Of a DNA stretch of 64,000 nucleotides, positions 1-64,000 are shown in pieces. The notes below the pieces were generated by a model that saw only the letters and a program-made list of their open reading frames with translations, did no database searches and was not told the DNA's origin. The first letter of the stretch is position 1, and every line of letters begins with the position of its first letter. A program made the position numbers and the translations under genes. Origin of the DNA: Erysipelotrichaceae bacterium (lineage in GTDB: Bacteria > Bacillota_I > Bacilli_A > Acholeplasmatales > Anaeroplasmataceae); assembly GCA_015059145.1 (NCBI GenBank), contig SVAZ01000007.1:1-64000 (forward strand), written 5' to 3'.

Positions 1-14
1 GTTAATTTAGCCAT
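1..14 (-). CDS. First codons of a probable IS3-type OrfA transposase (partial)
   Basis: ATG-GCT-AAA-TTA runs off the window edge about 60 bases inside the presumed IS end, where orfA normally begins. A GGGG stretch about 10 bases upstream is the only SD candidate and sits in the 3' arm of the AACCCC/GGGGTT hairpin, so it would be hidden in transcripts reading in from dacF. Only four codons are visible; the call rests on context. Confidence 0.3.
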
Positions 15-73
15 AATAAAAACCCCATTAATCTTTCTAGATTTCTCTAGTCCAACTTTTGGGGTTCACATCA
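1..73 (-). mobile_element. Outer end of a probable IS3-family (IS150-like) insertion sequence, cut by the window edge
   Basis: On the minus strand this stretch reads TGATGTGAACCCCAAAAGTT followed by GGAC, which resembles the terminal inverted repeat of IS150-group IS3 elements (TG ends, then a block close to GACCCCAAAAAGTTGGAC). Inside it lies a long-loop hairpin, AACCCC pairing with GGGGTT, as IS ends often have to block read-in from flanking transcription. An ATG at 14-12 opens MAKL, as expected for a transposase OrfA start. The outer boundary is about position 70 or 73, only 2-5 bases beyond the dacF stop codon. The rest of the element lies outside, so the family call rests on recall of the terminus only. 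Confidence 0.5.
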
Positions 74-75
74 TA

Positions 76-1113
76 TTAGGGCTTATTTTGTTGATATAAA
101 TTTATGATTTGATTAATATCTATACTATTTTTATCATAAATCGTCAATACATATTCACATATTTTATCATCATACAAATATACTCTTAGATATGCTTTAT
201 CTTTATAAAGAATGAATTTCAATTTAATATTTTCATATTCTCCTTCTTTTATAGGAATTATTATATTTGTTTCAGGACAAATATAATAGGTTACATCTAG
301 CTTAGTATCATATACTCCTTTATTAAAAATTGTAATAAATGTATAATCACTAAGCTCGCCTATTAATGTCTTATGATAATTCCAGTCATCACTTTTATTA
401 ATTGTAACTATTATCACATCCATATCATCCATTAAATAGTTACTTATTAAAACTCTTCTACTTTTCTTAGTAAATCCAGTTTTACCCCAAATAAAGAATT
501 CATCGCTTTTTACCAGCTTATGCTTATTAGTCCATGAGTAACTATTCTTTTCAGTATGGCACTTATATGTATGAGTTGAGGCTATTGCCTTGAATTCATC
601 ATTTTCCGAAGCATATGCGCTTAACAAGGCCATATCATATGCCGTTGAAATATTATATTCTCTTTCATCTAATCCAGAAGCATTTTCAAATACGGAATTT
701 TTCATTCCGATTTTTTTAGCTGTCTCATTCATTAAATGAATAAACTCTTCACTATTATTTTCACTTAATGCCGAAGCAGCATCATTAGCTGATCTAAGCA
801 TTAATGCATAAATTAAATCTTTTCTTTTTACTTTATCATTTTCTTCAAAATAAACTTTAGAGCCTACCTCATTTGTATCATCACTAGTAATTATAACCTC
901 TTCATTTAAATTATAATTTTCAATTACTGTAATAGCAGTTAATATTTTTGCGGTTGATGCAACTAGCATCTGCTCATCATAATTTTCCCCTTCTAGAATT
1001 CTTCTGGAATTTTTTTCTATAACTATAAAGCTTGTATTTTTATTAACCGAAATACCTGAGGTTGTAAATAATAAAAACAACGGCATTAATGCAATAAATA
1101 CATATTTTTTCAA
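76..1113 (-). CDS. dacF: D-alanyl-D-alanine carboxypeptidase (DacF/DacA type, penicillin-binding protein)
   Basis: Removes the terminal D-Ala from peptidoglycan pentapeptides outside the membrane. Counting from the upstream in-frame ATG (1128), the active-site motifs are STAK with Ser58 and Lys61, SAN at 113-115 and KTG at 216-218. A hydrophobic signal segment precedes them and a short beta-rich tail follows. The start chosen is TTG (codon 6 of the long form), because GGGTGAT, an SD of the GGTGAT kind, lies just before it; the ATG at 1128 has no SD. The protein is a little shorter than typical DacF (about 380-390 aa), and its stop codon lies only 2-5 bases from the presumed IS end, so slight 3' truncation is possible. 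The gene follows a terminator after the DUF368 gene. Confidence 0.88.
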   Translation of the reverse strand: MKKYVFIALMPLFLLFTTSGISVNKNTSFIVIEKNSRRILEGENYDEQMLVASTAKILTAITVIENYNLNEEVIITSDDTNEVGSKVYFEENDKVKRKDLIYALMLRSANDAASALSENNSEEFIHLMNETAKKIGMKNSVFENASGLDEREYNISTAYDMALLSAYASENDEFKAIASTHTYKCHTEKNSYSWTNKHKLVKSDEFFIWGKTGFTKKSRRVLISNYLMDDMDVIIVTINKSDDWNYHKTLIGELSDYTFITIFNKGVYDTKLDVTYYICPETNIIIPIKEGEYENIKLKFILYKDKAYLRVYLYDDKICEYVLTIYDKNSIDINQIINLYQQNKP

Positions 1114-1134
1114 AAAAGAATCACCCATAAATTA

Positions 1135-1170
1135 TATAAAAAAAGAGCTCAAATTATGCTTGAAGCTCTT
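1135..1170 (-). terminator. Rho-independent terminator after the DUF368 gene
   Basis: AGAGCT (5' arm, within the last codons of the DUF368 gene) pairs with AGCTCT, followed by a run of T on the minus strand. It overlaps the stop codon region and sits directly before dacF, leaving no room for a separate promoter, so dacF probably depends on read-through or an internal promoter. Confidence 0.7.
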
Positions 1171-2137
1171 CTTTTTCATCTATTAATTTTTCTTCTTCAA
1201 TATTACCTTGCTTTTGAGAATTTTTCTTTCTCATATATTTAACAAGCTGGAATGCAAAAAGTATACCACATACAAACAAGCCTAATCCTAAAAATATATC
1301 AAGGAATGGGAATTTACCAGAAGCACCCCATTGCTTATAAACAGTAATCATATCAATATTTAAAAATAATGCGATTACAGAGCCTATAGATAATCCAATA
1401 AATATGAAATATACAATGTTTTTATATTTTTCCACAACCATATTTAATAGCTTACCAACTAATGCACAGCCAACAAGGAATCCAATAACTAATGTTAAAT
1501 AAATAAACAATACAGAAGGATTACTACTAATATAACTGAAATGTAATGAGCTCATAATTGGTATAAAATATCCTAAAGCCATTAACATTGCAGTTGCTGA
1601 ACAGCCAGGGATAAACTGTGTAGCTGCAACAAGTATACCTAAAAGTAAATAAATAATAATAGATTTAAAGTCAACAGTAAGTCTCATTTCAGGAGCATCA
1701 TATGTTCCAGCAAAGACAATAGAAAAAATCACCATTAAAAGAGGAACACAAGCTCCTAAAACAATCAGCAAATAATGCTTCGCTTCCATCTTAACATGCT
1801 TAACCTCATCTCTAAGCGAAGGTGTAGCACCAAGCATAAGTCCAGCAAAGAGAGACACTATAGCAAACGGAATTAAATCAACTAGCTTTTGAACAGTGAA
1901 AAAGCCAGTGACAACACCAATAAGCATTCCTACAACAATAGGTGCAAGGAATAAAATACTAAGCTTAAATTCCTTAACAAAATTAGCTACCGCATGTAAA
2001 ATCTTCTTATACAGTTTGAAAATAATCATAATAGTTGACCCACTAATACCAGGTACTATTACAGCAAGACCAATTAAAAAGCCTAAAAAGCCTTTTTTAA
2101 CTATGCCTTCCTCTTCTTTAACCTTATTTTCTTCCAT
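1154..2137 (-). CDS. DUF368 family polytopic membrane protein, probable undecaprenyl-phosphate flippase (PopT-like)
   Basis: About nine hydrophobic segments. The two family signature repeats are visible: VPGISGST near residues 28-34 and IPGCSATA near 176-182, each a PGxS motif in a re-entrant-type hydrophobic stretch. DUF368 proteins (PopT) were shown to return undecaprenyl phosphate across the membrane for reuse in wall synthesis, which suits the neighbours dacF and cdsA. The highly charged ends (KVKEEEG at the N-terminus, EEEKLIDEKEE at the C-terminus) are cytoplasmic-looking. SD GGAGAAAT stands well placed before ATG. Family assignment is confident; substrate specificity is inferred from the family. 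Confidence 0.85.
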   Translation of the reverse strand: MEENKVKEEEGIVKKGFLGFLIGLAVIVPGISGSTIMIIFKLYKKILHAVANFVKEFKLSILFLAPIVVGMLIGVVTGFFTVQKLVDLIPFAIVSLFAGLMLGATPSLRDEVKHVKMEAKHYLLIVLGACVPLLMVIFSIVFAGTYDAPEMRLTVDFKSIIIYLLLGILVAATQFIPGCSATAMLMALGYFIPIMSSLHFSYISSNPSVLFIYLTLVIGFLVGCALVGKLLNMVVEKYKNIVYFIFIGLSIGSVIALFLNIDMITVYKQWGASGKFPFLDIFLGLGLFVCGILFAFQLVKYMRKKNSQKQGNIEEEKLIDEKEELQA

Positions 2138-2201
2138 ACGATTTCTCCTAAAATAACATATTTATTATATCATAAATAAAATAAAATTAAAAATAAAAAT
2201 T

Positions 2202-2903
2202 TTAACCTAAAACGACATCTAATAGCATCATAATAATAAACCCTGCAAAAAAACCAATATTTCCGCTTAAAGAATTAGCATTTGGAATCAATTCATTAAT
2301 GACAACATAAAGCATAGCACCTGCAGCAAATGCAAGTGAATAAGGCAATATAAAAGCTATCACAGAAACTAAAATTATTGCAGCAATACTAGCAATTGGC
2401 TCTACAACACCAGACAAAAAACCATCTAGTATGGCCTTAGCCTTAGTATTATCGTGAAGTGCATTTAATGAAACAATGCTTCCTTCAGGAATATTTTGAA
2501 CAGCAATTCCTATACTTAAGGCATATGCAGATGTAAGTAGCACAGGCTCCATTGTAAGAGCTGAAGCTAATGCTATACCGACACAAAAGCCTTCAGGAAT
2601 ATTATGAATAATCACAGTAAAACTTAGCATTTTTGATTCATTATTAGGCTTAATAATCTTTAAAACAATAATAAATAAAAAACCCAAAATTATACCTATA
2701 ATAGTAGGAAACACATTATTTGACATTTCTATCGCAGGTATAATTAAGCTCCATATACTAGAGGCTAGCATAACACCTGCAGATAAGCCTAGCATAAATT
2801 TATATAGGCTCATACACATGTCCTTTTTCATAAATATTGCCAAAAGTGATCCTAAGGTAGTTCCAATCAAAGGAATAATAATAATTAATATTGTATTTCC
2901 CAT
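2202..2903 (-). CDS. ZIP family divalent metal transporter (GufA/ZupT-like)
   Basis: Small membrane protein with about eight helices that imports divalent metals (Zn, Fe, Mn). The metal-site motifs are HNIPEG (about residues 100-105) and QNIPEG (about 136-141), the pair typical of the GufA-like branch, where the second motif begins with Gln rather than His. The start is moved inward to the second Met, because GGGTGAT then falls 3 bases before that ATG. It lies 46 bases downstream of rlmD on the same strand, so probably shares its transcript. Which metal it carries cannot be read from the sequence. Confidence 0.85.
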   Translation of the reverse strand: MGNTILIIIIPLIGTTLGSLLAIFMKKDMCMSLYKFMLGLSAGVMLASSIWSLIIPAIEMSNNVFPTIIGIILGFLFIIVLKIIKPNNESKMLSFTVIIHNIPEGFCVGIALASALTMEPVLLTSAYALSIGIAVQNIPEGSIVSLNALHDNTKAKAILDGFLSGVVEPIASIAAIILVSVIAFILPYSLAFAAGAMLYVVINELIPNANSLSGNIGFFAGFIIMMLLDVVLG

Positions 2904-2949
2904 CTTATCACCCATATTATGATATGAATGATAAGATTATAAATATAGG

Positions 2950-4305
2950 CTATAAATCTTTTTTAAGATCTAATACAGTTACACTTTCTACTAAAGGCGT
3001 TTGAGGAAACATATCAAATGGAGTTATTGATTTAACATTATATTTTTCCCTTAAAATCTCTAAATCCTTTGCAAGTGTTGCTGGATTACACGAAACATAA
3101 ATAACACGCTTAACCTGAGTTTTGAGTATTGTGTTGATAAATTCGGCTCCTAATCCTGTTCTAGGTGGATCGCAAATAACAATATCAAATTCCTTACCAT
3201 CATTGATCATTTTAGGTAAAAGTTGCGCAGCATCACCTTGATAGAATTTTGCATTATTTATTTTATTTAGCTTTGCATTTTCATTTGCAGCTAAGATTGA
3301 TTCCTTATTATATTCAATACCGATAACCTCTTTAGCCATACGAGCAACATAAAGTCCTATGGCTCCAACACCACAATATGCATCTAATACTCTTTCCTTT
3401 TTAGAAAGCTTACATGCCTTTAATACAGTACTATACATTGCTTCTGCTTGTATAGTATTTAACTGGAAAAATGTAGTTGGATAAATTTGATATTTAATAT
3501 CTCCTAGCATCTCAACTATGTATTTATCGCCCTCTAGGTGATTAGTTTCTTTACCAAAAATTACACCTTGTTTCTTAGAATCATTAAAGTTTTCATAAAC
3601 AGACTTAACTCCATCAAGCTCTATAACCCTTTTAGCAAGCTCTTGAATTTTTTTACTCTTTTCATGACAAACAAAGCAAACTAGAGCTTCATCATTCTTA
3701 TTAACTCTTATAACTAAATATTTTAAAATACCTCTGCTGAATTTATACAAATAGCTTGAAATTCCTAATTCATCAGCAATTTTTAAAATTTCTTCATTAA
3801 GCCTATTAATTAAGCTCTTATTAACTAAACAATTATCAACAGGAATTAAATCATTCGTTCTTGCCTTAATCATACAAACCTTTGTAGTATCAAATTTTTT
3901 AATAGGCAATTGTGATTTATTTCTATAACCAAAGTGTTCAGGTGATTGAACGGTAGCTCTAATTTCAAAAGATCTAGCATCTAATCTAGTATATCTATTT
4001 AAAGCTTCAATCAATAAATTTCTTTTGTGCTTTAGCATATTTTCATAATTAATATGCATAACAGCGCAGCCACCACAAGCTTCGTAATAAGGGCATTCTG
4101 CCTCTTTGCGTTCAGATGAGATTCTCTTAATATTTAAAGATTTAGCAAAAGCCATTTTATTTTCACATTTAGTAATCATTACCTCATGACCTTCACCAGG
4201 AATTGCACCATCAACAAATATAGCAAGCTTATTATAAAAGCCAATACCCTCTCCGTTGATACCTAATCTTTTTATATCTAATATAAATCGATCATCAACC
4301 TTCAT
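2950..4305 (-). CDS. rlmD: 23S rRNA (uracil-C5)-methyltransferase, RlmD/RlmCD (RumA) family
   Basis: SAM-dependent methylation of a 23S rRNA uridine. N-terminal TRAM domain (about 1-60); [4Fe-4S] cysteines Cys71, Cys77, Cys80 and Cys159; Rossmann methyltransferase domain with DAYCGVGAIG (308-317), DPPRTGL (379-385) and catalytic Cys406 in YVSCNPAT. The start codon overlaps the stop of the GH43 gene (TAATG), and the SD AGGTGAAG lies inside that gene, so translation is probably coupled. In Bacilli this type (RlmCD) may modify two positions; which applies here cannot be told. Confidence 0.9.
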   Translation of the reverse strand: MKVDDRFILDIKRLGINGEGIGFYNKLAIFVDGAIPGEGHEVMITKCENKMAFAKSLNIKRISSERKEAECPYYEACGGCAVMHINYENMLKHKRNLLIEALNRYTRLDARSFEIRATVQSPEHFGYRNKSQLPIKKFDTTKVCMIKARTNDLIPVDNCLVNKSLINRLNEEILKIADELGISSYLYKFSRGILKYLVIRVNKNDEALVCFVCHEKSKKIQELAKRVIELDGVKSVYENFNDSKKQGVIFGKETNHLEGDKYIVEMLGDIKYQIYPTTFFQLNTIQAEAMYSTVLKACKLSKKERVLDAYCGVGAIGLYVARMAKEVIGIEYNKESILAANENAKLNKINNAKFYQGDAAQLLPKMINDGKEFDIVICDPPRTGLGAEFINTILKTQVKRVIYVSCNPATLAKDLEILREKYNVKSITPFDMFPQTPLVESVTVLDLKKDL

Positions 4306-5780
4306 TACTTCACCTTCTTTACTGAAAAAGACTTAAATACAGCCTTACCTCCTGTTTTTAAACCTCTAGCATAAATACCATATTTACCACCAATCCATCT
4401 ACCTGGTGTAGCAGTAAATTTATTTTTAAAATAAGTTTTATCAAAGCCTAGTTGATAAATGTTAGGCTCAGTATATTTCATCATAAATTCAATCTCAGAA
4501 TTTTGATAAATAGAATCAAATAGAATTACATCATTGTCTTGATTGAAATATCCTTGTCTTAGCTGAAGATGATTCTTACCATCTATTCTTCTAAGACAAA
4601 TATATTGATAGCTTGATCCCATATAACAAAGACCAACCTCATCACCATCGTTTACTAAATCTAAAATACATTTAGTTCTAACAGTAAAAGACTTAAATGC
4701 TATTTTAGTTAAAAATAAATTAGGAGTCATATTTAAAGCTTTATAGGCTTTATCATTATGGTATGCACAATATAATGTTAAGCCATCATTCACATCATAC
4801 CATAAGCTAGTCTTATTAGCAGGAGTTTGCCACATAACAGAAAGCTCTCTACCTTTAAAATTGTCTGATGTTGGAATAGAATAGCTTGATTTTTTATCAA
4901 TTATATAATCGTGACTATCAAATGGAGTACCACCTAAAAGCTCATCTCTAACATTACCACATAAAGGCCAATCATTTACCCATTTAACGGGCTGTAAATG
5001 AACAACCCTTCCATATGGTCCCATATCTTGGAAATGCATAAAAGCCCATTCATCATTTTTTAAATCTATTAATGCACCTTGATGTGGTCCATTAATTTTT
5101 GAATCATTTTGTAGCATAACGATTTTTTCCTCATAAGGACCATAAACGTCCTTACTTCTTAAGCAAACCTGCCATCCAGCCTTAACACTACCAGCAGGTG
5201 CCATAATATAGAAATATCCGTTTCTATAATTAAATTTAGGCCCTTCAATTGTAGGTTGAGTATTATGTCCATCAAATATTATTTTATAGTCAGTTAGTTG
5301 TGTTTTTAAATCAGGAGTAACCTCATATAAGCCTAAAACTGAATTAAAACCAATTCTACTTTTAGCAAAACCTACAACCATATAGCATTTATCCTTATGC
5401 CAAATTGGACAAGGATCGATAATACCTTTACCCTCTATCAAGCACCATGGTTTAGACCAATTTCCTTTTTCAATATCATCAGTAGCTGAAACATAAACTC
5501 CCTCATCTGGAAATGGAATAATTACATAATATAAGCCATTATGATATCTAATAGCTGGAGCCCAAGCACCATCACCATGACATACATCATTAAATCTTGG
5601 AAAAGGAATTTCATCAAAAACATAATTGATAATTTTCCAATCAACCAAATTCTTGCTTTTTAATACTGGAACGCCAGGAGTGTGATTAAAGCTTGAAGCA
5701 ACCAAATAAAAGTTATCCCCTTTTCTAATAACATCTGGATCGCTATAATCACCTAGAATAACAGGATTATCGTATCTCAT
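4305..5780 (-). CDS. Glycoside hydrolase family 43 protein (beta-xylosidase / alpha-L-arabinofuranosidase type)
   Basis: Five-bladed beta-propeller GH43 domain (about 1-300) with the expected acidic triad: base Asp14 in YSDPDVI, pKa modulator Asp122 in IDPCPIW, and acid Glu179 in TIEGPKF. A C-terminal beta-sandwich (about 300-490) resembles the domain that follows GH43 catalytic domains in beta-xylosidases. There is no signal peptide, so it should act in the cytoplasm on imported xylo- or arabino-oligosaccharides. A strong SD (GGAGG, 7 bases before ATG) is present. The location is odd: it sits between rseP and rlmD in a housekeeping operon and shares a base with rlmD. No sugar transporter is adjacent. 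The exact substrate is unknown. Confidence 0.87.
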   Translation of the reverse strand: MRYDNPVILGDYSDPDVIRKGDNFYLVASSFNHTPGVPVLKSKNLVDWKIINYVFDEIPFPRFNDVCHGDGAWAPAIRYHNGLYYVIIPFPDEGVYVSATDDIEKGNWSKPWCLIEGKGIIDPCPIWHKDKCYMVVGFAKSRIGFNSVLGLYEVTPDLKTQLTDYKIIFDGHNTQPTIEGPKFNYRNGYFYIMAPAGSVKAGWQVCLRSKDVYGPYEEKIVMLQNDSKINGPHQGALIDLKNDEWAFMHFQDMGPYGRVVHLQPVKWVNDWPLCGNVRDELLGGTPFDSHDYIIDKKSSYSIPTSDNFKGRELSVMWQTPANKTSLWYDVNDGLTLYCAYHNDKAYKALNMTPNLFLTKIAFKSFTVRTKCILDLVNDGDEVGLCYMGSSYQYICLRRIDGKNHLQLRQGYFNQDNDVILFDSIYQNSEIEFMMKYTEPNIYQLGFDKTYFKNKFTATPGRWIGGKYGIYARGLKTGGKAVFKSFSVKKVK

Positions 5781-5794
5781 AATTAAGCCTCCTA

Positions 5795-7474
5795 CTACTT
5801 AAATAATCTTAATATATCGTTATACGTAATTATCACAAATAATATCATCAATAAAACAAAGAAAACATTGTTAATAATATTTTCCACCTTTTTACTAGGC
5901 TTTCTTCTAGTAATAGCTTCATAACCTAAGAAGCATAATCTACCACCATCAAGTGCAGGTATTGGTAATAAATTCATAACACCAATATTTACAGATAATA
6001 ATGCAGTAAATGCAAGCAGTGATAGGAAGCCAGCAGATACATAATTAGATACCAAAGAGAATATACCTACAAAGCTTGATAAATCAGATACACCTACCTG
6101 ACGTACATCACTAGGTGCAATTAAAAGCTTTAATGTTCTAAAAATCAAAGTAAAGTCATTCCAAAAATTAGCAAATGCGGCACCAATGCCACCAAACAAG
6201 CTAAAATGAGTGTCTGGCGATACACCAATCTTTTGTTGTATCTTTTCTATTCTTTGATTTTCTAAAACCTCATTTGTATAAGATTCAATGATTGCCTCTT
6301 CTTTTTCACAATCCTCAATTGTTACAATTCCACCCTTTGAAACTGAATAGTATTCAAAGTAAACATTACATAAATTAGTATTAGTGAACTCCTCGATCAC
6401 AGTACTCCAAGAATCACTAGTAAGCTCAATAACATTACCAGTAATTACAGTACCATTTTCAATTTTATCAATACGCATTTTTGTTAAAACATCACCAGAG
6501 GACAAAGGGTATGTACCTTTATTTTTATCATCCTTATATCTGACTGCTAAATTACCTAAAATCAAACCATCTACACCAGTATTATTTTCAGGTGCTTGAA
6601 TGTTAGATACACCAATTGATGCAATATAAGAAATTGCCTCTAAATCAAAAGATTTTGTTTCACCATCTCTAACTACTTCAATAGTAATCGTAGTTTCAAA
6701 TTTATTATATTCATTATCTAGTGCTTCACTAAATTCAGTCCAAGTTGTAACCTTATTTCCATTGACAGAAATAATTTCATCGCCAACCTCTAATACTCCC
6801 TCAGCACTTAAGCCTGTAGAAATTTCACCGATTATAGTAGAATCATAGTTAGGCACACCTGAACAAAATGCAACAAATATATAAATAATTATAGCTAATA
6901 ACAAATTCATTAAAGGACCAGCAAATATTGTAATAAATCTATGCCACATAGATTTAGATTCAAAGCATCTATCATAAGGAGTAATTTGCATTCTTTTCCC
7001 ATTTTCAAAAACATAGAATGCATCTCTTTTAACAGCAAAATATCTAGATTGAATACCATCATCTATCGTAATAAATAACTCTTCATTATTTTCACCATAA
7101 ATATCTAAATCTATAATTTCACCACGAATTTGACATTCTTTATTTTCATCTAAAACAATTTCTGAAACTAAATCATTTTCAAGATTAATTCCAATCTTTT
7201 GTCCCTTCTTAACTAATTCAGAGGATACCTCTTCTCCAGCCATTGAAACAAATCCACCAATTGGAATCGCACGTAAACAAAATGTAGTTTCACCAAATTG
7301 CTTCTTATATATAACAGGCCCCATACCTAAAGAAAATTCATGGCATAATATTCCTGCTCTCTTAGCAAAGAAAAAATGGCCGCCCTCATGAATCAAAATT
7401 ATTAATCCAATTATAAATATAAATGCAATAATTGAAACAATAACTAAGGGAGCCCCCGTTAACGCAAAAAACAT
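5795..7474 (-). CDS. rseP: Site-2 intramembrane metalloprotease RseP/RasP with enlarged PDZ region
   Basis: Membrane zinc protease that cleaves anti-sigma factors or signal-peptide remnants. HEGGH zinc motif at 29-33 in the first helix; second motif NLLPIPALDGG with Asp509. At 559 aa it is clearly longer than usual (about 420-450). The extra length lies in a charged insert (about 90-165) before the second helix and in a second PDZ-like unit (about 310-385) after the first PDZ domain (about 213-285, GDEIISVNG). The start overlaps the dxr stop (TAATG), giving the usual cdsA-dxr-rseP order. Confidence 0.9.
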   Translation of the reverse strand: MFFALTGAPLVIVSIIAFIFIIGLIILIHEGGHFFFAKRAGILCHEFSLGMGPVIYKKQFGETTFCLRAIPIGGFVSMAGEEVSSELVKKGQKIGINLENDLVSEIVLDENKECQIRGEIIDLDIYGENNEELFITIDDGIQSRYFAVKRDAFYVFENGKRMQITPYDRCFESKSMWHRFITIFAGPLMNLLLAIIIYIFVAFCSGVPNYDSTIIGEISTGLSAEGVLEVGDEIISVNGNKVTTWTEFSEALDNEYNKFETTITIEVVRDGETKSFDLEAISYIASIGVSNIQAPENNTGVDGLILGNLAVRYKDDKNKGTYPLSSGDVLTKMRIDKIENGTVITGNVIELTSDSWSTVIEEFTNTNLCNVYFEYYSVSKGGIVTIEDCEKEEAIIESYTNEVLENQRIEKIQQKIGVSPDTHFSLFGGIGAAFANFWNDFTLIFRTLKLLIAPSDVRQVGVSDLSSFVGIFSLVSNYVSAGFLSLLAFTALLSVNIGVMNLLPIPALDGGRLCFLGYEAITRRKPSKKVENIINNVFFVLLMILFVIITYNDILRLFK

Positions 7475-8622
7475 TATTCTTCAACTCCATACCTTAACAA
7501 AATTTTATTAATAATCATCTTACTAATAGAAACAACGTTCTCTAAATTATATTCTATGTTTTCATAATCATTATTATTAATTTCATCACAAATTATTTTT
7601 TCAATAGTTAAAAAATCAATATGATCATTCAAAAACAGATGAACTGCCGCTTCATTTGAAGCATTTAAAACTGCATAGTAAATGCCGCCCTTAGCCGCAG
7701 CCTTATAAGCATAATCTAAACATGGAAATCTATCCTTAGACAATTCTTTGAATTCCAAATTTAAATTAAATAGATTTAATGACTCACCTTGGCTATATGC
7801 ATGAGAAGGATATCTTAATGCATATTGAATAGGAGTGTGCATATCAGCACAACCAAGCTCTGCCTTTATTGTTCCATCATTAAATTCAACTAATGAATGA
7901 ACAATACTTTGTGGATGTAAAATAGTATCAATTTTATCATAAGGCAAATCAAATAAGAAATGAGCTTCAATCACCTCAAAGCCCTTATTCATCATAGTAG
8001 CACTATCAATAGTTATTTTAGATCCCATAGACCAATTAGGATGAGCAAGAGCTTCCTTTTTAGTCACTCCTACAAGCTCACTTCTAGATTTATTTCTAAA
8101 TGAACCTCCGCTTGCAGTGATAATCAATCTTTTAACATCAGCTTTACTTTCTCCGGCTAAGCACTGTAAAATTGCCGAATGTTCAGAATCAATTGGAACA
8201 AGCTTCACATCATTTTCAATTAATAAATCCTTTATTATATCTCCTGCAACAACTAATGTTTCTTTATTTGCAAGACAAATAGTTTTTTTAGCTTTAATAG
8301 CTTCAACTGTAGGCATTAAACCAGAAATACCAACTAATGCATTCACAAGAACCTCATCATCATATTTACTATATTTTGCCACCTCAATTAGACCTTCATC
8401 ACCATATGTGATAATTGGATTATAAGATAAAGAAATTATATGCTCTTTTTTTCTAAAGCATACAATTTCAGGTTTAAATTCTTCAATTAATTTTCGAGCA
8501 AGCTCTAAATTTGAACCAACAGACAAACCTATAACTTTAAATTCATCCTTATTGCTTCTAGCAATATCAAGTGTTTGACATCCTATAGAGCCACATGCAC
8601 CAACTATGTATAAATGTCTCAT
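7474..8622 (-). CDS. dxr: 1-deoxy-D-xylulose-5-phosphate reductoisomerase
   Basis: Second step of the MEP isoprenoid pathway, NADPH-dependent. N-terminal dinucleotide motif GACGSIG (8-14; Cys replaces the usual Thr), LANKETLV (117-124), metal ligands in DSEHSA (Asp145, Glu147), and the substrate loop HPNWSMGSKITIDSATMMNKG beginning at His194, cited here by its first residue. Length 382 aa is normal. It lies 8 bases after cdsA with SD AGGTG. It supplies isoprenoid precursors for undecaprenyl phosphate, which links it functionally to the DUF368 flippase and cdsA-type lipid synthesis nearby. Confidence 0.95.
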   Translation of the reverse strand: MRHLYIVGACGSIGCQTLDIARSNKDEFKVIGLSVGSNLELARKLIEEFKPEIVCFRKKEHIISLSYNPIITYGDEGLIEVAKYSKYDDEVLVNALVGISGLMPTVEAIKAKKTICLANKETLVVAGDIIKDLLIENDVKLVPIDSEHSAILQCLAGESKADVKRLIITASGGSFRNKSRSELVGVTKKEALAHPNWSMGSKITIDSATMMNKGFEVIEAHFLFDLPYDKIDTILHPQSIVHSLVEFNDGTIKAELGCADMHTPIQYALRYPSHAYSQGESLNLFNLNLEFKELSKDRFPCLDYAYKAAAKGGIYYAVLNASNEAAVHLFLNDHIDFLTIEKIICDEINNNDYENIEYNLENVVSISKMIINKILLRYGVEE

Positions 8623-8629
8623 AAAACAC

Positions 8630-9595
8630 CTACATTACTAACTTTGTAATTTCATCAAAGATTGTTTCAAGTGGTGCCACAATAGATTCAAAATGTAAAA
8701 ACAATAGGAAAATGGCAGATGTAAATAATGCTGAATCAAATCTATCTAATACACCACCATGTCCTGGAAATACGTTTGAGAAATCCTTAATATCATATGT
8801 TCTTTTAAGTTTTGATGCAACAAGATCACCAACCTGTGAACAAATTGACATACAGATAGTTAATAAAACCATGAAAATTGATAAGCCCACTTTAGACATG
8901 CTTGAGTAATCAAATACCTTTTCGAAGAAATTTATATTTTCTCCATCATGGAATACAGGGGCAAAATTTGGATAAAAGAATAGGAAGCAAAAGCCAATAA
9001 TTAAAGCTACTGTTGTTCCACCTATTGCTCCCTCCCAAGATTTCTTAGGTGAAATCTTTGGAGCCATTTTATGCTTACCGAAATTAAGACCAAATACTAA
9101 CGCAAATATATCTGTAGAAATTGTAATTATTAATAAATAAACAATAAATCTTACACCATAAGCTCTTAATACCATAAATGAACCAAAACAGATACCTATG
9201 TATAGGATTTGTGTAAAGCACTTACCAACATCACTAGCATCGAATTCTGGAATTACTATCATACAAACCATTAAACATACTAATACAATAGCAATCATAA
9301 AGAACATATCTAATTGGAAATTCCAATAATCTAATATACGATAAATCAAAGTATCTCTACAAGCCCAGAAATTATTAACAACTGAACAAAATAAACCAAA
9401 GGTTAACACCATGCATAATATCTTAACACGAAGTGGCATCTTTTTTTCTTTGTCATACATATTAAGCACTTCAAATGTAGCAACACACATCAAAATAACT
9501 ACTACTATTTCAAACATATCTATTAAGGCAGGAACAAAAATTATAGGTAATAAAATTGCTGCCATCACTATTGCAGTTAAAATTCTTTTTTTCAT
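8630..9595 (-). CDS. cdsA: Phosphatidate cytidylyltransferase (CDP-diglyceride synthase)
   Basis: Makes CDP-diacylglycerol from phosphatidate and CTP in the membrane. About eight transmembrane segments. The family signature spans about 253-289: SQVGDLVASKLKR, then KDFSNVFPGHGGVLDRFDS. Length 321 aa is slightly above the usual 260-290. SD GGAGG stands 7 bases before the ATG. It heads a cdsA-dxr-rseP run with its own extended -10 promoter. In most Bacilli uppS lies immediately upstream; here it is absent. Confidence 0.93.
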   Translation of the reverse strand: MKKRILTAIVMAAILLPIIFVPALIDMFEIVVVILMCVATFEVLNMYDKEKKMPLRVKILCMVLTFGLFCSVVNNFWACRDTLIYRILDYWNFQLDMFFMIAIVLVCLMVCMIVIPEFDASDVGKCFTQILYIGICFGSFMVLRAYGVRFIVYLLIITISTDIFALVFGLNFGKHKMAPKISPKKSWEGAIGGTTVALIIGFCFLFFYPNFAPVFHDGENINFFEKVFDYSSMSKVGLSIFMVLLTICMSICSQVGDLVASKLKRTYDIKDFSNVFPGHGGVLDRFDSALFTSAIFLLFLHFESIVAPLETIFDEITKLVM

Positions 9596-9612
9596 GAGAA
9601 AACCTCCATAAT

Positions 9613-9631
9613 ATTCATTTTATAAATGAAT
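9613..9631. repeat. Perfect palindrome in the cdsA leader
   Basis: ATTCATTT-TAT-AAATGAAT, 8-base arms with a 3-base spacer, in the 5' untranslated region of cdsA between the -10 element and the SD. It could be an operator or a leader hairpin. No known regulator motif is recognised. Confidence 0.4.
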
Positions 9632-9646
9632 AAATAATACAGTACC

Positions 9647-9655
9647 ATTATACCA
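9647..9655 (-). promoter_or_regulatory. Extended -10 promoter of the cdsA operon
   Basis: TGGTATAAT on the minus strand (extended -10 with perfect TATAAT), about 50 bases before cdsA and just downstream of the frr terminator. No convincing -35 is seen; the TGn element would compensate. Confidence 0.6.
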
Positions 9656-9660
9656 CTATT

Positions 9661-9715
9661 AAAACAAAAAATCTAGCATATAAACATATACAAAATGCTT
9701 AAACTACTAGATTTT
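9661..9715 (-). terminator. Terminator after frr
   Basis: AAAATCTAG arms flank a long loop that contains a smaller AGCAT/ATGCT pairing, and the minus strand continues into a T-rich stretch (TTTTTGTTTT). It separates the rpsB-tsf-pyrH-frr unit from the cdsA unit. Confidence 0.65.
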
Positions 9716-9726
9716 ATTTATACATA

Positions 9727-10278
9727 TTATACAGACATTAAATCTTGATTCTTACGCTCAGTTATTGACTCGATTTGGGCTATCTTCTTATCAGTCATTT
9801 TTTGAACATCATCTAAATAACCCTTTTCATCATCCTCTGGTAAATCAAGCTTCTTAATATCATCATTTAAATCTCTACGAATATTACGGATAGCAACCTT
9901 ACCTTGCTCCTCCATTTTTCCTACAAGCTTAACTAATTCTCTACGACGTTCTTCAGTCATCTTAGGTAAAATTAGTCTAATTCCATTTCCATCATTTTGT
10001 GGTGTTAATCCAAGTGGTGAAGCTAGAATTGATTTTTCAATATCTTTAACTGAAGACTTATCAAAAGGCTTAATATATAATTGATTAGCCTCAGGAATAG
10101 TGATTGAAGAAATTTGCTTAACTGGAGTTTGAACACCATAATAATCAACAAAAATAGAATCTAATAAAGATGCATTAGCTCTACCTGTACGTACTGTTGA
10201 AAGCTCACGCTCATATGCAGCGATTGCCTTATCCATTTTTTCTTCGCCCTCTAATAGGACCATTTCTAATTCTTCCAT
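9727..10278 (-). CDS. frr: Ribosome recycling factor
   Basis: Splits post-termination ribosomes with EF-G. 183 aa, the standard length. N-terminal helix with RTGRANASLLD (about 31-41), central beta region with the conserved SPLGLTPQNDGNGIRL stretch, and C-terminal helices with RRELVK and RNIRRD. SD GGAGAATGAT precedes the ATG. It is 9 bases after pyrH, the usual pyrH-frr pair. Confidence 0.96.
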   Translation of the reverse strand: MEELEMVLLEGEEKMDKAIAAYERELSTVRTGRANASLLDSIFVDYYGVQTPVKQISSITIPEANQLYIKPFDKSSVKDIEKSILASPLGLTPQNDGNGIRLILPKMTEERRRELVKLVGKMEEQGKVAIRNIRRDLNDDIKKLDLPEDDEKGYLDDVQKMTDKKIAQIESITERKNQDLMSV

Positions 10279-10287
10279 ATCATTCTC

Positions 10288-11972
<1,685 letters not shown>

Positions 11973-11990
11973 TTTAGTATCCTCCGATAA

Positions 11991-13115
11991 TTATTCAGCC
12001 TTTGCTTCAGCAGCAGCCTTCTTAGTAGTTTTTTTAGCAGCTGGCTTCTTTTCAGCAGCAGCTTCTTCAGTTGCAGCTTCAGCCTTCTTAGCTGTAGTCT
12101 TCTTTGCAGCTGGCTTCTTTTCAGCAGCAGCCTCATCAGTTGTAGCTTCAGCCTTCTTAGCTGTAGTCTTCTTTGCAGCTGGCTTCTTTTCAGCAGCAGC
12201 CTCATCAGTTGTAGCTTCAGCCTTCTTAGCTGCAGTCTTCTTTGCAGCTGGCTTCTTTTCAGCAGCAGCTTCTTCAGTTGCAGCTGGTGCAGCAACCTCA
12301 GCCTTCTTTTCAACAGCTGCCTTCTTTGGAGCAGGCTTGCTAGCCTTAGCTTCCTTATTCATTGGCTTTTCCTTTTGAATTTCTTCATTTAAATTTACAG
12401 TTTCAGTTTCTTCAAACTTCTCAACAACTCCACCGTTAGCTTCAATTACAGCGTTACCCATAACCCAAGTTACAAGTTTAACAGCACGAATTGCATCGTC
12501 GTTTGCAGGGATAACGTAATCAACGTCATCAGGATCACAGTTAGTATCTACGATACCAAATACTGGGATATTTAATTTACGAGCTTCTAAAATTGCATTG
12601 TGCTCCTTACGTGGATCAACAATGAATAATGCCTCAGGAGTCTTCTTCATATCCTTGATACCACCTAAGAACTTTTCAAGCTTTTCACGTTCAGCAATTA
12701 ACTTGATAACTTCCTTCTTTGGTAACTTAGCGAAATCACCATTTTCCTCCATAGCATATAAATCTTGAAGCTTTTTAATTCTCTTTCTAATTGTCTTGAA
12801 GTTAGTTAAAGTACCACCTAACCATCTTTGGTTAACATAGTATTGATCGCATCTTAATGCTTCTTCCTTAACAGCCTCTTGAGCTTGCTTCTTTGTACCA
12901 ACAAATAAAACCTTTCCGCCATCCTTAACGATGTTTAATAAAGCTGCATAAGCCTTTTCGATTTCATTTGCAGTCTTTTGTAAATCGATGATGTAAATAC
13001 CATTTCTAGCTGTAAAGATATACTTAGCCATCTTTGGATTCCATCTGCGAGTAGCATGTCCAAAATGAACACCTGACTCTAATAATTGTTTCATTGAAAC
13101 TACTGATTCAGACAT
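11991..13115 (-). CDS. rpsB: 30S ribosomal protein S2 with a Lys/Ala-rich repeated C-terminal tail
   Basis: The core (about 1-240) is ordinary S2: [20 protein letters not shown] near the start, [20 protein letters not shown] and VDTNCDPD. After it comes a linker and a tail of about 100-115 residues, rich in Lys, Ala, Glu and Thr, built on a 23-residue unit of the form [23 protein letters not shown] repeated about four times; the DNA shows the same 69-bp period. The start used here is the ATG with SD GGAGGAAAAGAAAA; an in-frame TTG 48 bases upstream also has a good SD. The tail resembles histone-H1-like or eukaryotic-style basic extensions and is not part of normal S2 (about 230-260 aa). Confidence 0.95.
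12010..12295. repeat. 69-bp tandem repeat encoding the S2 tail
   Basis: The block GCCTTCTTAGCTG (plus strand) recurs at about 12082, 12151 and 12220, and GGCTTCTTTTCAGCAGCAG recurs at about 12042, 12112, 12181 and 12250, giving a period of 69 (once 70) bases. Units are near-identical at the DNA level, so copy number is likely to vary by slippage while keeping frame. Confidence 0.9.
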
Positions 13116-13226
13116 TTTTCTTTTCCTCCATTTTATTTTTGTTATGTCCTCTGCTTTCTTCAACGCTTGCCTCCATCAATTTCTTGCACACGACGGCCAG
13201 CTCCAAAAGCATGTGTATTTTGTGCC
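13116..13226 (-). promoter_or_regulatory. Structured leader of the rpsB-tsf operon, with an alternative TTG start
   Basis: About 110 transcribed bases precede rpsB. They are more GC-rich than neighbouring intergenic DNA and contain GCACA ... TGTGC arms enclosing GCTTTTGGAGCTGGC. This is where a ribosomal-protein autoregulatory leader would be expected. A GGAGG followed 6 bases later by TTG (13163-13161) opens a frame that joins rpsB without a stop, adding 16 basic residues. Function is inferred. Confidence 0.45.
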
Positions 13227-13232
13227 TTTGTA

Positions 13233-13261
13233 ATTTTATCATATAATTATTTCTATTGCAA
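13233..13261 (-). promoter_or_regulatory. Promoter of the rpsB-tsf-pyrH-frr operon
   Basis: TTGCAA, 17-base spacer, TAAAAT, with TGA just before the -10 (extended -10 form). It sits about 118 bases upstream of the rpsB ATG. Confidence 0.75.
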
Positions 13262-13280
13262 TATATTTTATTAAAAACAT

Positions 13281-13305
13281 AAAAAAAGAGTCCAAGTATG
13301 AACTC
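13281..13305 (-). terminator. Terminator after the lipoprotein gene
   Basis: GAGTTC / GGACTC arms (one G-T pair) followed by TTTTTTT on the minus strand, directly after the stop codon. Confidence 0.75.
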
Positions 13306-13313
13306 ATTTTTTA

Positions 13314-14009
13314 CTACTTTAATGATGATAATAGGTAATCCTCAGTAAACACAAATTCCTTGACTGCTAAACCGTCAAATGCTGTACTTGAGATTACACC
13401 ATCAGCACATGTTGTTAACTCGTAATACACAGGCATCATAACATAAATCTCTAATACAGATTTACTATCCTCAACATGCTCAACAAATAATGGTAAATAA
13501 ACTATAGAAACACAATTGTTTTTAACACCATCATTTACATATGCATTATATGAATCCTCAAGATTTATAGAATCAACCCAAGAAGATCTAGCCATAATGT
13601 CAAAAGAAACACCTAACTCTTCCTTTGTAATTCCTTCTTTAGAATCAAATACTGTAGAGCAAATTTTAACAGTTTCTTCCTCATAAATGTTTGCTGTAAA
13701 AATCAATGGTTTAATTTGTGCATCACGAATTAAATTACCATGAGTCTCAAATTGTTCATCAAGCATTACGTTATAAACAAATAATGTAGAGTGTGCATCA
13801 TTAGCCATTCTTATATCATAATATTCCTTTTTAGATGTATTAACATCAACAATTCGTACACCATTCTTAGCTTCTTCTAATTTAAGGTCTAAAGCTATTG
13901 CTTCACCTGGTTGATCTATTCTCTTAGTATCATCCTTTTTCTTACCACATGATGCTAAAGTTATTGATGCTAATATTAATAATAAAGCTAAAATTTTCTT
14001 CATTTTCAA
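13314..14009 (-). CDS. Putative lipoprotein of unknown function
   Basis: Signal peptide with lipobox LASC (Cys about 21) after a Lys-rich start, then a mature domain of about 210 aa rich in beta-type sequence with no motif I recognise. It should be anchored to the outer face of the membrane. SD GGAG precedes the ATG. It is monocistronic, with its own promoter and terminator between rpsB and xerC. No function is proposed. Confidence 0.8.
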   Translation of the reverse strand: MKMKKILALLLILASITLASCGKKKDDTKRIDQPGEAIALDLKLEEAKNGVRIVDVNTSKKEYYDIRMANDAHSTLFVYNVMLDEQFETHGNLIRDAQIKPLIFTANIYEEETVKICSTVFDSKEGITKEELGVSFDIMARSSWVDSINLEDSYNAYVNDGVKNNCVSIVYLPLFVEHVEDSKSVLEIYVMMPVYYELTTCADGVISSTAFDGLAVKEFVFTEDYLLSSLK

Positions 14010-14034
14010 AACTCCATTCTATATAAACAAAAAA

Positions 14035-14063
14035 ATTATAACAAAATAATCAAAAGATTACAA
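14035..14063 (-). promoter_or_regulatory. Promoter of the lipoprotein gene
   Basis: TTGTAA, 17-base spacer, TATAAT, about 25 bases upstream of the gene start on the minus strand. Confidence 0.7.
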
Positions 14064-14074
14064 GACAAATAATT

Positions 14075-15007
14075 TTATTGTTTATCATCTTTAATTCTAT
14101 TTGCTCTTGGATGAGCAATTTCATATGAGCTTCTAATTGCCTCAAAAGAAACATGTGTATATATTTGAGTGGTCGAAAGACTTTCATGTCCTAAAAGCTC
14201 TTGAACACTTCTCATATCTGCACCATTATTTAGTAACGCTGTTGCAAAGCTATGTCTAAGCATATGTGGTGATATATGAAAGGTTTCTCCACAATCATGC
14301 ACAAGCTTATCTAAAATTTTCCTAACACCAACTCTAGTAAGCTGTGTACCATTTTTGTTCAAAAAAAGATATCTATTTGTTTCATCCTTTGAATTATATA
14401 ATAGTTCAACTCTAAAGGTAGAAATATAATGCTTTAATGAATCAGCCAGGCTCTCATACATCACTACAAATCTATCCTTATTTCCTTTACCGTTAATTTT
14501 AATAGTTCTTTCGTTAAAATCTATATCTTTAATTTTTATATTGCACAATTCGCTAACTCTTAGACCACAACCATATAGGCACCCTAATAAACAATAATTA
14601 CGATAGCCTAATTTATTATCTAAGTCACACACCTCAAATAACATTTCAATTTCAGATTCCTTAATCATTTTTGGAAGTCTTTTCGGCACCTTAGGCGCGG
14701 ATACATTCTCAAAGAAATTATTTTCCACAAATTCTTCTCTAAGTAGATAGTTATAAAAGCTCGTCAATGCAGAAAGCTTTCTATGAATTGTTGATGATGC
14801 ATATTCCTTATTTGATAAATAAGCTATAAAGTTTTTACAAACTCTTTCATTTCTTATTTTTGTCAAACCAGCAGCCATTTTTTCTGTTTGAATAAATTCT
14901 AAGAATTCAAGGACATCTAGTTTATATGCATCAATTGTATTTTGAGAGTAGCTCTTTATACCATTTAAATACATTATAAAATCATCAATCAACTCGATAT
15001 CAGTCAT
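14075..15007 (-). CDS. xerC: Tyrosine recombinase XerC-type
   Basis: Site-specific recombinase that resolves chromosome dimers at dif. N-terminal SAM-like DNA-binding domain (about 1-95) and catalytic domain with Arg150 (GCGLRVSEL), Lys174 (GKGNKD), His248 and Arg251 (HMLRH), His274 (LLGHESL) and Tyr283 (IYTHV): the full set. 310 aa, standard. The start overlaps the end of trmFO by 8 bases with SD GGTGAA inside trmFO. The trmFO-xerC order is the one seen in Bacilli, though hslVU and codY, which often follow, are absent. Confidence 0.9.
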
Positions 15008-16298
15008 CTAATTCACCTACAATTTTAGTCATTTGCTCAAGTGCTCTTTTAGCATATAGCATTTTCCTTTCCTTTTTCTTATGCTGAAAATCCAAATCAT
15101 CCATAATACCAAAATTAGCATTCATTGGCTGAAACCCATCACTAGATGCATTACAAATATAATTAGCCATTGATCCCATAACAGTGCTTGACGGCATAAC
15201 AATTAGCTCCTTATTATTTAAAAATCTATCCATATTAATAGCAGCATATATACCACTTGCTGCAGATTCTACATATCCCTCTACACCACTAATTTGTCCC
15301 GCAAAGAAAACATTTGGATACTTCTTAGTTTGGAAGGTTGGATTTAAAATTTTAGGTGCATTAATATAAGTATTCTTATGCATTCTACCATATTTAGCAA
15401 ATCTACAATTTTCCAATCCAGGTATCATTTGAAAAACTCTTTTTTGTTCTGGGAATTTCAAATGAGTTTGAAATCCTACTAAATTATACATTTCCTTAGC
15501 GGCATCATCCTGTCTTAATTGAACAACCGCATAAGGCTTTTCTCCCTGTGGAGTCATTAAACCTACAGGCTTCATAGGACCAAAGGTTAAAGTTTGTGGA
15601 CCTCTTTTGGCCATTATTTCTACAGGCATACAGCCTTCAAAAACCTTGATTTCAAAATCCTTAACCTCTACACCCTCAGCAGTGATTAACGCTTCATAAA
15701 ACCTATCAAACTCTTCTTTAGTCATAGGACAATTATAATATGAAGCTATTCCCTTATCATATCTACTTTTTAAATAGACCTTATCATAATCAATTGAATC
15801 AGCATAAATGATTGGTGCTTGAGCGTCAAAAAAATAGAAATCATCGCAACCAAACAAATTCTTAATTTCTTCGCATAGGTCACCACTTGTAAGTGGACCT
15901 GTTGCGATAATTGTAGGCTTAGTTGTATCAATGCTAGTTACTTCTCCATATATAATCTCTACATTATCTAAACTCTTAATCACATCTGTAATATATTGAG
16001 AATAGCCTTCTCTATCAACAGCTAAAGCACCACCAGCTTCAACATGATGTAATCTTGCAGCCTTAATAATTAAAGAATCATACATTTCCATTTCCTTTTT
16101 TAAAATACCGCAAGCATTCTCTAAAGAATCACTTCTTAAGCTATTAGAGCAAACAAGCTCACCAAATTTTTCAGTTTTATGTGCTGGTGTCATCTTAACC
16201 GGTCTCATCTCATAAAGCTTAATTTTATAACCTTTTTTAGATAAATAATAGCATGCCTCACAACCAGCAAGTCCAGCTCCAATTATATTAATTTCCAT
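15000..16298 (-). CDS. trmFO: tRNA (uracil-54-C5)-methyltransferase, folate- and FAD-dependent
   Basis: Makes ribothymidine at position 54 of tRNA using methylenetetrahydrofolate. FAD-binding [11 protein letters not shown] at the N-terminus, then [14 protein letters not shown] and the late motifs [15 protein letters not shown]. The start is taken at MEINIIGAG with AAAGGA upstream; a longer in-frame form begins 7 codons earlier without an SD. About 432 aa, standard. Confidence 0.94.
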
Positions 16299-16347
16299 AA
16301 ACCAAAATCCTTTCAACATAAATAATCTAAAAGCTAAAGACTACTTA

Positions 16348-16869
16348 CTATTTATAAATTACTAGCTCCTCAATATCCTTTCTTGAATTATGAGGAACAA
16401 TCTCCTTTGGATAACCAACTGGCAATAAGCAGCTAATTTCATATTCTGACGGAATATCCAATATTTCTCTAACCATAGCCTCCTTAAATGAGCACACATA
16501 GCAGCTACCTAAACCAATAGCTGTTGCCGCAAGCATTAAATGTGTAGCAGCTATAGTAGCATCTATTTCACCATGATCCTTATCATCACTTCTTCTATGC
16601 CAGCTTATATTTTTATCATAACAAACAACAAACAATGTTTTTGTGTTAAATAAATACTTTGTGGCTTCAGATAATCTAGCTAAAAGATTAGGATTTTCAA
16701 CTACATATATTTTTTGAGGCTGATAATTTACCGCGGTAGGTGCTAATCTAGCTGCCTCTAATAAAACATTAATTTCCTCAGTTGAAATCTTGTTAGCCGT
16801 AAAAGCTCTACAAGAAAACCTCTCATTTACAACATCAAAATAAGATTTTGAATTTTTTCTTAATTCCAT
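16348..16869 (-). CDS. Nitroreductase family protein
   Basis: FMN-dependent oxidoreductase of about 173 aa. The N-terminal RFSCRAF (FMN phosphate contact), APTAVNYQPQKIYVV and the C-terminal GLGSCYVCSF and LLPVGYP match the family order. The physiological substrate is unknown; such enzymes reduce quinones, flavins or nitro compounds. SD GGGG lies 5 bases before the ATG. It lies upstream of trmFO on the same strand, 50 bases away. Confidence 0.85.
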   Translation of the reverse strand: MELRKNSKSYFDVVNERFSCRAFTANKISTEEINVLLEAARLAPTAVNYQPQKIYVVENPNLLARLSEATKYLFNTKTLFVVCYDKNISWHRRSDDKDHGEIDATIAATHLMLAATAIGLGSCYVCSFKEAMVREILDIPSEYEISCLLPVGYPKEIVPHNSRKDIEELVIYK

Positions 16870-16882
16870 AATAACAACCCCT

Positions 16883-17503
16883 TTATTCTTTTAAAAATAA
16901 ATCAGATGAAAGCTCCTCAATAAATGCTTTGATAAAATTTTGTTTTTTTGCCCATAGCTTTTTTGCGAGTGGAGTAACCATAAAATTCTGATTTAAAATA
17001 TGTGCCGAATGAATATAAATTGAATCTAAGGCTTGCTTATATGAAGTAGGTCTTTTAGCTCCTTCAGCCATAAAGTCCCAAACTAAGCCTAATGCACCCT
17101 CCTCATCTAATAAATCAGCCTCTAATAAAATAACCAATTCAATAGGAGTTCCCTCTTCTTTAAGATATGCTTTATGCGAATGCTTAAAAATAAGGTCATA
17201 AACTAGGTTTGAAAATTCCTCATCAAAATTATGCTTTTTTGCATACTCCATGAAAATCCTAGCACTAGATTCATTATGCTTATCATTTCTACACGAATAT
17301 CCTACATCATGAAATATAGCTGCAGTTAAAACTGCCTCTTTATTACAATTAGGACAATCTTCTAAAAGTAAAACACTCCAATTATAAACCCTCTTAATGT
17401 GCTCAAATCTATTTCTGAAGCTAAATAAAGGGTTAGAGGATCTAATCCCATTGTTTGAATTTAGTGTATCTTCTACAAACAAAAGCATTTCATCATAATT
17501 CAT
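16883..17503 (-). CDS. HD-domain phosphohydrolase
   Basis: About 206 aa. Metal-site residues of the HD superfamily are present: His in RFEHIKRVYNW, the HD pair in IFHDVGYS, and a later His in FKHSHKAYL. The preceding 17 codons are excluded because GGGTGAGATTT stands directly before the internal ATG. An extended -10 promoter lies in the 60 bases upstream. The substrate (nucleotide or other phosphate ester) is not evident. Confidence 0.82.
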   Translation of the reverse strand: MNYDEMLLFVEDTLNSNNGIRSSNPLFSFRNRFEHIKRVYNWSVLLLEDCPNCNKEAVLTAAIFHDVGYSCRNDKHNESSARIFMEYAKKHNFDEEFSNLVYDLIFKHSHKAYLKEEGTPIELVILLEADLLDEEGALGLVWDFMAEGAKRPTSYKQALDSIYIHSAHILNQNFMVTPLAKKLWAKKQNFIKAFIEELSSDLFLKE

Positions 17504-17530
17504 AAATCTCACCCATAACTCTTTTTTATT

Positions 17531-17539
17531 ATTATAGCA
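17531..17539 (-). promoter_or_regulatory. Extended -10 promoter of the HD gene
   Basis: TGCTATAAT on the minus strand, about 30 bases upstream of the HD gene start and just after the surE terminator. Confidence 0.6.
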
Positions 17540-17560
17540 TGAACTATAATTCATTAAAAG

Positions 17561-17585
17561 AAAAAGGGTAATAAAAATTTACCCT
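17561..17585 (-). terminator. Terminator overlapping the surE stop codon
   Basis: AGGGTAA / TTACCCT arms around an AT loop, followed by TTTTTC on the minus strand. Confidence 0.8.
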
Positions 17586-18316
17586 AATAATATATTTTCA
17601 AGCAGATCAATTTTTTCATTATCTGTTTGATTTACCACAAGCGGAACAATGGTAATATACCCCATTGATGCAAGACAAACATCTGTAGTAATATCCTCAT
17701 CATAAGTGATATCATTTTTAGCCTCCATATATAGGCCTTCAGTATTTTTAACAAAGGTAGTTTTGAATCTTTTAATACCCTGTCTTGCTATTTTTATACC
17801 GGTTGATTTATCAATACCCTTTACAGGAAAATTAATATTCAAGTAATATTCATCCGAAAACAGATGACAATCGAATATATAATCCAATAAGCTTTCAAGC
17901 TCATTATTTACAATATAAAAGGAATCCACATCAGTAGAAATGCTGATTGATGGAATTCCCTCAATAAATCCCTCTCTTGCTGCAGCTACTGTCGAAGAAT
18001 AAATTATATCAGTTCCTAAATTTAAGCCATCATTAACACCAGAAACAACTAAATCAAATTTATCATTAAAAATACTTCTAGCAAGCCTAACACAATCCAC
18101 AGGAGTACCATCTGTCATATAACAGTCTACCCCCTCAATTACATCTACACGCTCAAATGAAATAGGCTTTCTAATATTAATACTATGGCTACCAGCGCTT
18201 CTTCCACCATCTGGTGCAACAACTGTAACACTACCATATTTTTTTAATGCGTTGGCTAATATAGCAATTCCATTAGCTTTTATCCCGTCATCATTAGTAA
18301 CTAAAATATTAAGCAT
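17579..18316 (-). CDS. surE: 5'/3'-nucleotidase SurE
   Basis: Divalent-metal nucleotidase. TNDDG (metal ligands Asp8 and Asp9) at the N-terminus, APDGGRSAGSHS with a metal-binding Ser, then VSGVNDGLNLGTDIIYSSTV with a metal-binding Asn; 245 aa is typical. SD GGAGG lies 6 bases before ATG. The gene starts immediately after the strong ackA terminator with no room for a promoter, so it probably relies on read-through. Confidence 0.93.
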   Translation of the reverse strand: MLNILVTNDDGIKANGIAILANALKKYGSVTVVAPDGGRSAGSHSINIRKPISFERVDVIEGVDCYMTDGTPVDCVRLARSIFNDKFDLVVSGVNDGLNLGTDIIYSSTVAAAREGFIEGIPSISISTDVDSFYIVNNELESLLDYIFDCHLFSDEYYLNINFPVKGIDKSTGIKIARQGIKRFKTTFVKNTEGLYMEAKNDITYDEDITTDVCLASMGYITIVPLVVNQTDNEKIDLLENILLG

Positions 18317-18333
18317 AATACCTCCATAGGTTT

Positions 18334-18359
18334 TAAAAAGGCGGTTGTTAGACCGCCTT
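18334..18359 (-). terminator. Terminator after ackA
   Basis: AAGGCGGT-CTAACA-ACCGCCTT then TTTAAAA on the minus strand; GC-rich and perfect. Confidence 0.88.
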
Positions 18360-18368
18360 GATTTTTAA

Positions 18369-19559
18369 TTAGATTTTTGCAACACGTACAGTGTCTCTTG
18401 CAATCATAACCTCTTCATTTGTAGGGATGATATATACCTTAATCTTAGAATCAGGAGTAGAAATAATTCTTTCATCTGAGAAAGTATCATTTAGTTTTTC
18501 ATCTAGCTTAACACCTAATACACCTAATCTATTGATTACATTAGCACGTAAATGCTTTAGGTTTTCACCCATACCAGCTGTAAATGCGATAACATCACAA
18601 CCACCCATATAAACGTAGTATGCTGCAACATAATCAACAATTCTCTTAGCTTGAACATCAAATGTTAGCTTACATCTATGATCTCCATCATTCATACCAG
18701 CTGTAACATCGCGAGCATCGTTTGAACGACCAGACATACCTAAGTATCCTGACTTCTTATTTAAAATATTAACAACCTCAGCAGCACTCTTACCTTCTTT
18801 TTCGCAAATATAAGAAACTACAGTTGGATCTAGTATACCAGAACGTGTACCCATAGGAATACCCTCAAGTGGTGTTAAACCCATTGAAGTATCAACACTC
18901 TTGCCACCATCAACAGCACAAATAGATGCACCATTACCTAAGTGACAAACGATAGTCTTTGTATCTTTTAATGGCTTACCAATTAATTCAGCAGCTCTTT
19001 GTGATACATATTGATGAGATGTACCATGTGCACCATACTTACGAATACCATACTTTTCATACCATTCATAAGGAGTTGCATACATATATGCCTCTTTTGA
19101 CATTGTTTGATGGAATACAGTATCAAATACTGCCACTTGTGGAACATTAGGTAAAGCCTTTTGGAAAGCTCTAATACCAATAATGTGTGCAGGATTATGA
19201 AGTGGAGCTAAATCAGCTAAATCCTGAATCTTATTAATTACATCCTCAGTTATTAATGAAGAATCTTGGAAGAATTCTCCACCCTGAACTACACGGTGTC
19301 CAACACCTGTAATTTCATCTAAGCTCTTAACGATACCCTTATCAATTAATGTATCTAATAATAATTGTACACCCTCAGCATGTGTAGGTAATACCGGATT
19401 AGTTTCTTCCTTCTTTCCATCATACTTAATAGTGAAAATACCTTCAGCTAATCCGATTCTTTCCATAACACCAGATGTTATTACTGTCTCAGCTGGCATT
19501 TCTAATAATTGAAATTTAATAGATGAACTACCAGCATTTACTGCCATAATTTTTGCCAT
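18369..19559 (-). CDS. ackA: Acetate kinase
   Basis: Makes ATP and acetate from acetyl phosphate, a fermentative ATP-yielding step. Family signatures: VNAGSSSIKF near the start, RVVQGGEFF, VFDTVFHQTM, HGTSHQYVS, CHLGNGAS, MGLTPLEG and FTAGMGEN. The start is the ATG after AGGAAAATTAAA, giving 396 aa, the usual length. It follows the YtxK-like methyltransferase gene at once, the conserved ytxK-ackA pair of Bacilli. Confidence 0.96.
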   Translation of the reverse strand: MAKIMAVNAGSSSIKFQLLEMPAETVITSGVMERIGLAEGIFTIKYDGKKEETNPVLPTHAEGVQLLLDTLIDKGIVKSLDEITGVGHRVVQGGEFFQDSSLITEDVINKIQDLADLAPLHNPAHIIGIRAFQKALPNVPQVAVFDTVFHQTMSKEAYMYATPYEWYEKYGIRKYGAHGTSHQYVSQRAAELIGKPLKDTKTIVCHLGNGASICAVDGGKSVDTSMGLTPLEGIPMGTRSGILDPTVVSYICEKEGKSAAEVVNILNKKSGYLGMSGRSNDARDVTAGMNDGDHRCKLTFDVQAKRIVDYVAAYYVYMGGCDVIAFTAGMGENLKHLRANVINRLGVLGVKLDEKLNDTFSDERIISTPDSKIKVYIIPTNEEVMIARDTVRVAKI

Positions 19560-19560
19560 T

Positions 19561-20511
19561 TTAATTTTCCTCACTTCTTTTATTATAATTATTATTTTCA
19601 AACCACGCTTCAATTTCCATTAAGGATTTATTAAATTCCTTAACATCCGTAAAGCTTGGTAGTTTGACCATGAAACATTTTTTTGCCTCTATTATTTTCT
19701 TTTGTAAAACTATAATAATTTTAGGCTTAACACTTTGGAACATTTGATCAGGCAATTCTACTAGTCCAATAATAGACATTTCCTTTAAAAGCTCCTCTTT
19801 AAACTTCTTATCCTTATCGTAATCAAAGAAGTCATTTTCTACAATACCAATCATACATCCATCTTCTTTAATCATCTTAACATAATTTAAGATTGCCTTA
19901 TATGGAAAATACTCGCCATCATTTTCACTATGAGGCATATCAAATACAACACAATCCATATTTGCTAAATTTAAATTGAATGTATCCTGTAAAAAAATTT
20001 CAACAGGTGATGATAACAAATCAGCAAGCATACCTGTAAGCTTAGTCATCCATAAATCATTATCACAGGCGAATAAGCTTAGCTCCTTATCTAAATGGTT
20101 TGATATTGTTAACAACAAATTACCAGTTCCACATAGTGGATCTAATATAGATATTTTTTTATTAGGACATAGCTTAGTAATTAAATAAGCCATAAAAATA
20201 CCTAATGTATCTGGTGTTGTATTACCATTAGGAATACGCATTTCCTTAAAGCCTCTTAGAACTATAGATTGCATAGCCTTTCTTACATCCTCAACAGTGA
20301 AATCAACCTCTGCAATTTTATCATAAATACCTTGAAGCTTTTCTACATTCTCAGAATCTAAATCCGTTAGAACCTCTCCAGCTAAAATATTTTTCACTGT
20401 CATTTCTAAAAGCTCAAAATATGGCTTATGAAAAACCTCGTATAATAGGTTATTGGATTCATCTAAGCAATCATAAAACAATTCTAGATTATTAATATCC
20501 ACTTTTTTCAT
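19561..20511 (-). CDS. Class I SAM-dependent methyltransferase, YtxK-like (N6-MTase fold)
   Basis: About 316 aa. The N-terminal helical region is followed by NGNTTPDTLG and the SAM loop ILDPLCGTGNLLLTI (about 120-134). Motif IV, normally NPPY or DPPY, reads VVFDMPHSEN, so it lacks the aromatic residue of DNA adenine methylases. This fits YtxK, a degenerate relative whose gene is also next to ackA in Bacillus. The role is unknown. Confidence 0.82.
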   Translation of the reverse strand: MKKVDINNLELFYDCLDESNNLLYEVFHKPYFELLEMTVKNILAGEVLTDLDSENVEKLQGIYDKIAEVDFTVEDVRKAMQSIVLRGFKEMRIPNGNTTPDTLGIFMAYLITKLCPNKKISILDPLCGTGNLLLTISNHLDKELSLFACDNDLWMTKLTGMLADLLSSPVEIFLQDTFNLNLANMDCVVFDMPHSENDGEYFPYKAILNYVKMIKEDGCMIGIVENDFFDYDKDKKFKEELLKEMSIIGLVELPDQMFQSVKPKIIIVLQKKIIEAKKCFMVKLPSFTDVKEFNKSLMEIEAWFENNNYNKRSEEN

Positions 20512-20532
20512 GTTTTCAACACCACCTAAAGT

Positions 20533-20561
20533 ATTATATCAAAACAAACTCCTAAAGTAAA
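20533..20561 (-). promoter_or_regulatory. Promoter of the ytxK-like/ackA operon
   Basis: TTTACT, 17-base spacer, TATAAT, with TGA before the -10; about 20 bases upstream of the methyltransferase gene start. Confidence 0.6.
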
Positions 20562-20565
20562 TAAA

Positions 20566-20871
20566 CTATGTATCATTTTCATTTAATTTAACCTTAGACA
20601 GACTCCATTTAAATCTAAAAGCTAAAAATCTAATAATGATACCTACTCCAACAGATGTAAGTAAATACCAAGGCTCTGTAAAGATTCTTATTTCTTTACT
20701 AAGCATTATATCTCGTATTATTCCGCCTCCACAGGCAGTAATAACACCTAATATTATTACTCCGAATAAATCTAGCTTGTTTTCAATCGCAATTAAGGCT
20801 CCTGATACAGAAAAAGCAACTGTACCAATAAAGCTCATAATAATTAACAAAATTTCTATATCAATAATCAC
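20566..20871 (-). CDS. Half-length TRIC / UPF0126 family channel-like membrane protein
   Basis: 101 aa with three hydrophobic segments and the family motif CGGGIIRDIML (about 47-57). Normal bacterial TRIC proteins are about 200 aa with two such repeats; only the first is present, and the 55 bases downstream leave no room for the second. The start is GTG, overlapping the HAD stop by 4 bases (GTGA), so translation is probably coupled. It could be a single-repeat form or a decayed gene. Confidence 0.75.
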   Translation of the reverse strand: MIIDIEILLIIMSFIGTVAFSVSGALIAIENKLDLFGVIILGVITACGGGIIRDIMLSKEIRIFTEPWYLLTSVGVGIIIRFLAFRFKWSLSKVKLNENDT

Positions 20872-21512
20872 ATCTCCAAATAATTAATTACATCATATGG
20901 TGTATCACAAATATTTTTAGCACCTATACTTTCCAAATAGTTTCTACCCTTAAATCCATATCCTACAAAAATACCATTACAGCCTGCATTACATACAGTC
21001 TTGTAATCAACATCACTATCACCAATATATGTAAGATTGCTATAATCACATTTATACCACTTACAAATAATATCTAATCCCATAGTTGAAGGCTTTCTTT
21101 TGATATCCGGTCTATCACCAATAATAATATCAAAAAAACCATCAAAGAATTTTTTGCATAATAAATCAAGCATACCTTGAGCCTTATTAGAAAGTACAGC
21201 CATCTTATATCCTTTATTTTTACAATAGCTTAACAATTCCATAATTCCTTCATACGGCTTAGTATAAACATCAAAATGCTCCATATAATATTTTTTAAAA
21301 GCAGCCAAAACATCATCTAGCCTAGATGCATCACCCTTTAAGCTTCTTTCTATAAGCTTTAAAATACCATCACCTATAAAAGCTTTAGTTTCTAATAGAG
21401 TAACCTTATTATATCCATAATATTCTAAAGCATAATTACTTGCCTCATTTAAATCCCTTAATGTATCTAAAAGTGTTCCATCTAAGTCAAAAACAATTAC
21501 TTTTTTATTCAT
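20868..21512 (-). CDS. HAD superfamily phosphatase (phosphoglycolate phosphatase-like)
   Basis: 214 aa. Nucleophile motif VFDLDGTLLDT (Asp9, Asp11), motif II VLSNKA, motif III Lys in KRKP, motif IV YIGDSDVDYKT, with a four-helix cap between motifs I and II (Gph/PGP type). SD AAGGAG. It likely hydrolyses a small phosphorylated metabolite. It is divergent from gdhA and co-transcribed with the TRIC-like gene. Confidence 0.85.
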   Translation of the reverse strand: MNKKVIVFDLDGTLLDTLRDLNEASNYALEYYGYNKVTLLETKAFIGDGILKLIERSLKGDASRLDDVLAAFKKYYMEHFDVYTKPYEGIMELLSYCKNKGYKMAVLSNKAQGMLDLLCKKFFDGFFDIIIGDRPDIKRKPSTMGLDIICKWYKCDYSNLTYIGDSDVDYKTVCNAGCNGIFVGYGFKGRNYLESIGAKNICDTPYDVINYLEM

Positions 21513-21549
21513 AAGTAACTCCTTGTATAATTAGTAATTCACTTTTAAA

Positions 21550-21558
21550 ATTATACCA
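21550..21558 (-). promoter_or_regulatory. Extended -10 promoter of the HAD gene
   Basis: TGGTATAAT on the minus strand, about 38 bases upstream of the HAD start, in the divergent region shared with gdhA. Confidence 0.6.
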
Positions 21559-21628
21559 TAAATGTCTTTTTTATGAAATAATTGGCAATAAATTCACTAA
21601 AATTATAAAATCGAATAATTTAATTTTG

Positions 21629-21642
21629 TGAAAACGTTATTT
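21629..21642 (+). promoter_or_regulatory. cre-like site upstream of gdhA
   Basis: TGAAAACGTTATTT agrees with the CcpA cre consensus TGWAANCGNTNWCA except for the last two bases. It lies about 25 bases upstream of the gdhA -35 region. The regulatory role is inferred from similarity only. Confidence 0.35.
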
Positions 21643-21666
21643 TTTTAAATTTTCTTTATAAAATTA

Positions 21667-23067
<1,401 letters not shown>

Positions 23068-23074
23068 CAATATG

Positions 23075-23106
23075 AAAAAGTCTTAAATTAATTAAGACTT
23101 TTTTTA
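23075..23106 (+). terminator. Terminator after gdhA
   Basis: AAAAAGTCTTAA / TTAAGACTTTTT arms around a short AT loop, ending in a T run. Confidence 0.85.
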
Positions 23107-23159
23107 ATTTAAAACATAAAAAAATTGATAAAAAAAGTCGAGTGTTTTGGGAGGAAAAA

Positions 23160-23669
23160 ATGAGATTAAATTTACAAAAGGAATTAGATATTAAAAAATG
23201 GATAGAAAGTGAGCGTGCTAAACGAGATTTATGCTCAACATATAACTACTGCTCAAAATGTGATAAAACAAAAGAAAATCCTTGTGCCATTGCATATACC
23301 TTATATAACAAAAAGGAAAAACCAAATGTATTATCTTTTCAAGAAAAGCTTGATAATGCTAAAGATGCTACAAAGGATAAATTTAAAGAACTTTGTTTAG
23401 AAATTAAAGCAAGTGGTGTAAAGGTACGTATCTGCAAGAAGAATGTTACATTAAGATATAACAAGCAATTAATTGGGTTAATATCATTAACTAGAAACAG
23501 TTTAAAAATACATCTAGCAATAGACCCTCAATCTCATAACGAGATTCCAAATATAGATTATAGCTCAAAGAAAACCTACCAGCAGGTTCCTTTTACTATT
23601 AAGCTTACAACTAAAAAATTACTCAAGGATGCTTGTGCTCTTGTGGATGAAATAATTGAATCAGAATAG
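23160..23669 (+). CDS. Conserved protein of unknown function with an N-terminal Cys cluster
   Basis: 169 aa, starting at the ATG behind GGAGGAAAAA. The N-terminus has CSTYNYCSKC followed by a further Cys (CAIAYTLYNKK), a possible metal site. Residues from about 55 to the end (SFQEKL, VKVRICKKNVTLRYNKQLIG, LKIHLAIDP, YQQVPFTIKLTTKKLLKDA) match by recall an uncharacterised domain common in Clostridia and Bacilli that has the pattern R-LALDP and VP-KIKS-R. No function is known to me. Confidence 0.78.
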   Translation: MRLNLQKELDIKKWIESERAKRDLCSTYNYCSKCDKTKENPCAIAYTLYNKKEKPNVLSFQEKLDNAKDATKDKFKELCLEIKASGVKVRICKKNVTLRYNKQLIGLISLTRNSLKIHLAIDPQSHNEIPNIDYSSKKTYQQVPFTIKLTTKKLLKDACALVDEIIESE

Positions 23670-23670
23670 A

Positions 23671-23701
23671 AAAAACGAATGGATTATCCATTCGTTTTTT
23701 T
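23671..23701 (+). terminator. Terminator after the Cys-cluster gene
   Basis: AAACGAATGGAT / ATCCATTCGTTT arms with a tiny loop and flanking A and T runs; could work on both strands. Confidence 0.85.
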
Positions 23702-23714
23702 ACAGCTCTATTTA

Positions 23715-23738
23715 GAGTATCTTAAGGGGGAGATACTC
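23715..23738. repeat. Perfect hairpin in the gap before the NUDIX gene
   Basis: GAGTATCT-TAAGGGGG-AGATACTC: 8-base arms around a G-rich loop, not followed by a T run on either strand. Downstream on the plus strand is a 9-codon reading frame (23764-23793) with a weak purine-rich SD. Nothing known is recognised here. Confidence 0.5.
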
Positions 23739-23796
23739 AAAGACAAAGAGAAGAGAAATTATTATGTACCTTAATTATACAACACAAATGTAAAGT

Positions 23797-24300
23797 TTAC
23801 AATACATTTTTATTCTTTTTTACATTTTGTTTAAAATAGTAATTATAGAACTCTTCTGCAAGCCCACCCTTGGCTACTTCAGCTAATGCTTCTTCTAAAT
23901 CAAACCAAGCATATGAATCAACCTCATGATTAGGTTTTATATCACCTTTTATAGTCACATAATAATTGAATACTAAGGTATTGCTTTTCTCCCAATACAT
24001 GCTTTTTTGAAAGGTAATTTCAATAGGCTCAACACCTATTTCCTCCCTTAATTCTCTTACTACTGCCTCTTCAGCCGACTCACCCTTATTAACATATCCA
24101 GCAACCAATATATATCGTGGCTTATTGTATTGCTGTATAAAAAGTGTTTTATCCTTATCATCATTTAATACAACCATACTTACTGCTGTATTAAAAATAG
24201 GAAATCTATATTGATTACAATTATTACAAAAAGGCACCATACCTTCATGCTCTAAAAATTTCATTTCTAATTTATTACCACATTCAACACAATGCTTCAT
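23797..24300 (-). CDS. Zinc-ribbon NUDIX hydrolase
   Basis: 167 aa. The N-terminal zinc ribbon (CVECGN and CNNCNQ, about residues 4-29) is followed by a NUDIX domain with the box beginning GYVNKGESAEEAVVRELREE (about 69-88). The arrangement resembles NudC-type NAD(H) pyrophosphatases but lacks their SQPWPFP signature, so the substrate is open. It ends 2 bases before the patatin-gene stop codon and shares its strand, so is likely co-transcribed. Confidence 0.83.
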   Translation of the reverse strand: MKHCVECGNKLEMKFLEHEGMVPFCNNCNQYRFPIFNTAVSMVVLNDDKDKTLFIQQYNKPRYILVAGYVNKGESAEEAVVRELREEIGVEPIEITFQKSMYWEKSNTLVFNYYVTIKGDIKPNHEVDSYAWFDLEEALAEVAKGGLAEEFYNYYFKQNVKKNKNVL

Positions 24301-24302
24301 TT

Positions 24303-25133
24303 TTATTCTCCTAATTTATCTACAAAGGCCATGCCAGCCTCAAAGCCTAGCTCATAGCCCTCATGTATGTACTTCTTATTTCTTTCAACCCTTCTTACCT
24401 TAAATCTTTCATCAGGCTGAACAATCTTCATTAAACCCTCTGAATATAGCTTTTCTGCCTTTTCTCTTTGCTGGTTATAGACCAAATCCTCATTTAAAAG
24501 CTTCTCTAACAAAGAAGGATATTTCTTATACATCACTTTATAAAGTCTACCTTGCGCCTTGCTAATTCTTTTTTTTCTAAAGGTAATTGGTTTAGTCAAA
24601 ACACATACAACCTCATCATACTCATCACTTATAAATCCTAGTGGTAAATGCTCTGATATACCACCATCTAAATATAGCTTATCATCTATATTAACCATCC
24701 TACTAACTATTGGCATGCTTGCAGATGCAACAATGCATTTTTCAAATTCATCTTTGCTTTTTTCAAAATATTCACATTGTCCAGTTTCGCAATTTGTAGC
24801 ACCAACAATAAAATTAGGACCCTTCTTAAATTCCTCATAATTAAATTTTAGATTACAAGGCAACTCCTCAAAAACAAATTTAGATCCAAATGCACTACCA
24901 GTTTTAATAAGATTCCTTAATCCAAAATATCGTTTATCTTGTCCATATTCAAAAATAATTTCCTTATTTCGACCAAAATCCTTAGACACATAGTTATATC
25001 CACACAAAGCTCCTGCAGATATTCCAACTACGGTATCAAACTCAACATTAGCTTCTAAAAAGGCATCTAATACTCCACTTGTAAAAATACCTCTATAAGC
25101 TCCACCCTCTAATAACAATAACCTCTTTTTCAT
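24303..25133 (-). CDS. Patatin-like phospholipase / esterase (YjjU type)
   Basis: 276 aa from the ATG that follows GGGGTGTTTGT. Oxyanion motif GGAYRGIF (10-17), nucleophile elbow GISAG with Ser39, and catalytic Asp156 in DGGISEHLPLG: a complete Ser-Asp dyad. The C-terminal region with YNQQREKAEKLY and the positively charged tail resembles the YjjU branch. It is cytoplasmic, with no signal peptide. No defence-type partners (nucleotide cyclase, CapV context) are nearby, so housekeeping lipid turnover is the simpler reading. Confidence 0.87.
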   Translation of the reverse strand: MKKRLLLLEGGAYRGIFTSGVLDAFLEANVEFDTVVGISAGALCGYNYVSKDFGRNKEIIFEYGQDKRYFGLRNLIKTGSAFGSKFVFEELPCNLKFNYEEFKKGPNFIVGATNCETGQCEYFEKSKDEFEKCIVASASMPIVSRMVNIDDKLYLDGGISEHLPLGFISDEYDEVVCVLTKPITFRKKRISKAQGRLYKVMYKKYPSLLEKLLNEDLVYNQQREKAEKLYSEGLMKIVQPDERFKVRRVERNKKYIHEGYELGFEAGMAFVDKLGE

Positions 25134-25222
25134 ACAAACACCCCTACAAGCCTTATTATAACCTAACAACAAGAAAATATAATTCTACAATTTAGAGAAA
25201 TACTATTTTCACATTAATAAAG

Positions 25223-25248
25223 AAAAAAATGGTCATTATAGACCATTT
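25223..25248 (-). terminator. Terminator after tRNA-Leu
   Basis: AAATGGTC-TATAAT-GACCATTT followed by TTTTT on the minus strand, 13 bases after the tRNA CCA end. Confidence 0.85.
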
Positions 25249-25260
25249 GTTTTTTTAGTA

Positions 25261-25344
25261 TGGTGCCCGAAACAGGAATCGAACCTGCACACCGGAGGTA
25301 CTAGATTCTAAGTCTAGCGCGTCTGCCAGTTCCGCCATTCGGGC
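25261..25344 (-). tRNA. tRNA-Leu (anticodon UAG, reads CUA)
   Basis: Minus-strand cloverleaf: acceptor GCCCGAA / TTCGGGC, D arm GCGGAACTGGCAGACGC, anticodon stem CTAGA / TCTAG with loop CTTAGAA (anticodon TAG), a long class II variable arm, T arm CAGGTTCGATTCCTG, discriminator A and an encoded CCA. It has its own strong promoter and terminator, so is transcribed alone between rsmH and the patatin gene. Confidence 0.97.
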
Positions 25345-25380
25345 ATTTGTATAAAAAGCTTTATTCAAGCTGCATTAATT

Positions 25381-25408
25381 ATTATACCAAACAATTATTA
25401 AAAGTCAA
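25381..25408 (-). promoter_or_regulatory. Promoter of tRNA-Leu
   Basis: TTGACT, 16-base spacer, TATAAT with TGG before the -10; the closest match to consensus in this window, as expected for a stable RNA. Confidence 0.82.
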
Positions 25409-25452
25409 TAAACAAATACAATTAAATTAAGCTTTTTACAAAATATTTTAAA

Positions 25453-26382
25453 TTACCTTTTTCTTATAACTCTCATCTTAGCACTATGGGCTCTATTATT
25501 ATTTTTAAGCTCCTCTTCACTTGGTAAAATAGGCTTTCTAGTTACAAGCTCAAAAGGTGCTTCATCATTTATCATGATAGGTAAGCCTTCTATGTTTTCT
25601 ACCGTAGAAGCCTCCTTAAATACTGTCTTACAAATTCTATCCTCTAGGGAATGGAATGTAATAACAACAGCATATCCATCATTATTTAGCATTTCTAAGG
25701 CATCATTAATAGAAACCTCAAAAACTCTTAGTTCATCATTTACAGCTATTCTTAATGCTTGGAAGGTTTGCTTTGCAGGATGGCCCTTTTGTCTTAAAAC
25801 CTTTTGAGGTAAAGCCTTCTTAATAACATCAACAAGCTCAAAGGTTGTATGAATAGGCTTAATAGCTCTTTCACGCTCTATTGCTCTTGCAATTTGCTTA
25901 GAGAATGGATCCTCACCATATCTATATAGTATTCTTACAATATCCTCATAGCTCCACTCATTAACTATCTTTTCTGCTGTTAGCTCTGCAGCCTGATTCA
26001 TTCTCATATCAAGTGGTGCATCATAATTATATGAGAATCCTCTTTCAGGTATATCAAATTGGAATGATGAAACTCCTAAATCATAAATAATACCATCTAT
26101 TTTAGTAACTCCTAATTCATTTAAAGCCTTCTTTAAATCAACGAAATTGGATTTTACAAAGGTATAATTACTTCCTATTTTATCTAACCTTTCCTTACTA
26201 CGCATAAATGCATAATCATCCTGATCAAAACAATATAAATGACCTGTAGTAAGCTTAGATAAAATAAGTGATGAATGCCCACCACCACCTGTAGTAGCAT
26301 CAACATAAATTCCATCAGGCTTAATATTTAAATGCTCTACTGCCTCATCTAATAATACAGTCTTATGAACGTACTCCATCAT
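25453..26382 (-). CDS. rsmH: 16S rRNA (cytosine-1402-N4)-methyltransferase
   Basis: Methylates C1402 of 16S rRNA using [16 protein letters not shown] opening, SAM loop [43 protein letters not shown] and the C-terminal [10 protein letters not shown] are the family hallmarks; 309 aa is normal. Two adjacent ATG codons share SD AAGGAG. It overlaps the upstream NUDIX gene by 20 bases. In most bacteria this gene opens the division and cell-wall (dcw) cluster; here none of that cluster follows. Confidence 0.96.
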
Positions 26383-26887
26383 ATATCTCCTTAAGCTTTT
26401 TAAGAATAATAACCTCTCTTTCGACCCATGGGCACATAGTAATATCGTTATTATCCAATATTTTTTGATTATTATTTATTGCTTCATCTAATGTGACAAA
26501 AACTAAATTATAGCCATATTCCTTTTCATAGTCATCTAAATTAGTGTCACCAATTTCATCTTTCACATCAACTAAATAGTAATATGATGTATGTTCAAAG
26601 ATTTCATCATATATCGCAGACTTTCTGATTTCCTTAAATACTGCAAATTCCTTAATAGATTCTACAATAACATCTATTCCCGTTTCTTCCTTGAATTCTC
26701 TAATCAATGCCATTTCCTTAGTTTCATTAGGATTAATTCCACCACCCGGAAATTTATATTCACCATATTTATCACTTTTAATTAAAATAATTTTATCATT
26801 TTTAAAAGCTATTCCTCTTGATGCTGAGCGTTTATTTCTATACGTAACATTATCATAATTTCTTTTATCCATTATAAATTCGTACAT
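26363..26887 (-). CDS. NUDIX hydrolase
   Basis: 174 aa. The NUDIX box [25 protein letters not shown] (cited as the stretch from about 48 to 72) has the conserved Gly, the REFKEE core and the trailing Gly. The N-terminal half carries the usual beta strands. SD GAGGTGA is very close to the ATG. It overlaps rsmH, so translation is likely coupled. Substrate unknown. Confidence 0.83.
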
Positions 26888-26944
26888 TCACCTCACCCAC
26901 CAATCACAAATAGTTTACCATATTTTAGTTAATAATTCACTATA

Positions 26945-26974
26945 AATAGAAAATAGACGCCCTAGCGTCTATTT
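26945..26974 (-). terminator. Terminator after rpmF
   Basis: AAATAGACG-CTAGGG-CGTCTATTT followed by a T-rich stretch on the minus strand. Confidence 0.75.
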
Positions 26975-26994
26975 CTATCAGTAATATTTCGTTA

Positions 26995-27189
26995 TTATTC
27001 TTCTGTCTTTTCAGCCTTTGGAGCAACAACTTGCTTACCCTTATAGAAACCACAGCTTGAACATACTCTATGAGCTAAAGTTAATTCACCGCAGTTAGGA
27101 CAAGTAATCATTCCTGGAACGCTTAAAGCCAAGTGAGAGCGTCTTACTCTCTTCTTCATCTTAGATACTCTACGAAAAGGTACTGCCAT
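26995..27189 (-). CDS. rpmF: 50S ribosomal protein L32
   Basis: 64 aa from the ATG behind [34 protein letters not shown] is the standard opening, and the zinc ribbon has CPNCG and CSSCG. It follows yceD by 12 bases, the conserved yceD-rpmF pair. Confidence 0.97.
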
Positions 27190-27201
27190 GCAAAACACCT
27201 C

Positions 27202-27654
27202 CTACAATAAATCCTTAAGTGAAGCAAATGCAGGATTAATCTTTCTTTCCTCAGGTTCTTCTTCAATATCAGATTCATATTCCTCATTAGTTAAAGACAT
27301 TGGCTTATTAACAAGTATATTAGTTAATATTGCCTCCTTAGTATCTATGGTTTGTCCTTCTATTAAGAAAACATCCTCAATTGAATCATCAGTAGAGAAA
27401 ATCTCCTCCGCAATTGTTTCAATAGTATAAGGAACTTCGTCTAGAGAAACTGCATCCTCCATTATAACCTCAATACGAATATTGAAGATACATAGATAAG
27501 TGTCAACTCCTCTTTCCTTAATCACTGTATGAACTTCACAAGGCTTAGAAGATATGATATCTTCGAACCCATTAAGCTCTTCTGATAAATCTAATGATTC
27601 ATCAAATGAATAAGGCATTGCTAATTTCCTTAACTGAGCTAAAGCAAATCGCAT
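27202..27654 (-). CDS. yceD: YceD family (DUF177) 23S rRNA accumulation protein
   Basis: 150 aa from the ATG after GAGGTGATTTTT. Acidic protein with the family pattern including a conserved Cys (SKPCEVHTVIKERGVDTYLC) and a C-terminal NPAFASLKDLL that matches the DUF177 end P-F--L--LL. The usual two further Cys are not obvious. Its position immediately before rpmF strongly supports the call; the family is needed for normal 23S rRNA levels. Confidence 0.85.
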   Translation of the reverse strand: MRFALAQLRKLAMPYSFDESLDLSEELNGFEDIISSKPCEVHTVIKERGVDTYLCIFNIRIEVIMEDAVSLDEVPYTIETIAEEIFSTDDSIEDVFLIEGQTIDTKEAILTNILVNKPMSLTNEEYESDIEEEPEERKINPAFASLKDLL

Positions 27655-27759
27655 AAAAATCACCTCAGCATTTCAATTATATTTTTTTTATATATAAATG
27701 TCAAGAAAAATGTTATTTAATATCAAATAATTATTAATGTTTTTTTGATAAACAAGTAA

Positions 27760-29298
27760 TCATTCAAATCTCAACTCTAAATCTACTAACCCTTCATAAA
27801 AATCATCCTCATGTGTTACTAAAATAACACTTCCTGGAAATTGATCTATAGCCTCCCATAATTCTGATTTTGAGGCTACATCTAAATGATTAGTAGGCTC
27901 ATCAAAAATTAGCACATTAGATTTCTTCATTGTCATTAATGCCAATCTTACCTTGGTTTGCTGTCCACCTGATAGCTCCCTCATAGGCTTTGTAGCCAAA
28001 TCACCTTTTATTCCCGCAGTTGCAAGCACACTTCTTAATTCTCCATCAGTCTTTAAATGATAATAATATCTCAGATAGCTGATTGGGGTAACATTTGCCT
28101 CATATTCCTCTTCTTGTGCAAAATAATTTAAATCCGCTGATGGATTCCAAACAAATTCACCACCAAGCTTAGGTAGTAACCCTGTAATTGTTTTTAATAT
28201 AGTAGACTTACCTACACCATTATGACCTAATATTGCAATCTTTTGATTTTGCTTCATTAAGAATTCTAAATCAGATAATACAACCTTATCACCATAGCCA
28301 ACACTTAAATTCTTTAGCTTTAAAACCTCTTGACCTAACCCTTTTGAAAAAGGAAATTTCAAATGCATAGGCTCATGATTTTTAGGCTTTTCTAGCTTAG
28401 ATATTCTTTCTAGCATCTTTCTTCTTGATTGAGCCTGCTTAGTAGTTGTAGCACGTACTATATTTCGTTGAATAAAATCTTCAGTTTTCTTAATAAATTT
28501 TTGTTGATTTTCATAAGCCTTTTTATATTGCTCTTCTCTTAATTGTCTTTCCTTTAAATAGGTATCATAAGGCATATTATAGCGTGTCATAACCTTATTA
28601 CTTAAGCAATATACGCTTTTACCTATTTGTCGTAAAAAGCCCTCATCATGGCTTATTACAACAAATGCCTTTTTAAAATCATTTAAATACTTAGCCAGCC
28701 ATTCAATATGTGCTACATCTAAAAAGTTAGTAGGCTCATCCATTAATAGCACATCAGGCTCCTCTAGCAATAGCTTTGCTAAATATACCTTAGCTCTTTG
28801 ACCACCACTTAAATTTTTAAGCGGAGTATCTAAGCCATATTGTGCTATACCTAATCCATTTATCATATTACCTAATGTAGAATTCATTGCATAAAAATTA
28901 GATTTATCTAATTCATCCTGAATGCTTTGAGCATAATCTAAATATCTTTCATAATCCTTTTCATCACATTCACATAGCATTTCATAATATTCATTCATTT
29001 TTGCCTCCTTTTGTAATAAAGGGGCAAAAACCTCAGTAATATAATCATATATACTAACATCTGTCTTTACCTTTAAATGCTGATCTAAATAGGCATAGCT
29101 TATATTATTAAGCCATTCAATTTTGCCAGCATCAGGGATTAAATTTTTCGCTATTAAATTCATAAATGTAGATTTACCACAGCCATTATCACCTACTAAT
29201 ACTATATGATCCCCATGTAATATTCTAAATGATACATCATTAAATAGGTTTTGATCTGTATATTTAAATCTTAATCCTTCTACCTCTAATAATCCCAT
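27760..29298 (-). CDS. ABC-F family ribosome-associated ATPase
   Basis: 512 aa soluble protein with two ABC domains and no membrane part. First domain: Walker A GDNGCGKST, LSGGQRAK, LLMDEPTNFLD. Second: GHNGVGKST, LSGGQQTK, LIFDEPTNHLD. The linker between them is about 80 residues, Lys/Gln rich. EQ2-type catalytic residues are present (DEPTN). Such proteins bind the ribosomal E site, either as translation factors (YbiT, YkpA and Uup groups) or antibiotic-resistance factors; which applies cannot be told. SD AGGAGTATTTT. Transcribed downstream of thrS after a terminator. Confidence 0.87.
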   Translation of the reverse strand: MGLLEVEGLRFKYTDQNLFNDVSFRILHGDHIVLVGDNGCGKSTFMNLIAKNLIPDAGKIEWLNNISYAYLDQHLKVKTDVSIYDYITEVFAPLLQKEAKMNEYYEMLCECDEKDYERYLDYAQSIQDELDKSNFYAMNSTLGNMINGLGIAQYGLDTPLKNLSGGQRAKVYLAKLLLEEPDVLLMDEPTNFLDVAHIEWLAKYLNDFKKAFVVISHDEGFLRQIGKSVYCLSNKVMTRYNMPYDTYLKERQLREEQYKKAYENQQKFIKKTEDFIQRNIVRATTTKQAQSRRKMLERISKLEKPKNHEPMHLKFPFSKGLGQEVLKLKNLSVGYGDKVVLSDLEFLMKQNQKIAILGHNGVGKSTILKTITGLLPKLGGEFVWNPSADLNYFAQEEEYEANVTPISYLRYYYHLKTDGELRSVLATAGIKGDLATKPMRELSGGQQTKVRLALMTMKKSNVLIFDEPTNHLDVASKSELWEAIDQFPGSVILVTHEDDFYEGLVDLELRFE

Positions 29299-29316
29299 AA
29301 AATACTCCTATGTATT

Positions 29317-29340
29317 AAAAGCCTAGCATTGCTAGGCCTT
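29317..29340 (-). terminator. Terminator after thrS
   Basis: AAGGCCTAGC / GCTAGGCTT arms with a three-base loop, then TTTTAATA on the minus strand, in the 46-base gap before the ABC-F gene. Confidence 0.82.
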
Positions 29341-29344
29341 TATA

Positions 29345-31246
29345 TTAATTTAATTCCTTATTATGCTTATTGATTATCTCAATAAATTCCTCTACAGTAA
29401 CTGTAGTTTGAGCTTGAGAGCCATGAACACGATAAGTAACTGTTCCATCCTTAACCTCATTATCACCAATAACTAAAGTATAAGGAATCTTTTGAGTTTG
29501 AGCCTCTCTAATCTTATATCCTAGCTTCTCATCTCTATAGTCAACCTCATATCTCACCTGTGCATCATCAAACTTAGCCTTTAAGGAATCACAATATTCC
29601 TTATGGAAATTCATATTAACAGGAATAATCTTAGCTTGAACTGGAGTTAACCAAGTTGGGAATAAGCCGGCATAATTTTCAGTAATAATACCAATAAATC
29701 TTTCTAAAGATCCAAAGCAAGCTCTATGAATCATAACTGGAGTCTTTTTAGTTCCATCCTCTGCAATATATGTACAATTAAATCTTCCAGGTAATTGCAT
29801 ATCTAATTGAACAGTACCACATTGCCAAATACGATTCATTGAGTCTCTTAGCTTAAAGTCTAGCTTAGGTCCATAGAATGCACCATCTCCAGGATTAATC
29901 TTAAAGCTTCTACCTGTTGCAAGACATGCCTTCTTTAAAGCCTCCTCAGCCTCATTCCATACCTCAATAGAGCCAATATAATTTTCCTCAGGTCTTGTAG
30001 ATAATTCAATTGAATAATCTAAGCCAAAAATAGAATATACCTCATCATATAATTCTAAAATTCTTGCAACCTCATCACCAATTTGGCTTTCCATTAGGAA
30101 TGTATGAGCATCATCCTGAGTAAATCCTCTAACACGGAATAAACCATTTAAAGCACCAGAAGCCTCATATCTATGAACATTACCTAATTCTGAATAACGA
30201 AGTGGTAAATCCTTATATGAATGTAATTCATTCTTATAAACTAAAATTGAACCAGGACAATTCATAGGCTTAACTGCGTATGTTCCATCCTCAACATCAA
30301 TTGTAAACATATCATCCTTATAATGATCCCAGTGACCTGATGTTTCCCATAATTGTCTATTTAGCATAATTGGAGTGTTAATTGTTTGATAACCCTTCTT
30401 CTTATGTAAATTTAACCAGAAATTTTCTAAATTACGTCTTAAGCAATAGCCCTTAGGTAACCAAAATGGTAAGCCTGGACCAAAATCAGAAATCATAAAT
30501 AATCCTAATTCCTTACCTAATCTTCTATGATCTCTTTTCTTTCTTTCCTCTAAATTATTTAAATGAGTATTTAGTTCCTCTTCTGTAAACCAGCAAGTAC
30601 CATAAATACGAGTAAGCATTTCATTATTAGAGTCACCTCTCCAATAAGCACCTGCAACATTTAAAAGCTTAAAGTTCTTTAAAACACCTGTAGACATAAC
30701 ATGTGGCCCTCTACATACATCTGCATATTCAGCTTGTTCATAAATACCAACCATATCATCATCAACAGCGTCAATTAATTCACACTTGAACTTATCAGCT
30801 GCAAATTTCTTTTTTGCATCAGCCTTGCTCATCATATAATGATTAATTGCGATGTTTTCCTTAACAATCTTCTTCATTTCTGCTTCAATCTTTGGCAAAT
30901 CCTCTAATACAACCTGTGTTGGAACAGAAAAATCATAATAGAAGCCTTCCTCAATATCTGGACCTACACCAAATCTAGTCCCAGGATATAAGCGTCCCAT
31001 AGCTTGGGCAAGCATATGTGCACATGAATGGTTTAGTACCTCAAATGCTCTTGGATCACCTTGTAATACTAATTCAACATTACAATCCTCTGTTAATGCT
31101 GACTTCATATCTACTAGCTTATCATTAACTACAGCACATACACACTTCTTAGCTAATGAAGGTGATAATTCCTTCGCAAGCTCAATAACTAGCTTCCCAC
31201 TTTCTAGCTCCTTTACGCTTCCATCCTTTAATGTAATCTTAATCAT
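29345..31246 (-). CDS. thrS: Threonyl-tRNA synthetase
   Basis: 633 aa. N-terminal TGS domain (KITLKDGS), editing domain with HMLAQAMGRLYPG and GPDIEEGFYYDF, class II catalytic core with PMNCPGSILVYK and RYSELGNVHRYEASGALNGL starting motif 2, and a C-terminal anticodon-binding domain ending in YTLVIGDNEV. SD GGAGGAATAAAT. Expression should be controlled by tRNA-Thr charging through the T-box leader upstream. Confidence 0.97.
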   Translation of the reverse strand: MIKITLKDGSVKELESGKLVIELAKELSPSLAKKCVCAVVNDKLVDMKSALTEDCNVELVLQGDPRAFEVLNHSCAHMLAQAMGRLYPGTRFGVGPDIEEGFYYDFSVPTQVVLEDLPKIEAEMKKIVKENIAINHYMMSKADAKKKFAADKFKCELIDAVDDDMVGIYEQAEYADVCRGPHVMSTGVLKNFKLLNVAGAYWRGDSNNEMLTRIYGTCWFTEEELNTHLNNLEERKKRDHRRLGKELGLFMISDFGPGLPFWLPKGYCLRRNLENFWLNLHKKKGYQTINTPIMLNRQLWETSGHWDHYKDDMFTIDVEDGTYAVKPMNCPGSILVYKNELHSYKDLPLRYSELGNVHRYEASGALNGLFRVRGFTQDDAHTFLMESQIGDEVARILELYDEVYSIFGLDYSIELSTRPEENYIGSIEVWNEAEEALKKACLATGRSFKINPGDGAFYGPKLDFKLRDSMNRIWQCGTVQLDMQLPGRFNCTYIAEDGTKKTPVMIHRACFGSLERFIGIITENYAGLFPTWLTPVQAKIIPVNMNFHKEYCDSLKAKFDDAQVRYEVDYRDEKLGYKIREAQTQKIPYTLVIGDNEVKDGTVTYRVHGSQAQTTVTVEEFIEIINKHNKELN

Positions 31247-31260
31247 ATTTATTCCTCCTA

Positions 31261-31480
31261 AAAATAAAAAATCGTCCTATACAAAGGACGATATTATCGC
31301 GGTACCACCTTAATTTTAGAAATAAATTCTAACACCTCAAAATCCTTAACGCGGAAAACGGAATAGCATTTCCTCTATTCATCTCCAAAGGTAGTAACAT
31401 ATATTCTATCTAGATATTTTCACCAAGCATATCCTCTCTAAAAGAATCAAATATATATCTTATCCTTTTTCATCAATTAT
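31261..31480 (-). promoter_or_regulatory. T-box riboswitch controlling thrS
   Basis: The minus strand carries the T-box sequence AAGGTGGTACCGCG (31311-31298) followed by a terminator hairpin (ATCGTCCT / AGGACGAT, then TTTTTTATTTT). Upstream is a Stem I-like region in which ACT-ACC (31395-31390), both Thr codons, lies on the 3' side, a suitable specifier position. Uncharged tRNA-Thr would favour the antiterminator and thrS transcription. Confidence 0.92.
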
Positions 31481-31486
31481 GTTTTA

Positions 31487-31515
31487 ATTATATACTATAA
31501 TTATTTAAAATACAA
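31487..31515 (-). promoter_or_regulatory. Promoter of the thrS T-box leader
   Basis: TTGTAT, 17-base spacer, TATAAT, directly downstream of the dnaI stop codon. Confidence 0.6.
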
Positions 31516-31517
31516 TA

Positions 31518-32378
31518 TTATCTTGCATATTTTCCACTATCATCCATATTAATATCTAGCATTAATGCGGTTAATCTAGATAATAGCCTATCAGCCTTTA
31601 ATATACTTGATGGAGCCTTATCTATTGCGATATGGCCTTTTAAGGAATCAGGACCAATGTTTGATGAAATAAACGTAAGCTTATTTTCCAATAATCTATA
31701 ATTAATAATTGGACCTAATATTTCATCTCTTAGCCATGGAGTCATATTCTCACTGCCAAAATCATCAAGCATCAATACATCAATTGATTTTAGCATATTT
31801 AGCAATGATTCAAAACGAGACGAGCTTATCGCATTTTTCAAATCTACAACTAAATCAGGGAAATAAATTAATAGACATGAAATTCCATTTTTCGCAAACT
31901 CATTTGCAATACAACCTAATGTATATGTCTTGCCAATAGAAAATGAACCATGTAGATATAGACCATCCTTCTTATTATTTGATTTGAATTCCTCAATAAG
32001 CTTTAAGGTATGCTTATAAATCTTTTTTCTGCTTTCCGAATTAAGATTAAAGCTATCTAGGCTTGCTTCTAATATTTTATTTGGTAAATACAATGTTTTA
32101 ATAAGGCTTTGCTTATTATGTGCTTGCTTATAATTCTTCAACCTTTCACATTCAGTAAATACAAAGTGATCTTCTAAATAATCCATCACATGACCACGAT
32201 TTGCATTAGCACACAAATCTAAACCACAACAGTTTTTACAATTTGCTCTTTCGGACAAAATCATACTGAAGTCATTTACATTATCTACAGTCACCCTATA
32301 TTCTGGAAATTGGCTTTGTATATCATCTATGTATTTATTTACTAGTGAATTTTCAAATTTTAATTCTACCTTTTTCAT
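31518..32378 (-). CDS. dnaI: Primosomal protein DnaI (helicase loader)
   Basis: 286 aa AAA+ ATPase that loads the replicative helicase. N-terminal helicase-binding part with a Cys/His zinc site (CKNCCGLDLC, then a nearby His), Walker A GSFSIGKT, Walker B VLMLDDFG, and the sensor region FISSNIG. The start overlaps the dnaB stop by 4 bases (ATGA). The coaE-...-dnaB-dnaI order is that of Bacilli. Confidence 0.92.
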   Translation of the reverse strand: MKKVELKFENSLVNKYIDDIQSQFPEYRVTVDNVNDFSMILSERANCKNCCGLDLCANANRGHVMDYLEDHFVFTECERLKNYKQAHNKQSLIKTLYLPNKILEASLDSFNLNSESRKKIYKHTLKLIEEFKSNNKKDGLYLHGSFSIGKTYTLGCIANEFAKNGISCLLIYFPDLVVDLKNAISSSRFESLLNMLKSIDVLMLDDFGSENMTPWLRDEILGPIINYRLLENKLTFISSNIGPDSLKGHIAIDKAPSSILKADRLLSRLTALMLDINMDDSGKYAR

Positions 32379-33553
32379 AGTGATCTAAACCCTCCATTAT
32401 TAGATTCATTATTTGTCGAAGGGATAGAATCCTTCTCGTTTAAAGTTGTTACATATTTTATTGCATCAGCCGTTGTGAACACATTCGCTTTAATCCAAGA
32501 TTCTGAAGCCTTTTTAAAGTAATTTAAATTAGGTAACTCTCCACTCTTATCCTTTAAAACCTTCATTATCATGCAATTTAATACGCCTCTAGGTAAATCA
32601 ATATTTGCATAAACATCATTTATAATTTGCAAATACTTCTCAGGGTAATTAGGAACAATATCATCTAAAAGAGATGATGGCGATGTAGTCTCTAGGTATA
32701 CACTTAATTCATCATTTGAGACAGTAACATCATCCTTACTTACAAGCTTAGGTGCATTCATATTCCTCTTATAAATAAATAGGCTATTAGCTTTATTCTT
32801 TAAAAGTCTATAATCATATAAGCCACTTCTATTAATAGAGTCTTGATATAGTCCAACCATTTCAACCTCATCAAATCCATAAACAAATGCTAGTCTACAA
32901 ATTTGATCTCTAAATGACTTAGTAACACCTGTTTCCAAAAAGTCCTTATTTATTTCCTTTTCAAATGCATCAAAATTAAATTTATAATCTTTTATCTTTA
33001 TATTCTTATTAGGCTTCTTACCTAATATATACTTAAATTTATCATATGTAATATCCTTATCAATTTGAGAAGAATAAACCTCATCAAAAGATTTAGTTAT
33101 CATAGTACAATTACTCTTATCAATCTTTTCAACCTTGAAATGATTATAGATAAAATTGAATGTTTCCTCTCTAACCTTTGAATATAAATACAAGCCCAAG
33201 GTTGCATCCTTGATGAATGTTTTAGCTGTCAAAGGCGGACATAATGCATATATAAGATCCTTTGTTGGAGACTCATATGTTAACAACAATCCAATACCCT
33301 CAAGCTTAATTCTAGCCTTAGTAAAGGCAAGCGGAGTCAAGGAATACATATCAAAGAAATCCTGATGAATCATTTGTTCGCTTTTCAGATTGTTTCTTTC
33401 TAATAATGAGCAAAATGATAAATATACCATTAATGCATCACTACCCATTAATGGTGCATATAGTAAAGATACAGTCGCAACATCATCATTTGATAGTGTA
33501 AAGCCTGAATAAATATTAAATTTTAAATTACTATCAATTGCCTTTGTTGCCAT
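32375..33553 (-). CDS. dnaB: DnaB replication initiation and membrane attachment protein (Gram-positive DnaB)
   Basis: 392 aa. N-terminal winged-helix part (SLLYAPLMGSDALMVYLSFC is the family pattern) and a C-terminal DnaD/DnaB-type domain (about 295-370; YPEKYLQIINDVYANIDLPRGVLN begins it). It works with DnaD and DnaI to load helicase at oriC or restart sites. SD GGAGTAGTAT. Not the helicase of the same name. Confidence 0.88.
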   Translation of the reverse strand: MATKAIDSNLKFNIYSGFTLSNDDVATVSLLYAPLMGSDALMVYLSFCSLLERNNLKSEQMIHQDFFDMYSLTPLAFTKARIKLEGIGLLLTYESPTKDLIYALCPPLTAKTFIKDATLGLYLYSKVREETFNFIYNHFKVEKIDKSNCTMITKSFDEVYSSQIDKDITYDKFKYILGKKPNKNIKIKDYKFNFDAFEKEINKDFLETGVTKSFRDQICRLAFVYGFDEVEMVGLYQDSINRSGLYDYRLLKNKANSLFIYKRNMNAPKLVSKDDVTVSNDELSVYLETTSPSSLLDDIVPNYPEKYLQIINDVYANIDLPRGVLNCMIMKVLKDKSGELPNLNYFKKASESWIKANVFTTADAIKYVTTLNEKDSIPSTNNESNNGGFRSL

Positions 33554-33563
33554 ATACTACTCC

Positions 33564-33911
33564 TTATTTATGTAAGCTTAAGCCTTTAAGCTCATATTTC
33601 TTTTCAATTTCTGTATAAATAGTTTTAATAAATTTATATGCTTTGTTTGTACTACCAAACAAATATGTTGAATCAATGTAAAAATCTATAGATGTCTCCT
33701 TAGGATTTTGCATAATGATTTTAGCTGTACAAGTCATATGTGGCACTTCTGAAAAAACCTCACCAAAATCATCATTTATAGATAGAACTGAGTGCTTAAG
33801 CTTTTCTAATACACCTAAATATAGTTCTTTAATTTGAGTATATGATGCTTTAAAATAATGAGTTTGAAGTAAATCAATTATTTCATTTTCTCTAGTTTCA
33901 ACTATTGCCAT
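33564..33911 (-). CDS. Small protein of unknown function in the coaE-dnaB interval
   Basis: 115 aa, overlapping coaE by 14 bases with SD AAGGAGAATTG inside coaE, and 10 bases before dnaB. Predicted alpha/beta with no Cys cluster, no P-loop and no signal peptide; I do not recognise it. In many Bacilli nrdR (Cys4 zinc ribbon plus ATP cone) occupies this slot, and this protein is clearly not NrdR. Tight coupling suggests a genuine gene with a role in nucleotide or replication housekeeping, but that is inference. Confidence 0.75.
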   Translation of the reverse strand: MAIVETRENEIIDLLQTHYFKASYTQIKELYLGVLEKLKHSVLSINDDFGEVFSEVPHMTCTAKIIMQNPKETSIDFYIDSTYLFGSTNKAYKFIKTIYTEIEKKYELKGLSLHK

Positions 33912-34503
33912 ATAACAATTCTCCTTCTATCTTTTGTAAAATACTTATAGTTTCTGCTCTTGTTTTATTTAAATCTCCACCCGTATCAATAACATAATGA
34001 GATCTCTTTTTTTTATACTTTAAATCTAATTGTGATTCTATTTTGCTTTTGGCATATTGTTGGTCGATATCATCTCTAAGCATTAGCCTATTTATTTGAA
34101 GCTTTTTATTTAAATAAACACATATAATTCTATCAAACATAAGCTCTAATTTACTTTCAAACAATAAAGGCATTTCAACAAATATTAATCCCTCATATGA
34201 AGTAATTTGCTTTTTTAGCTCCTCAATTATAATTGGATGGGTAAGATTGTTTAAAATCTCTCTTTGTAAGGAATCATTAAATACAAGCTGTCCTAGCTTA
34301 TATCTATCTATATTACCATCAGGTAATAAATAGCCTCTTCCATAATGGTCAAGAATAGCCTTATACATAGGCTTGCCAATTTTAGATGACTCCCTTGCTA
34401 TTTGATCACAATCAATGACGTTATAGCCACTATCTTTAATTATTTTACAGACTTGACTCTTACCACTAGCAATCCCACCAGTAACACCAATTACATATCT
34501 CAT
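33898..34503 (-). CDS. coaE: Dephospho-CoA kinase
   Basis: Last step of CoA synthesis. P-loop GVTGGIASGKS at the N-terminus, DCDQIARE, the EMPLLFE lid region and QINRLMLRD. 201 aa, standard. It starts 3 bases after mutM ends, within the polA-mutM-coaE-dnaB-dnaI group. Confidence 0.94.
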   Translation of the reverse strand: MRYVIGVTGGIASGKSQVCKIIKDSGYNVIDCDQIARESSKIGKPMYKAILDHYGRGYLLPDGNIDRYKLGQLVFNDSLQREILNNLTHPIIIEELKKQITSYEGLIFVEMPLLFESKLELMFDRIICVYLNKKLQINRLMLRDDIDQQYAKSKIESQLDLKYKKKRSHYVIDTGGDLNKTRAETISILQKIEGELLYGNS

Positions 34504-34506
34504 AAT

Positions 34507-35322
34507 CTACCTCTGACAATTCTTACAATAATAAGTACTTCTACCACCAATTTTTATTTTATCTAATTTAGTATTACAATTAGGACAAAAATCCTTAGTG
34601 TGTACTAAAAGAAAATTTTGATATTCCCCAGTTACACCTAATGATGATGTGTAGCTTCTAATTGTTGTCCCCTTAAGCTCAATAGCCTTAGAAAGAATTA
34701 TTATACTTTCCTTTACTATAGATTCAATCTCCTCATAGTTTAAGTCCTTACCTAGTCTTAGAGGATTAATTGATGCCTTATACAATACCTCATCTACATA
34801 TATATTACCAAGCCCAGACAATATAGTTTGGTCTAATAATATAGTTTTGATTGGAATAGTCTTTCTTACTATTTTATCATAAATTAATTTGATTTCAATT
34901 TGTTTAGACAAAATAGGATCAATTCCAACCTCTGATAAAGGCTTCGTTGTATAAGCCTCTTCATAATTCTTATAAGCCATCCTACCAAATTTTCTTACAT
35001 CCTGATAGCATAGCATAAAACCATTAGATAGATAAAATACGACATGAATGTGCTTATTATCTAAACTACCTTTAGGTACATAAAAATATTTACCCTCCAT
35101 TCTTAAATGAGAAATGAAGGCTCCTTCATTTAAGACAAACAATAAATATTTTCCTAATCTTTCTATATTTATGATTTTTTTACCCCTTATTTTAGAAATA
35201 AAATCATCAGTATCACCATCAATAATTGAATCATATCTAACATCAATATCATTAATTATCAAATCTTTAATTTGACCTAAAAGCGTTCTTCTTACGGTTT
35301 CAACCTCTGGTAGCTCTGGCAT
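34507..35322 (-). CDS. mutM: Formamidopyrimidine-DNA glycosylase (Fpg)
   Basis: Excises 8-oxoguanine and formamidopyrimidines. The catalytic N-terminal Pro2 and Glu3 (MPELPEVETVRR) fix the start at the ATG behind GGGTGTTAATT; the longer frame adds three residues that would block the Pro. H2TH region with LLDQTILSGLGNIYVDE and a C-terminal zinc finger CPNC ... CKNC. 271 aa, normal. Confidence 0.96.
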   Translation of the reverse strand: MPELPEVETVRRTLLGQIKDLIINDIDVRYDSIIDGDTDDFISKIRGKKIINIERLGKYLLFVLNEGAFISHLRMEGKYFYVPKGSLDNKHIHVVFYLSNGFMLCYQDVRKFGRMAYKNYEEAYTTKPLSEVGIDPILSKQIEIKLIYDKIVRKTIPIKTILLDQTILSGLGNIYVDEVLYKASINPLRLGKDLNYEEIESIVKESIIILSKAIELKGTTIRSYTSSLGVTGEYQNFLLVHTKDFCPNCNTKLDKIKIGGRSTYYCKNCQR

Positions 35323-35324
35323 AA

Positions 35325-35843
35325 TTAACACCCATTATTATGATGGACATTTTCATTTTTCAATTTATATGCATCATAAAATGAATCATCATTTAATGGA
35401 TAGCCTAATGCAACTAGGCTAAAAACGAATTTGCCATCCTTAACATTTAATATTTTATTACTAGAAGTTATTCTATCTTCAAGAGGATAAACACCTATCC
35501 AACAGCTTCCTAAGCCTTTAGACGTTGCAGCAAGTAAAATATTTTCTGTGGCAGCAGATAAATCCTGTGGCTGCATATGAGGTGTTGTAAGACCTTCTGG
35601 ATTCTTACCAACAACTGCAATTAGTGTATTACATTCACTTAAAATCATCGAACCCTTTGATACTGTAGAAAGCTCATTTATAATATCTTGATTATCTACA
35701 ATAATATATTCTCTAGATTCCTGACGTCTAGCTGAAGGTGCTGCCTCAGCATAACGACAAAGCTCATAAAGCTCATCATATGTAAGCTTTTTATTTAAAT
35801 CATATTTTCTTACGCTTCTTCTATTTAATATATAATCCATCAT
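35325..35843 (-). CDS. Nitroreductase family protein
   Basis: 172 aa FMN-type oxidoreductase: NRRSVRKY near the N-terminus, APSARRQESREY, and GLGSCWIGVYP with LVALGYP later. It is inserted between polA and mutM, overlapping polA by 4 bases (ATGA, SD GAGGTGAA) and ending 2 bases before the mutM ATG. Electron acceptor unknown. It is distinct in sequence from the nitroreductase at 16.3-16.9 kb. Confidence 0.87.
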   Translation of the reverse strand: MMDYILNRRSVRKYDLNKKLTYDELYELCRYAEAAPSARRQESREYIIVDNQDIINELSTVSKGSMILSECNTLIAVVGKNPEGLTTPHMQPQDLSAATENILLAATSKGLGSCWIGVYPLEDRITSSNKILNVKDGKFVFSLVALGYPLNDDSFYDAYKLKNENVHHNNGC

Positions 35844-38470
35844 TTCACCTCATACCAGTTCGAACCAAATGAATCATCGACAATCAAAGGAACTGTAAGG
35901 CTCATTGCGGTTTGCATATTATCTCTAACAATTTTTTGAAGCTTTTCCTCTTCACCATTATAAACCTCAAAAACCAATTCATCATGAACTTGAATTAAAA
36001 GCTTACTTTTTAAGCCTTGTTTTTCCATTTCATTATCAACCTTTATCATTGCTATTTTAATAATATCTGCAGCACTACCTTGTATTGGCGCATTCATAGC
36101 CATTCTTTTAGCAAATTCCCTTTGCATATATATTTTAGAATTAATATCAGGTATATATCTCATTCGATTCTTCATTGTACGAACATACCCTGTTTCCTTA
36201 CAAAATTCAATTGTTCCATCCATAAATTCTTTTATTTCTGGATACACCGCATAATACTTCTTAATAAAATCAGCTGCTAAAGCATTAGTGATTCCTAAAT
36301 CTGTAGCTAGTCCAAATGCTGAAATACCATAAACAATGCCAAAGTTTACAGCCTTAGCACGTCTTCTATCCTCGCTTGTAATCTCAGCCTTATTAAATAC
36401 CTCTTTAGCAGTCTTACTGTGAATATCTTCTCCACTATTGAATGCTTCAATAAGCTTCTTTACATTTGCCATATGTGCTAAAACTCTTAATTCAATTTGT
36501 GAATAATCAGCACTATATAGCTTATTATTACTATTGTCAGGAATAAACATTTTTCTTATCAAATGTCCCTCAGTTGTTCTAATTGGAATATTTTGTAAAT
36601 TAGGCTCAACTGATGATAATCTTCCTGTTTGCGTTAATGCCTGCTGGAAGATTGTATGAACCTTTTGATCAGGATAAATCATTTCCCTTAAGCCTTGTAC
36701 ATATGTTGAATAAAGCTTTGTTTTGGCTCTATATTCGATTATTAAAGGAACGATAGGATGATAACCAATTATTGATTGTAAAATCTCTATATCCGTTGAA
36801 TAGCTATTTCCTTTTTTCTTAGGATAAGGAATAGCTAAATCCTCAAATAAAATAGTTCCAAGCTGTTTAGGTGAGGCAATATTAAACTCCTTCTTAGAAT
36901 GAAAATAGATATCACCCTCTAGTTTTTTAATAGCAGTCTCTAAAGATAGCTTTTGTCTTTCTAGCTCAGCTAGATCAACCTTAATTCCATTAAATTCCAT
37001 CTTACCTAATACACGAGACAATGGAATCTCAATATCAGTAAGCAATGCTAGCTGTTTTTTCTCCTCAAGCTTACCTAATACATTTTTCTTTAATGAATAT
37101 AAGCAATTAGCCTTTTTAGCTATATGCTTATAAATAATAGACTTATCAGGTAAAACCTTTTTAGCACCCTTACCATAAATTTGCTCATCATAATATACAT
37201 CACTATATTCATAGTAATCAGATATACCCTTAAATTCCTCTTTAGCAACACTTGGATTTAAAATATAGGTTGCAAGCAATAAATCAAAGTCAACGCCCTC
37301 TAAATCAATACCTAATCGCTTGCATAAAACAAAAGCTCTCTTATAATCAAATATTGCTTTATGATTATCCTTATCAGATAAATATAGCATAAAATCCATA
37401 CTCTTAAATATTGAATCTGGTTCAATAATAAATGTTCCAATATGATTTTTCATACCAATAGCTATTAGTGGACTACGGTGATAATTATATTCAAATGTTT
37501 CAAATATCATAGCTGAATCAGGAACAAGTATTTCCTTAAATCTTACTGGATTATCCACTATCTCATATTCTAATGAATCACTATGTGCTTCAACCACAGC
37601 CTGTGGTAATGTAATCTCCTTTAGTAAAGATTTAAATTCTAGCTCCTGGTAAAATGCTATTAACTTTTCCTTATCACACTCTTGACGTTTTGTATCATCA
37701 ATTGTAACAGGCATATCAAATTCTCTTAAAATAGTAGCCATCTTTTTACATAATAATGCAGACTCATAATGCTCTCTAATTCTTTGCCCATCTGCACCCG
37801 TAATTTCATCCTTGTGAGCAATAATACCATCTAGTGTTTCATAGGCTTGAAGATATTTAATAGCCTTCTTTTCGCCTATACCAGGTATACCCGGTAGATT
37901 ATCACTCTTATCACCCATTAAGGCTTTTAAATCAACAAACTGTGTATGCTTAATTTGATATTTCTCAAAGAATGAATCCGGATTATAATCCTCTAAATCA
38001 GTCATACCCTTTTTAGTTAAATGTATTGTAGTATTATCAGAAATCAATTGAAGCAAATCCTTATCAGATGAATAAATATCTACATGATATCCAGCATCCT
38101 CTGCTTTCTTTGCCATTGTTCCAATAATGTCATCCGCTTCATATAAAGGCTGCTCATATTGCATAATATGCATTATACTTAAATACTCCTTTATATATGC
38201 GATTTGCATTCTAAGCTCATCAGGCATAGGTGATCTACCAGCCTTATAATCTCCCATCCACTCATGACGTAATGTTTGCTTACCAGCATCAAAAGCAACC
38301 AAAATATTATCATAATGGTTTTGAATTAAATGATTCATCATTCTTGCGAATGCATAAATCGCATTTGTATATATTCCTTTAGAATTCATGGTTAAATTGC
38401 CACTAGCAGCCATACCATAGTATGCTCTATACATTAGAGAATTTCCATCAACTAAAATCATTCTTTTCAT
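35840..38470 (-). CDS. polA: DNA polymerase I
   Basis: 876 aa with all three regions. The 5' nuclease (about 1-290) has VDGNSLMYRA, EADDIIG and DNLPGIPGIGEKKA. The central exonuclease-fold region lacks the DxE metal residues, so proofreading is probably absent, as in Bacillus PolA. The polymerase domain has motif A DYSQIELR, motif B RRRAKAVNFGIVYG and motif C QVHDELVFEV. SD AAGGATGTG. It heads the polA-nitroreductase-mutM-coaE-dnaB-dnaI run. Confidence 0.96.
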   Translation of the reverse strand: MKRMILVDGNSLMYRAYYGMAASGNLTMNSKGIYTNAIYAFARMMNHLIQNHYDNILVAFDAGKQTLRHEWMGDYKAGRSPMPDELRMQIAYIKEYLSIMHIMQYEQPLYEADDIIGTMAKKAEDAGYHVDIYSSDKDLLQLISDNTTIHLTKKGMTDLEDYNPDSFFEKYQIKHTQFVDLKALMGDKSDNLPGIPGIGEKKAIKYLQAYETLDGIIAHKDEITGADGQRIREHYESALLCKKMATILREFDMPVTIDDTKRQECDKEKLIAFYQELEFKSLLKEITLPQAVVEAHSDSLEYEIVDNPVRFKEILVPDSAMIFETFEYNYHRSPLIAIGMKNHIGTFIIEPDSIFKSMDFMLYLSDKDNHKAIFDYKRAFVLCKRLGIDLEGVDFDLLLATYILNPSVAKEEFKGISDYYEYSDVYYDEQIYGKGAKKVLPDKSIIYKHIAKKANCLYSLKKNVLGKLEEKKQLALLTDIEIPLSRVLGKMEFNGIKVDLAELERQKLSLETAIKKLEGDIYFHSKKEFNIASPKQLGTILFEDLAIPYPKKKGNSYSTDIEILQSIIGYHPIVPLIIEYRAKTKLYSTYVQGLREMIYPDQKVHTIFQQALTQTGRLSSVEPNLQNIPIRTTEGHLIRKMFIPDNSNNKLYSADYSQIELRVLAHMANVKKLIEAFNSGEDIHSKTAKEVFNKAEITSEDRRRAKAVNFGIVYGISAFGLATDLGITNALAADFIKKYYAVYPEIKEFMDGTIEFCKETGYVRTMKNRMRYIPDINSKIYMQREFAKRMAMNAPIQGSAADIIKIAMIKVDNEMEKQGLKSKLLIQVHDELVFEVYNGEEEKLQKIVRDNMQTAMSLTVPLIVDDSFGSNWYEVK

Positions 38471-38545
38471 AGCTACACATCCTTCAATCGACTATTTATT
38501 ACTATTATACCAAATTATTAAATTTTTTTTACATTAAAATATAAT

Positions 38546-38573
38546 AAAAGCGAAGCATTTTTTTTGCTTCGCT
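38546..38573 (-). terminator. Terminator overlapping the radical SAM stop codon
   Basis: AGCGAAGCA-AAAAAAA-TGCTTCGCT followed by TTTATTATATTTT on the minus strand. Confidence 0.82.
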
Positions 38574-39453
38574 ATTGCTCATGCTCCATAAAATCAAATA
38601 TTGATAATTGATTTTTCTTTTTAGGTAAATGATGCATATAATCAAATATAGCATGTATATCAGTTTCTATCCCATATACTCTACATATCGAATTAAATAA
38701 ATTCATTAAATTATTATTGTTAAGGCTATTTGCCTCATAGCTATTCCCATATAGCCTCATATATTTTTCCTTCAAACCAGGAAAATGCTCATCAAGCTTC
38801 TTATAAAAATATGCTCTATTTCCATCTCGCAATGTAACTCCCATATTAAAGCATATTATTCCAAATACACCTGCATCCTTACATATTTGTAAAAGCTTTT
38901 CAATATTTTCTACCGTGTCATTTATAAATGGTAATATTGGACATAACCATACAACTGTAGGTATTCCTCTTTTCTTACATTCCATCAACACCTTTACTCT
39001 TTCTGATGTTGGAGACACATCAGGCTCAATTATTTTACTTAAATCATCATCAAATGTAGTAAGGGTGATTTGAACAACAGCCTTAGCTTGATTGTTTATT
39101 TTTTCAAGCAAATCAATATCTCTCATAATCAAATTAGATTTAGTTTGGATTGCAACACCAAAGCCATATTTATCAATAAGCTCTAGCATACCTCTAGTCA
39201 TCTTTAAATCCTTTTCGATTGGAATATAAGGGTCACTCATTGAACCTGTACCAATCATACATGGAGCCTTTTTATCCAATCTTTCTTCTAGTAAAACTAA
39301 TGCATTTTCCTTAACCTCAATATCTTCAAATGCATGATTCATTTGATAGCATGTGCTTCTAGAATCACAATATATACAGCCATGTAAGCAGCCTCTATAA
39401 AGATTTAATCCATTCTTACCTGACAATATTCCTTTAACCTTAACATAATGCAT
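38572..39453 (-). CDS. Radical SAM protein, spore-photoproduct-lyase-like (SplB-type) family
   Basis: 293 aa. The radical SAM cluster motif is CLHGCIYC (about 22-29, CxxxCxxC). Further family features are GTGSMSDPYIPIEK, IQTKSNLIMRDIDLL and VVWLCPILPFIND. This branch is widespread in anaerobes that need not sporulate, and its substrate is unknown. SD GAGGTGATAC. It stands alone, with its own terminator. Confidence 0.83.
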   Translation of the reverse strand: MHYVKVKGILSGKNGLNLYRGCLHGCIYCDSRSTCYQMNHAFEDIEVKENALVLLEERLDKKAPCMIGTGSMSDPYIPIEKDLKMTRGMLELIDKYGFGVAIQTKSNLIMRDIDLLEKINNQAKAVVQITLTTFDDDLSKIIEPDVSPTSERVKVLMECKKRGIPTVVWLCPILPFINDTVENIEKLLQICKDAGVFGIICFNMGVTLRDGNRAYFYKKLDEHFPGLKEKYMRLYGNSYEANSLNNNNLMNLFNSICRVYGIETDIHAIFDYMHHLPKKKNQLSIFDFMEHEQ

Positions 39454-39504
39454 AGTATCACCTCAACTATTTTAAGTTTACCATTTTTTAATTTTTATTA
39501 CAAT

Positions 39505-39538
39505 AAAAAGAGTCTTAAGAAAATCTTAAGACTCTTTT
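39505..39538 (-). terminator. Terminator overlapping the yhbY stop codon
   Basis: AAAAGAGTCTTAAG / CTTAAGACTCTTTT arms, a long perfect stem; may act on both strands. Confidence 0.82.
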
Positions 39539-39834
39539 ATCTTTGTAGGGATAACTATTGGATTTTTTGCATCATCAGAATGTTTATATAAAACCATTGT
39601 TCTTCCTATACTTTGAACGAACTCAATGCCAGCCATTTCAAAATAAGCTTCTGCTTCATCAAATGTAACAAATGAGTTTTGTAAAATCGAAATTTTCATT
39701 AATTCATGCTTTTTCAAATAATTTAAGATATCATTTAGCATATTTTCATTTAGGCCTTCCTTACCAATTTGAAATACTGGCTTAAGTGAATGTGCTAAAC
39801 TTTTTAAATAAGCCTTTTGCTTTGGATTCAACAT
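39526..39834 (-). CDS. yhbY: YhbY family CRM-domain RNA-binding protein
   Basis: 102 aa. The CRM domain has the usual opening LNPKQKAYLKSLAHSLKPVF with the GKEGLNENML GxxG-type loop, and ends in GRTMVLYK. The family associates with pre-50S subunits. SD GAGGAATATTT. Monocistronic. Confidence 0.93.
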   Translation of the reverse strand: MLNPKQKAYLKSLAHSLKPVFQIGKEGLNENMLNDILNYLKKHELMKISILQNSFVTFDEAEAYFEMAGIEFVQSIGRTMVLYKHSDDAKNPIVIPTKIKES

Positions 39835-39921
39835 AAATATTCCTCGCTTATATCAATTATTTGAAGGCAAATACCTTCCGTATAATTCTACACCCTAATA
39901 AATTAAAAAGCAAGAAAGTAA

Positions 39922-40713
39922 TTACAATTCTGTTAATTCCTCATTTTCCTCTTCTATGTTTAAGTCATCGAAATAATTAATTCTACGTGTTGCTTTATAT
40001 AATGGCATGAATATCAATGTTCCTAAAATAATTGATAATGTCCCAGTCAGAATAACCGAAGGCATTGTTGAGAATCCCTTAACCAAGGCAGCCTTAAATT
40101 CTAATGAATCAATTAGCATACTTAATAATATTTTAGTAATAAATTCTAATACTAGGTTAACAACAACTGAAATAGCTATTGCCACTAAAGCAATCCTATG
40201 AACTTGCTTAAGCTTAATTGAAAATACTGCTGCTATAATTAGCAGAATTCCAACTATATATGCAATTATTGATACTAAAATAATATAGCCAGTCGGATTA
40301 TCATATTTAATTGTAATCATATCTACATTAAATAAAATAATAACCAGTGTGGTAAAAATAATTACTAAAGCACCTAAAATGCTTAAAAAAAGTGGCGCCT
40401 TAAAACTATCTCTTTTCCTGTAGAAAATCCTAAAACCGTATCCAACAACAAGACCCATAATAAACTTTAATATTAAATATTTAAAAAATCCATCTACTGA
40501 ACTATAGATAAATAGATCATATAATCCACAGCCAATTCCTCCAGCAAGGCCGCCCACTAATCCTCCACATAATAAAGCTGAAATAATAACAACAAAATTT
40601 CCAAGATGAATCATACCTCCTGTAGGCAATGGAATATGTATACAGGTACCAACAAATGCCAATGCTGCAAATAGCGCAATCAATATAATTTTAAATAAAA
40701 GCTTATTTTTCAT
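39922..40713 (-). CDS. ECF transporter S component (vitamin uptake, PF07155-like)
   Basis: About 263 aa, six to seven hydrophobic segments. The stretch PTGGMIHLGNFVVIISALLC followed by GGLVGGLAGGIGCGLYDL matches the riboflavin-type ECF S family pattern (TGG-IHLGD ... GG--G-L-GGIG--L-DL). It is longer than most S components (170-200 aa), with extra helices and an acidic C-terminal tail. The start is placed at MKNKLLF because GGGAGG lies 8 bases upstream. The substrate cannot be named; the shared ATPases and T component are not in this window. Confidence 0.8.
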   Translation of the reverse strand: MKNKLLFKIILIALFAALAFVGTCIHIPLPTGGMIHLGNFVVIISALLCGGLVGGLAGGIGCGLYDLFIYSSVDGFFKYLILKFIMGLVVGYGFRIFYRKRDSFKAPLFLSILGALVIIFTTLVIILFNVDMITIKYDNPTGYIILVSIIAYIVGILLIIAAVFSIKLKQVHRIALVAIAISVVVNLVLEFITKILLSMLIDSLEFKAALVKGFSTMPSVILTGTLSIILGTLIFMPLYKATRRINYFDDLNIEEENEELTEL

Positions 40714-40797
40714 ATATAATGCCTCCCATATGTTACCATTATTATACTCCATTCTGGTTCTATATAAATATCCAGTTTTAATATTTTTTATGGTACC

Positions 40798-40829
40798 AAA
40801 AAAAGATAATCATCTCTCGACAATTATCT
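40798..40829 (-). terminator. Terminator overlapping the LysM gene end
   Basis: AGATAAT / ATTATCT arms followed by TTTTTTGG on the minus strand; the 5' arm is in the last codons of the gene. Confidence 0.7.
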
Positions 40830-41301
40830 CTGTACCTGGCATTAAAAGCTTATATTCATTTATTTTTAAAAACTCAAGTGGAGAAAGGTTATATTTAGAT
40901 AAAATATCTTCTATCTTATCTCCTTCCTTAACCTGATATTTTTTATGATAATCTCTTTTTTCAATTAACAGCATTTGATTTCCTTCTAGCTTTAGCTTAT
41001 CAATATCATTATAATTTGTAATATCATTTAAATTCAGATTAAATTTAACCAAAATATCCTTTAATGATTCGCCATTATTAGTAATATAGGTATTACCATT
41101 ACAATTTGTATTATTCACTGTATTAGGAATAAATAATATTTGATTTGGATAAATAGTATTAGAATACAAATGATTAACACTCTTCAAATCCTCAACCGTT
41201 GTATTATGAGCCTTCGCAATCATATATAGACTATCTCCAGATTTAACAACATATTGCTTCATATTATTATAGCTATTGTTATTAAAATAGCTACCTTGCA
41301 T
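40810..41301 (-). CDS. Protein with three LysM domains and no signal peptide
   Basis: 163 aa from the ATG behind GGGTGATATTT. Three LysM-like units: about 15-58 (YVVKSGDSLYMIAKAHNTTV is the first half), about 70-110 (YITNNGESLKDILVKFNLNL) and about 117-160 (YQVKEGDKIEDILSKYNLSP). The N-terminus is Asn/Tyr rich (QGSYFNNNSYNN) with no signal peptide or membrane helix. LysM binds peptidoglycan-type glycans, so location is a puzzle. Similar signal-less LysM proteins are spore-coat components in sporeformers. Confidence 0.82.
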   Translation of the reverse strand: MQGSYFNNNSYNNMKQYVVKSGDSLYMIAKAHNTTVEDLKSVNHLYSNTIYPNQILFIPNTVNNTNCNGNTYITNNGESLKDILVKFNLNLNDITNYNDIDKLKLEGNQMLLIEKRDYHKKYQVKEGDKIEDILSKYNLSPLEFLKINEYKLLMPGTEIIVER

Positions 41302-41345
41302 AAATATCACCCAATACTATATTTATGTTGTTACAAAAATTAAGA

Positions 41346-41996
41346 CTAGGCTTTAGTCCAATTAATAGGCTTAACACCATTTTCTTCTAAAAAATTATTT
41401 GCCTTACTAAAAGGCTTTGACCCAAAAAAACCTCTATAAGATGATAATGGAGATGGGTGAGGAGACTTAATTATAAAATGATTTTTATTATTTAAATACT
41501 TTTCTTTTGCTTGAGCAGGTCCTCCCCAAAGAATAAATACTATTGGCTGATTAAGCTCATTAAGTTTTTTTATAACATTATCAGTGAATGTTTCCCATCC
41601 ATAGCCCTTATGAGAAAATGCTTGTCCTTCTCTAACTGAAAGTAAAGTATTTAATAGAAAAACTCCTTGCTTAGCAAGATAATCTAAATTTCCATCCTGC
41701 TTAACATCAACACCTAAATCAGATGACATCTCCTTATAAATGTTTATAAGTGAGGGTGGAAGCTTTTCACATAATACTGAAAAGGCAAGACCATGAGCCT
41801 GATTAACCTCATGATATGGATCCTGTCCTAATATAACTACCTTTATATCATTTATATCGCATGAATCAAATGCATGAAATATATTTTCATACTTTGGAAA
41901 ACAAGTATACGTCTTATATTCCCAATCTATTTTATCGATTAATTTAAGGAAATAATCCTTATTTTTTTCTTCATTAATAAAATCATTCCAACTCAT
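41346..41996 (-). CDS. ung: Uracil-DNA glycosylase
   Basis: Family 1 UDG, about 216 aa from the ATG after AGAGGAATATAT. Catalytic water-activating Asp in GQDPYHEVNQAHGLAFS, and HPSPLSSYRGFFGSKPFS with the catalytic His. Removes uracil from DNA. It is downstream of gapA after a terminator. Confidence 0.96.
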   Translation of the reverse strand: MSWNDFINEEKNKDYFLKLIDKIDWEYKTYTCFPKYENIFHAFDSCDINDIKVVILGQDPYHEVNQAHGLAFSVLCEKLPPSLINIYKEMSSDLGVDVKQDGNLDYLAKQGVFLLNTLLSVREGQAFSHKGYGWETFTDNVIKKLNELNQPIVFILWGGPAQAKEKYLNNKNHFIIKSPHPSPLSSYRGFFGSKPFSKANNFLEENGVKPINWTKA

Positions 41997-42033
41997 ATAT
42001 ATTCCTCTCATTCATAATAATTATACAAATAAC

Positions 42034-42064
42034 ATAAAAAAAAGTCTAGGATATCCTAGACTTT
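42034..42064 (-). terminator. Terminator after gapA
   Basis: AAAGTCTAGG / CCTAGACTTT arms with a minimal loop, then a T run on the minus strand. Confidence 0.87.
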
Positions 42065-42072
42065 AATTTATA

Positions 42073-43104
42073 TTACTTTAATTCAGCAAAGTACTTAATA
42101 GTACGAACCATTTGGCTTGTATATGAATTTTCATTATCATACCAAGAAACAACTTGAACTTGATAAGTATCCTCAGCAATTTTAGCAACCATAGTTTGAG
42201 TTGCATCAAATAATGAACCATATCTCATACCGATAACATCTGAAGAAACGATTGGATCAGTATTGTATCCGAATGAATCAGATTGAGCAGCCTTCATTGC
42301 AGCATTAATACCATCAACAGTAACATCAGAACCCTTAACTACTGCAGTTAAGATAGTAGTTGAACCTGTAGCAACTGGAACACGTTGTGCTGAACCAATT
42401 AGCTTACCATTTAATTCAGGAATAACTAAACCGATAGCTTTTGCAGCACCAGTTGAGTTAGGAACGATATTAGCTGCACCAGCACGAGCTCTTCTTAAAT
42501 CGCCCTTTCTGTGTGGTCCATCTAAAATCATTTGATCACCAGTGTATGCATGGATTGTACTCATGATACCTGATTGAATTGGAGCATACTTGTTTAATGC
42601 ATCAGCCATTGGAGCTAAGCAGTTAGTTGTACAAGAAGCTGCAGAAATAATGTTATCTGCCTTAGTTAATGTATTTTCATTTACACCATATACGATTGTA
42701 GGCAAGTCATTACCAGCTGGAGCTGAAATAACAACCTTCTTAGCACCTGCAGTAATATGAGCTTCAGCCTTAGCCTTAGAAGTATAGAAACCTGTACATT
42801 CTAAAACAACATCTACACCTAATTCACCCCAAGGTAATTCAGCTGCGTTTGGCTTAGCGTAAATAGTAATTTTCTTACCATCAACAGTAATTGAGTTTTC
42901 ACCAGCCTCAACAGTATGAGCGTTTTGACCGATTACACCACAGTAACCACCTTGTGCAGTGTCATACTTTAATAAATTTGCTAACATCTTTGGATCAGTT
43001 AAATCGTTGATTGCTACAACATCATAACCCTTCGCACCGAACATTTGTCTAAAAGCTAAACGACCGATACGACCAAAACCATTAATTGCTACTTTAATAG
43101 CCAT
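42073..43104 (-). CDS. gapA: Glyceraldehyde-3-phosphate dehydrogenase
   Basis: Glycolytic oxidation of GAP with NAD. Rossmann NGFGRIGR, catalytic Cys in [12 protein letters not shown], His in [10 protein letters not shown], and the C-terminal WYDNENSY. 343 aa, standard. SD TAGGAGGATTAATATT. Monocistronic with an extended -10 promoter; divergent from clpP. Confidence 0.97.
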
Positions 43105-43151
43105 AATATTAATCCTCCTAAAAAATTATAATAATTTTTAAAACCATTATT

Positions 43152-43180
43152 ATTTTACCATCTAAAATATTTTTATTCAA
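43152..43180 (-). promoter_or_regulatory. Promoter of gapA
   Basis: TTGAAT, 17-base spacer, TAAAAT with TGG immediately before the -10; leader of about 40 bases. Confidence 0.72.
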
Positions 43181-43212
43181 TAATTTTACGCTCGACACAT
43201 TAAAACAAAAAG

Positions 43213-43241
43213 ATGTAAACGTTTTATGTAAAATGTTTTAC
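43213..43241 (+). promoter_or_regulatory. Palindromic, cre-like region upstream of clpP
   Basis: TGTAAACGTTTTATGTAAAA continues to TGTTTTAC; it contains TTTTATGTAAAA and a cre-like TGTAAACGTT core. It lies 20-48 bases before the clpP start, where a promoter or operator is expected. No CtsR or CIRCE sequence is visible. Confidence 0.35.
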
Positions 43242-43260
43242 GGAAAGGAAATGATAAATA

Positions 43261-43842
43261 ATGAACTATATACCATACATTTTAGAACAAACTGAAAACG
43301 GAGAACGTGGCTATGATATTTATTCAAGATTACTTAAGGATCGTATAATTCTTCTTACCGGTGAAATTAACGATGACACTACTTCTATTATAGTATCACA
43401 GCTTTTATATCTAGATTCAATCAGCAATGATACTATATGGATTTACATAAATTCTCCAGGCGGTTCAATTACCAGTGGGCTTGCCATTTATGATACAATC
43501 AATTATATCGCTTCAAAGGTTAACACAATTTGTATAGGCATGGCAATGTCAATGGCTGCATTTTTACTTGCCGCAACAACAGGAAAAAGATATGCATTAC
43601 CTCATAGCGAAATAATGATACATCAGCCATATGGTGGTATGCAGGGTGTCGTAAGCGATATAGATATTCAGGCAAGAAGACTTCTAAAAACAAAGGAGCA
43701 AATGAATCAATTACTTGCCATATATACTAATCAGTCAATTGAAAAAATTACAAAAGATACAGAAAGAGATTATTATATGTCAGCAAAAGAAGCTCTTGAA
43801 TATCACATAATTGACGAAATAATCACAAAAAAACTTTTATAA
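43261..43842 (+). CDS. clpP: ATP-dependent Clp protease proteolytic subunit
   Basis: 193 aa serine protease that forms the Clp chamber. Catalytic Ser97 in GMAMSMAAF, His121 in MIHQPYGG, and an Asp near 170 (DTERD). The N-terminus [17 protein letters not shown] is the family hallmark. SD AAAGGA lies 11 bases before ATG. It stands alone; no clpX or tig is adjacent. Confidence 0.95.
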
Positions 43843-43886
43843 AGTAAAATTTATGTCATAATATGTTTTTTCTTAGTTTTCTCCAC

Positions 43887-43915
43887 TTGATTTTTCAAAA
43901 TAAATGTACGATAAT
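43887..43915 (+). promoter_or_regulatory. Promoter of the CYTH gene
   Basis: TTGATT, 17-base spacer, GATAAT; about 31 bases upstream of the ATG. Confidence 0.7.
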
Positions 43916-43946
43916 ATAGTTGTAATTACTTTTTGTGGAGGGTAAT

Positions 43947-44489
43947 ATGAACGTAAACAAGGAGATTGAATTTAAAACTTTTATTACTGAAGAAGAATAT
44001 AACAATTTAATTCAAGAGTTTGAGCTAGATAATAATATTTTCAATCAAACTAACTTCTATTTTGACACTCCTGATACAAAACTTATGGATGAAAAGACTG
44101 TATTAAGAATACGTCAAAAGGGTAATAGCTTCAAGCTTACTAAAAAAACTAGAGCTGAGGTTGGTGCCGATGAAACTCATATTCTCATCAATAGAGAAAA
44201 AGCTAACGATTTGTTAAATAATGGATTTGATGCCAATGTAATTGGTCTACCATATTTTGTAAAAAATATTGCTCAATTAACCACATATAGAGCTTCTACT
44301 CCTTACAAAAACGGCGTTCTATTTTTCGATAAGAGCGAATATTACGGTAAAATAGATTTTGAAATTGAATATGAAGTAAATGACGTTAAACAAGGATATG
44401 AGGATTTTATTCAATTCCTTGAAGCTCATAAAATCGCATATAAGGAATCAATTAGAAAAAGCAAAAGAGCTTACGACAATAGAAATTAA
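43947..44489 (+). CDS. CYTH-domain protein (YjbK-like triphosphate tunnel metalloenzyme)
   Basis: 180 aa from the ATG behind GGAGGGTAAT. The CYTH signature ExExK is NKEIEFKTF; strand-located basic and acidic pairs follow (VLRIRQKGNSFKLTKK; DFEIEYEV). The fold hydrolyses inorganic or nucleoside triphosphates in a tunnel. The YjbK group is linked to alarmone genes in Bacillus, but no (p)ppGpp synthetase is next to it here. Confidence 0.83.
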   Translation: MNVNKEIEFKTFITEEEYNNLIQEFELDNNIFNQTNFYFDTPDTKLMDEKTVLRIRQKGNSFKLTKKTRAEVGADETHILINREKANDLLNNGFDANVIGLPYFVKNIAQLTTYRASTPYKNGVLFFDKSEYYGKIDFEIEYEVNDVKQGYEDFIQFLEAHKIAYKESIRKSKRAYDNRN

Positions 44490-44519
44490 AGGACTGTGAA
44501 AATTCACAGTCCTTTTTTT
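44487..44519. terminator. Bidirectional terminator between the CYTH gene and the convergent membrane-protein gene
   Basis: AAAGGACTGTGAA / TTCACAGTCCTTT arms with A and T runs on both sides. Confidence 0.87.
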
Positions 44520-44838
44520 ACATTACAGTTATAGATATAATAACAGCTAACACAAGCATTATAGCAAAAGAAACCCATAAAATTTTTTGTGCTTCCTTGT
44601 ATAGCTCATTTTTTTTAACTCTTTCCTTTTTATTTAAATATTCATCCTTAAATCTATATCTTAAATTCATTGCAGCTCGTGTATTTATAAATAATAGAAA
44701 TGCAAGTGAAGATATTAATGAAGCTATTCCAAATATATCAGCTCTATCAAGAGCCAACACAAGAATTAATGCTATTAAATAGGTAGCAACAATATAAATT
44801 GCAATTCCTATAAATATTTTCTTATGCCTTTCAATCAT
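44518..44838 (-). CDS. Small membrane protein of unknown function
   Basis: 106 aa with three hydrophobic segments (about 8-28, 35-52 and 87-105) and a basic, charged loop (RYRFKDEYLNKKERVKKNEL) between the second and third. It overlaps the ApbE-like gene by 8 bases and has SD AGGAGAAGAGG inside it, so the two are co-translated. No family recognised. Confidence 0.7.
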   Translation of the reverse strand: MIERHKKIFIGIAIYIVATYLIALILVLALDRADIFGIASLISSLAFLLFINTRAAMNLRYRFKDEYLNKKERVKKNELYKEAQKILWVSFAIMLVLAVIISITVM

Positions 44839-46060
44839 TTACCTCTTCTCCTTTGTAATTAGGATATATATTTTCGATAACAATTGACTCAGTATAGCTT
44901 ATCAAGCTGTCTTTGCACCAAATAAATTCAACACCTTCAGCACTTGGAGTTGTAAAGCTATCATTAATAAAAAACTTCATCGATTTTAATGCAATAGAAA
45001 CACAAGACAAAGAATCAGAATAACATGTTAAAGAATTAACTGATGCCTTAGACAAGCCATCAACACTACTAAAATAATAATGTCTATATGTTCCATCGCT
45101 CATTTTAATATATCTATTAATATCAGATTGATAATACATAAAGCCTCTAAATTGAACAACACTAATAGGCTTCTTTGTAACAACCTTACCAACAATCGAT
45201 GGAGTTTTAGACGGATTATCTAAAATATTTAATATGTAATTATATGAATTAGTATTATCTAGGTTTTTAGAATAACCATCATATGAAGAAATTGTACCAT
45301 TAGTATGACCAGCAGCTACTAAAGCACTTGAAACATAATCAATTATAAATGCATTCTTAAGCCATACCAAATCAATAAAATTAATTATTTCATTTTCGAT
45401 GGCAAAGCTTTTATAGTCGTCTGATATTGAAAGCTTAATCCTATAATTATCTAAAAGATCTATATTAATATCACCATTATTTATAAATTCAATAATATCA
45501 TTAAAGTATGCTTTAACTGCATCATTTTGATAAGGGTCTAAAGCATTAGCCTCAGTCTCATTACTAGTGCTAATCAAATCCTCATAATATGCAGCAATAG
45601 GACCTAGATATAAATAATTACTATCATATTCCTTAATTGTAGCAAATGTATCATATAAAAGAGGATCAATTGTTAATTCTTCGTTATAATGCGAATTAAT
45701 ATAAGCGATATTAGTTATCTCATCATACATTTTATATGGATTATATAATGTATAAGCTTTTTCAATTGCTTCGCTATATAAAAGAGTTATTTCTCTAGCC
45801 TCTTTAGTAGATGAAATATCTGTATTACCTAAATCATAGCTAAACACAAAATCCTCGCTACAATTTATATCAACTGATGGATTAGCTTCAATAGAAGTCC
45901 AGCCATCATCCTCCTTAAGATAATTAACTAATATTATGATTGCACAAATAATTACAACACAAAATGATATTATAAACAAAATCACCCTTAGCTTTAAATG
46001 GCTTTCATTAATCTCAATTTTTTCAACAGGCTTTGGCGTGTTTTCTTCATTTTTTTTCAT
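44831..46060 (-). CDS. Membrane-anchored, degenerate ApbE-like (FAD:protein FMN transferase fold) protein
   Basis: 409 aa with a cytoplasmic N-tail, one helix (about 26-48) and a large outside domain. The order of segments follows ApbE: YNPYKMYDEITNIAYIN fits the ApbE region that ends SeisrlN; the middle IDLVWLKNAFIIDYVSSAL fits DLGGIAKGYAVDRAAEL, with the Gly-Gly and Lys-Gly core lost; SYDGYSKNL fits the following GG-loop; SLSCVSIALKSM fits the metal-site D-STAL. If the match holds, catalytic residues are missing, so it would be a non-enzymatic relative. The call is by eye and tentative. Confidence 0.5.
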   Translation of the reverse strand: MKKNEENTPKPVEKIEINESHLKLRVILFIISFCVVIICAIIILVNYLKEDDGWTSIEANPSVDINCSEDFVFSYDLGNTDISSTKEAREITLLYSEAIEKAYTLYNPYKMYDEITNIAYINSHYNEELTIDPLLYDTFATIKEYDSNYLYLGPIAAYYEDLISTSNETEANALDPYQNDAVKAYFNDIIEFINNGDINIDLLDNYRIKLSISDDYKSFAIENEIINFIDLVWLKNAFIIDYVSSALVAAGHTNGTISSYDGYSKNLDNTNSYNYILNILDNPSKTPSIVGKVVTKKPISVVQFRGFMYYQSDINRYIKMSDGTYRHYYFSSVDGLSKASVNSLTCYSDSLSCVSIALKSMKFFINDSFTTPSAEGVEFIWCKDSLISYTESIVIENIYPNYKGEEVND

Positions 46061-46078
46061 ATAATCACTCCTTTAAGA

Positions 46079-46110
46079 ATGAAAAGCTTAGTGAGCAATC
46101 TCACTAAGCT
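46079..46110 (-). terminator. Terminator after oppF
   Basis: AGCTTAGTGAG-ATTG-CTCACTAAGCT followed by TTTTC on the minus strand, in the 56-base gap before the ApbE-like gene. Confidence 0.82.
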
Positions 46111-46116
46111 CTTAAT

Positions 46117-47502
46117 TTAAATAATTAACGCTAAAATTAAACAAATTAGCCAGAAGCCAATAATAGAACCATAAAGAATACATCCATAAATTGTACCCTT
46201 TTTAGATGACTTATAGCTTCTATAATATTTAAAGTGCTTAAATAATAAGAACATAATTAAACCAATTAATGGTAGGAAGAATCCAATAATAGTATATAAA
46301 ACACTACCAGTGTCATGTACAGGTACATCTAATATAGACTCTCCTAAAGCCACTTCCTCTTCCTCAATAGCTGGCTGTTCAACAACAGGCTTCTTTTTAG
46401 TCTTAGCCTTTGGATCTACAATAGTAATTGATTTTGGAGCAACTCCTGATTCTCTAATCTTCTTATATTCAGCAATTTCATCTTCATTACCAAATACAAG
46501 ATGGTTATGACCAATATCAACTAAAGAAGGCTTATTAACACTGTAGTCATGACAAGAACCATCATAAGTAAATAATACCTTGTTTTTCTCTAATTGAGGA
46601 TCTGGAATAGGAATAGCTGATATTAATGAGCGAGTATATGGATGAAGTGGGAAATCAAACAATTCCTCAGCATCAGCAACCTCGACAATATCACCCTTAT
46701 AAATAACTCCGATACGATCAGAGATAAATCTAACTATTGATAAATCATGAGCAATGAATAAATATGTTATATCTCTTTCACGTTGAAACTTCTTTAATAA
46801 ATTTAATACTTGTGCACGAATAGATACGTCTAAAGCTGAAATAGGCTCATCAGCAATAATAAATTCAGGCTCCATAACAATCGCACGAGCTAGTCCAATA
46901 CGTTGTCGTTGACCACCAGAGAACTCATGTGGATAACGAGTTAAATGCTCTGGTAATAAACCTACCTCCTGGATAATATTCTCAACCTTTTGAACTCTAT
47001 CTGCTTCATTTTCAAAAAGTTTAAAATTGTATAAGCCCTCAGAAATAATGTAATCAACTGTAGCACGCTCATTTAAAGATGCAGCAGGATCTTGGAATAC
47101 CATTTGAATATTTCTAATAACCTCTTTATCAGTCTTTCTATCTATCTTACCTGAAATCTTCTTACCCTTATAAAGAATTTCTCCACCAGAGCATTGATTA
47201 ATACGAATAATAGCACGACCAATAGTAGTTTTACCAGAACCAGACTCACCAACTAAAGAGAATGTCTCACCCTTGTAAATATCAAAAGTTGCATTCTTAA
47301 CTGCCTTAACAGCCTTTTCGCCTTTATTAAATGTAATATCTACATTTTTAAGTGAAACTAATATTTCCTTACCATTTTTTTCATCAATTGGTCCATGCTC
47401 AGGAAATACTGGTTCAACAATAGCTTCCTTCTTTTCTTCTTTTACTTCAGGAGTCTCTAATGAATTTTCTACTGTATTTTCAACAATTTTCTTTTCCTTC
47501 AT
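46117..47502 (-). CDS. oppF: Oligopeptide ABC transporter ATPase OppF with a C-terminal two-helix membrane tail
   Basis: 461 aa against about 310-330 normally. ABC domain about 46-300: Walker [10 protein letters not shown] (85-93), Q-loop FQDP (136-139), FSGGQRQR, Walker [12 protein letters not shown]. The Opp-type C-terminal segment with [16 protein letters not shown] (313-328) is normal for AmiF/OppF. Beyond about 360 comes an extra linker rich in Lys, Pro and Glu, then two transmembrane helices (about 401-421 and 438-460) with a basic loop between. An acidic and basic N-extension (1-45) is also extra. SD AGGAGG. Confidence 0.93.
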
Positions 47503-47512
47503 ATTGACCTCC

Positions 47513-49261
47513 TTAAATATTAAATGCCTTTAACAATTTTTCGTGAATATCAGTTATAATTTCAGGCTTTTCAATTTTAGGTGCACGAGGATCCAATAAC
47601 CATGTTTTGGCATAGTGAGTATCACTAATCTTAAACATTGGTGAATCCTTAAGTGTATCTATCTTTAAACAATAAGGATTTCTTGGTGCAAATGGATCAC
47701 CTACAATTTTATTATATAAAGATGGAGGTGTACCACTAATAGAATATAATTCTTCACCACGTTGAGATAATTGTGGAAGTGATGATAACAATGCCCAAGT
47801 ATATGGATGTCTTGGATCATAGAAAACATCTTCGCATGTTCCTATCTCAACAATTTGACCTGCATATAATACAGCGACACGATCAGCAACATTAGCAACA
47901 ACACCAAGGTCGTGTGTAATGAATACGATAGTAAAGCCAAATTCCTTTTGTAAATCCTTAATTAACTTAAGAATTTGAGCTTGAATTGTAACGTCTAAAG
48001 CCGTAGTAGGCTCATCACATATTAAAATCTTTGGCTGACAAGATAAAGCAATTGCGATTACAATTCTTTGTCTCATACCACCAGAATATTGGAATGGATA
48101 ATCATCAAAGCGCTTCTCGGCGTGAGGAATACCAACCTTTTTCATAAGGTCAATTGCACGAACACGTGCCTCAGATTCAGAACACTTTTGATGCTTAATA
48201 ATAATTGAAGTAATTTGCTTACCGATTGTAATAATCGGATTTAATGATGTCATAGGATCTTGGAAAACAGTAGCAACTCTAGTACCACGGATTTGTTGCC
48301 AATCCTTAGTATATTTAATCTTTGCTAAGTCAAGATTACAATAACCATGAATCATTGCTTCATCTTCTGATCTATATTCAACACGGAAAACAACAGTATC
48401 AAACACCTTGTTTAATTCAACAGCATTTGTTAAATCAACACCGTATCTCATTGCTTTCTTTAATGCTGAAATAAGTTTGAAAATAAATTTATATCTTTGA
48501 ACTGCACCATAACGACCAACAGAAAGGAAAACCTCCTTAGCAATTTGCTCGTTTCTAGCTTTAGTATCATCAGAAATTTCTTGCTCTATCTCTTCAGCGT
48601 ACTTCGCCTTAAGTAGAGCCATTTTTTCATCGTATTGAGTGTTGTATTCCACATCAGCCTTTAATTCAGCCTTATGCTTAATAACAATCTCTTTACGCTT
48701 TAATTCTAAATCCTTAATTTGCTTTTTATATTCTGAAATCTTTTCATTAGCCTCTTTAATTTTTTCCTTTTCAGTACGAGGATCAAATGTTTGCTTAAGA
48801 TTGAATAATTCTGTCTTTTGGAAATTAGCCTCAGAAATCTTATCATCAATTTCATTAGACTCTTCTTCAGATAAAGCAACCTTAGCGGCTCTTTCAGCCT
48901 CCAAAGCCTTAATTTCCTTGAAAGTATTAGAACCAAATTCTAATTTAGAATTCTTATTTAATAGAGAATTAATAATAGAAATCATTTTTAAAGTATACTT
49001 ATTTTTCTTTACAGATGTTTCTTGTAATTCTGTATCATTTAAAATAATTTCGCCATTACTAATAAAACCATTTGAATCAAGCATACCAGCAAAAGTTTTA
49101 GTTAATACTGATTTACCAGAACCAGACTCTCCTACGATAGCTATAGATTCATTTTCATAAATATCCATTGAAACACCACGAATCGCAGTTAATATACGAC
49201 CACGAACACGGAATTTTACTTCAACATCCTTAAGGGATAATAAAACATTTTTCTTCTTCAT
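47513..49261 (-). CDS. oppD: Oligopeptide ABC transporter ATPase OppD with a large coiled-coil insertion
   Basis: 582 aa against about 330-360 normally. Walker A GESGSGKS at 44-51, but the Q-loop [11 protein letters not shown] does not come until 332-342, instead of about 50 residues later. The intervening insert (about 83-320) is Lys/Glu rich with long heptad-like helices (about 115-245). The rest is standard: YSGGMRQR, Walker [13 protein letters not shown] and the OppD C-terminal Cys region (RNPYCLK, with fewer Cys than usual). SD GGAGGGATAAAC. Second gene from the end of oppABCDF. Confidence 0.93.
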
Positions 49262-49272
49262 GTTTATCCCTC

Positions 49273-50250
49273 CTACATATGTGTTCTAGGGTCACTTGCG
49301 TCACCTAGATTTTGTCCTACAATATATAATACTACAGTAACAAATGATGCAATAAATACTGGAGACCAGAATTCCCAAGGGAATGTTGAGAATGATCCTT
49401 GAGCATTTGATATCATTCTACCCAATGATGCTTCCTGTGCTGATAAACCAATTCCGATATAAGATAAGAATACCTCATATGAAATATATGATGGAATTTC
49501 AGTAGCAGCCAAAGTAACAATTACTGAAGTTAGGAAAGGTAAAATATTCTTTAATGTTAATCTAAAGATTGGAGTACCTAGGCACTTAGAAGCCATATTG
49601 TATTCTCTATCTCTAATGATAATAACTTGTGTACGAATAAAATACGCAATACCTAACCAACCTGTAATAGTTAGAGCTGCAACAAATGGCCAGAAGCCTG
49701 AACCAACGACAAATACAAACACTGAAACGAAAAGAATGTATGGTACATTGGCTATGATATTATAAACCTCTTGCATTACAGCATCAACCTTTTTAGAGAA
49801 ACCCCAAATAGCACCTACAATAACACCAACAGTCATATTAATAACAGCACAAATCAATGCTAAAGATAATGATGTTTTAGCACCATACCATGTGCTATCA
49901 AAAATAGATTCACCAGAGGCACCAGTACCTAAAATCCAGTGAAAACTAAAGCCTAGCTTGTCTATTGCAGCAGATGGTGATAAATGTTGTCTTGTAGTAT
50001 CCTGAATATCCGCAAATGGATTAAAATCAACAATTAGTGGATATATAAACGCAAAAACTACAATAATCCCTAATAAGATTAAAACAATCCAATTTATTTT
50101 CTTCTTAAAGAATACTCTAGCAACAGATTTCCAATATGAATATCTTGGAGCTGTAATCTTTTCAGAACTAATAGATGTAGAGTCTACCTGAGAGAATAAT
50201 TCTTCTTCTGATAGATTAAATTCTTCAGTTAAGTTAAATTCTTCTGCCAT
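49273..50250 (-). CDS. oppC: Oligopeptide ABC transporter permease OppC (AmiD-like)
   Basis: 325 aa. A cytoplasmic N-tail with a short internal repeat (EEFNLTEEFNLSEEELF) precedes six helices of the binding-protein-dependent permease fold. The EAA-type coupling loop is around NMASKCLGTPIFRLTLKNIL. The start shares bases with the oppB stop (TAATG), and SD GGAGGTAAG lies inside oppB. Confidence 0.92.
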   Translation of the reverse strand: MAEEFNLTEEFNLSEEELFSQVDSTSISSEKITAPRYSYWKSVARVFFKKKINWIVLILLGIIVVFAFIYPLIVDFNPFADIQDTTRQHLSPSAAIDKLGFSFHWILGTGASGESIFDSTWYGAKTSLSLALICAVINMTVGVIVGAIWGFSKKVDAVMQEVYNIIANVPYILFVSVFVFVVGSGFWPFVAALTITGWLGIAYFIRTQVIIIRDREYNMASKCLGTPIFRLTLKNILPFLTSVIVTLAATEIPSYISYEVFLSYIGIGLSAQEASLGRMISNAQGSFSTFPWEFWSPVFIASFVTVVLYIVGQNLGDASDPRTHM

Positions 50251-51824
50251 TATCTCTTACCTCCACTAGTTTGGAATGAAATACGTGGATCAACTATTGC
50301 CATTAATATATCACCTAAAATCATAGATAATACTGACAAGCATGCATAGAACATAGTTAAACCTACAATTACTCCATTATCCTGCTTATTAATTGCGTTT
50401 GTTAATAATCTACCTGTACCAGGAACAGCATATACAGACTCAGTAATAATAGCACCTGTAATACAACCAAGAATACTACCTGGAATGCCATGAACTAATG
50501 GAATAGCAGCATTCTTTAATATATGCTTTCTAAAGATTTCCCCTTCAGATAAACCACCTGAACGAGCAAATTTTACATAATCTGAATTCATTTGGTCAAT
50601 CATATATCTTCTTAACCATTTCATTATACTTGCTACAGATGGTAGAGCTAATGAAATCATAGGTAAAATATAAATCAACCAAGGTGGATTAGATGATAAA
50701 CCAAAGTGATTTGGTAAGCCAAATAGGTTATTACCAAGAGCTGAGAACATAAAAATATATGCAAGAGATGGAACAGCCATAATAAACACTATATAAATAG
50801 TTCCAATATTATCTACAAGCTTATCCTTCTTTCTAGCCATAATAATACCTAGCGGTACACCAAGTAAATAAGTTAAAATAGTCGCAATAATACCAATCAA
50901 GAATGAATTACCAATCATAGATAATCCGTCATTAACTGGTTTAAATTTATAATAATTATCGCCATATAAGGCCATATTGTATTCAGAAACATCACCATAT
51001 ACATATTGTGCAGAATGTAAGTCATCTGAAGTTTGTGCAATAACACCAGTTGGGAATACCTTTTCCTCAACTATGGCACCACCTTGATTTGAAGTCATTT
51101 TTTCTACTAAATCAGCATTTTGATACATAGAATATGATTTACCAATATGTATAGAAATTAAATTTTGATGAACAAACGGGAATTTAGAATCAAAATATAA
51201 TAAATACTTATGCTTAGTACCATTACCTATTATAGCAGGAGAAAATTTTCCTCCAGCAAGCGGATCGAAGAAAGTAAATTTAATACCTCTATCTTCAATT
51301 TCCTCTTCAACATAATGTATAGAATCAATTTGAATTATACCCGTAAAGAAATCCCATAATCTTGAAAATAAGTTTAAATCTCTATAAGCAATTAGATTTT
51401 GAGTATTTGCTGAAGTAACAATTCCACCAGTTAATTTACCCTTTAATCTCTCAACCTTATAGCCCTTTTCCTCATAATATTCAGTAAAGTTTTTTACCCA
51501 TTCCTTTACTATGTCAGAATCCTCTTTTGCAGTTAAACCTAATTCTTTAGCTAAAGTAGCCTCTTCCTCTGAAAGCTTTCCTTCTTCAAACTGAAGATTT
51601 ATATAATCATTGTATACATCAAATTCAACATAACCATATTTTTCCCATTGTTGGTATTCATAAATGGTTTTTTGATTACCAGATTTTTTTGAATATGCTG
51701 GATCGTTAGTAAAGATAGCACTTCTATCTAATAAAGAAAATATCAAAAGCATAACGATTGCAACAACAATTACGATAGAAAATATACCATGTAATATACG
51801 TTTTAATAGATATTTTCCCATCAT
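50250..51824 (-). CDS. oppB: Oligopeptide ABC transporter permease OppB (AmiC-like, large external domain)
   Basis: About 524 aa. After the first helix (about 12-34) comes an external domain of about 260 residues, then the permease core with five helices and the coupling loop DYVKFARSGGLSEGEIFRKH starting segment. A large external insertion here is known in AmiC/OppB of streptococci, so it marks the Ami type. The start is uncertain by a few codons: a GTG overlaps the SD and two ATGs follow; GGAGTGAAA best serves the first ATG. Confidence 0.92.
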   Translation of the reverse strand: MMGKYLLKRILHGIFSIVIVVAIVMLLIFSLLDRSAIFTNDPAYSKKSGNQKTIYEYQQWEKYGYVEFDVYNDYINLQFEEGKLSEEEATLAKELGLTAKEDSDIVKEWVKNFTEYYEEKGYKVERLKGKLTGGIVTSANTQNLIAYRDLNLFSRLWDFFTGIIQIDSIHYVEEEIEDRGIKFTFFDPLAGGKFSPAIIGNGTKHKYLLYFDSKFPFVHQNLISIHIGKSYSMYQNADLVEKMTSNQGGAIVEEKVFPTGVIAQTSDDLHSAQYVYGDVSEYNMALYGDNYYKFKPVNDGLSMIGNSFLIGIIATILTYLLGVPLGIIMARKKDKLVDNIGTIYIVFIMAVPSLAYIFMFSALGNNLFGLPNHFGLSSNPPWLIYILPMISLALPSVASIMKWLRRYMIDQMNSDYVKFARSGGLSEGEIFRKHILKNAAIPLVHGIPGSILGCITGAIITESVYAVPGTGRLLTNAINKQDNGVIVGLTMFYACLSVLSMILGDILMAIVDPRISFQTSGGKR

Positions 51825-51840
51825 TTTCACTCCTTTTTTT

Positions 51841-51886
51841 ACGAACTATGAGGATGATTAAAGTAAAATCATCCTCATAAATTCGT
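51841..51886 (-). repeat. Long intercistronic hairpin between oppA and oppB
   Basis: TATGAGGATGATT pairs with AATCATCCTCATA around a short loop, extended at the base by ACGAA / TTCGT. On the transcribed (minus) strand no T run follows; the next bases are A-rich and lead into the oppB SD. It therefore looks like an mRNA-stabilising or processing element, setting oppA above oppBCDF, rather than a terminator. Confidence 0.75.
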
Positions 51887-51920
51887 TATTATTTAAATAA
51901 TTTTATTTCTAAAATTTATC

Positions 51921-54041
51921 TTACCATAAACCTATAGTCTTAGTCATATAACCAGCACCTTCACTTAAGAAAGTATCTAGATATGTAGAAGGATCACCAT
52001 AGTCAGGGCCCCAACCAGAACCATAGAATACATTGTAGTTAGCAGATGCTCCATCAGCAGCACGGTAACCACATGCATAATAATCATCAGTAGTTTCAGC
52101 TGGAATTAAGCTAACCTCAACATAGTCACCTAAAGCAGCCTCAACTGATTCCTTATAAGAATTAGCTTGCTTTGTTTGAACTTCAGAAGCAGAGTAATAG
52201 AATATATCAATAACAACCTTCTTACCCTTAGAAATTTCAACACCATCAGCCTCTAATTCAGCTAATGCAGTTTCCATAACCTTCTTAGCTTCTTCTGGTT
52301 GATACCAACCATTAACGCCATCCTTAACATCTACCTTTAAGCCTAAAGCATCACAGTAGTCTTGTAAAATTTGACCATATTGAGTACCAGCCTTATAAGT
52401 CTTATCAACACCACCAACTTTAACATTAACGTCTTCAGTTAATGATACGAAACCATATGGTGTATAAGAGTTTCTTAAAGCATTAAGCTTAAGATCATCA
52501 CCAACAGATTGAGCATTCCAAGCAGCCTTATCAAATGCATAAGATAATGCTAAACGGAAGTTTCTATTTTGTAATGCAGCATATGTTCTAATAGCTTCAT
52601 TCTTGCTTTGTTCAGATTGAACAGCACCAGATGGTAATGAATAAGTTTGACGATTTAAGTTATATGCAGCAAAATAAGTAGTTGCAGTTGTATCACTTAC
52701 ATATGCATATGTATCATATAATCCATCAGTCTTAGATTGTGCTAATGCAGTTGAATTTAAACCAACATCACTAATTTCATCATTCTTAAACCAATTGTAT
52801 GCCTTTAATGCATCCTTACCATCATTGTATAACCAAGTAATCTTAGAAATTTCAATATTACCAGCATCCCAATAATTTTCATTTGCTAAGAATTCGAAGT
52901 TTGAAGCATCCTCATAATTATGGATATAGTAAGCACCACATGTTAATACATTTTCTGGAGCTACACCATATGTATAATCAGCAGATTGTGCTGCAGTAGC
53001 AAATGCAGCTCTACCTAACTTACCACCTTGAGATTCGAAGAATTCCTTATTTAATGGTTGATAAATATTATATGATAAATAAGTTAAGAAATATGATGGA
53101 TCACCAATTAATGTATAGCTTACCTTGTTACCATCAGCCTTAACACCAACCTCAGCAAAGTCAGTAGTCTTACCAGTTAAGTACTCATCAGCACCCTTAA
53201 CTACACCTTGAACTAAGTATTCTAATCCGCCTTCAGCATCTAACATATGTTGGAAGCCTGTAACGAAATCTTGAGCAGTTAACTTATATTCAGTTTTAGT
53301 ACCATCAGTAGCTTTAGCCCAATATAAATCATCACGAATAGTGAATGTATAAGTGGCATTACCCTTATCATCCTTAGTCTTTGTCCAACCAGATGCCAAT
53401 GCAGGTACAATTTCATTTTCACCATTGTACTCAATTAAACCATCAACCAAGTTAACTAAAACCTCTGAGTCAGAAGCCATTGATGTAGCTAACCAGTCAA
53501 ATGTTGCAGTACCTTCAGTATATTGGTAAACGTATTCCTCAGCGAAAGTATAATCCTTTCCAGCTAAATACTCTTTAGCATATGATACAGGATCATATTC
53601 AGCAGAACCCTTTGATGAAGTCCACTTGTCTAATAATGCCTTTCTATCAGATGCTTTTAATTTTTCATTTGTAACAACTAGGTTCTTATAACGATATTCG
53701 TCAGTTCCCCATAATGCATATGGTGCAGTACGAGGTGCAACCTTAGTTAATGCATAATTACCACCTTGAGTTGTAGTTGGTAAAAATACTGCTGAAGATA
53801 ATAACTCTGCTTCAGCTTCAGCCATAGCAGCATATCTATAGCTATCTGTTGTTTTTGTTTTTGAATCAGCATATACAGAATCGAATCTTCCTAATGCTTC
53901 AGCAAAAATTTCAGAATCTTTGTCAGCAGTGGCTCCAGTTGCCTCATTATATTCTTCATTAGGTAAACCCTTACCACAAGAAGCTAAGCCTAATGTAGCA
54001 GCTGCTGCAAGACCAAATCCTGCAAGTCTTTTAAATTTCAT
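51921..54041 (-). CDS. oppA: Oligopeptide-binding lipoprotein OppA/AmiA-like, apparently circularly permuted
   Basis: 706 aa. Signal peptide with lipobox LASC (Cys22). Residues about 40-170 read like the normal C-terminal part of AmiA/OppA proteins (RYAAMAEAEAELLSSAVFLP at 69-88, then TQGGNYALTK, TAPYALWG and the Lys-rich tail). From about 175 the normal N-terminal part begins (TFDWLATSMASDSEVLVNLV, DGLIEYNGENEIVPALASGW) and continues through the SBP_bac_5 core to GWGPDYGDPSTYLDTFL at about residue 685-700, where the protein stops. Canonical proteins continue for about 100 more residues with exactly the segment found here at the front. It heads oppABCDF, with its own promoter. Confidence 0.92.
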   Translation of the reverse strand: MKFKRLAGFGLAAAATLGLASCGKGLPNEEYNEATGATADKDSEIFAEALGRFDSVYADSKTKTTDSYRYAAMAEAEAELLSSAVFLPTTTQGGNYALTKVAPRTAPYALWGTDEYRYKNLVVTNEKLKASDRKALLDKWTSSKGSAEYDPVSYAKEYLAGKDYTFAEEYVYQYTEGTATFDWLATSMASDSEVLVNLVDGLIEYNGENEIVPALASGWTKTKDDKGNATYTFTIRDDLYWAKATDGTKTEYKLTAQDFVTGFQHMLDAEGGLEYLVQGVVKGADEYLTGKTTDFAEVGVKADGNKVSYTLIGDPSYFLTYLSYNIYQPLNKEFFESQGGKLGRAAFATAAQSADYTYGVAPENVLTCGAYYIHNYEDASNFEFLANENYWDAGNIEISKITWLYNDGKDALKAYNWFKNDEISDVGLNSTALAQSKTDGLYDTYAYVSDTTATTYFAAYNLNRQTYSLPSGAVQSEQSKNEAIRTYAALQNRNFRLALSYAFDKAAWNAQSVGDDLKLNALRNSYTPYGFVSLTEDVNVKVGGVDKTYKAGTQYGQILQDYCDALGLKVDVKDGVNGWYQPEEAKKVMETALAELEADGVEISKGKKVVIDIFYYSASEVQTKQANSYKESVEAALGDYVEVSLIPAETTDDYYACGYRAADGASANYNVFYGSGWGPDYGDPSTYLDTFLSEGAGYMTKTIGLW

Positions 54042-54087
54042 AATTATCGTCTCCTTTTTATATTTAATTTTGAAATTTTATACTGAT

Positions 54088-54116
54088 ATTATACTATATT
54101 TTATTTTATGCAACAA
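54088..54116 (-). promoter_or_regulatory. Promoter of the oppABCDF operon
   Basis: TTGTTG, 17-base spacer, TATAAT on the minus strand; leader of about 40 bases with SD GGAGAC. Confidence 0.65.
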
Positions 54117-54259
54117 GTAATTTTTTGAATTTTGAATTTTTAACTAACTTTTTTTGTGTATAATATTTGATAGTGAACTTAAAATATTGCAAAAATTGCA
54201 AGACAATGTAAAGGCACTTTTACTTTTATTGTATTTTATTCAATTTTTCATTTTTAATA
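54117..54259. other. AT-rich divergent region between oppA and trpS; possible small transcript
   Basis: The first 140 bases hold no open gene. On the plus strand GTGTATAAT (about 54157-54165) could be a -10 element; about 50 bases downstream is an imperfect hairpin (ACAAT-GTAAAG / CTTTTAC-ATTGT) followed by a T-rich tail. This could give a short RNA, or be chance in AT-rich DNA. Confidence 0.25.
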
Positions 54260-54287
54260 TTGAATTTAATTTTTTTTCGATTATAAT
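54260..54287 (+). promoter_or_regulatory. Promoter of the trpS T-box leader
   Basis: TTGAAT, 16-base spacer, TATAAT. Confidence 0.65.
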
Positions 54288-54311
54288 AGTAATAAGTACT
54301 TAATATATTTT

Positions 54312-54480
54312 AGTTTTAAGCGATTGGTGGATAGTGTAAGCACCAAACCGGTATATTTCGGAAATGGATTATTCATAATTCAATAATTAAAGAGCTAATT
54401 TTTAATAATTAGAATTAAGGTGGCACCGCGCTTATTATAGGCGTCCTTAAAAGTATTTTACTTTTTAGGGCGCTTTTTTA
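54312..54480 (+). promoter_or_regulatory. T-box riboswitch controlling trpS
   Basis: T-box sequence AAGGTGGCACCGCG at 54417-54430, followed by a terminator (GCGTCCTTAAAAGT / ACTTTTTAGGGCGC, then T run; 54441-54479). Stem I-like segment upstream includes GTGTAAGCACC and, on its 3' side, CGGAAATGGATT with TGG (54365-54367), the Trp codon, as the likely specifier. Stem I seems short (about 60-70 bases). Confidence 0.92.
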
Positions 54481-54505
54481 TATTATTTAACGAGGAGGAA
54501 TTATT

Positions 54506-55501
54506 ATGCGTATTATTTCAGGAATTCAACCTAGTGGAAATATAACATTAGGTAATTATTTAGGAGCTGTTAAAAACTTTGTAAAGCTTCAAGACAAGGA
54601 GGATATTACTGACTTCTTAGTTTTTGTTGCTGATTTACATGCTATAACTGTTCCACAGGATAAAGCTGAGCTTAGAAAAAATATCAAGTCATTAGTATCT
54701 ATTTATTTAGCTTGTGGATTAAATCCAGAAAAGGTTAAAATATTCATTCAATCAGAGGTCCCTGCTCATGCACAAATCGGTTGGGTATTACAATGTAACG
54801 GCTACATAGGTGAATTAGAAAGAATGACTCAATATAAGGATAAAAAGGAGCGTCAGGTTGCTGGTGTATCAGTTGGTCTTCTAACATATCCTTCTTTAAT
54901 GGCTGGTGATATTCTTCTTTATGATGCTGATATGGTTCCTACTGGATTAGATCAAAAGCAGCATTTAGAATTAACACGAGACTTAGCTGAAAGATTTAAC
55001 AATAAATATGGTGAAACATTTGTTGTTCCTACACCATTTATTCCAGAGGCCGGAGCTAAAATCATGTCATTAACTGAGCCAACTAAGAAAATGAGTAAAT
55101 CAGACCCTAATCCAAAGGCTTACATTTCTTTATTAGATGATATTAATGTTATTAAAAAGAAAATCAAATCAGCTGTTACTGATAGTGATGGTACTATCAA
55201 ATATGATATTGATAACAAACCAGGTATATCAAATTTATTAACTATTCTTTCTTGTATAACTAATACTTCTATTAAGGATTTAGAGGCAAAATATAAGGAT
55301 TCTAATTATGCTACATTTAAAGAGGATGTAGCCAATGCAGTAGCTAATGAAATTATGCCAATTCAAGAAAAATATAATGAATTAATAAATTCTAAATATT
55401 TAGATGAGGTTTTAGACCAAGGTAGAGATTATGCTAATTATTTAGCAAACAAAAAGCTTAATAAAATCTATAATAAAATTGGCTTAGGTAGAAAAAGATA
55501 A
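54506..55501 (+). CDS. trpS: Tryptophanyl-tRNA synthetase
   Basis: 331 aa class I synthetase. Opening SGIQPSGNITLGNYLGA (HIGH-equivalent), VADLHAIT, LMAGDILLYDADMVPTGLDQ cited in part, and KMSKSDPN (KMSKS). SD ACGAGGAGG. Controlled by tRNA-Trp charging through the T-box. Confidence 0.97.
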   Translation: MRIISGIQPSGNITLGNYLGAVKNFVKLQDKEDITDFLVFVADLHAITVPQDKAELRKNIKSLVSIYLACGLNPEKVKIFIQSEVPAHAQIGWVLQCNGYIGELERMTQYKDKKERQVAGVSVGLLTYPSLMAGDILLYDADMVPTGLDQKQHLELTRDLAERFNNKYGETFVVPTPFIPEAGAKIMSLTEPTKKMSKSDPNPKAYISLLDDINVIKKKIKSAVTDSDGTIKYDIDNKPGISNLLTILSCITNTSIKDLEAKYKDSNYATFKEDVANAVANEIMPIQEKYNELINSKYLDEVLDQGRDYANYLANKKLNKIYNKIGLGRKR

Positions 55502-55507
55502 TAAAAA

Positions 55508-55541
55508 TGAAAAGAGGCGAAATTAATTTTTCGCCTCTTTA
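55508..55541. terminator. Bidirectional terminator between trpS and the ECF S gene
   Basis: AAAGAGGCGAAA / TTTCGCCTCTTT arms with flanking A and T runs; the minus-strand gene ends inside it. Confidence 0.87.
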
Positions 55542-56038
55542 TTCATTATATTATTTAAAACATTTCTACATGGCTTATATAACCATAAAATAGTAATAAA
55601 GCTAGATGCTGCTAAAATTATTTCATATATGATATCAGCAATAAAATAATCTAGTGCATTTACATCTAATATTATTACATTTGGTATAATAAATAGCCAA
55701 GAATATATAAAGGAAAATAAAATACCCATTAATGCTAATAATAGTGGGGATTCACATTTTTTTAACAAGCTACAAACAACTATAGGAATAATCATCCATC
55801 CAATTAGCATAAACGGAAAATACGCTATATTAAAGCTAGCCATAAATAGATTATCTAATATTGTGTGAATAATTACTATTAAGGATGTTCTTATAAATCC
55901 TAATGCTTTTGAGTATAAAACCATTAAAAAAACTGTCAATTGAACATTAGGTAAAAAGCTTAAAAGCTGCTCCTGCGCAAATAACAATGCAGCTAATACA
56001 GCAATTATAGCCATATCCTTAACTGTAATTCTATGCAT
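55523..56038 (-). CDS. ECF transporter S component, probable B12-related vitamin uptake
   Basis: 171 aa with five to six helices and the S-component N-terminal pattern (ITVKDMAIIAVLAALLFAQE) plus a conserved internal polar turn (TILDNLF). It starts inside the last codons of the DUF4430 gene (ATGCATAG overlap), so both are made from one message under the cobalamin riboswitch. By family logic it would capture cobalamin or a precursor and dock on a shared ECF module elsewhere in the genome, like CbrT. Substrate is inferred from the riboswitch. Confidence 0.78.
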   Translation of the reverse strand: MHRITVKDMAIIAVLAALLFAQEQLLSFLPNVQLTVFLMVLYSKALGFIRTSLIVIIHTILDNLFMASFNIAYFPFMLIGWMIIPIVVCSLLKKCESPLLLALMGILFSFIYSWLFIIPNVIILDVNALDYFIADIIYEIILAASSFITILWLYKPCRNVLNNIMNKEAKN

Positions 56039-56474
56039 ACATATTTTCTGTAATTCTTAAAGAAATAATAGTACCATCCTCAAACCTTATATCAGATATT
56101 CCTACATCACTCATTTTATCATCTACATAAACACAAATAAATGTAGACCAATCATCTGGAGTTTGATAGCCCTCAATATCCATAAGCATTCCACCTTCGA
56201 ATACTACATCATCAAACCTTTCTGTGATTAAGCCCTCTAAAGTATCTCCAGAGGCAAACTTTATTCTTTTTTCCTCTATAATGTCACCATCAAGATCAAC
56301 AAGTTCAATCTCGATTTTTCCATCATATTTAGCTTGATAATTATTATTAATCAAAATAATACAAGCTACTAATATCACCACGGCAACAATTGATGATATG
56401 ATGGCAATAAGCTTTCTTTGCTTCATAATTTTTTCTATTCTTATAATACTCCAATCGTCCTCAGCAACCTTCAT
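56031..56474 (-). CDS. Membrane-anchored DUF4430 protein, candidate extracellular B12-binding subunit
   Basis: 147 aa. N-terminal cytoplasmic stretch, one helix (about 22-43), then a DUF4430-type beta domain (about 52-147; LVDLDGDIIEEKRIKF, GDTLEGLI, GYQTPDDWSTFICVYVDDK). DUF4430 is the fold of the C-terminal domain of intrinsic factor and transcobalamin, whose bacterial members occur in Firmicutes. Context (cobalamin riboswitch before, ECF S component after) points to surface B12 capture. Start is uncertain: GGAGG lies 15 bases before the ATG, separated by a GGAT-TCT-ATCC hairpin. Confidence 0.78.
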   Translation of the reverse strand: MKVAEDDWSIIRIEKIMKQRKLIAIISSIVAVVILVACIILINNNYQAKYDGKIEIELVDLDGDIIEEKRIKFASGDTLEGLITERFDDVVFEGGMLMDIEGYQTPDDWSTFICVYVDDKMSDVGISDIRFEDGTIISLRITENMYA

Positions 56475-56507
56475 ATTTAAGGATAGAATCCTCCTATTTT
56501 TTTATAA

Positions 56508-56655
56508 TTTTAGGCAAGTCTCCTGGCTTAGCTTCATCCTACTTTCACCTTCTCAGTTTCCCAATGGTTATCGATTTCGTCCGCCTTACAGTTGCTGGGA
56601 CAGTCCAAGACTTTCACTTGTGTTCCTTATTAAAGCTATCGCTAGCTACCTAAAA
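56508..56655 (-). promoter_or_regulatory. Cobalamin (B12) riboswitch
   Basis: On the minus strand the B12-box end AAGCCAGGAGACTTGCC and the core segment GACTGTCCCAGCAACTGTAA are near-textbook. Closing stem P1 is TTTTAGG (5') with CCTAAAA (3'). It begins 10 bases after the ygiQ stop and ends about 35 bases before the DUF4430 gene. No terminator follows; the downstream AGGAGGATTCTATCCT could hide the SD, so control is probably translational. Confidence 0.95.
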
Positions 56656-56664
56656 ATAATATCC

Positions 56665-58518
56665 TTACTTCCTTTTATAATTTGTTTTCTTATAATTATT
56701 GTTCTTATTAAATGCTTGAGTATTATTACCCCTTGGCTTTATTAAGCACTTCTTATCATATCCAATCAAATCCTTACGATTTGCTTTAACTAAAGCCTCA
56801 TATACCAAATCATAATTCTGTGGTAATTTATATTGCATTAAAGCTCTTTGCATTGCCTTTTCATGTGGATCACGTGGAACATACACGCTTTCATTATTAA
56901 ACGGATCAATACCTGTATAATACATACATGTTGAGGCAGTGCCTGGTGTCGGGTAAAAATCCTGAACCTGCTCAGGCATATGCCCAGTATCTCTTAAATA
57001 TTCAGCCAAATTAATAGCTGCATCTAATGTTGAGCCTGGATGACTACTCATTAAATAAGGTACTAAAAATTGATTCATATCATGCTTTTTATTTAAATCC
57101 TGATATTCCTTAACAAACTTATCATATAGCTCTCTAGATGGCTTACCCATTCTAACTAAAACTCTATCATCAATATGCTCTGGTGCTACCTTCAATTGCC
57201 CTGAAATATGATATTTAACTAATTCATTAAAGAATTCCTTATTCTTATCATACATAATATAATCATATCTTAAGCCGGAACGAACAAATACCTTTTTAAT
57301 TCCAGGAAGCTTTCTTGCTTCTCTTAAAATATCTAAATAATCAGTATGATCAACCTCTAAATTCTTACATGGATCATACCCTATACATTCTCTATGGGTA
57401 CATACACCATTTTTCATTTGCTTACCACAAGCTGGATGATAAAAGTTTGCAGTTGGTCCACCAATATCATGGACATATCCTTTAAAATTCTTATCCTCGC
57501 TTATGATTTTAATTTCATCTAATATAGAATCCTTACTTCTAGATTGAATGATTCTTCCTTGATGCATTGTAAGTGCACAGAAATGACAACCTCCATAGCA
57601 TCCTCTATTAGAAATAACAGAAAACTTAACCTCATCTATCGCAGGCACATGACCTTGTGCCTCAATAAGTGGATGACACTGTCTCATATAAGGTAGTGCA
57701 TATGTTGCATCCATTTCCTCTCTTGATAATGGAAACTCAGGTGGATTTTGAACAACAAATACATTTCTATATTTTTCAACTAATGTCTTACCAGTAAAGG
57801 CATCAGTGTTTTTATATTGAATTTGAAATGATTTAACATAATTCATTTTATCGGCTAAAACCTCATCATAAGATGGTAGCATTACAGCATCATTAGGTAA
57901 CAAAGACTCATCCTTAGTTTTCCAAACAGAATTTCTTATATAAATAATATCCTTAACATCTAAACCAGAATCTAAGGCATCAGCAACCTGAACTATAGTT
58001 TTTTCTCCCATTCCATAAAGTAATAAATCAGCTTTAGAATCTAATAATATAGATCTTCTAACAGAATTATCCCAATAATCATAATGGTTTAATCTTCTTA
58101 AAGAAGCCTCAATACCGCCAATAATGATTGGTGTATCAGGATAAAGCTCTCTTAGCTTAGATGAATATCTAATTAAAGCTCTATCCGGTCTTTTCCCCAT
58201 AACTCCACCAGGAGTATAATAATCCTTGTTTCTTCTTCTTTTAGAAACAGTATAATGATCAACCATCGAATCAATATTACCAGCACACACTAAAAATCCA
58301 AGTCTAGGCTTACCAAACAATTTAAACGGCTTAGGATTATTAATATCCGGTTGAGATACAATACATACCTTATAGCCAAAATTTTCTAACGTTCTAGAAA
58401 TTATGGCAGGCCCAAAGGATGGATGATCAATGTAAGCATCTCCAATAATATATACAAAGTCTGGCTGCTCCCAGCCATATTCCTTCATTTCCTCTATTGT
58501 AATCGGTAAAAATGGCAT
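56665..58518 (-). CDS. ygiQ: YgiQ family radical SAM protein (UPF0313)
   Basis: 617 aa from the ATG behind GGAGGTAATAAT. N-terminal half with [13 protein letters not shown] and [20 protein letters not shown], cluster motif CYGGCHFC (about 330), then [10 protein letters not shown], a Cys-rich insert ([21 protein letters not shown] from about 370) and [18 protein letters not shown]. All are hallmarks of this widespread but uncharacterised family. The Asn/Lys-rich C-terminus is low complexity. Confidence 0.9.
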
Positions 58519-58622
58519 ATTATTACCTCCATTCCAAGACATTTTATCATATTTTATATTAAACTTCCACCAAAAGCCTTTTATTTATGCTAAAATAATA
58601 AAAGTAAAAAGGAATGATTATT

Positions 58623-60236
58623 ATGAAAAATCTATTAATAGGCATAAATGCTAAATATATACATCCAAATCTAGCAATTAGATTATTAAAAAAGAATACT
58701 AGCTATGAGGTAGATATTAAAGAATTTACTATTAAGGATAATTATTTAGATGTAGTGAATTATATTCTTAATAATAACTATTCTACTGTCGGTTTTTCTT
58801 GTTACATATGGAATATAGAATTTATTAAAAATATACTAAATGAAATTAAAGATAAAAACATCATTATAATCTTAGGTGGACCTGAGGTAAGCTATAACGC
58901 TAATTATTATTTAGAAAATGGTTTAGCTAGCTTCATCATCAAAAATGAAGGTGAGGAAGCCTATGATTTATTACTTAAGCATTTAGATAACAAGATAAAT
59001 ATTTCAAATGTCCCAAACCTATATCATAAAAATGGTTATACATTTGATAAGCTTGTAGATTTAAATAATGCTAAAATGGCATATGATTTATTAGATGATG
59101 TTAAAAATAAAATAGTATATTTAGAAACATCTAGGGGTTGCCCATATAAATGTGGATACTGTATGGCTAGCCTAGATAATAAGGTTAGATTTTTCAACAT
59201 AGAGGAAATAAAAAAGCAAATACTTCTTCTACAAAATAAAGGCGCAAGAATTTTTAAATTTCTTGATAGAACATTTAATGCTAATAAAAATAACTTTATC
59301 AGTCTTATAGATTTCATAATTGAAAATCATAATCCTAATAATTCATTTCAATTTGAAATAACAGGAGATTTATTATCTACAGATATAATCGAATATATTA
59401 ATAAAAAAGCACCAAAAAATTTATTTAGATTTGAAATAGGCATACAATCTACTAATATTGAGTCTAATTTAAGTGTAGGAAGAATTCAAAATAATGAAAA
59501 GCTATTTAATAATATAAAATTAATTCAAGATGCCAACATCATAGATCTTCATTTAGATTTAATCGCAGGCCTTCCTTTTGAGGATTATAAATCATTTGAA
59601 AACACATTTAATGAGGTATTATCATTAAAGCCAAAGGAATTACAATTAGGCTTTCTAAAGCTATTATATGGTACTAGTCTTTATAAGGAAGCAAATAAAT
59701 ATGGTTATAGATGGAGTGATAAAGCACCTTATGAAATAATTAAAAATGATTTTATGTCTGAAGATGATATCAAGCATATTCATATTGCAGAGGATGCCTT
59801 TGAAGCCTATTACAATAAGGGTATAATGCCAAGCTCTATGTTATTAATTATTACAAATGAAGAAAGTCCTTTTAATTTCTTCCATGATTTAGGATTAACG
59901 AATTTTAAAGGAAAAGGCTTAGAAAGCTTATTTAAAGCAATAGATGATTTTGTATCAAGCAAAGATTATTATACAGAATTTCATAGAGCTATAATATTAG
60001 ATTATTTGAAATACTTTAATCTTAAACCAAAGGCATGGTGGAAGGAATCCTGCTCACCAAAGGAAAAAAATAATATAATTAGAGAATTATATGAAAAAAG
60101 CATCTTTGACTTATCTCTTAATGATTTGTATAAGCATTCACTAGTAATAAGCTTAAATGAATATTATATAATTGCAATTTATAAAGAGAATTATAAAAAT
60201 ATATATGAAATAAGAAAAGAGGAACTAGTCCGTTAG
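58623..60236 (+). CDS. B12-binding-domain radical SAM protein (DUF4080 type)
   Basis: 537 aa from the ATG 9 bases after AAGGA. N-terminal B12-binding-like Rossmann domain (about 1-130, with GFSCYIWN and IILGGPEVSYNA), radical SAM cluster CPYKCGYC (about residue 175-182), and a C-terminal DUF4080-type part (YRWSDKAPYEI, FHRAIILDYLKYF). The first domain lacks an obvious DxHxxG, usual for this subgroup. It faces the B12 cassette and may use the cofactor; substrate unknown. The last codons double as the terminator stem. Confidence 0.85.
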   Translation: MKNLLIGINAKYIHPNLAIRLLKKNTSYEVDIKEFTIKDNYLDVVNYILNNNYSTVGFSCYIWNIEFIKNILNEIKDKNIIIILGGPEVSYNANYYLENGLASFIIKNEGEEAYDLLLKHLDNKINISNVPNLYHKNGYTFDKLVDLNNAKMAYDLLDDVKNKIVYLETSRGCPYKCGYCMASLDNKVRFFNIEEIKKQILLLQNKGARIFKFLDRTFNANKNNFISLIDFIIENHNPNNSFQFEITGDLLSTDIIEYINKKAPKNLFRFEIGIQSTNIESNLSVGRIQNNEKLFNNIKLIQDANIIDLHLDLIAGLPFEDYKSFENTFNEVLSLKPKELQLGFLKLLYGTSLYKEANKYGYRWSDKAPYEIIKNDFMSEDDIKHIHIAEDAFEAYYNKGIMPSSMLLIITNEESPFNFFHDLGLTNFKGKGLESLFKAIDDFVSSKDYYTEFHRAIILDYLKYFNLKPKAWWKESCSPKEKNNIIRELYEKSIFDLSLNDLYKHSLVISLNEYYIIAIYKENYKNIYEIRKEELVR

Positions 60237-60250
60237 TTCCTCTTTTTCTT
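60212..60250. terminator. Bidirectional terminator inside two overlapping convergent gene ends
   Basis: AAGAAAAGAGGAACTA / TAGTTCCTCTTTTTCTT arms. The stop codons of the radical SAM gene (plus) and gltS (minus) overlap by 12 bases in the middle of the stem-loop, so both C-termini (KEEL) are encoded by its arms. Confidence 0.88.
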
Positions 60251-61703
60251 CTTCTAGAATTTCATCACATTTTTCTTCTAATGCTAAAACATTATCAACA
60301 TTTTTCTTTCTACGCCTAAATATCTTTTTCCTAAATAAAATTATATTGTAAACCAAAAGCATTGCCAACACAATTCCAAGCACTATTAAACAATTAGTAA
60401 CTGATTGACCAGCAAAGGTCATAAGCAATAATAATGGTGCACCAAATATAATTGCCGGAAGCTGCTGCAAAACTAAATTGTTAGCTGCAGGTGTTTCATA
60501 ATTAGGATCGATTTCTCTTAATAAAATCATACCTGTTGAAGCAGTACCAGTTAGCATGCCAAATATTGAAAAGAATGCTTCATAAGGATATTCAGGATAT
60601 ATTTTATGGCAAACAAATCTAATATAAAGAAATGTTAAAATTCCACCAATTGAACACATTAATAATAATGGTAATAACAATCCACTCATATCTTGCCAAT
60701 CAATAGCTGCAATACCTGCCACAATCATAACATCAAAGAATAAACCTGATACTCTACTCATAATATGATTATTTATATATCGATACTTAATAATCTTTTT
60801 GCTTGTTAAAATCGCTAATATTTTCTTTATTAGTATTGCAAAAAGCGAGCCAAACAAGAAATTAAATCCCCAAAATAACGGCTTCAAGGTATTAGTACCA
60901 AAATTACCCAAGAACTCCTCTGATAACCAAGATAGTCCAAAAATCACAAGATAAGTTATTATATATACTGCAAATATAAAGCCAAGCTGAATTGTAAGCT
61001 TATCAACTGATTCTGATAACGGAGCTTCATCCTCTTGATATACATTCTCCTTCATTTCATTAGCTTCATCCTTTCTATTTTCCTGAAGCTTAAGCTTACC
61101 TTTTCTTTTTAAAATATTCAAATATACTACACCAACCATGCATGCAAATAGAAAACCAACTGCTGCAATCGATAAGCCAAAGGCAGTACCATTAGTAAAG
61201 CCCATGCCTTCATATACCTTACCAAAATTTAGAGCTTGTCCTGTGCCTTGCCCATATCCCATCGGAAGTAAAAGCCCTGCTGCAAAAAAGAAACCACCAA
61301 TAGAAAAAAAGATTAAGCTAATTATTAAACCTACTGCCGCTTGTACTAGGTACCCATTAACAGTGATAATTCCACTATCAACTATAACAGCTTTATTTTT
61401 ATTTTTCGCCTTAACTCCAGTTTTAAGTGATAGTGCAATAAAACCAATACCTAATGCATGATATGTTATTATTTCCATAAATTGAGTATCAATCAAATTT
61501 GAAATAGCAGGTATAAATTTTAATACAAATATTAACAATCCTGCAATAACACTTGATGGCAATAAGGATTTGTTAATAAATTTGACCTTTCTTCTAATAG
61601 CATTAGATAATAAAATGGCTACTAAAATTATAGCAAGCTGAATAATAATTTTCCAAACATTACCATCCCAAAAATTAACTCCGTTATATTCCAATAAAGT
61701 CAC
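60225..61703 (-). CDS. gltS: Sodium/glutamate symporter (GltS family)
   Basis: 492 aa, about twelve hydrophobic segments in two inverted halves. Each half has its family hairpin: LPMGYGQGTGQALNFG (first) and MLTGTASTGMILLREIDP (second). The central cytoplasmic loop (about 205-235) is long and acidic. Longer than E. coli GltS (401 aa) mainly through that loop and a charged C-terminus. GTG start overlapping the acyltransferase gene by 20 bases with AAGGA just upstream. Glutamate uptake fits the gdhA-centred metabolism, but the true substrate could be another anion. Confidence 0.85.
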   Translation of the reverse strand: MTLLEYNGVNFWDGNVWKIIIQLAIILVAILLSNAIRRKVKFINKSLLPSSVIAGLLIFVLKFIPAISNLIDTQFMEIITYHALGIGFIALSLKTGVKAKNKNKAVIVDSGIITVNGYLVQAAVGLIISLIFFSIGGFFFAAGLLLPMGYGQGTGQALNFGKVYEGMGFTNGTAFGLSIAAVGFLFACMVGVVYLNILKRKGKLKLQENRKDEANEMKENVYQEDEAPLSESVDKLTIQLGFIFAVYIITYLVIFGLSWLSEEFLGNFGTNTLKPLFWGFNFLFGSLFAILIKKILAILTSKKIIKYRYINNHIMSRVSGLFFDVMIVAGIAAIDWQDMSGLLLPLLLMCSIGGILTFLYIRFVCHKIYPEYPYEAFFSIFGMLTGTASTGMILLREIDPNYETPAANNLVLQQLPAIIFGAPLLLLMTFAGQSVTNCLIVLGIVLAMLLVYNIILFRKKIFRRRKKNVDNVLALEEKCDEILEEEKEELTD

Positions 61704-62865
61704 ATTCCTTACCTGCCCTTCTAGCCTTTAAAATATAAAATAAATGCATGTATTTTAAAGTGTTAATCTTTTTATCCTTAAATACCTGATATGTAGTATT
61801 ACCTACGTAAATATTCATTTTCTTCTTTCCAACTAAAGTCATACCATCTATTTCATCAAAGCATAACTCTAGTTTGTTCTTTTTCATTTCAAATACTAGC
61901 CTATCTTTATATAAAGTCATCACACCCTCACCTATATATTTCTTTGATTTATATAGCCTTGGAGTGTAGACATAAACAGGATCAGAATAAATAGCATCAT
62001 CATTATATTCCTTATTACCTACAACCTCTAACTGATAGTCATACCAATCACTTATCGTTTCAAATTTAAAGATTTCGTTATTAGCCTTTAATCTAAGGCT
62101 TTCTTGGTATTCTACCTTAAGTCCACAATTTTTACAAATAACAAAGTTACCCTTTGAGTAAATAGTGTGCATATGTCCACAAATTGGACAAATATATAAA
62201 ATGCGTTCTAAATATTCAGCGCGTTTTTTTCCCTTGTACTTATGATAGTAATTATAATCATCAACTGTAATTCCATCAATTATAATCTTGTAAAGCTCAT
62301 CATTATCCATATTTTTGATTTCATCATATGAATATATTTTTTTTATAGAGGAATGAAGTCGACCTCTTCTAATCTTTCTACCCCATCTAGGGTCAGTACC
62401 ATAGCCACCTTCAATATTACAAATAATTAAAGGCTTACCTAATGCTTTAGCAAGCTTTACTATTGAGTAATCAACATTACAAAGCTTACCGCTTAATGTC
62501 CTATTACCTTCAATAAAAATGCAAATGTTGCCATTTTCCTTTGCCACCCTCATGCAATTCTTAATAGCTTGTACATCCCCACTTTTACCCTTTTCCTTAG
62601 TAATCGGATTTATAAGCCACTTCAAAAATTTTCCTAAAAAACGATGCATTAATACATCAGCACTAATCATGTAATACAATTGCTCCTTAAATAACATTCC
62701 CATATAAAATTGATCCATTGATGTAGTATGGTTACTGATAATTAAGGCACCATCCTTACATGAAATTGGCTTATCATGCGTAGCATTATATTTAATTTTA
62801 CAAAACGCATTTAAAAAGGGTCTTGCTAAATTTGTTATAAAATTATGTCTTCTTTTTTTCCACAT
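61684..62865 (-). CDS. PlsC-type 1-acyl-glycerol-phosphate acyltransferase with added zinc-ribbon and C-terminal beta domain
   Basis: 393 aa from the ATG 10 bases after AAAGGA. Acyltransferase domain about 40-205: motif I NHTTSMDQF, motif III EGNRTLSGK, motif IV ICNIEGGYG. Then a zinc ribbon (CPICGH about 228-233 and CKNCG about 250-254), and a beta-rich domain (about 290-385) that looks like a PH/GRAM-type fold (MTLYKDRLVFEMKKNKLELC). The first domain acylates lysophosphatidate in membrane lipid synthesis; the role of the extra domains is unknown. The same fusion recurs in Firmicutes by recall only. Confidence 0.82.
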   Translation of the reverse strand: MWKKRRHNFITNLARPFLNAFCKIKYNATHDKPISCKDGALIISNHTTSMDQFYMGMLFKEQLYYMISADVLMHRFLGKFLKWLINPITKEKGKSGDVQAIKNCMRVAKENGNICIFIEGNRTLSGKLCNVDYSIVKLAKALGKPLIICNIEGGYGTDPRWGRKIRRGRLHSSIKKIYSYDEIKNMDNDELYKIIIDGITVDDYNYYHKYKGKKRAEYLERILYICPICGHMHTIYSKGNFVICKNCGLKVEYQESLRLKANNEIFKFETISDWYDYQLEVVGNKEYNDDAIYSDPVYVYTPRLYKSKKYIGEGVMTLYKDRLVFEMKKNKLELCFDEIDGMTLVGKKKMNIYVGNTTYQVFKDKKINTLKYMHLFYILKARRAGKECDFIGI

Positions 62866-62935
62866 AATAATCATCCTTTAACTGCTAAACTACCTTTTCC
62901 CCTACCTTATTATAAAATATTATTTAATCATTGTA

Positions 62936-62981
62936 AAATATAAAAGGTTTAATTCCTAATTATTTATAGTAATTAAACCTT
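62936..62981 (-). terminator. Terminator after the desulfoferrodoxin gene
   Basis: AAGGTTTAATT / AATTAAACCTT arms, then TTTATATTTTA on the minus strand. Confidence 0.75.
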
Positions 62982-62998
62982 AATTCTGCTTTAATATA

Positions 62999-63373
62999 TT
63001 AACATTTCCACAAACCATGAATATTGCAATAAGCATAAACAGAGTTGATCAATTCTCCAAACACTAAACTAAAACTTGCTTTAGGCTCATCCCCAGGCTT
63101 CAAGTATTTAATTTGAATGCCTCTATTAGTTTCAACAGCAATCCATTCAATATAATGAACATCAATCATAGGGTGCTCAACCTCACCCACCATAACATCA
63201 ACTCTATCTCCTGTAAGCTTATATACGGGAATATGCTTTTCCTTTGAAGCTTCAACAGTTCCAGGAATTATTTCTTGCATATCTACACCACAGCATACAG
63301 AATTTGTTTTAATAGAATTTAACTCCATTACAATTTTACCACAGTTGCTACATTTAAAAAATTTATGTTCCAT
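62999..63373 (-). CDS. dfx: Desulfoferrodoxin (superoxide reductase)
   Basis: 124 aa. Center I rubredoxin-like Cys4 (CSNCG at 8-12, CC at 27-28) and the catalytic Fe site: Glu and His in KEKHIP, His in EHPM and DVHYIEW, Cys and His in CNIHGLWK. Reduces superoxide to peroxide without making oxygen, a defence typical of anaerobes. SD AGGAGGAATAAC. Downstream of the GH140-like gene by 29 bases on the same strand. Confidence 0.95.
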   Translation of the reverse strand: MEHKFFKCSNCGKIVMELNSIKTNSVCCGVDMQEIIPGTVEASKEKHIPVYKLTGDRVDVMVGEVEHPMIDVHYIEWIAVETNRGIQIKYLKPGDEPKASFSLVFGELINSVYAYCNIHGLWKC

Positions 63374-63402
63374 GTTATTCCTCCTAATATTATTATATTC
63401 AA

Positions 63403-64000
63403 TTATTCTTTAATTAATATTAAAATCCAATCATTAGATAATTCATTTCTTCTTACTGGCTTAAAAGTAACATTATCAACACACTTAAAATCACCAATAT
63501 AGCTTTTAGAATTATTTTCAGGATTCATCCAATAGCCAGATAATTTTACTTCAGTATAATTGGATAAGCATAATGTAAAAGCATCACCAGTATATGTATA
63601 ACATAAAATAAAATCCTTACCAGCAAATACACTTACCCTATCGCATCTTATTTTTTGATTTAAAACATACTCCGGATGAGCACAGCCATTTACATAATCA
63701 ACCGACTCCATCAATTCCTTTAGATATTGCATTTGTGCTCCTCCAGGAGAATGAAGCGCATCACTCCATGATTCTCTTACCCCATAGTTTCCGTTTTGAC
63801 CAACATTATAAAATTGAATAATCGCATTGTTCCCATAGGTATGACCACATGCACCTTCAAAAACATCAAAATATGCATATCGCCTAACATGCCTTGCCTC
63901 CCAATAAGGCTCACTAGGATTATGAAGCCCTTGAACGACACCTTCATATGATGGTTCACCATCAAGACATGGTTTTTTTATGTCATAGCTAAAATTCTTT
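63403..64000 (-). CDS. C-terminal part of a GH140 / apiosidase-like glycoside hydrolase (DUF4038 plus collagen-binding-like domain), 5' end outside the window
   Basis: The frame ending at 63403 is open to the right edge, about 198 codons. Its visible start includes KPCLDGEPSYEGVVQGLHNP, RHVRRYAYFDVFEGACGHTYG and SWSDALHSPGGAQMQYLKEL, the late part of the DUF4038 (beta/alpha)8 domain including a likely catalytic Glu in DGEP. The last 90 residues are the beta-rich C-terminal domain ending NDWILILIKE. Family members cleave apiose or related side chains from plant pectin (RG-II); the substrate here is inferred. No signal peptide can be judged. Confidence 0.83.
   Translation of the reverse strand, partial: KNFSYDIKKPCLDGEPSYEGVVQGLHNPSEPYWEARHVRRYAYFDVFEGACGHTYGNNAIIQFYNVGQNGNYGVRESWSDALHSPGGAQMQYLKELMESVDYVNGCAHPEYVLNQKIRCDRVSVFAGKDFILCYTYTGDAFTLCLSNYTEVKLSGYWMNPENNSKSYIGDFKCVDNVTFKPVRRNELSNDWILILIKE

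Follow-up and report, generated by a model that had tools for sequence, protein, structure and literature searches.

ECF-CbrT of Lactobacillus delbrueckii is a vitamin B12 transporter of solved structure (6FNP; PMC5997447), and CbrT needs no partner in vitro either to bind B12 (Kd ~9 nM) or to support its transport (PMC5997447). The structure of BtuM has also been published (PMC6072759). Among the B12 carriers of vertebrates, human transcobalamin consists of alpha and beta domains that join only when cobalamin is present, while its isolated beta domain binds cyanocobalamin in crystals (PMC5599065), and DUF4430 has already been described in print as the C-terminal domain of transcobalamins (PMC4350170). 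Many gut bacteria need B12 and have no recognised importer, and a survey of human gut genomes called the identification of such transporters an open problem (PMC6593275).

The window analysed here, a stretch of 64,000 nucleotides from an Erysipelotrichaceae bacterium, contains a minus-strand cassette in which a cobalamin riboswitch is followed by a gene for an anchored DUF4430 protein and then by a gene for an ECF S component. The case that this cassette serves B12 uptake is strong. That it is a scavenging system, in which the DUF4430 protein captures B12 at the surface and hands it over to the S component for import, is the likely explanation, with B12 binding by the DUF4430 protein and the transfer itself being inferred. 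The riboswitch, the folds, the conserved pairing, the gene fusion, the motor genes and the lack of a BtuC-type permease are shown computationally. CbrT and the identity of DUF4430 as the transcobalamin C-terminal domain were known previously; the combination, in which an ECF transporter for B12 has an outer partner of the transcobalamin type, appears to be new. A search of the open-access literature, which reached few subscription journals, turned up no publication that connects ECF transporters with DUF4430 or with transcobalamin-like proteins.

Cassette layout and the proteins it encodes

Table 1. Features of the cassette and its surroundings, with positions in the window.
Feature	Position	Strand	Basis
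Cobalamin riboswitch aptamer (RF00174), cassette leader	56496-56668	minus	95.2 bits
DUF4430 protein, anchored by a single helix	56031-56474 (start possibly 56426)	minus	PF14478
CbrT-like ECF S component	55523-56038	minus	family profile and fold
Terminator-like stem, two-way	55511-55540	both	12-pair stem, T tails on either side
ygiQ-type radical SAM gene	56665-58542	minus	TIGR03904, 837 bits (cut-off 462)
B12-binding radical SAM protein (DUF4080)	58614-60236	plus	PF02310 (51.3 bits), PF04055, PF13311

The leader matches the cobalamin riboswitch model over its full length (model positions 1-189; cut-off 31.5 bits, E 2e-22), which identifies the aptamer, while cobalamin binding and control of the two genes are inferred from the RNA class. 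The predicted fold of the leader was not more stable than those of shuffled sequences, and nothing about the expression platform is concluded from it. The DUF4430 reading frame begins 21 bases past the aptamer if the ATG at residue 1 is used; the start is uncertain and might instead be residue 17, where most relatives begin. This frame (147 codons) shares 8 bases with that of the S component (171 codons). Downstream, the convergent trpS gene ends at 55501 and has the terminator-like stem in common with the cassette. Upstream, the ygiQ-type gene ends at the riboswitch and lies on the same strand, so read-through from ygiQ into the cassette is possible. The sequence-only reading, in which the locus was taken to consist of a riboswitch, a single-helix DUF4430 protein, an overlapping ECF S component and nothing else, held in all parts, the limits being set by convergent trpS with its stem on one side and by the end of ygiQ on the other.

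A ygiQ-type gene was also observed before a lone S gene in a near relative (G090, L075:5020-6567) and before a DUF4430-S pair in a distant family (G488, L206:2261-4114). Elsewhere in the window, a T-box leader is found at 31281-31482 on the minus strand (113.5 bits).

The DUF4430 protein, 147 residues long, passes the PF14478 cut-off (25.3 bits against 23.8). Its single N-terminal helix is indicated by a hydropathy peak at residues 22-42 and spans residues 3-45 in a structure model, built from eight sequences (pLDDT 85.5), that consists of this long helix and a compact beta domain. When the model was compared with the PDB using Foldseek, the best 19 matches (E 1.8e-5 to 1.4e-3) were all transcobalamin, intrinsic factor, haptocorrin or the DUF4430 protein 3u7z, and the first match of any other kind followed at E 0.016. 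PDB searches with single sequences found nothing. A profile of 45 DUF4430 domains from cassette loci, using sequence alone, matched 3u7z at 4e-14 and transcobalamin-2 at 1.8e-4, with haptocorrin and intrinsic factor ranking next; overall sequence identity to transcobalamin is low. The claimed likeness to the C-terminal domain of intrinsic factor and transcobalamin was thus upheld by both methods. The model predicts a transcobalamin beta-domain fold; that the domain binds cobalamin is inferred, in the absence of binding data and of a modelled ligand. Given that cyanocobalamin is bound by the beta domain of transcobalamin in isolation, such a domain could plausibly hold B12 on its own. Lack of a cobalamin-sized pocket had been named as an outcome that would refute the reading; the beta-domain fold was found, and the site in the window protein has not been modelled with ligand.

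The S protein (171 residues, six helices) has no Pfam match. A profile of 30 relatives matched chain A of ECF-CbrT (6fnp_A) at 2.7e-6 and nothing else below 0.7. Its structure model (pLDDT 89) has the ECF S fold, with TM scores of 0.74-0.76 to the best solved S components (4huq_S); the Foldseek E-values were weak (0.055) and the nearest solved chains were S components for other vitamins. The crystal chain of CbrT was absent from these fold matches, which may be because CbrT was solved in a toppled, occluded state. The six-helix S fold and the CbrT profile match establish a CbrT-type ECF S component, whereas ATP-driven cobalamin transport by it is inferred. A proposed likeness to both CbrT and BtuM held for CbrT only, as the S-family profile retrieved no BtuM chain up to E 10 and a relation to BtuM was not supported.

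Statements about the rest of the genome rest on family searches in an assembly that is 94% complete, so absences are not final. The cassette riboswitch is the sole cobalamin riboswitch found in the 1.43-Mb genome, and one DUF4430 gene was found. The ecfA1-ecfA2-ecfT operon of a shared ECF motor is present (at C12). No FecCD permease was found in the family search, from which it was concluded that the genome has no BtuC. Two genes encode B12-binding domains: the radical SAM gene in the window and a gene on another contig for a MetH-like enzyme with homocysteine methyltransferase, pterin-binding and both B12 domains. The radical SAM gene had been proposed as a likely consumer of the imported vitamin. 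The gene is real, but it is encoded on the other strand and does not belong to the cassette, and its product is a possible B12 user; the MetH-like enzyme is instead the surest consumer in this genome.

Conservation of the pair and its longer forms in relatives

Relatives of the S component are present in 71 of 160 genomes of the order and in 127 of 395 sampled genomes of the class, representing 76 genera; those with names belong to Anaeroplasma, Avacholeplasma, Holdemanella, Floccifex and other Acholeplasmatales or Erysipelotrichaceae. At the 69 order loci other than that of the window, a DUF4430 gene is found at 65, a cobalamin riboswitch upstream on the same strand at 47, a long DUF4430 protein at 41 and a single DUF4430-S frame at eight. 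Class loci outside the order show the same association within the fetched stretch (DUF4430 gene at 78/80, cobalamin riboswitch at 67/80), the DUF4430 gene of one locus (L222) being ~2.5 kb off. In the reverse direction, 101 of the 139 DUF4430 matches in the class sample are no more than 4.5 kb from an S-family gene. Genomes carry about one cobalamin riboswitch each, and chance placement at this position was estimated in well under 1% of genomes. Since the genomes are related, the locus counts are not independent events.

The reading would also have been refuted if such pairs occurred mostly behind other riboswitches. They are instead found mostly behind cobalamin riboswitches, in the order and in the class, and none of another kind was found upstream in the order loci. 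Lysine riboswitches, present at many order loci, at first resembled this refuting outcome and were ruled out by position, being downstream of the cassette and before the next gene, whereas the cobalamin riboswitch precedes the cassette. A second scan with a lax threshold, covering ten order loci that lack a cobalamin riboswitch, detected no riboswitch of any class. One near relative is an exception to the pairing: in G090 (L075) the S gene follows ygiQ, with neither a DUF4430 gene nor a riboswitch.

The eight DUF4430-S fusions of the order (L033-L040, in G098, G110, G099, G140, G108, G089, G141 and G103) are ~380 codons long, one being cut by a contig end, and these genomes keep a separate long DUF4430 lipoprotein upstream. 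In those genomes, as the fusions demonstrate, a ratio of one DUF4430 domain to one S component can work. Neighbouring genes offer support for B12 uptake that does not depend on the riboswitch: G313 (L224) has, in this order, metH, a toroid protein, DUF4430 and the CbrT orthologue, and in G250 (L162) genes for a B12-binding subunit and MutL come after the S gene, an arrangement known from glutamate mutase operons.

Several variants were observed among these loci. In G144, a 197-residue lipoprotein frame without a clear DUF4430 match (L076:2468-3061) occupies the place of the small DUF4430 gene, behind a cobalamin riboswitch and before the S gene, and could be a diverged DUF4430 form. The S-family genes of G331 (L211), G337, G267, G343 and G498 are interrupted by several TGA codons, a pattern expected where TGA is read as tryptophan. 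In G167 (L222), a DUF4430 gene, an EcfT-like gene, a duplicated EcfA-like gene and the S-family gene stand in a row, which makes this an ECF system that encodes its motor as well.

In many relatives, a lipoprotein gene is found between the riboswitch and the small DUF4430 gene. These lipoproteins, 40 of 42 of which have a lipobox-like motif, consist of one to three DUF4430 domains followed by ~260 residues. This second domain has no direct PDB match; an hhalign comparison (probability 97.9, E 3.8e-13) relates it to toroid proteins in family f17, which precede the DUF4430 and CbrT genes and whose repeats match squalene-hopene cyclase, of the alpha/alpha-toroid type. CbrT orthologues in f17 themselves have DUF4430 and toroid genes upstream. 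The alpha domain of transcobalamin is a barrel of the same general type. Because the second domain is linked to it only through the f17 proteins, the equation of the two is indirect; with that reservation for the alpha half, both parts of a transcobalamin appear to be present in relatives, either in reversed order or on separate proteins. An alpha-type domain was sought in the window genome and not found, leaving the beta half only, and that genome is without a DUF4430-toroid lipoprotein. The description of the cassette as a compact system is amended accordingly: it represents the short version of a more extensive system, in which such a lipoprotein is often included.

Other domain arrangements were seen as well. 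Lipoproteins of families f24 and f16 behind a cobalamin riboswitch carry two or three DUF4430 domains in tandem (L171:2145-4049, L178:2144-4054, L147:2001-3392). In family f19, lipoproteins placed between the riboswitch and the small DUF4430 gene seemingly have the toroid-type domain alone, without DUF4430 (L162:3256-4119, L165:1900-2760, L167:1906-2799).

Proposed mechanism and rival explanations

In the preferred explanation, low cellular B12 would lead the riboswitch to permit expression of both genes, as inferred from the RNA class. The anchored DUF4430 domain would hold B12 on its open face, as the isolated transcobalamin beta domain does, and an adjacent, outward-facing S component would take the vitamin over and import it, powered by the shared EcfA1-EcfA2-EcfT motor, whose genes are found in another part of the genome. 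Transcobalamin encloses its ligand with the alpha domain; in the cassette, this role may fall to the S component's own cavity. Because CbrT alone binds and transports B12, and because the G090 S component occurs without a DUF4430 gene or riboswitch, the partner is more likely an aid to capture than an essential subunit, and probably improves capture at very low B12. The proposal of the sequence-only reading that the DUF4430 protein captures B12 and passes it on, as an ECF counterpart of BtuF, is therefore supported as to uptake, while binding by DUF4430 and hand-over remain inference.

The rival that survives best, although it is unlikely, is that the S component alone captures and imports B12, and that DUF4430 is a lid, stabiliser or orientation partner that does not bind free B12 and might, for example, stabilise the S component while it has no substrate or hold it in its outward orientation. 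In its favor, CbrT requires no other protein for transport or for binding in the nanomolar range, the apo form of CbrT is unstable when purified (PMC5997447), the fusions and tight coupling would also fit a structural subunit, and the G090 S component lacks a DUF4430 partner. Against it, the fold of the DUF4430 domain is that of a domain dedicated to B12 binding, and relatives possess a further DUF4430 protein, a lipoprotein separate from the S component.

There is much less reason to favor a second rival, in which the cassette mainly imports not B12 itself but one of its precursors or a different cobamide (cobinamide, pseudo-B12). The affinity of CbrT for cobinamide is only about fourfold lower than that for B12 (PMC5997447), and the transcobalamin beta domain binds cobinamide as well (PMC5599065). 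However, precursor salvage would need late biosynthesis genes; the present evidence does not separate these substrates. A third possibility, in which the substrate of the S component is cobalt or some unrelated vitamin and the riboswitch link is indirect or accidental, might be suggested by the lack of a Pfam match for the S protein and by nearest solved chains that serve other vitamins, but is all but excluded by the recurrence of the cobalamin riboswitch upstream in genomes with about one each, by CbrT being the sole significant match of the S profile, and by some cassettes that adjoin B12-dependent enzymes.

Capture by DUF4430 and hand-over to the S component, if true, would give ECF transporters, which are usually described as needing no outer binding protein, such a protein. 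The cassette would provide many genera with a B12 importer, assign to DUF4430 proteins a function that can be tested, and connect the B12 carriers of vertebrates with bacterial uptake, so that the origin of these carriers could be tested. A bolder reading, which could as readily prove wrong as right, is that in bacteria of this class a capture system of the transcobalamin and intrinsic factor type is coupled to CbrT-type ECF transporters and shares ancestry with the animal carriers, occurring as beta and alpha domains in reversed order on a lipoprotein, as domains split over two proteins, or as the beta domain alone, anchored and even fused to the S component.

Comparison with known systems

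ECF-CbrT (6FNP) has in common with the cassette its S-component family, by profile, and the shared type of ECF motor. It is distant in sequence and was described and assayed without a partner, whereas the cassette has a riboswitch and an overlapping DUF4430 gene. The likeness to BtuF-BtuCD lies in a proposed outer binding protein that would feed a B12 ABC importer; fold and transporter class are different, as the cassette has the DUF4430 fold, no FecCD permease was found in the genome, and equivalence to BtuF was not met. BtuG, BtuH and BtuJ of Bacteroides are likewise surface B12-binding aids to uptake in gut bacteria (PMC6143338, PMC10404256, PMC12751083), but these lipoproteins serve the outer-membrane protein BtuB, and BtuJ is a DUF4465 protein, not DUF4430.

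The closest solved bacterial relative of the outer domain is the DUF4430 protein RUMGNA_00854 of Ruminococcus gnavus (PDB 3u7z), whose deposition describes it as putatively metal-binding. Transcobalamin, intrinsic factor and haptocorrin share with the cassette protein the predicted beta-domain fold and the sequence profile match. In the vertebrate carriers, alpha is joined to beta, whereas no alpha domain was found in the window genome and likeness over the whole protein was not met. In relatives of the cassette, the apparent alpha domain follows the beta domain, while in the vertebrate carriers it precedes it, and, unlike those carriers, the DUF4430 protein of the cassette is predicted to be anchored in the membrane beside a transporter.
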